The notes under the pieces were generated by a model. The model did no database searches. It had not been told where the DNA came from and saw only the letters and a list, made by a program, of their open reading frames with translations. DNA of 20,714 nt. Origin: a virus. Positions 1-20,714 of the stretch are shown piece after piece. The stretch spans positions 1 through 20,714 of the IMG/VR virus record IMGVR_UViG_3300020473_000160. One strand, written 5' to 3'. The translations under genes and the position numbers were made by a program. The first letter of the stretch is position 1. Each line of letters opens with the position of its first letter.

Positions 1-45
1 ATGATGGAGATACCAGATGTTGTTGGTGTTGTTCAGGTACTATAA
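1..45 (+). CDS. 3' end of an upstream reading frame (partial)
   Basis: A frame open from base 1 ends at TAA 43-45. The stop overlaps the ATG of the next gene by one base (TAATG), a junction type repeated several times in this window, so these 14 codons are probably the tail of a gene that starts before the window. The ATG at base 1 may be an internal methionine. Nothing about function can be read from so short a piece. Confidence 0.45.
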   Translation: MMEIPDVVGVVQVL

Positions 46-266
46 TGGAACTACCAAAAATTAAAAAAGAAAATCTAACACAAGAACTAAAAGAAGTTGT
101 TGGTGATACTGACTTAGAGTTTGAATCTATAGTAGATCCATCTGATGTTGTCAGCATACCATCACACATGGCAGATTTCTATCAAGATAGGTTGACAACT
201 GCTCAACGCTTGGTAGAATCTAGGAAGAGACATGAGGAGTTGAGAAAAAAGGTACGGAAGTCTTGA
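45..266 (+). CDS. Small charged hypothetical protein (73 aa)
   Basis: I do not recognise this family. The 73 residues are strongly charged, with a Lys-rich start, an acidic middle and a very basic helical C-terminus (residues about 48-73). There are no cysteines, no membrane segment and no signal peptide. The ATG overlaps the preceding stop (TAATG), which suggests translational coupling. The stop codon at 264-266 lies inside the -35 element of the promoter for the next gene, so this is probably the last gene of its transcription unit. The composition would suit a small nucleic-acid- or protein-binding factor, but nothing in the sequence proves that. Confidence 0.6.
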   Translation: MELPKIKKENLTQELKEVVGDTDLEFESIVDPSDVVSIPSHMADFYQDRLTTAQRLVESRKRHEELRKKVRKS

Positions 267-296
267 CACTTATGTAAAGTTATGTTATTATAAATA
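263..296 (+). promoter_or_regulatory. Compound promoter: sigma70 (TTGACA-N17-TATTAT) overlapping a T4-type late motif (TATAAATA)
   Basis: TTGACA at 263-268 is followed after 17 bases by TATTAT at 286-291, a near-consensus sigma70 promoter. The late-promoter octamer TATAAATA lies at 289-296 and overlaps the -10 box. The two signals would start transcription within a few bases of each other, so the downstream beta-barrel gene could be expressed both early (host sigma70) and late (gp55/gp33/sliding clamp). The leader to the ATG at 413 is over 100 nt. Confidence 0.7.
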
Positions 297-347
297 CTCA
301 TTATACAAAGGACTCGAAAGAATCGTAACCCTGCGTAGATGTAATAC

Positions 348-369
348 AAGATCCCATGTCGGGGATCTT
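348..369 (+). repeat. Perfect 8-bp inverted repeat (hairpin) in the leader of the beta-barrel gene
   Basis: AAGATCCC (348-355) and GGGATCTT (362-369) are perfect complements separated by six bases, with an ATG (356-358) in the loop. It lies in the untranslated leader between the compound promoter and the gene start at 413. A run of six T follows at 383-388, after a second very small inverted element (ATCC GCA GGAT). It may control translation or mRNA stability, or act as an attenuator. The structure is visible but its function is inferred. Confidence 0.5.
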
Positions 370-412
370 ATCATCCGCAGGATTTTTTCTTGCGAGACAC
401 TTAAAAACAATC

Positions 413-808
413 ATGTCAATCAAATCAACAATCGCTGCTGTTGCAGCATCTCCATTCCTTCTCGCTGGTGCAGCTTTTGCTGGTCCATACGTGAATGTAG
501 AAAGCAACCTTTCTTACCCTGATGGAGATTATTCATCTGCAACTACAGATGTACATCTTGGATACGAGGGTACAACTGGTGCTGAAGGTGGAATCGCTTA
601 CTATGTACAAGGTGGTCCTTCACTAGTTCATACAGAAACTGCTGACGATACAGAGACAGAAATCTCTGCTAAGATCGGTGCTTCTTTCGCTGTGTCTGAT
701 TCTACAGGCGTATACGCTGAGCTTTCTGGTGCTACTGCTGGAGAAGATGCTTCTGGCGATACTATCCGTAACTACGGTGCTAAAGCAGGCGTTAAGTTCA
801 CATTCTAA
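413..808 (+). CDS. Exported outer-membrane beta-barrel protein (131 aa)
   Basis: The likely start is ATG 413, giving a clean Sec signal peptide: a short basic N-terminus, a hydrophobic Ala/Leu-rich core and an AFA cleavage site before GPYV (mature from about residue 24). An upstream in-frame ATG at 356 would put 19 unrelated residues before the signal and lies in a hairpin loop, so I reject it. The mature part is rich in alternating polar and hydrophobic residues, Gly, Thr and Tyr, has no cysteine, and ends in a short strand with terminal Phe, as outer-membrane barrels do. I expect a small barrel of the porin/OmpW type placed in the host outer membrane; similar proteins occur in marine cyanobacteria. 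It stands alone between a compound promoter and a terminator. Possible roles are altered permeability or blocking of superinfection, but neither can be read from the sequence. Confidence 0.75.
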   Translation: MSIKSTIAAVAASPFLLAGAAFAGPYVNVESNLSYPDGDYSSATTDVHLGYEGTTGAEGGIAYYVQGGPSLVHTETADDTETEISAKIGASFAVSDSTGVYAELSGATAGEDASGDTIRNYGAKAGVKFTF

Positions 809-833
809 GTTGAACTAAATAACTAAACAACTA

Positions 834-856
834 GGGGAGCATAGCTCCCCTTTTTT
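834..856 (+). terminator. Rho-independent terminator
   Basis: GGGGAGC (834-840), loop ATA, GCTCCCC (844-850), then six T (851-856). It closes the beta-barrel transcription unit. The glutaredoxin gene begins 16 bases later with no evident promoter of its own, so that gene probably depends on read-through. Confidence 0.9.
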
Positions 857-871
857 ATTGTAGAGGAAACT

Positions 872-1111
872 ATGAGAAACTTCGCAGTGTATACAAAGGA
901 TGATTGTCCTTACTGCTCAAAGATTAAACAGGTATTAGATGGAAAACAAATTCAATACCGAGAATACAAGCTAGGAGTGCATTATACACGTGAAGCATTC
1001 CAAAGAGAATTTGGTAGGGGTTGCACTTTTCCGCAAGTACTGGTAAACTCAGAGAAACTCGGTGGATGTACCGATACTGTTAAATACCTCCAAGAAAAAA
1101 ATCTTATCTGA
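872..1111 (+). CDS. Glutaredoxin
   Basis: A 79-residue thioredoxin-fold protein of glutaredoxin type. It has the redox motif CPYC at residues 12-15, the cis-proline segment TFPQ at 52-55 and the GGCTD segment at 64-68 that binds glutathione and starts the last helix. These three landmarks in this order and spacing are diagnostic. It should pass electrons from glutathione to ribonucleotide reductase or other cytoplasmic disulphides, supporting dNTP synthesis together with thyX downstream. T4-like genomes often carry such a gene under the name nrdC. A GAGGA ribosome binding site precedes ATG 872. The stop overlaps the next ATG (TGATG), so the two genes are coupled. Confidence 0.92.
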   Translation: MRNFAVYTKDDCPYCSKIKQVLDGKQIQYREYKLGVHYTREAFQREFGRGCTFPQVLVNSEKLGGCTDTVKYLQEKNLI

Positions 1112-1458
1112 TGGAAGAACTTTACGACCTTGTTGAACATGCTATAGATGCTGCTTTTGAACGAGAAATATACTTGTTTGATTGCCTGACCTATCTAAAG
1201 CAGATGAAAGCAACTCGTAAACAGACTAAAGAGTTTATTGATTCTAGTACTGCTGGAGAATTGGCTCTGCTAGTCCACGATCTTGATGAGTATATCAAGG
1301 GTGGTAAAGACAATGAACATTGTCAACTCAGAGAAGCATACGGTCATCTAGGTAAACCTAGAGCAAGAAAGTTACGAAAGTATCTTCATCGTATCCTAAG
1401 TGATGCTTGGACGTATGAACTATCTCGTAAACCAGGGAGGAAGAAACTCTCTAAATAA
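1111..1458 (+). CDS. Hypothetical protein (115 aa), coupled to glutaredoxin
   Basis: I do not recognise this family. The sequence is predicted largely helical, with an acidic N-terminal half and a strongly basic C-terminus from about residue 80 that is rich in Arg and Lys. It has a Cys at about residue 25 and another near 71 but no metal-binding pattern. There is no signal peptide or membrane segment. It starts on the last base of the glutaredoxin stop codon, so it is translated from the same message. Its last codons (TCT AAA TAA) form the late-like motif used by the next gene. Confidence 0.65.
   Translation: MEELYDLVEHAIDAAFEREIYLFDCLTYLKQMKATRKQTKEFIDSSTAGELALLVHDLDEYIKGGKDNEHCQLREAYGHLGKPRARKLRKYLHRILSDAWTYELSRKPGRKKLSK
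1451..1457 (+). promoter_or_regulatory. Possible late promoter (CTAAATA)
   Basis: CTAAATA matches seven of the eight positions of the T4-type late motif and overlaps the Lys-stop codons of the previous gene. The motif begins 29 bases before the ATG at 1480, the same spacing as three other late-like motifs here, and an AAGGAG ribosome binding site (1469-1474) would fall within a short leader. The first variable base and the overlap with coding sequence keep confidence moderate. Confidence 0.4.
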
Positions 1459-1479
1459 AAACAGTAGTAAGGAGACTCT

Positions 1480-1710
1480 ATGGAAATCGCATTAACTGTA
1501 TTAATGGTAATCGGTGCATTCCTTTTAGGGGTCACGGTATCATGGTTAGCAAAAGGATACGTTGAAGACTATGTTGAAAACGCTGCTTATGCTAGAGCTG
1601 TTATACATCCTGAAATGTTGGATGCTAATGGTAATATAATTCATGACGAATTAATTTACCTTCGCAAAGAAAAAGATTTTTACACTGAATTCGATGAGGA
1701 TGATGATTAA
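1480..1710 (+). CDS. Small membrane-anchored protein (76 aa)
   Basis: It opens with a hydrophobic segment at residues 3-25 that looks like an uncleaved N-terminal transmembrane helix, followed by an acidic soluble domain ending in a run of Asp/Glu. No cysteine or known motif is visible. It has one of the better ribosome binding sites in this cluster (AAGGAG, eight bases before ATG). Short membrane proteins at the head of cyanophage gene clusters are common and mostly uncharacterised. Topology would place the acidic tail in the cytoplasm or the periplasm; the sequence does not settle which. Confidence 0.7.
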   Translation: MEIALTVLMVIGAFLLGVTVSWLAKGYVEDYVENAAYARAVIHPEMLDANGNIIHDELIYLRKEKDFYTEFDEDDD

Positions 1711-1712
1711 TT

Positions 1713-2180
1713 ATGGTAGCTAAAGGACTTGAAAATAGTAACTCTAGGTTACTTCTTAGTGAGATCTTACGAAAGGTCTCTAATGCAAAAACAAAAGCAG
1801 AGAAGGTAACTATCCTTCGAGATAACAATTCTTCTGCACTTAGGATGCTATTGATTTGGAACTTTGATGAGAGCGTAATCTCTATGCTTCCTGAAGGTGA
1901 TGTTCCATACACACCTAACGATGCACCTGTAGGTACAGATCACACACGCTTAGAGCAAGAATCCAAAGGGTTCTATCGCTTTGTTAAAGGTGGTCAGGAT
2001 AGTTTGAAGTCTTTAAAACGTGAGGCTATGTTTGTTCAACTGTTGGAAGGTCTATCAGCAGAAGAAGCAGAGTTATTATGTTTAGTTAAAGATGGACAAA
2101 TGAATAAGAAGTATAAGCGTATTACTAAGGCAGTAATACAAGAAGCATTTCCACAAATAGAATGGGGTAATAGGTCTTGA
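1713..2180 (+). CDS. Conserved T4-like phage hypothetical protein (155 aa)
   Basis: A soluble, mostly helical protein with one Cys (LLCLVK). The N-terminal half (about 1-70) contains a helical block with a WNFD segment and a proline-rich turn (LPEGDVPYTPNDAP). The C-terminal half contains a hydrophobic/acidic helix (LLEGLSAEEAELL) followed by a basic helix ending in an aromatic-rich tail. This two-part layout resembles a family conserved in marine T4-like phages, possibly the one catalogued as DUF6433, but I am not certain of the number. No enzymatic motif is visible. It begins two bases after the previous stop and its own stop is overlapped by a TTG start. Confidence 0.7.
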   Translation: MVAKGLENSNSRLLLSEILRKVSNAKTKAEKVTILRDNNSSALRMLLIWNFDESVISMLPEGDVPYTPNDAPVGTDHTRLEQESKGFYRFVKGGQDSLKSLKREAMFVQLLEGLSAEEAELLCLVKDGQMNKKYKRITKAVIQEAFPQIEWGNRS

Positions 2181-2446
2181 ATATTATTCATGAAGACTGT
2201 GATCCTACACTTGCAAAAGATACTAAACTACCTTATAATACCTACGTTGTAGAGTATACTAAGGAGGATAGGATTGCATATGATATAACTATGTCATCCA
2301 GTGCGGTAGAAGTTTTTGATTCGTACTATGATAAGTACAAAAAAGATTTTAAATTTCTTAAGCAAACCTCTGGAAGAGTTAATCCAAAGTTATGGAATCA
2401 ATCAAAAGCGAAAGCGAAACCCCCAAAGAAACCAAAGAAATCATGA
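2177..2446 (+). CDS. Hypothetical protein with basic Pro/Lys tail (89 aa, TTG start)
   Basis: The start is TTG at 2177, overlapping the preceding TGA (TTGA). The first in-frame ATG is some 38 codons downstream and would remove the most protein-like part, so TTG is preferred. The N-terminal 60 residues are acidic with many tyrosines. The last 20 or so are almost all Lys, Pro and Ala, a typical unstructured nucleic-acid- or protein-binding tail. I do not recognise the family. The end overlaps the following ATG by four bases. Confidence 0.6.
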   Translation: MNIIHEDCDPTLAKDTKLPYNTYVVEYTKEDRIAYDITMSSSAVEVFDSYYDKYKKDFKFLKQTSGRVNPKLWNQSKAKAKPPKKPKKS

Positions 2447-2667
2447 GTGTATACAAATCCAAGTCTCCAGCAGATAGGAAAGATATCCAGCGTGGAGCAG
2501 AAGTGGTGTCATTTTTTACTAAACCATTGTTCCTAATGTTGTTGTGGAATTGGTTAGTACCAGGTCTTTTTGGACTAGCAACGATTGGATATGTTAAAGC
2601 ATTTGGTTTATATCTAATCTCTCGTATCCTTTTCAATCATGAGGCAATTAAAATAGATTATGACTAA
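2443..2667 (+). CDS. Small two-helix membrane protein (74 aa)
   Basis: I take ATG 2443 because it makes the ATGA overlap typical of this cluster. An earlier ATG at 2392 would overlap the upstream gene by 55 bases and add 17 polar residues. The first 25 residues are basic and hydrophilic, then two hydrophobic stretches (about 28-48 and 50-65) with a Trp-rich first part suggest a hairpin in the inner membrane. The size and shape suit a holin-like or scaffold membrane protein, but position beside nucleotide genes gives no support for a lysis role. The function is unknown. Confidence 0.6.
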   Translation: MSVYKSKSPADRKDIQRGAEVVSFFTKPLFLMLLWNWLVPGLFGLATIGYVKAFGLYLISRILFNHEAIKIDYD

Positions 2668-3307
2668 CGTTCGTTTGATTTCTGTGACTCCTGACGCAGA
2701 GAAAACTATTGGTTATGTTGCTAGGGTATCCAACCCCAACAATCAGGACAACCCAAAGGTTGCTGGACTATTAAAGTATTGTATTAAACATGGACACTGG
2801 AGTGTCTTTGAGCAAGCACACATGACTGTAGAGATATCAACTACAAGAGGTCTTGCTGCACAGATATTAAGACACAGATCATTTACATACCAAGAGTTCT
2901 CTCAGAGGTATGCTGATAGTAGTATGTTATCAAAGGAGATTCCTTTACCAGCATTACGTCGTCAGGATACAAAGAACAGACAGAATAGTATTGATGATAT
3001 AGATCCATTGATGCAACAAGACTTTGAAATTAAAATGCAAAGACATTTTGTCGATGGAATGAAATTATATAAAGAGATGCTTGATGCTGGTATTGCAAAG
3101 GAGTGTGCTAGGTTTGTACTCCCTCTTGCTACACCGACCAAATTATACATGACAGGTAGTATTCGGTCATGGATTCACTATATAGATTTACGTTCTGCAC
3201 ACGGAACGCAAAAGGAACACATGGATATTGCGGAGGCATGTAGGGATATATTCATAGAACAATTCCCTATCACTGCTGAAGCATTAGAATATGTACACAC
3301 CCAATAG
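2660..3307 (+). CDS. thyX: FAD-dependent thymidylate synthase ThyX
   Basis: A flavin-dependent thymidylate synthase that methylates dUMP to dTMP using methylenetetrahydrofolate and NADPH. The family signature RHR-x7-S is present: Arg71-His72-Arg73 and Ser81, followed by QRY. The conserved C-terminal block with IRSWIHYIDLRS and a nearby HGTQKEH (residues about 166-186), which contacts nucleotide and flavin, is intact. The length of 215 is normal. ThyX replaces the T4 td enzyme in most cyanophages and supplies thymidine for replicating an AT-rich genome. The ATG overlaps the upstream gene by eight bases. Confidence 0.97.
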   Translation: MTNVRLISVTPDAEKTIGYVARVSNPNNQDNPKVAGLLKYCIKHGHWSVFEQAHMTVEISTTRGLAAQILRHRSFTYQEFSQRYADSSMLSKEIPLPALRRQDTKNRQNSIDDIDPLMQQDFEIKMQRHFVDGMKLYKEMLDAGIAKECARFVLPLATPTKLYMTGSIRSWIHYIDLRSAHGTQKEHMDIAEACRDIFIEQFPITAEALEYVHTQ

Positions 3308-3319
3308 AACTTACCAACA

Positions 3320-3550
3320 ATGCCTACGTACGATTTTATTAATAAGAAAACAGGTGAGGTTACTGAGGTTGTCATGTCAATGACAAAGCTTGACCAGTTC
3401 AAAGAAGAACATCCAGAGTTGGAACGATACTTTGGTAATCAAGCTACCTCTGCAACTTATGGCAAACCTAAATCTGATGATGGATTTAAGGAAGTCATGT
3501 CCAAAGTGCAAGAAGCACATCCACTTGCAAACTTGAGTAGGTTTACTTAA
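3320..3550 (+). CDS. Small protein resembling a degenerate FmdB-type zinc-ribbon start (76 aa)
   Basis: The opening MPTYDFxNKKTGEV-EVVMSM resembles the beginning of FmdB-family proteins (MPTYEYxCxxCGxxFEVxQSM), but the positions where FmdB has CxxC carry no cysteine, and the whole protein lacks Cys. The remainder is acidic and helical (EEHPELERYFG) followed by a polar tail. If the resemblance is real, this is a relative that lost metal binding; it could also be chance. It sits between thyX and phoH, and its stop overlaps the phoH start (TAATG). Confidence 0.6.
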   Translation: MPTYDFINKKTGEVTEVVMSMTKLDQFKEEHPELERYFGNQATSATYGKPKSDDGFKEVMSKVQEAHPLANLSRFT

Positions 3551-4320
3551 TGCCAAGAGCTAGAAAGAAATCCAATGGTAATGGTAATGGTAATGCACCA
3601 TTGCAACCAATGTCTAAGAAGATGATGAAGAGGAAAAAACCAATTGATAAGTCATATATGACTGAGATCAAACCTCTTACTGACAATCAAACAGTTGCGT
3701 TTGATGAGTATAAGAAGGGGAAGAATCTTCTGTTGCATGGTGCTGCTGGTACAGGTAAGACATTTATTATGCTTTACCTAGCACTCCAAGAAGTATTAGA
3801 TGAGGTATCACCTTATGAAAAAATATATATTGTAAGGTCACTTGTGCCTACTAGAGAGATTGGATTTCTTCCTGGTGACCATGAGGATAAGTCATACCTA
3901 TATCAAATACCTTACAAGAATATGGTGAGGTATATGTTTGGGATGCCAGATGACAATTCATTTGAGATGCTATATGATAACTTACGAACGCAAGAAACAA
4001 TTGACTTCTGGTCTACATCTTTTATCAGGGGTACTACTCTTGACAATGCTATTGTTATTGTAGATGAATTCAGTAACTTGAATTTTCATGAATTAGATAG
4101 TATAATAACAAGAGTAGGTGAAGACTCTAAGATTATGTTCTGTGGTGACATCACTCAGACAGATCTAACAAGAGAAGCAGAGAAGTCTAAGATATCAGAC
4201 TTCATACAAATTCTTCAGGAGATGAAGGACTTTGCTTGCATTGAGTTTGGCATAGACGACATCGTAAGGTCTGGTCTAGTCAAGCAATACTTAATAACAA
4301 AATACAATCTTGGTTTCTAA
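3550..4320 (+). CDS. phoH: PhoH-like P-loop ATPase
   Basis: A PhoH-family NTPase of the superfamily 1 helicase-like fold. Walker A is GAAGTGKT at residues 64-71, Walker B is IVIVDE at 168-173, and the following GDITQTD segment (199-205) matches the sensor region of the family. The N-terminal 35 residues are basic and of low complexity, with an Asn-Gly repeat encoded by a six-base tandem repeat. phoH is very common in marine phages and is placed in the Pho regulon in E. coli, but its phage role is not established. Proposed roles are RNA metabolism or response to phosphate stress. No Pho box is evident upstream, because the gene is embedded in the cluster. Confidence 0.95.
   Translation: MPRARKKSNGNGNGNAPLQPMSKKMMKRKKPIDKSYMTEIKPLTDNQTVAFDEYKKGKNLLLHGAAGTGKTFIMLYLALQEVLDEVSPYEKIYIVRSLVPTREIGFLPGDHEDKSYLYQIPYKNMVRYMFGMPDDNSFEMLYDNLRTQETIDFWSTSFIRGTTLDNAIVIVDEFSNLNFHELDSIITRVGEDSKIMFCGDITQTDLTREAEKSKISDFIQILQEMKDFACIEFGIDDIVRSGLVKQYLITKYNLGF
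3574..3595 (+). repeat. AATGGT tandem repeat coding an Asn-Gly run
   Basis: The six-base unit is repeated about 3.7 times in the first codons of phoH, encoding an Asn-Gly run in a basic disordered N-terminus. It is likely length-variable by slippage in multiples of two residues without loss of frame. Confidence 0.7.
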
Positions 4321-5001
4321 ATGAGTTTCACCTTCGTCAATGATCCTATCGTACCGATAGATGTTGAACCTGTTAACAAGGATGGAGTACGGTTCTACCC
4401 TATTCCTGGTGCTGATAAATACTATCCGAGTGTTACCTCAATCACATCGTTTAAGAACGCAGCATTCTTCAGTGCATGGAGAAAGAAAGTAGGTGAGCAT
4501 GAGGCTAATCAAATCACTGCTAGAGCAACTCAAAGGGGTACTGCCTTTCATAGTATCACTGAGGATTATATTAAAGATAAATTAAATCTTGAAATATACT
4601 TGGAAAATAATCCATTATCTGTTAGAATGTTTCAGTCGGCCAAGACCACTCTTGATCGCATTGATAACATTCACTGTTTGGAGACCTTCCTATACTCACA
4701 TTACCTTGGACTTGCTGGTCGTGTAGACTGTATTGCAGAGTTTGATGGTGAGTTAGCAGTAATTGATTTTAAAACCTCCACTAAAGAAAAGAAGGAAGAT
4801 TGGGTTGAACATTACTTTGTTCAAGAAACTGCATACGCAGCAATGTTCCTAGAACTCACAGGTATTGAGGTAAAGAAAATTGTCACACTCATTGCGGTTG
4901 AAGATGGATCTGTTCAAGTATTTCAGAAGTACAATCTTGATGACTATCTACAACTACTCAAATCCTACATTGAAGACTTTGTTAGGGGGCAAAATGCCTA
5001 A
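4321..5001 (+). CDS. PD-(D/E)XK exonuclease (MGME1/RecB-like)
   Basis: A 226-residue nuclease of the RecB/Cas4/MGME1 branch of the PD-(D/E)XK superfamily. Visible catalytic landmarks in order are RGTAFH with His77, GRVD with Asp136, IDFK with Asp149 and Lys151, and QETAY (Gln168, Tyr172), the Q-x3-Y motif of the RecB-like group. It probably degrades or trims DNA ends during replication, recombination or host DNA breakdown. No Fe-S cysteine cluster of the Cas4/AddB type is visible. It starts directly after the phoH stop and lies in front of gp33 and gp32, the place where T4 has the helicase loader 59. It does not resemble gp59. Confidence 0.9.
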   Translation: MSFTFVNDPIVPIDVEPVNKDGVRFYPIPGADKYYPSVTSITSFKNAAFFSAWRKKVGEHEANQITARATQRGTAFHSITEDYIKDKLNLEIYLENNPLSVRMFQSAKTTLDRIDNIHCLETFLYSHYLGLAGRVDCIAEFDGELAVIDFKTSTKEKKEDWVEHYFVQETAYAAMFLELTGIEVKKIVTLIAVEDGSVQVFQKYNLDDYLQLLKSYIEDFVRGQNA

Positions 5002-5248
5002 AGAAAACGTATTAGAAGATAAGTTTCTAACCCCTACTAAATTCTCTCAAGAAATTGAGAGACTAGTACACGAAAGTAATGGTTTAATAACTTACATTGA
5101 AGCAGTAGTAACATACTGTCAAGAGAAAGAGATTGAATTGGAAACAGTACCTAAACTGTTAGCTAAACCTCTCAAGGAAAGGTTGAAGTATGAAGCTCAG
5201 AGATTAAATTATATGAAGCAATCATCAAAAGGAGTATTACCTTTATGA
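4994..5248 (+). CDS. 33: Late promoter transcription coactivator gp33
   Basis: An 84-residue acidic/basic helical protein. The segment at residues 32-75 (ITYIEAVVTYCQEKEIELETVPKLL and on) follows the pattern of T4 gp33, where a YLEA helix is followed by a short acidic helix, a Pro-turn and a final long helix. Gene order supports it: T4 has 33 two genes before 32, as here. gp33 binds the RNA polymerase beta-flap and links it to the sliding clamp at late promoters, of which this window has several. The start at ATG 4994 overlaps the exonuclease end by eight bases; a longer frame from 4880 would lie inside that gene. The T4 C-terminal flap-binding LDFLL is not present; the tail here is GVLPL. 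Confidence 0.78.
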   Translation: MPKENVLEDKFLTPTKFSQEIERLVHESNGLITYIEAVVTYCQEKEIELETVPKLLAKPLKERLKYEAQRLNYMKQSSKGVLPL

Positions 5249-5577
5249 CATTTTTTAGTTCAAATCAAGTACAAGAAAACTTACAAGATATATTCAACAC
5301 ATATCAAGAGATAGCATCTATGACTAACCAAGTACCTACCATGTCAAAGGAGGATAGGTTAGAGCATATAGAAAGTTGTAAGGTACTCATTGATAAACAG
5401 AAGACATTCTATTTCAGATTGTCTCTTGCTGCTAAGGAAGATGCCGAGGCAGCAGACATGAGGACAAGGATTGATGCCTTGTCTCAAGCATTCGGGTACA
5501 AGAGTCTCTTGGACTGCATGGATGCTATGGTAGACACGTTAGGAAAAGCAGAAAAATCACAGCTTGACCTCACATAA
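5245..5577 (+). CDS. DUF1825-like protein (110 aa)
   Basis: The sequence pattern matches the cyanobacterial DUF1825 family: an opening xFFxSxxVQEnLqxIFxxYQEI, a central block of charged residues before IDKQKTFYFRLSLA, and a final helix with DALSQAFGY. The protein is helical, has one Cys (residue about 92) and no membrane segment. The biochemical role of the family is unknown to me. Its position between 33 and 32 is where T4 carries dsbA, a late-promoter DNA-binding protein, but I see no similarity to DsbA. It overlaps gp33 by four bases (ATGA). Its stop codon forms part of the late motif of gene 32. Confidence 0.7.
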   Translation: MTFFSSNQVQENLQDIFNTYQEIASMTNQVPTMSKEDRLEHIESCKVLIDKQKTFYFRLSLAAKEDAEAADMRTRIDALSQAFGYKSLLDCMDAMVDTLGKAEKSQLDLT

Positions 5578-5592
5578 ATAGTATGCTACGAT
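5564..5592 (+). promoter_or_regulatory. Compound promoter of gene 32: sigma70-like (TTGACC-N17-TACGAT) with embedded late motif CATAAATA
   Basis: TTGACC at 5564-5569 and TACGAT at 5587-5592 are spaced by 17 bases. The late octamer CATAAATA at 5573-5580 sits in the spacer and overlaps the TAA of the preceding gene. The leader to the gp32 start contains a GGAG ribosome binding site. T4 gene 32 is likewise transcribed both before and during the late phase, so a mixed promoter is plausible. The -10 box matches only four of six consensus positions. Confidence 0.6.
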
Positions 5593-5635
5593 TAACCAGT
5601 AGCAATTTAATACACTCAATACGGAGAATACGATT

Positions 5636-6547
5636 ATGTCATTTGCTTCACTAAAGAAGGCTGCCAATAAAGGTAGTACTCTTAGTAAACTGACACAAGA
5701 GATAGAAAAACTCAACCAACCTCAGACTACAGGTGCTGATGAGCGTCTATGGAAACCTGAGTTGGATAAATCAGGAAACGGTTATGCCGTTATCCGATTC
5801 CTTCCTGCTCCAGATGGAGAGGACATGCCTTGGGCAAAAATCTGGTCACACTCCTTCAAAGGACCTGGTGGTCAGTGGTACATCGAGAACTCTCTTACTA
5901 CTATTGGTAAGGATGATCCTGTCGGTGAATTGAACAGGGAACTATGGAACAGTGGTCGTGAGACTGACAAGTCAACTGCTAGAACACAGAAGAGAAAACT
6001 CTCTTACTATTCTAACATCTATGTTGTAAGTGACCCTGCACATCCAGAGAACGAAGGAAAAGTCTTCTTATACCGCTACGGTAAGAAGATATTTGATAAG
6101 CTAGTAGAAGCAATGCAACCTGCATTTGCTGACGAGACTCCACTAGATCCATTTAACCTATGGAAAGGTGCAGACTTCAAGGTAAAGATTCGTAAGGTTG
6201 ATGGGTACTGGAACTATGATAAGTCAGAGTTCGCTGCACCTGCTACTCTAGGTAAACTAGATGATGAAGAACTAGAAAAGATTTGGAAACAGTCTTACTC
6301 ACTTGCTGAATTTGAAGCACCTAAGAACTTTAAGTCTTATGAGCAACTACAAGCAAGATTGAATCTAGTATTAGGTAAATCTTCACGTACACCAGCACCT
6401 GTTGTTGATGAGAGTGAAGAGGAAGTAGTACCTGCTAATTGGGGTAAAGAAGTTACTGATTTCAAAGCGAAAGCAGTTGCTGCTGCTCCAGCAAGCGGAG
6501 AAGAGGATACATTGTCGTACTTTGCTTCATTGGCAGAGGAGGACTGA
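5636..6547 (+). CDS. 32: Single-stranded DNA-binding protein gp32
   Basis: The T4-type ssDNA-binding protein coordinates replication, recombination and repair by covering single strands and recruiting polymerase and recombinase. The N-terminal basic cooperativity segment (KKAANKGSTLSKL, residues 7-19) is followed by the OB-fold core with WSHSFK (70-75), KRKLSYYSNIYVVSDPAHPENEGKVFLYRYGKKIFDK split over 119-155, and WNYD. The C-terminus is acidic and ends in a DTLSYFASLAEED-type partner-binding tail. The length of 303 matches T4 (301). The zinc site of T4 gp32 (His64, Cys77, Cys87, Cys90) is not preserved: the region reads ENSLTTIGKDDPVG, and I see no cysteine in the whole protein. GGAG precedes the ATG. 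Confidence 0.96.
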   Translation: MSFASLKKAANKGSTLSKLTQEIEKLNQPQTTGADERLWKPELDKSGNGYAVIRFLPAPDGEDMPWAKIWSHSFKGPGGQWYIENSLTTIGKDDPVGELNRELWNSGRETDKSTARTQKRKLSYYSNIYVVSDPAHPENEGKVFLYRYGKKIFDKLVEAMQPAFADETPLDPFNLWKGADFKVKIRKVDGYWNYDKSEFAAPATLGKLDDEELEKIWKQSYSLAEFEAPKNFKSYEQLQARLNLVLGKSSRTPAPVVDESEEEVVPANWGKEVTDFKAKAVAAAPASGEEDTLSYFASLAEED

Positions 6548-6561
6548 TTATAAACTGGCAC

Positions 6562-6586
6562 AAGGAGGACTTCATATCCTCCTTTT
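6562..6586 (+). terminator. Rho-independent terminator after gene 32
   Basis: AAGGAGGA (6562-6569) pairs with TCCTCCTT (6577-6584) across a seven-base loop, and the T-rich side continues to 6586. It lies 15 bases after the gp32 stop and separates the replication cluster from the accessory cassette. Confidence 0.85.
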
Positions 6587-6588
6587 GC

Positions 6589-6597
6589 TGTTATAAT
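6589..6597 (+). promoter_or_regulatory. Extended -10 sigma70 promoter (TGT TATAAT)
   Basis: A perfect TATAAT (6592-6597) is preceded by TG at 6589-6590, the extended -10 arrangement that can work without a good -35. No convincing -35 box is seen because that region is occupied by the terminator stem. It would start a transcript about 15 bases before the gene at 6618, whose ribosome binding site is AAAGGAG. Confidence 0.6.
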
Positions 6598-6617
6598 TAG
6601 TATATTAAAGGAGACCT

Positions 6618-7055
6618 ATGAAGTTTACACCATTACTTTTGATTCCCTTCTTGTCTGCAACACCAGCACAAGCTGGGTGGAAAGATTTTTTTCAACCAGG
6701 ATGGTCAGAGTCTGAGATCTGTTACAAAAAAGTATACAGAGAGGAGTATGTACCAGGCACTTACAACAGTCCAGGTTATGTTGAAACATATAAAGACAGG
6801 GTAGAGATTCCCTGCAACAGTATTATTTCAGGAGGAGGAAGAGAACCTCATTCTATAGGAAGACCTTCAAGACCACCATCCAGACCATACAGACCTTCAC
6901 GTGATGGAAATGAATGTGGTGATGGTAAGATTGCTGGTGGTATATTAGGTGGTGGACTTGCTGCTGCTATCTCAAGAGGAGATGGTCGTTGGTGGGCAAT
7001 CCCATTAGGTGTAGTTGCTGGTAGTCACATTGGATGTGATATTGATGGAGGATAA
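6618..7055 (+). CDS. Exported Cys-containing protein with glycine-zipper-like C-terminus (145 aa)
   Basis: It has a clear Sec signal peptide (residues 1-19, AQA cleavage site before GW). The mature part contains four cysteines (35, 66, 100, 140) that could form two disulphides in the periplasm, a Tyr/Val-rich domain, a proline/arginine/serine-rich linker (about 75-96), and a glycine-rich hydrophobic end (GGILGGGLAAAIS and GVVAGSHIG) like the paired glycine-zipper helices of small outer-membrane proteins such as the 17-kDa surface antigen family. It looks like a host-derived envelope protein. It leads a three-gene run that continues into a membrane protein and a methyltransferase without gaps. 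The role during infection cannot be read from the sequence. Confidence 0.72.
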   Translation: MKFTPLLLIPFLSATPAQAGWKDFFQPGWSESEICYKKVYREEYVPGTYNSPGYVETYKDRVEIPCNSIISGGGREPHSIGRPSRPPSRPYRPSRDGNECGDGKIAGGILGGGLAAAISRGDGRWWAIPLGVVAGSHIGCDIDGG

Positions 7056-7379
7056 ATGGATATACATGACATACCTGGTATAGGTGGTTTTTATACTAAA
7101 CAAGAAGTAGATGCCTTAATCAAGGCTGCTGTAGATGAAGCGAGAGCAATTGATGAAGAGTCAATGCGTAAACACAATAGAGATGCTACTATCATTAGTA
7201 TGATACTTGGGTTTACAGCGTTAGCATTATTTGTTGATGGATTACTTCGTATACTTGGCATCATTCCACCGTTCTTAGATATAGATGTAAATGTAATTGA
7301 TGACATCATTGATAAAGTTGAAAGTGATATGATACCAGTAGTACAAGATACAGTTAAGAAAATACCAAGGATAAGATGA
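7056..7379 (+). CDS. Single-TM hypothetical protein (107 aa)
   Basis: An N-terminal soluble helical part of about 43 residues is followed by a hydrophobic stretch at 45-70 that can span the membrane, then an acidic Asp/Ile/Val-rich C-terminal region with a short basic end. It begins on the base after the preceding stop and overlaps the methyltransferase start by four bases (ATGA), so all three genes of this cassette are likely translated together. No family is recognised. Confidence 0.65.
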   Translation: MDIHDIPGIGGFYTKQEVDALIKAAVDEARAIDEESMRKHNRDATIISMILGFTALALFVDGLLRILGIIPPFLDIDVNVIDDIIDKVESDMIPVVQDTVKKIPRIR

Positions 7380-8002
7380 CTCTAGAACAAGATTGGGATT
7401 TCTATTTCCAACAACGTCCTAATGGTGGACCTTGGGATGTGGAGAATAATTATGTTCCAGATCTATCTGTGGTAAATTTTATTAGAGAACATAGTGTACC
7501 AACTACAGCAAGAATATTAGATTGTGGTTGTGCTGATGGTAGAAACACTAAGTATCTTGCAAGTAGAAATTGTACAGTAATTGGATTAGATTTTTCAAAG
7601 ACTGTAATAGATAGAGCTGCTAAGTCTATTCCTGAAGCAACTTTTGTGTATGGTGATGCTAGGTCATTACCATTTGCTGAAGGTAGTTTTGATTATATTA
7701 TTGATGCTGGAGCACTTCATGTTAATCATCCAGATGATGCTCTCTTTATTATAGAAGAGTATCATAGAGTTCTTTTGTCTTCGGGTAAAGTATTCATTAG
7801 AGTATTCTCTGCTGGAAACGACTCATTATATGAACCTATCTTTAATGTAACAAAAGATAGTTTACCAGTCTACGGATACACTGTTGAGGAATTTGAAACT
7901 CTTATTGAAGATCATTTTCGTGTGTCAAGAAGGACTCACGCTCCCATGTATGGTGCTCATGGTAACGGATGTAATTATTATCATCTGTCAAGGAAAACTT
8001 AA
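7376..8002 (+). CDS. SAM-dependent class I methyltransferase
   Basis: A Rossmann-fold methyltransferase of the Methyltransf_11/25 type. Motif I is ILDCGCADG (residues 47-55), the acidic residue binding the ribose is Asp72 in GLDFS, motif III is GDARSLPF (93-100), and motif IV is SFDYIIDAGALHV (104-116), where an Asp-Ala-Gly appears in place of the more usual polar catalytic sequence. The length of 208 is typical of small-molecule methyltransferases. The substrate cannot be deduced. It closes the exported-protein cassette and lies just before a terminator. Confidence 0.88.
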   Translation: MTLEQDWDFYFQQRPNGGPWDVENNYVPDLSVVNFIREHSVPTTARILDCGCADGRNTKYLASRNCTVIGLDFSKTVIDRAAKSIPEATFVYGDARSLPFAEGSFDYIIDAGALHVNHPDDALFIIEEYHRVLLSSGKVFIRVFSAGNDSLYEPIFNVTKDSLPVYGYTVEEFETLIEDHFRVSRRTHAPMYGAHGNGCNYYHLSRKT

Positions 8003-8014
8003 ATCATTATAAAA

Positions 8015-8036
8015 AAACCCTCTTTTATGAGGGTTT
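8015..8036. terminator. Bidirectional terminator
   Basis: AAACCCTC (8015-8022) pairs with GAGGGTTT (8029-8036) across a six-base loop. Read leftward, the stem is followed by an uninterrupted run of T (complement of A8011-8017), a strong terminator for transcripts coming from genes 48 and 53. Read rightward, the T-tract is short (TTTCGTT) but follows the methyltransferase stop within 13 bases. Confidence 0.8.
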
Positions 8037-8073
8037 CGTTATAAAATAGTGTGTAAGATTCAACACAATACAA

Positions 8074-8244
8074 ATGTCAGGAGATTTTTTCTCACATAAT
8101 GATCAACAACCGCCTGTATGCAAGGCATCTAAAGCTATGGATGAGATTAAAGAATCTCGGTGGTATAATACCAATTATATTATTGAAATAGAAAGCTTGA
8201 TGGTTAATCAAAGGTACAGGACTGGTAGCCCCATGCAAGAGTAG
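8074..8244 (+). CDS. Short ORF (56 aa), hypothetical
   Basis: ATG 8074 to TAG 8242-8244 encodes a 56-residue, polar, slightly acidic protein with one Cys, an Asp/Gln/Pro-rich beginning and an aromatic centre (ESRWYNTNYIIEI). The ATG is followed by a balanced amino-acid mix, without the repeats or skew expected of a random frame. A TATAAA-like box at 8040-8045 lies upstream. It is the only plausible gene in the otherwise empty stretch between the methyltransferase and gene 53. I do not recognise it. Confidence 0.45.
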   Translation: MSGDFFSHNDQQPPVCKASKAMDEIKESRWYNTNYIIEIESLMVNQRYRTGSPMQE

Positions 8245-8324
8245 GGGGGTCATATATTATTCGATCTTTGATTCCCAGGAAACCGCAAAAAAAACTCGGC
8301 ATATTTTTTGGTCAAAAGGGTTTT
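8245..8324. other. Intergenic AT-rich stretch between convergent genes
   Basis: It holds a G6 run followed by AT-rich sequence, an A8 tract (8287-8294) and two T6 tracts (8305-8310 and 8321-8326). The A and T tracts can pair weakly but no GC-stable hairpin forms, so a terminator for gene 53 here is uncertain. No tRNA or ORF is seen. Confidence 0.4.
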
Positions 8325-9248
8325 TTAGTAACCTCCGTATCCTCCACTAGAAGAACTTGATGAACTAGAGGAACTAGATGATGAAGAACTACTACTGCTA
8401 CTGCTGGTACTTGTTGTACTGGTGGTAGCAGTTGTTGTAGATGTGGTAGTATTACTTGCAGTAGATGTAAATGCTACTGATGGTGCTGTAACTGTTGTTT
8501 CTTCTCCAACCTTTATTATTGAACTACCTGGTCCATTATCATAAGAGGTTACAACTCCTAATTCGACTTGATTACTTACACTAGCACTAATATAACCTCT
8601 AGTGTCTATGAATCTTTGTGCTACGCTTAATTCTGTCTTCTTATTATTCTGATCATCTAATTCTGAATGTGGTTCATATGCAACTAAATTGGCAAATTCG
8701 TCAGTAATCATATTTGTCAATTGTCCTGTAGGAATTCTTATAAGTCTCTTCATATCGTTTTCATACGATTCGTGTTCATAATTACTTACTGGATATATTG
8801 ATTCCTCTGATGTCTTAGTTGTTCCGTCTGGTAATACTGCTCTAAATGTGGAATTGACCTCTATACCTCTTTTAATGAAAACTATATCATTGTACAGTAT
8901 TTCTTTAGTTTCGTAATGATGGACTTGATCGGAATCTGTGTATTTTTCCTCGCAGTAGTTTTGAAGTTCAAATTCGGATTTTGGCCATTGTTCATATACA
9001 TCTGTAATGTTGTTTACAAGAAGTATTACCCAATCAAGTCCAGAACTGCCAAGTACTGCTAATGCAAGATCTGAAGGTTTAATCCCATCTGGGATAGATG
9101 AGGTTTCAAACAGAGTTGTGTATTTTTCAAGATCATCTCTGATTTTGCATCTTCTGAAAATATTCTTAACAAGGCGATATTTGAAACTTTCATCGTCTGT
9201 AAGACCTTCTCCAATATAGGTATTTGGTAATTGTGAAAAATATGCCAT
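8325..9248 (-). CDS. 53: Baseplate wedge protein gp53 with Ser/Thr-rich tail
   Basis: The N-terminal 110 residues match T4 gp53: MAYFSQLPN, a block KNIFRRCKIRDDLEKY, and the SSGLDWVILLVNNI motif (about 68-81) followed by EQWP. gp53 is a baseplate wedge subunit that bridges neighbouring wedges when the baseplate closes around the hub. T4 gp53 is 196 residues; here there are 307. The extra part includes a Thr/Ser-rich segment from about 258, a run of 20 Ser (282-301) and a GGYGGY end, which looks like a flexible and possibly exposed tail. It is the second gene of the leftward pair and starts two bases after the gene 48 stop. Confidence 0.85.
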   Translation of the reverse strand: MAYFSQLPNTYIGEGLTDDESFKYRLVKNIFRRCKIRDDLEKYTTLFETSSIPDGIKPSDLALAVLGSSGLDWVILLVNNITDVYEQWPKSEFELQNYCEEKYTDSDQVHHYETKEILYNDIVFIKRGIEVNSTFRAVLPDGTTKTSEESIYPVSNYEHESYENDMKRLIRIPTGQLTNMITDEFANLVAYEPHSELDDQNNKKTELSVAQRFIDTRGYISASVSNQVELGVVTSYDNGPGSSIIKVGEETTVTAPSVAFTSTASNTTTSTTTATTSTTSTSSSSSSSSSSSSSSSSSSSSGGYGGY

Positions 9249-9250
9249 AT

Positions 9251-10339
9251 TTAGTAACCGTCTACAATATCTTCGGTTGTGAGTAGTTTAGTCTCTGTAA
9301 ATTGTACGTTTAATACCAATGCTGGTACATTTAGTAGTGAATTACCACCTGCTCTTTTTAATGCATTGTATTGGTTATCTGGAGTATAGTTCACTGTAAC
9401 GTTTGTACATACTGAAGGATGAATTTTAAAATGTAGGTTACTATCTAAATCACCACCACTTGTTACTAGATTTCCTTGAGAGTCAAAACGACAGAATTGT
9501 ATATCAAACTTTCTTGGAACTTGGAAATATCTCTGACTTTCAGCAGTTGTCATTAATTGTTTCTTTCCTGTCCAAGGATCATCCTCGCTATTATCCCATC
9601 CAAATAGATCTTTCAATGCTTTGATTGTTTCATCAAATGGTTCGTATTTTGCTCCTTTTTTACCAATTTTAGTACCCTTTTTTCGTACTTTTCTTGCTAA
9701 TTTACCAGATTCAAATGTTGGGTGAGAACCCATTTTAAACCATTGGCAAATTGACCATATATTCTCTGCTTCTGTAGGGTTTCTAGCAAGCATTTTAAAG
9801 CTGAAATTATGATTACGGAAACTCATGTTATTGAAGACCTGTTCCGTATAGGGGTTAAATATTCTCCCCTTTGTCATTTGCTCTAAACTGTTAATATCAA
9901 CACTACCTTGTAATCCTAAAAATCCACTAATACTGTTTGCTGCTTGTACCATTGCACTTGCACCAAATTCAGGATTTGCTGCTTTTGCAGCCATTTGGAT
10001 TGTTTCTGCTAATGAATCAAAATTTATTTCACCTTCTACATTTGCTGCTGCGTTAGCAAGAGCAATACCACCAACTCCGAGATCTACGGTTCTATAGTTG
10101 GATTGATATGTTGTTGATAATGCTGGTGGCATATTGATGTATACCGTATCATTATCATATACTTTATCTGCTTCAACTGCACCTATATTTCCACCATAAA
10201 ATGCTTCATTATTGTCTCTGAATGACATTTGGAAGCTTTTAAACCTCACCCAGTCAATTGCATAGGTAGCACCATCAGCATCTCTATGGCGATCACCGTG
10301 AGATACAGGAGCTCGGTATGGGTATCTAAAAATTGACAA
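9251..10339 (-). CDS. 48: Baseplate tail tube cap gp48
   Basis: A 362-residue protein matching T4 gp48, which sits on top of the baseplate hub and starts tail tube polymerisation together with gp54. Recognisable parts are an opening with basic and Tyr/Pro residues, a central Ala/Gly-rich helical insert (about 90-155), and the conserved tube-fold block with FNPYTEQVFNNMSFRNHNFSF (split around 165-185) and NPTEAENIWSICQWFK, shared by tube-like proteins gp19, gp48 and gp54. The start is TTG (10337-10339), giving MSIFRYPYRAP; no nearby in-frame ATG is better placed. It is transcribed leftward from a late promoter at 10373-10380. Confidence 0.88.
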   Translation of the reverse strand: MSIFRYPYRAPVSHGDRHRDADGATYAIDWVRFKSFQMSFRDNNEAFYGGNIGAVEADKVYDNDTVYINMPPALSTTYQSNYRTVDLGVGGIALANAAANVEGEINFDSLAETIQMAAKAANPEFGASAMVQAANSISGFLGLQGSVDINSLEQMTKGRIFNPYTEQVFNNMSFRNHNFSFKMLARNPTEAENIWSICQWFKMGSHPTFESGKLARKVRKKGTKIGKKGAKYEPFDETIKALKDLFGWDNSEDDPWTGKKQLMTTAESQRYFQVPRKFDIQFCRFDSQGNLVTSGGDLDSNLHFKIHPSVCTNVTVNYTPDNQYNALKRAGGNSLLNVPALVLNVQFTETKLLTTEDIVDGY

Positions 10340-10348
10340 CTTAACTAC

Positions 10349-10355
10349 CTAAATA
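10349..10355 (+). promoter_or_regulatory. Late-like promoter (CTAAATA) for gene 4
   Basis: CTAAATA begins 29 bases before the ATG of gene 4, the same distance as at 1451, 11934 and 15957. Its predicted transcript start lies to the right of that of the opposing promoter, so the two late promoters cross over. Confidence 0.5.
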
Positions 10356-10372
10356 TTAACATGACCTGTATT

Positions 10373-10380
10373 TATTTATG
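10373..10380 (-). promoter_or_regulatory. Late promoter (CATAAATA) for genes 48-53
   Basis: On the minus strand CATAAATA occupies 10380-10373, with a second overlapping AATAAATA at 10376-10369. It lies about 40 bases upstream of the gene 48 TTG. It overlaps the ATG of gene 4 on the other strand. Confidence 0.65.
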
Positions 10381-10800
10381 CGTTATAAGCGAGGAAAATA
10401 CTTTCCCAAGAAACCTAATAAGTATAAAGGTGATTATCGTAATATAGTCTATAGGTCAGGGTGGGAACTTAAGTTCATGAAATTCTGTGATTATAATTCT
10501 TCTATTACTGAATGGGGTAGTGAAGAAATTATTATTCCTTATATTTCACCTGTTGATGGTAAACGTCATAGATACTATCCAGATTTCTATGTTAAAACTA
10601 ACGGTAAGAAGTATATCGTAGAGGTTAAACCATCAAGACAGACTAAAGAACCAAAAACGCAGAAAAAGGTTACTAAAAAGTATATAAATGAAGTTGTCAC
10701 TTGGAGTGTCAACAATGCAAAGTGGAAAGCAGCAACCGAGTTTTGCAAAGATTATAATATGGAGTTTATGATCATTACAGAAAAGGAGCTTAGAGTATAA
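10378..10800 (+). CDS. 4: Head completion nuclease-like protein gp4
   Basis: A 140-residue protein matching T4 gp4, which completes packaged heads before tail joining. It shows a PD-(D/E)XK pattern of the TnsA/gp4 type: Glu30 in YRSGWELKFM, Asp69 in YYPDF, and Glu82-Val-Lys84 in IVEVKPS. This implies a DNA-end-processing or structural nuclease fold acting at the portal. The first 20 residues are very basic. T4 gp4 is about 150 residues. Its TAA overlaps the gene 54 ATG (TAATG). Confidence 0.88.
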   Translation: MRYKRGKYFPKKPNKYKGDYRNIVYRSGWELKFMKFCDYNSSITEWGSEEIIIPYISPVDGKRHRYYPDFYVKTNGKKYIVEVKPSRQTKEPKTQKKVTKKYINEVVTWSVNNAKWKAATEFCKDYNMEFMIITEKELRV

Positions 10801-11717
10801 TGCCTTGGCGTTCAGACATACCACATAAACAGCAAGCTAGATCGGGATATCCAAGTTTGCAGGAGATGATGGCATTTTCCTTAAAGGATAAGGATTATTC
10901 TCCAGCTTCGACTAATTTATTTACAATACACATTGTAACACCAGCGTTATTAAAAAACTGGCAGGCAAGAGATGGGCAAGGTGGTCATATAATATCAGAT
11001 ACTATTGGATATAGAGATTCAACATTTATGCCTGATGCAGGTGGTAAAGGTGGACTATTAGGTAAATGTTTAAATTTTTATTGTCAAACTATTAGTATAC
11101 CAAGTAAACAGGTTACAACTGGTTCACTTGTTAATATAGGTACTGCAACTAAGTATGCTACAGGATCTGCTTTCAGTCAAATTTCTGCAACCTTTATTTC
11201 ACCTAAATCTCAACATAGTAGAAATTTCTTTGAAAGATGGATACAATTGATGGCTCCTGATGCTAATCAGTATAGTGATTATTATGATTATTATAATGCT
11301 CCTAGAATGATGATTTTTAAATGGGAGAAAGGTGGACAACGTGAAGAACCTTATACATTTGAAACTAGAAATCAAAATGCAAAGATAGAAGGATGGAATC
11401 CTAATGATAGACATCCACAGAAAGCATTTAATTATAAGTTAACTGCTAGTTGGGAGATGCAACAGGCATTTCCTTATAATCTAGGATCTACTCAGTTAAA
11501 TAACTCAGCAGCACGTGCTATGACGTTTACAGTAGGATTCTTCTTTGAACGTTATAGATTCTATACAGCAAGTCAATTTGACGAACCTGGTATAAGAACA
11601 CAAATCTCTATTCCTGGAATGGGATCACGAGATGATGATTATTATGATCCTCTCGTTGATGCTCAACAGATATTTGGTTCTGTAGACGCAACACAAAAAT
11701 CCCTCGGAATATGGTAA
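10800..11717 (+). CDS. 54: Baseplate tail tube initiator gp54
   Basis: It matches T4 gp54 (320 residues; here 305), which binds the gp48-capped baseplate and nucleates the gp19 tube. The protein has an N-terminal polar segment, a tube-like beta domain with CQTISIPSKQVTTG (around 98-111), FERWIQLMAP (about 141-150) and a Tyr-rich stretch YSDYYDYYNAP, then WNPNDRHPQKAFNY and the TVGFFFERYRFY block near residue 240-252. Gene order 48-4-54 across a short space supports the assignment. Expected location is the virion, at the baseplate/tube interface. Confidence 0.85.
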   Translation: MPWRSDIPHKQQARSGYPSLQEMMAFSLKDKDYSPASTNLFTIHIVTPALLKNWQARDGQGGHIISDTIGYRDSTFMPDAGGKGGLLGKCLNFYCQTISIPSKQVTTGSLVNIGTATKYATGSAFSQISATFISPKSQHSRNFFERWIQLMAPDANQYSDYYDYYNAPRMMIFKWEKGGQREEPYTFETRNQNAKIEGWNPNDRHPQKAFNYKLTASWEMQQAFPYNLGSTQLNNSAARAMTFTVGFFFERYRFYTASQFDEPGIRTQISIPGMGSRDDDYYDPLVDAQQIFGSVDATQKSLGIW

Positions 11718-11723
11718 AATAAT

Positions 11724-11942
11724 ATGCCACTACCAGAAATACCTTACGACCCCTGGTTTCATAAACCTCACCCCCACGACTCTATGCCTATTGCAACTGA
11801 TGAACCTCTAGATCTTGCACCAAGTTCTGTAGAACCTCAAGATGAAGAGAAAGAAGAAACACCACACGAAACTGCTTATCGTTTAGCAGTTGAAAAACAT
11901 AGTCCTTGGCCTGGCGGAGGTTCCGAGAACTTTCATAAATAA
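11724..11942 (+). CDS. Small proline/acidic hypothetical protein (72 aa)
   Basis: A 72-residue protein rich in Pro, His, Asp and Glu, probably disordered, with aromatic-proline motifs (YDPWFHKPHPHD and SPWPGG). It begins six bases after gene 54 and ends with CAT AAA TAA, which forms the late promoter of gene 26. I do not recognise it. The composition suggests a short linear-motif adaptor or virion-associated peptide, which is speculation. Confidence 0.6.
   Translation: MPLPEIPYDPWFHKPHPHDSMPIATDEPLDLAPSSVEPQDEEKEETPHETAYRLAVEKHSPWPGGGSENFHK
11934..11941 (+). promoter_or_regulatory. Late promoter (CATAAATA) for gene 26
   Basis: A perfect NATAAATA octamer made from the last His-Lys-stop codons of the preceding gene, starting 30 bases before ATG 11964. 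No Shine-Dalgarno sequence is visible in the short leader. Confidence 0.65.
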
Positions 11943-11963
11943 TTTTACTGAATTGAATTTACA

Positions 11964-12674
11964 ATGCCATTACCTACATTAAGTGTACCTAAGTACAAAC
12001 TGAAACTGCCTTCTGATGGCAGAACTGTCAATTTTAGACCTTTTCTTGTAAAAGAAGAGAAATTGCTACTTTTAGCAACTGAGACAGGTAGTCAAGAAGA
12101 TATTGTTACTGCAATTAAAAATATCATTACTGAATGTACTGATATTCATGATATTGATGATCTCCCAACTTTTGATATTGAATATGTCTTTCTTCAAATC
12201 CGTACCAAATCTGTTGGTGAGGCTGTTGAGGTTAATGTGACATGCCCTGATGATGGAGTAACGGAAGTACCTGTTAAAATACCTTTGAATGAAATTAAAG
12301 TCAAAAAAGACAAGAAGCATAAGAAGGATATTAAATTGGGTGACGATATTATCTTAACTATGAGTTATCCTAGTTTGGATACATTTGTTCAAATGAACTT
12401 CCAAGATGAAGAACCTACTGTAGATTCTGTTTTTGAAATGGCAGCAGGATGCGTAAAGCAAATTGCTGATGCTGAACAAGTATATGATGCGTTAGATACT
12501 CCTAAAGAAGAGATGATGGAATTCTTTGAGCAGTTGAGTAGTAAGCAGTTTCAAGAAGTTCAAAATTTCTTTGATACTATGCCTAAACTATCTCATACTG
12601 TTAAGGTTACTAATCCTAAAACTAAAGTTGTAAGTGACATAGTTCTAGATGGATTAGCATCTTTTTTCGGATAG
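11964..12674 (+). CDS. 26: Baseplate hub subunit / tail assembly chaperone gp26
   Basis: It belongs to the T4 gp26 family (T4_baseplate, Pfam PF12322). The hallmark near the N-terminus is FRPFLVKEEKLLLLATETGS (residues 25-44), followed by a helical segment, a beta sandwich-like region with CPDDGVTEVPVKI, and an acidic C-terminal helical region. The length of 236 compares with 208 in T4. gp26 is needed to build the central baseplate hub. The C-terminal codons GCA TCT TTT TTC GGA TAG contain a -1 slippery heptamer in the right phase, and the -1 frame continues into the gp51-like sequence, so a longer form of about 300 residues may be produced. It lies just before the giant tail proteins, like chaperones in other long-tailed phages. 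Confidence 0.88.
   Translation: MPLPTLSVPKYKLKLPSDGRTVNFRPFLVKEEKLLLLATETGSQEDIVTAIKNIITECTDIHDIDDLPTFDIEYVFLQIRTKSVGEAVEVNVTCPDDGVTEVPVKIPLNEIKVKKDKKHKKDIKLGDDIILTMSYPSLDTFVQMNFQDEEPTVDSVFEMAAGCVKQIADAEQVYDALDTPKEEMMEFFEQLSSKQFQEVQNFFDTMPKLSHTVKVTNPKTKVVSDIVLDGLASFFG
12662..12668 (+). promoter_or_regulatory. Putative -1 ribosomal frameshift site (T TTT TTC)
   Basis: The heptamer X XXY YYZ is present as T TTT TTC with the gene 26 frame reading TTT TTC GGA TAG. Slippage by one base would decode TTT TTT CGG ATA GCT and enter the gp51-like frame. Only GGA lies between the slip site and the zero-frame stop. I see no strong downstream hairpin; an ATGGA upstream (12649-12653 region) is a weak candidate for an internal Shine-Dalgarno-like stimulator. 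Confidence 0.6.
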
Positions 12675-12865
12675 CTCTACTCCATCAAAATTTACAAACC
12701 TTCTATGAAGTTAATTTTGCACTTATGCACCATCATAAGTGGCCATGTGATTATATTGATAACTTGATTCCCTTTGAAAAAGAGATCTATATGAATCTCT
12801 TAATGAATTATCTTAAAGAAGAAAACAGGCGAATGGAGGAGAGCCAGAGGCAACAACAAAAGTAG
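12671..12865 (+). CDS. 51: gp51-like baseplate hub assembly / chaperone extension (no ATG; probable frameshift product of 26)
   Basis: The frame from 12638 to TAG 12865 is open and encodes a compact helical sequence with the layout of tail assembly chaperone extensions: LLHQNLQTFYEVNFALM, HHHKWPCDYIDNLIPFEKE, then a charged Glu/Arg/Gln tail. The region 12671-12865 gives 64 residues. No ATG, GTG or TTG precedes the conserved-looking part; the first ATG (12725) would remove 18 residues of it. Candidates are initiation at ATA 12671, which overlaps the gene 26 stop, or fusion to gp26 by -1 frameshift at 12662-12668 (my preferred reading). T4 gp51 acts catalytically in hub assembly. Its position, directly between gp26 and the giant tail proteins, fits a G-T type chaperone. 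Confidence 0.72.
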   Translation: MALLHQNLQTFYEVNFALMHHHKWPCDYIDNLIPFEKEIYMNLLMNYLKEENRRMEESQRQQQK

Positions 12866-12877
12866 CATTAATCAATA

Positions 12878-15800
12878 GTGGCAAATAAATTTACACATAA
12901 GTTTGTAAATGCTGGAGTAAAGGGTAAACTTACACCAGCACTTTTTGCTGCAAGGAAATCTATTACTGCTACTAATAGGATAGGTAATACAATAGCTAGT
13001 ATTGGTAATGTCGCATGGGATATTAGGCAAATTGCTGTTAAATCAGCAGCAAATAAAGTACTAGCAGAACAGGCACAAAGAAGGAGAGAGCAAAGAGAAA
13101 GAGACCAAGAAGCTGAAGAAGCAGCAGAACTGGATAAATCGTTACAATCGAAAACGGCACAGAAACCAACCTCTAAGCAGAAAGGTATTGCAGGAAAGTA
13201 CTTTGGTTGGTTAAATGGGTTCCTTAGACCTATAGTAGAATTTTTTGGTTGGTTAATTAAGGTTACTCTCATTAAGAAGATTCTTAATTGGCTGCAAGAT
13301 CCTGAGAATAAAACAGCGTTAAAAACATTTTTAGAGAGATTTACCTTTGTTGTAAAGAAATTATATAGTTTTGTTAGTTGGATTGTAAAGGATAATATTC
13401 TTGATGGACTCGCAGATCTGTTCGGAGCTGGTGGTGAAGACGGTAAGGATTCATTCTGGGATAGAGTAAGAGGACTAGGTAAGCTCATGTTTGGGCTTAC
13501 CATGATGCGATGGTTGCTCAATCCATTTGCAGCAGTAACTGATATTGTAGGGTTACTTGATTTTATAATGAATTGGCGATTGCCACCGTTGAGGATAAAA
13601 GGATTAAAGAGGCTTTGGGGTAGACGGATAAAGAAAGGATTTAATGCACTTCGAGAGAGTAAACGTCTGAAGAAGATGGTTCAAACCATCAAGAAATTCG
13701 GCAGACCCATAATGAAGCCGATTAAGTTCATTGGGAAGCAGTTTCAGAATTTTAGGAAGGGTTTTAAGGGTGTAACAAAGGCAGCAGATATTGCTAAGAC
13801 GACTAATACGTTATTTCCTCATATAGCATCTGGTTCTAAGAAGGGTAGTAAGGCATTTGAGGCTGGAAAACAAGTTAGGCAAACTCTTAAAAATTTCTTT
13901 GGACCTGGAAGTAAGTTTGGTAATTTATTAAACAAATTACCTTTTAAAAATTTCCAAGTTCCTAAACCAATGAAGCCAAACCTTTTTGGTAAGGCATTGA
14001 GTAACAGGTGGAAAAAGGCTGTTGATGGGATTAAATCTGGTGTCAATACTATTGGTAAGTGGGGTAGTAATGGATGGGATTATCTAAGTAAACTTCCTAA
14101 AAAGCAATTTGATAAAGTTTCTAAGAGATTCCTTGAACCTGTATGGAAACGAGTAAAGCCTATTGAGAAACAGGCTCGGAGATTAATGGATCCATTTAAT
14201 AATGCGGTTAAAAATTCTCCTGTTGGTAAGCTTGTTAGAGGTGCAGGAGCAAAGAAAGTAGGTGCTTCAAGATTAAAGGATATACCTCTTTTAGGTTCTC
14301 TTGTTAATTTTTACTTTGCTGTTGATTCATTTAAGAATGGTGATACTGTTGGTGGTGTATTAGAGTCTATTGCTGGTGCAGCAGAATTAGCTGGTTATTT
14401 GGTACCAGGTGCTCAAGCGTTAATACCTGCTGGTGTTTTAATAGATCTATATTTACTTTCTAGAATTATTCCTGGTGGTGTCGGTGAATCTATAATGGAA
14501 TGGGAGAGAACTAAAGCGATTCCAGGAATGTCTAATCTGTTTGAAGGTGCTCTTGCAGGTACTAAGGGTACAGTTCAAGCTGCTAAAACACAGATAAGTA
14601 AAGCATTTGATGGTATTAATAAATGGATTGGTGCTGATAAAGAAGCACAAAAAACAAAGCATATAACTGAAGGTCAGGGTGATGGCTCTGGAATGTCCAA
14701 AGAGGAATCTGATTTTAAATCAGGTGATGGTAAAAAGGAGAAAAAAGGTCTTTGGGGTTGGCTCTTTGGAAAGAAAGAGAAGAAGAAAACATATTCATAT
14801 ACCGCAGCACATGGTACTTCTGAATATGGAGACCACGATGATTCTGATTATGCAATAGAAAGTGAAGCACATGAATGGGGACCAGATGGTCAACCTAGTG
14901 CAAGTAAACAAACTAAGAAACCTTGGTGGAAGTTATGGGAGAAAGGTGGTTATCCAGTTAAAGGTGCAGGTGGATCATTCTTTCTTGGTGGTCTAGCTAA
15001 AGGTATTGGAAAGGCATTTGGTGGGATAGGTAAAGCAATTGGTGGTATAGTTAGTGGTATTAGTGGTGCTATTGGTGGCATCATTAATACAGTAAAGGAT
15101 GTTTTAGGTGGTCCATTAGGACAAATCTTGATGATGGCATTACCAGTAATGTTCCCTGCTGTTGCTTGGTTGGGACCAGTATTGAAAGGTATTAATGCTG
15201 TTATGGCATTGGCAAGTGGTGACCCATTAGGGGCCATAATGTCTCTGTCTGGTGCATTTAGCAGTATTAATACTGTTAACGCCATAGCTATGCCTAAATG
15301 GATGCAATCCATGAGGTTCAGTAAGTTTGGTAACTTTATGGCAAACTTGAATGGACCAGGTGGATTCTTAAGCACTAAGATGGGTAAGATTGGTGTAGGG
15401 ATACTTTCTGGTAACTATGGTGCTGCATTTAATGCTGCTATTGATGGTACATCTTTAGGTGCTAGTTTGGCTAACCTTGGTAATAAAGTTGATGAATTAG
15501 GACTCGGAGGTATCCTTGGAGCCATACCAGGCTTAGGACCAACCCTACAGAATATGGGTCTTGGTGATGTTGTTGGAATTTCAAGTCTATTAACAGGTGA
15601 TTTCTCTGCTGCTGGTTTCATTACTGGTATGGCAGAAAAGCATGGTTATGGTGGACTTGTTAAGGCAGCTCTTGGTATGGTCGGAGGTAACTTTGAACAG
15701 GGTATGATAGATCTCGCTGCTGAAATGGGTGTAAGTCCTGAAATGTTTGGTGTTATCGATACATTACAAATGTTAAGGGAAGGTGGTGAATCAGAGAAGC

Positions 15801-15961
15801 AAAAAATTATGCAAGAGATTGGAAGTATATCTGTTGTTAGTTTCCCTGTTGTTGTTCAAAAACTTCTATCAATTCCAACACCAGTTGGAGTTGAGACTGG
15901 AGGTGGAGGTGGCTCCAGTGGATCTGGTGGACTTCTAAGTCGATTGGGATTTGGTAAATAA
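12878..15961 (+). CDS. Giant tail protein 1, probable tape measure or hub protein (1027 aa, GTG start)
   Basis: The start is GTG at 12878, 12 bases after the gp51-like stop and without a Shine-Dalgarno. Residues 55-90 form a charged coiled coil (Arg/Glu/Gln-rich). Residues 105-220 form a helical block with ILNWLQDPENKT at 135-146 that is also present in the following gene. There follow basic repeated helices (220-430), a hydrophobic helical part (480-530), a charged Lys/Gly linker (590-680), GGYPVKGAGG near 690, and a long Gly/Ile/Ala-rich hydrophobic region (695-800). The end is a Gly/Ser-rich tail. Size, hydrophobic Gly-rich helices and location after the chaperone genes fit a tape-measure protein or other hub-filling protein; cyanophage annotations often say only virion structural protein. 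Specific orthology to T4 gp28 or gp29 cannot be shown. Confidence 0.7.
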   Translation: MANKFTHKFVNAGVKGKLTPALFAARKSITATNRIGNTIASIGNVAWDIRQIAVKSAANKVLAEQAQRRREQRERDQEAEEAAELDKSLQSKTAQKPTSKQKGIAGKYFGWLNGFLRPIVEFFGWLIKVTLIKKILNWLQDPENKTALKTFLERFTFVVKKLYSFVSWIVKDNILDGLADLFGAGGEDGKDSFWDRVRGLGKLMFGLTMMRWLLNPFAAVTDIVGLLDFIMNWRLPPLRIKGLKRLWGRRIKKGFNALRESKRLKKMVQTIKKFGRPIMKPIKFIGKQFQNFRKGFKGVTKAADIAKTTNTLFPHIASGSKKGSKAFEAGKQVRQTLKNFFGPGSKFGNLLNKLPFKNFQVPKPMKPNLFGKALSNRWKKAVDGIKSGVNTIGKWGSNGWDYLSKLPKKQFDKVSKRFLEPVWKRVKPIEKQARRLMDPFNNAVKNSPVGKLVRGAGAKKVGASRLKDIPLLGSLVNFYFAVDSFKNGDTVGGVLESIAGAAELAGYLVPGAQALIPAGVLIDLYLLSRIIPGGVGESIMEWERTKAIPGMSNLFEGALAGTKGTVQAAKTQISKAFDGINKWIGADKEAQKTKHITEGQGDGSGMSKEESDFKSGDGKKEKKGLWGWLFGKKEKKKTYSYTAAHGTSEYGDHDDSDYAIESEAHEWGPDGQPSASKQTKKPWWKLWEKGGYPVKGAGGSFFLGGLAKGIGKAFGGIGKAIGGIVSGISGAIGGIINTVKDVLGGPLGQILMMALPVMFPAVAWLGPVLKGINAVMALASGDPLGAIMSLSGAFSSINTVNAIAMPKWMQSMRFSKFGNFMANLNGPGGFLSTKMGKIGVGILSGNYGAAFNAAIDGTSLGASLANLGNKVDELGLGGILGAIPGLGPTLQNMGLGDVVGISSLLTGDFSAAGFITGMAEKHGYGGLVKAALGMVGGNFEQGMIDLAAEMGVSPEMFGVIDTLQMLREGGESEKQKIMQEIGSISVVSFPVVVQKLLSIPTPVGVETGGGGGSSGSGGLLSRLGFGK

Positions 15962-15964
15962 ATA
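15957..15964 (+). promoter_or_regulatory. Late promoter (AATAAATA) for giant tail protein 2
   Basis: The octamer lies over the final Lys-stop codons of the preceding gene and begins 30 bases before ATG 15987. A GAGG at 15971-15974 could serve as ribosome binding site, though it is 12 bases from the ATG. Confidence 0.6.
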
Positions 15965-15986
15965 GAATGACGAGGTATATTCTCTA

Positions 15987-18900
15987 ATGGCAAGTATCCA
16001 GAAGTCATCAAAAATTAATATGTACAAGTTCGTCAATATTGACGATCAAGGTGCATCTGCGGATCCTGTTGCCAAAAGTATTAATGTACAGACTAGTGCC
16101 ATTAATAATATGGGTAAAACCATTAATGGTATTGCTGCAACTGCTGTAACTTTAAAAAATCTTGCTCTTCATAGATTAAATGAAGAAGAGAAAGCAGCAC
16201 GAGAAAAGTTTAAACCCCAATATACAAAGCAAAGACAAAATCCATTTAAATCTTTAATGCTTAATATTAAGGCATATAAAGTTAAGGGATTCTTAGAGAG
16301 TATGCTTTCATTCTTAGGAAGTTTACTTAAAATATTCATTATTAGACCAATATTAAATTGGTTGTCGAATCCAGAGAATAAAACAAAATTAGTTGCGATA
16401 TTAGAAGGTACTTGGAAGGTATTAACTTGGATTACTGATTTTCTTGGTAGTCAGTTTGTTCATGCTATAAATGAGCTGCATGATGTTCTGAGTGGTGAAA
16501 CTAGTGTTTGGAAAAAGGTAACATCATTTACTAAACTTTGGATTAAATTTGCTGCTGGATTTTTAGCCATCAAGTTCTTAAGAAATCCAGTTAAACTCTT
16601 AAGATCTGTAGCAAATGTTGGCAAGATGCTTGCCATCAAAACAAAATTAGCGAAGGCACAATTAACTAAGAGGAAACAATTCTTAACTGGTGGTAAATGG
16701 GCTAGAGGTAAATGGTTACTTGGTGGTGCTGTTGGTGCAACTGTATTATGGCAATTTGCTAATTGGGCGTTAGGTAAGAAGGAAAACGAAGAACAAGGTG
16801 ATGATAGTACTCCCAATGCTTCGGGAGGTGGTGATAGAAGTAAAGATAGGGCATTCTCTATACAGGAGTATGGTGAAGATCTTACTACTGCTATGTACGA
16901 TTCGTTAGGATTAAAAAATCCTAATGAGAAGGATGATAAGAAGAAGAAGAATATGTGGAACCCGAAAAATTGGTTCGGGGGTAAAAAGGAGAAAGAATCT
17001 AAGAAGGATGGTGAAAGTCCTAATCCATTAGGCGTTCTTGCTGGAATGTATACGGCAAATAAACAGTTTGAACATCTGCTTAAGACATTTAAGGAAGAGA
17101 GTTCAGAATTTGGCAGTAAGATGAATGATGCTGATGGTAGTGGTAAAGCAGCATTAATGCTTAATCTTGCTGCTACACTTGAAGGTGCATTGGGTAGTAA
17201 AAACCAGATGTTCCAGCAACTTCAGATGCAGACTCAGAATCTTGTTGAAAGTGCTGGAAAAGTTTCTAGTGGTGATAAGACTAGTATTGGTGAATTTTTA
17301 AAATGGGCAGGACATGATGTTCAATCTAGAGAAGAAGGTGGTCCAATTGGTTCTTATGAAAATGGTGGAAAGTGGTTAAATGGACCTAATAGTGGATACC
17401 CTGCACATCATGACGGGAATCCATTAATTGCTCACGGGTTAGAAGGATTGTTTACTAAGCCTGGTAGTAAGGATGGATTTATAGTACCATTTGATAATGC
17501 TGCAACTAGAAAAGATCCATCGTTAACTATGGTGAGGTTAGCACAAGCTAAGAAACTTGGATTTAAAAATGGACCACCAGGATTTGAGAAAGGTGGTTTT
17601 AATCTATTTAATCCGATGTCTTGGTTTGGGGATAAGAAAGCACAGACATTTATGAGAGGTGCTCATGGAGATAGAAATGTACAAATTCAAGGAAGTGGAT
17701 TAGCAGCTCAAGTTGGTCGTAACCGTCAAAATTTAAATGCTATTATGCAAGAGATGGGATATGCTTCTCCTCATGGTAATTACGCTCTTGGTGGTCCACT
17801 TGGAGTGCAAAATCTTAAGGATAATAAGACATATAGAATATCTCAGGATAAAGGATACTTTGAAAAATCTAAAGTTAAATCTGGTGGAGGAGGTAATTGG
17901 TTCACCAATATGTTTAAAGGTTGGGGTGGTGATAAAGGAAGTGGTGGTAACTGGGGATTAGGTGCAAACTTTGGGCAACAATATCAAGAACCTGGTTCAG
18001 GTGGATTAGGATTAGTACAAAGATTGGTTGCTTCTCATCGTGGAGATGAACTAACTTCAGCATTACTAGCAAGAACAATCTTTAATAGAAAGGCTGCTAT
18101 TGATAAGACTGGTAATTCCCAAATGTTTAAAGCGAAGAGTGGAAGTTTCCATGATATATTACATGCACCAGGTCAGTATCCTAATGTAGAAAGTGGTAAG
18201 ATAAAGGGTACATTCTCTAATTCTGAGTTGAATGCTGCTGGTAAAGCTATGAAGTTAGCAAAAGAAGCACATAAACTTAAAGAACGTTTAACTGAAAGTG
18301 GACTAGATCCAGCTAAAACACAGCAATTAATGACTGCTACCATATTTAAACCTGGTTCTGGATTAAATAAAGGTGGATTAATGGGGTTACTTACTGGTGG
18401 TGGTGGAGTTAGATTTGGTAAATATACATTCCAGAATAAACCATCCAATGCTATGAATGCTTTGATGGGTGGAATGAATCCATTGATGATGAAAGGTATG
18501 ATGACTATGATTAGTAATCTAGTCGGAGGAAAGAAAGATGGTGGATTTGGTAAAGATCTTATTATGACACTTGCTAGTGGAATTATAGGTGGTGGATTTG
18601 GAAAAGAGGGAGGTAAAGGTGGTGGAATGATGGATGCTTTATTTGGAATGTTTGGTATGCCTACTAAGAGAGGTGGTCAAAAGGATAAGAAGCAATCTAT
18701 GTCTGGTGGTTTAGGTCAAGTACTACAGAGTGTATTTGGTGGTAAAGGTGGAAAGGATAAGAAAGAAGAAAGGATGGAGTTTAAGAAGAGAGAGAATGAA
18801 AGACATAGACAGATAATGAAGTATGAAGCATCACAGCAGAAACGTAATATCATGTCTAGATTGCATGACCAAGCTAGTCAAAATGCTAGAGAGATTACAT

Positions 18901-19061
18901 CTGCTGTTAATGCATCCAATAAATCTGCTGCTAGTCAGGCAAGAATGGGTGCAGAAGCTGTTGCTAGATTATCTCAAGCAGCACAACAACAAAAAGGAAA
19001 TACCTTTATGAGTGTCTTCAAGTCAATAGCAACCCAACTAAGTTCATCTAAGAAAAAATAG
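15987..19061 (+). CDS. Giant tail protein 2, paralogue of tail protein 1, with SleB-like segment (1024 aa)
   Basis: Residues 100-205 repeat the helical block of the preceding gene (PILNWLSNPENKT at 121-133), showing shared ancestry. Next come a charged Lys-rich linker (310-345), a helical part, and a Gly/Asn/Pro-rich block at about 448-530 (GGPIGSYENGG, NGPNSGYPAHHDG, VPFDNAATRKDPS). Residues 676-734 (RGDELTSALLARTIFNRK through ILHAPGQYPNV) resemble the SleB-type cell wall hydrolase fold, with Glu688 in the position where a catalytic acid could lie. A Gly/Met-rich hydrophobic stretch (800-920) and a charged coiled coil (about 925-1000) end the protein. It is probably inside or at the tip of the tail tube, with possible peptidoglycan-cutting activity. 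Hydrolase activity is inferred only from pattern. Confidence 0.7.
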   Translation: MASIQKSSKINMYKFVNIDDQGASADPVAKSINVQTSAINNMGKTINGIAATAVTLKNLALHRLNEEEKAAREKFKPQYTKQRQNPFKSLMLNIKAYKVKGFLESMLSFLGSLLKIFIIRPILNWLSNPENKTKLVAILEGTWKVLTWITDFLGSQFVHAINELHDVLSGETSVWKKVTSFTKLWIKFAAGFLAIKFLRNPVKLLRSVANVGKMLAIKTKLAKAQLTKRKQFLTGGKWARGKWLLGGAVGATVLWQFANWALGKKENEEQGDDSTPNASGGGDRSKDRAFSIQEYGEDLTTAMYDSLGLKNPNEKDDKKKKNMWNPKNWFGGKKEKESKKDGESPNPLGVLAGMYTANKQFEHLLKTFKEESSEFGSKMNDADGSGKAALMLNLAATLEGALGSKNQMFQQLQMQTQNLVESAGKVSSGDKTSIGEFLKWAGHDVQSREEGGPIGSYENGGKWLNGPNSGYPAHHDGNPLIAHGLEGLFTKPGSKDGFIVPFDNAATRKDPSLTMVRLAQAKKLGFKNGPPGFEKGGFNLFNPMSWFGDKKAQTFMRGAHGDRNVQIQGSGLAAQVGRNRQNLNAIMQEMGYASPHGNYALGGPLGVQNLKDNKTYRISQDKGYFEKSKVKSGGGGNWFTNMFKGWGGDKGSGGNWGLGANFGQQYQEPGSGGLGLVQRLVASHRGDELTSALLARTIFNRKAAIDKTGNSQMFKAKSGSFHDILHAPGQYPNVESGKIKGTFSNSELNAAGKAMKLAKEAHKLKERLTESGLDPAKTQQLMTATIFKPGSGLNKGGLMGLLTGGGGVRFGKYTFQNKPSNAMNALMGGMNPLMMKGMMTMISNLVGGKKDGGFGKDLIMTLASGIIGGGFGKEGGKGGGMMDALFGMFGMPTKRGGQKDKKQSMSGGLGQVLQSVFGGKGGKDKKEERMEFKKRENERHRQIMKYEASQQKRNIMSRLHDQASQNAREITSAVNASNKSAASQARMGAEAVARLSQAAQQQKGNTFMSVFKSIATQLSSSKKK

Positions 19062-19063
19062 TT

Positions 19064-20443
19064 ATGAGTAGCAAAAGAGCTAATACAGCAGAAATTGATT
19101 TTAAAATTAGCCTCTGGCGTAATGGTAAGAGGATGGAGAATGCTTCTGGTAAGTATGAACTTGCTGAATTTGTTAAAGGTTTTGAAATCGTTGAAGCGGT
19201 TGAGTCTGCTACTATAGAAGCACGTATTATAGTTGAAGATGCTGCTGGACTTATGGGAGCATTGACTGGATCTGAAGTATTTAAATTAACTATATTTCAT
19301 TTCACAGGTAATAGAGATTATTGGTTGAGGTGTGTTCATATTGAGGATAGAGTTAGAACAGCACAAACAGCAGATGTTTTTATTGTTAATTGTGTTTCTG
19401 ATGAGTTTATTAAGAATGAAATTAAAAATGTTTTTGGTCATACTGAAAAGATATTTTCTGGTTCTATAGAGGCATCACAGATTATTAGGAAGTTGGTAAG
19501 AGATAAGAAGTACTTAGGAAGTAAGAAACGTATGTTCCTAGAGCAGACTATCAATAAACAGAGGTTGGTTATCCCTAATTGGAGACCAATTGATGTAATT
19601 TATTGGGTTGCTGAAAGATCTGTTCGTAAATCTAAGAAAGGTGGAGTATTACAGAATGGATTTAATTTCTGGGAATCTGCTTTAGGATTTCATTTTAAAT
19701 CAATTGATAAGATGATAGATGATGTTAATGAACAGAAGGAAGCTACGACAGATAATGTAAAAGGTAAACCAGCACTTTATACTTACACATATTCACCTAA
19801 AGGTATGAAGATTGATGCAGGTGAAGACCAATATAAGATTGATAGTGTAGTTTTTCCTGAAGAGAGAAGTTATCTTATGGGGTTAAGGCATGGTTCATGG
19901 TCTGGATATAGTATTGGGTTTGACCCAGTTTCTATAAATCAATCAAGAATTGGTGTTAGTACTGATATGAAAGATAAGGAGTATAACTATACTCTTAAAA
20001 AGGTATGGAAAAAAATGTCTCATGTTGGTGGTACAAATTATGTCAATCCTAATACTTTGATGGATAAAGAAATACAAAAAGTTATTGACCAACCAAAGAG
20101 AGTTAGATATACTATGATACCTAATCAGTTATTTGATCCAAAATATAAACTGAATCCTCAAAAAAATTATGAAGAGGTTGTTGAACTTCAAGCATATGAA
20201 TATTTGCGTAGAGAAACACTTAAGAATATTAAATTGATGATTACTATTCCAGGTAACTTAGACCTTTATGCTGGACATGGTGTGCAAATTAAGTTACCAG
20301 GAACCTTCAGATCTGGTACGACAATTCAGAATGATAGGAAGTATAGTGGTAGATATATCATCATGGGTGTACGTCATCATACAGGGGATGGTCTTAAAAT
20401 GAAGACAGAACTGTTGCTAGGTCGTGATAGTATACTAGGATAA
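19064..20443 (+). CDS. gp27-like baseplate hub protein (459 aa)
   Basis: The N-terminal beta domain (DFKISLWRNGKR, EFVKGFEIVEAVESATIEARIIVED, ending near residue 65) follows the start of T4 gp27/VgrG-type hub proteins. The middle has SIEASQIIRKLVRD (about 130-143) and the pair RLVIPNWRPIDVIYWVAERS (around 168-187), which corresponds to the gp27 segment where IPW and NYLSYV occur. The C-terminal part has GHGVQIKLPGTF and SGRYIIMGVRHHTGDG followed by LKMKTELLLGRDS, the last beta domain of hub proteins. T4 gp27 is 391 residues. It would form the trimeric hub ring below the tube. In cyanophage genomes a structural protein of similar place is annotated VrlC, which may be the same family; I am not certain. 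It starts two bases after the previous stop and has no own promoter. Confidence 0.72.
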   Translation: MSSKRANTAEIDFKISLWRNGKRMENASGKYELAEFVKGFEIVEAVESATIEARIIVEDAAGLMGALTGSEVFKLTIFHFTGNRDYWLRCVHIEDRVRTAQTADVFIVNCVSDEFIKNEIKNVFGHTEKIFSGSIEASQIIRKLVRDKKYLGSKKRMFLEQTINKQRLVIPNWRPIDVIYWVAERSVRKSKKGGVLQNGFNFWESALGFHFKSIDKMIDDVNEQKEATTDNVKGKPALYTYTYSPKGMKIDAGEDQYKIDSVVFPEERSYLMGLRHGSWSGYSIGFDPVSINQSRIGVSTDMKDKEYNYTLKKVWKKMSHVGGTNYVNPNTLMDKEIQKVIDQPKRVRYTMIPNQLFDPKYKLNPQKNYEEVVELQAYEYLRRETLKNIKLMITIPGNLDLYAGHGVQIKLPGTFRSGTTIQNDRKYSGRYIIMGVRHHTGDGLKMKTELLLGRDSILG

Positions 20444-20449
20444 TAAATA
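20442..20449 (+). promoter_or_regulatory. Late promoter (AATAAATA) for the CP12 gene
   Basis: A perfect octamer overlapping the TAA of the hub gene, 42 bases before ATG 20484. The leader carries a GGAG ribosome binding site (20471-20474). This would make cp12 a late gene, or at least give it late expression independent of the tail operon. Confidence 0.65.
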
Positions 20450-20483
20450 GTATTGTTACCTATTAGTAACGGAGACAAAAATT

Positions 20484-20711
20484 ATGAAAACTATCGAAGA
20501 ACACATTCAGAAAGATAGAGATATTCTTGACAACCCAACAATTAGTCCTGCAGCTCGTAGGCATGTGGCAGAAGAGTTAAATGAGTTAGAAACTTATCGT
20601 GAGCACCATATTGAAGAGATTAATGCTGGTGACCATCATGATCCTAATACCATTGAACTATTCTGTGAAATGCATCCTGATGAGCCAGAGTGCCTAGTGT
20701 ATGACGATTAA
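20484..20711 (+). CDS. cp12: CP12-like Calvin cycle inhibitor (auxiliary metabolic gene)
   Basis: CP12 is a small, mostly disordered redox switch that ties phosphoribulokinase and glyceraldehyde-3-phosphate dehydrogenase into an inactive complex. The C-terminal signature is clear: ELFCEMHPDEPECLVYDD, with Cys61 and Cys70 spaced by eight residues and the acidic YDD end that enters the GAPDH site. The middle (about 23-45) is a charged helix with EELNELETY. The N-terminal cysteine pair of classical CP12 is missing; I see only two cysteines. The length of 75 is normal. Cyanophages use it to slow carbon fixation and push carbon through the pentose phosphate pathway for NADPH and ribose. The TAA overlaps an ATG at 20711-20713 that may start the next gene. 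Confidence 0.87.
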   Translation: MKTIEEHIQKDRDILDNPTISPAARRHVAEELNELETYREHHIEEINAGDHHDPNTIELFCEMHPDEPECLVYDD

Positions 20712-20714
20712 TGA

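Follow-up and report, generated by a model that had tools for sequence, protein, structure and literature searches.

A conserved slippery heptamer and a candidate programmed −1 ribosomal frameshift at the gene 26/51 junction of T4-type phages

We identified a probable programmed −1 ribosomal frameshift at the junction of genes 26 and 51 in a genome fragment of 20,714 nucleotides from a marine T4-type phage (IMG/VR record IMGVR_UViG_3300020473_000160), referred to below as the window. With high confidence we propose that the junction yields a gp26-gp51 fusion in addition to the short gp26, and that the two products act as long and short tail-assembly chaperones. An earlier note, made from the letters of this DNA, had suggested such a fusion, and the comparison with relatives presented here supports it, as the slippery heptamer is kept in nearly every relative and no start codon of gene 51 is conserved. 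We regard the frameshift as nearly certain because the heptamer is conserved at this one site while other Phe-Phe pairs seldom have the same form. Features of the junction, of its relatives and of the corresponding genes in T4 and lambda are described below.

Organization of the junction in the window

The elements that make up the junction are as follows.

11964-12674, plus strand: gene 26, encoding the short product (236 aa), a T4 gp26-type baseplate hub/tail-assembly chaperone N domain (PF12322, E=2.1e-74; phrog_150, E=3.7e-85)
12638-12667, plus strand: stretch of the open −1 frame that precedes gene 51 and lacks a start codon
12648-12653, plus strand: site of a Shine-Dalgarno-like element some 10 nt ahead of the heptamer; the window has a weak form (GATGGA), and most relatives have GAGG or AAGG
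12662-12668, plus strand: slippery heptamer T TTT TTC in −1 phase, kept in 164 of 165 loci
12668-12865, plus strand: gene 51 reading frame, 65 codons and a stop, −1 relative to gene 26; the predicted C-terminal extension of the long product (phrog_634, E=1.4e-25)
12672-12674, plus strand: TAG stop of gene 26, one codon past the heptamer

The 3' end of gene 26 reads GGA TTA GCA TCT TTT TTC GGA TAG, and the heptamer lies in it in the −1 slippery phase that the earlier note had described, with TTT (12663-12665) and TTC (12666-12668) as its frame-0 codons. Both encode phenylalanine, and gp26 proteins almost always retain this Phe-Phe pair (F234 and F235). The −1 frame stays open from 12638 until its stop codon at 12863-12865. 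Its earliest ATG, GTG or TTG, the ATG at 12725, falls some 20 codons inside the conserved region of gp51; the claim of a long open frame with no early start codon thus held, as did the fusion length of 300 residues (235 from gp26 plus 65). The frame had been called chaperone-like and assigned to gp51 in the earlier note, and its match to phrog_634, 'baseplate hub assembly catalyst', identifies it as a real gp51 relative. A weak second match (E=0.0087) falls at the far end of phrog_150 (positions 238-281 of 282), which is explained by T4 gp51, a fused protein that matches phrog_150 over positions 13-280. In a Pfam profile search gp26 matches PF12322 only, and the gp51 frame has no match.

In the proposed mechanism, ribosomes that do not slip would stop at the TAG at 12672 and release gp26. 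We infer that a minority of ribosomes move back by one base on T TTT TTC, a sequence that lets tRNA-Phe re-pair in both sites, and these would make the 300-residue gp26-gp51 as a minor product. The short and long chaperones would then hold the tape-measure protein while the tail and hub are being assembled, like lambda gpG and gpGT.

Shifty heptamers are not rare in the window, where 25 loose XXXAAAN or XXXTTTN heptamers occur in phase in 6508 codons and three others are located near gene ends. One genome alone is therefore modest evidence, hence the comparison with relatives. A separate observation concerns a glutaredoxin-like gene (872-1111), in which A AAA AAT lies in phase three codons ahead of the stop. 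The following gene (1111-1458) lies in the open −1 frame relative to it, but has its own ATG.

Conservation of the heptamer and of the gene 51 frame

We compared 165 loci from IMG/VR and isolate genomes, with gp26 identities of 30-100%. An in-phase heptamer is present at the same gp26 site, two phenylalanines after a conserved glycine, in 164 of these (T TTT TTC in 149 and T TTT TTT in 15). The conserved phase anticipated by the earlier note is thus found across the relatives, and the loss of the heptamer in close relatives with an intact gene 51, which the note had named beforehand as refuting its proposal, is confined to at most the single locus that lacks it. Isolates with the same arrangement include Syn9, P-HM2, S-TIM4, S-CRM01, VH1_2019, DLP6 and phiN3. 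The distance from the heptamer to the stop of gene 26 is one codon in 135 loci, zero in 18, and two to eight in 11, with the position of the heptamer unmoved. Collapsing near-duplicates at 95% identity gave 122 clusters, 121 of which retain T TTT TTY. If codons were drawn according to their usage in these genes, T TTT would precede the second phenylalanine in all 121 with a log10 P of about −49, or about −9.7 for the 27 clusters formed at 60% identity, with clusters treated as independent in both calculations.

The near invariance of F234 and F235 raises the alternative that the T run is kept for the sake of the protein sequence and that the −1 overlap is incidental. However, T TTT TTY is found at 121 of 121 junction sites; among 137 other Phe-Phe pairs of these genes, used as an internal control, it occurs at 2. 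The codon ahead of the heptamer also occurs in eight kinds (AGT, TCT, AAT, GAT, GCT, ACT, GGT and CAT), so that the residue changes yet the final T is constant. This codon control contradicts protein constraint alone, and we assign the alternative next to no probability. Equally improbable is a sequencing or assembly error that split one fused gene. Poly-T runs are error-prone in some sequencing methods, and T4 gp51 is a fusion in one frame (see below), but 164 loci share the arrangement, as do isolate genomes that come from many laboratories, and all three stop codons are represented among them.

Downstream of the heptamer, the −1 frame is open for at least 55 codons in all 118 clusters that are not cut by a contig end; three further clusters (L020, L025 and L028) run off the contig while still in this frame. 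Over codons 3-20 the mean entropy is 1.08, 0.80 and 1.48 bits at codon positions one, two and three, which is a coding-like pattern. The −1 frame therefore looks protein-coding directly after the slip site, ahead of any start codon.

Gene 51 could instead encode a separate small protein with its own initiation, whether ribosomes reinitiate once past the stop of gene 26 or start at a non-standard codon. Some relatives have an ATG that overlaps or closely follows the stop (TAATG in Vibrio phage VH1_2019, S-CRM01 and several IMG/VR loci), and an ATG is present within 30 nt in the −1 frame in 69 of 121 clusters, making separate initiation possible in some relatives. In contrast, 38 of the 121 clusters (31%), including that of the window, lack ATG, GTG and TTG in the 30 nt past the slip site, and this agrees with the earlier note's expectation that gene 51 has no conserved start. 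Annotated gp51 starts in GenBank are scattered, at +2 (S-CRM01, VH1_2019), +5 (S-RIM44, DLP6), +8 (S-B68), +11 (phiN3), +14 (S-TIM4), +50 (Syn9, a TTG), +53 (S-IOM18), +56 (Melnitz-1) and +92 (P-HM2), and some of them cut into the conserved domain. The heptamer is in phase regardless of start codons, and is present in all these isolates whatever start was annotated. Moreover, in T4 the gp51 sequence is fused to a gp26-type domain. We rejected separate initiation on the inconsistent start positions and on the 31% of clusters with no nearby start codon, and consider it quite unlikely, though less so than the two alternatives above.

A programmed frameshift would also explain why gp51 is missing or has scattered starts in databases, since gene finders behave in this way when a gene has no start codon. 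The gene is unannotated in the GenBank records of S-MbCM6 and AS-szw, and the GenBank records in our set (L172-L180) either give inconsistent starts (+2 to +92) or omit gp51, and need a joined CDS. Re-annotation with a joined gene is implied for many cyanophage records.

Sequences flanking the slip site

Relatives of the window likely carry two kinds of stimulator, an upstream Shine-Dalgarno-like sequence and, in two lineages, a covarying hairpin. A Shine-Dalgarno-like core is located about 10 nt before the heptamer in 107 of 121 clusters, compared with 65.5 ± 5.1 expected from codon-sampled controls in which the amino acids are kept. The motif starts mostly at −14 and −13, and the excess arises from the use of GAG over GAA at the Glu codon preceding Gly. 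In E. coli dnaX, −1 frameshifting is known to be stimulated by a Shine-Dalgarno-like sequence placed similarly far upstream. The window is an exception among the clusters, as its upstream element (GATGG) is weak.

The RNA 5-60 nt past the heptamer has a mean folding z of −1.33 relative to shuffled sequences, compared with −0.22 and −0.37 for control stretches. No one consensus structure was found for all relatives. In the MAH-motif lineage (21 loci), an 11-bp stem starts 5 nt past the heptamer and has 86% of its cells paired. Its covariation is 0.151, compared with 0.108 in shuffled alignments, and 1 of 500 shuffles scored as high; this signal rests on one pair, observed in UA, GC and AU forms, where the third base of an Ala codon tracks a base in a different codon. 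The other lineage (31 loci) has a 5-bp hairpin, GRTCC-loop-GGAYC, with 94% of cells paired and a covariation of 0.282 compared with 0.179 in shuffled alignments (0 of 500 as high), consisting mainly of A-U/G-C alternation that involves the third base of an Asp codon. In both lineages the hairpin is 5-10 nt downstream of the heptamer (columns 13-43 of alignment A1 and columns 18-31 of alignment A2). We consider these hairpins likely to be real, as putative stimulators, and grade them no higher because the shuffles ignore relatedness and the stems were chosen from the same sequences in which they were tested.

No strong hairpin is present in the 42 nt after the heptamer of the window, nor is a strong hairpin shared within its own lineage. 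A perfect 8-bp hairpin (CACTTATG ... CATAAGTG) is found farther downstream, at 12722-12745, about 60 nt past the slip site. These loci, in which helper elements change around an unchanging slip site, would provide a good natural experiment on the determinants of frameshift rate.

Correspondence to T4 and lambda genes

T4 gp51 (249 aa) has a PF12322 domain at residues 1-201 (E=3.9e-52) and a C-terminal part with a match to phrog_634 (E=1.2e-23). T4 gp26 is also a PF12322 protein (E=8.8e-64). Because both the PF12322 domain and the phrog_634 part occur in one protein, T4 gp51 is, by domain content, a gp26-gp51 fusion encoded in a single frame, with T4 gp26 as the short form. The two parts of the product predicted from the window match the same families (PF12322, E=2.1e-74; phrog_634, E=1.4e-25), such that gp26 is homologous and the fused gp26-gp51 corresponds to T4 gp51 domain by domain. 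T4 differs in having two divergently transcribed genes and no slip site where the window has one locus with a frameshift. Its gene 26 ends GAG TTC TTT GAG TTA CTA TAA, which lacks the heptamer, and the −1 frame stops at once. In our T4 locus (L082), gene 26 is at 3803-4429 and gene 51 at 4480-5229, and duplication thus stands in place of frameshifting. Whole-record searches found PF12322 twice in T4 and once in each of 11 further T4-type records, two of which (G001 and W09, with the same length and the same match) are probably one phage, and one of which (W08) is the exceptional Vibrio phage D504. A separate full-length gp51 as in T4 is absent from the 20.7-kb genome fragment analysed here, which has the 65-codon frame with no start.

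Sullivan et al. (2010, PMC3037559) noted that gp51 of cyanophages and marine vibriophages lacks the first ~200 residues of T4 gp51. A gp26-gp51 fusion would supply these residues and explain the puzzle.

The Vibrio phages D504 (L089, near position 3076) and K369 (L181, near position 1476) have CTT TTC AAG TAATGG at the junction, with no heptamer and with an open −1 frame whose ATG overlaps the stop. By their sequences, these phages may have replaced frameshifting with reinitiation. Neither D504-type nor Aeromonas gp26 returned any loci in scans of viral contigs. A tentative picture, which we consider slightly less likely than not, is that T4-type phages obtain a short and a long chaperone in three ways, namely by poly-T frameshifting, by duplication (T4) and possibly by stop-start reinitiation (D504 and K369), and that the frameshift is ancient, with a nearly immutable slip site and helper elements that turn over between lineages.

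The earlier note knew of no description of a frameshift in the T4-type gp26/gp51 pair. One very probably exists, in the study of tail chaperones of T4-like phages by Vladimirov, Gautam and Davidson (2022, Virology 566:9-15; PMID 34826709). The PRFect paper (PMC10885494) credits that study with finding a short and a fused long tail-chaperone gene in some T4-like phages, and PMC12846349 credits it with reporting that TAC-N genes in T4-like phages carry poly-T −1 slip sites. According to these two attributions, the genes, the short and fused long architecture and the poly-T slip sites are the same as those described here, and the core of the frameshift finding has therefore very probably been published in principle. 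In the literature searched, which covered Vladimirov et al. through the papers that cite it, we found no description of how widely the arrangement occurs among marine cyanophage-type loci, nor of the upstream element, the hairpins of the two lineages or the Vibrio exception. A tail chaperone frameshift that uses GTTTTT has been described in Vandenendeviridae and Andersonviridae (PMC12846349), which are other phage families with another slip sequence.

We assign gp26 and gp26-gp51 as putative short and long tail-assembly chaperones from published work on T4, the position of the genes, the pairing of a short with a long form and earlier studies, rather than from a fold match. The frameshift supports the same roles for T4 gp26 and gp51, which have long been called hub assembly proteins of unclear function.

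Frameshift-made tail chaperones are a known kind, and the lambda G/GT pair (Levin et al. 1993; Xu et al. 2004), encoded in the gene order G-T-H, is the classic case. The window resembles lambda in having two overlapping frames, a probable −1 shift near the end of the first frame and a large ORF next downstream, with a short major and a long minor product expected. An in-phase heptamer is present near the end of the first frame, and the second frame is open across the junction with no conserved start codon. However, the slip site is T TTT TTC in the window and G GGA AAG in lambda, and no sequence relation was found: lambda G and T belong to PF06894 and PF06223 and gp26 to PF12322, and neither lambda profile matches gp26 or the gp51 frame.

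In separate structural models, gp26 has a mean pLDDT of 85 and gp51 of 79. A helix is modelled at the end of gp26 (231-235) and another at the start of gp51 (3-6), and these could form a single helix across the junction. A fold search of the PDB with the gp26 model listed the HK97 tail-assembly chaperone 2OB9 twice, fourth and eighth, with non-significant scores (E=0.52 and 1.5; prob 0.25 and 0.20) whose prob values are the highest of the search list. The same search with the gp51 model gave nothing meaningful, and sequence searches found no relatives of solved structure.

The gene order was said by the earlier note to mirror lambda, with gp26 and gp51 preceding tape-measure-like proteins. The position matches, but the 1027-aa ORF downstream of gene 51 has no match to a tape-measure profile, and the comparison stands as an analogy. 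Identification of the downstream gene through the T4 family PF25671 failed, as this family was found in T4 only. The large gene that lies downstream in phiN3 and DLP6 matches tape-measure profiles weakly (E of about 1e-4 to 1e-5). Two adjacent ORFs of about 1025 residues in the window (12878-15961 and 15987-19061) have PHROG families in common, some of them labelled endolysin, and no tape-measure profile match. Upstream, a tail tube-type gene (phrog_45) is located at 10800-11717, two genes before gene 26. On the minus strand, positions 8325-9248 encode a gp53-type wedge protein (PF11246, E=6.6e-6) with a long C-terminal tail that is Ser/Thr-rich, then poly-Ser, and ends in GGYGGY.
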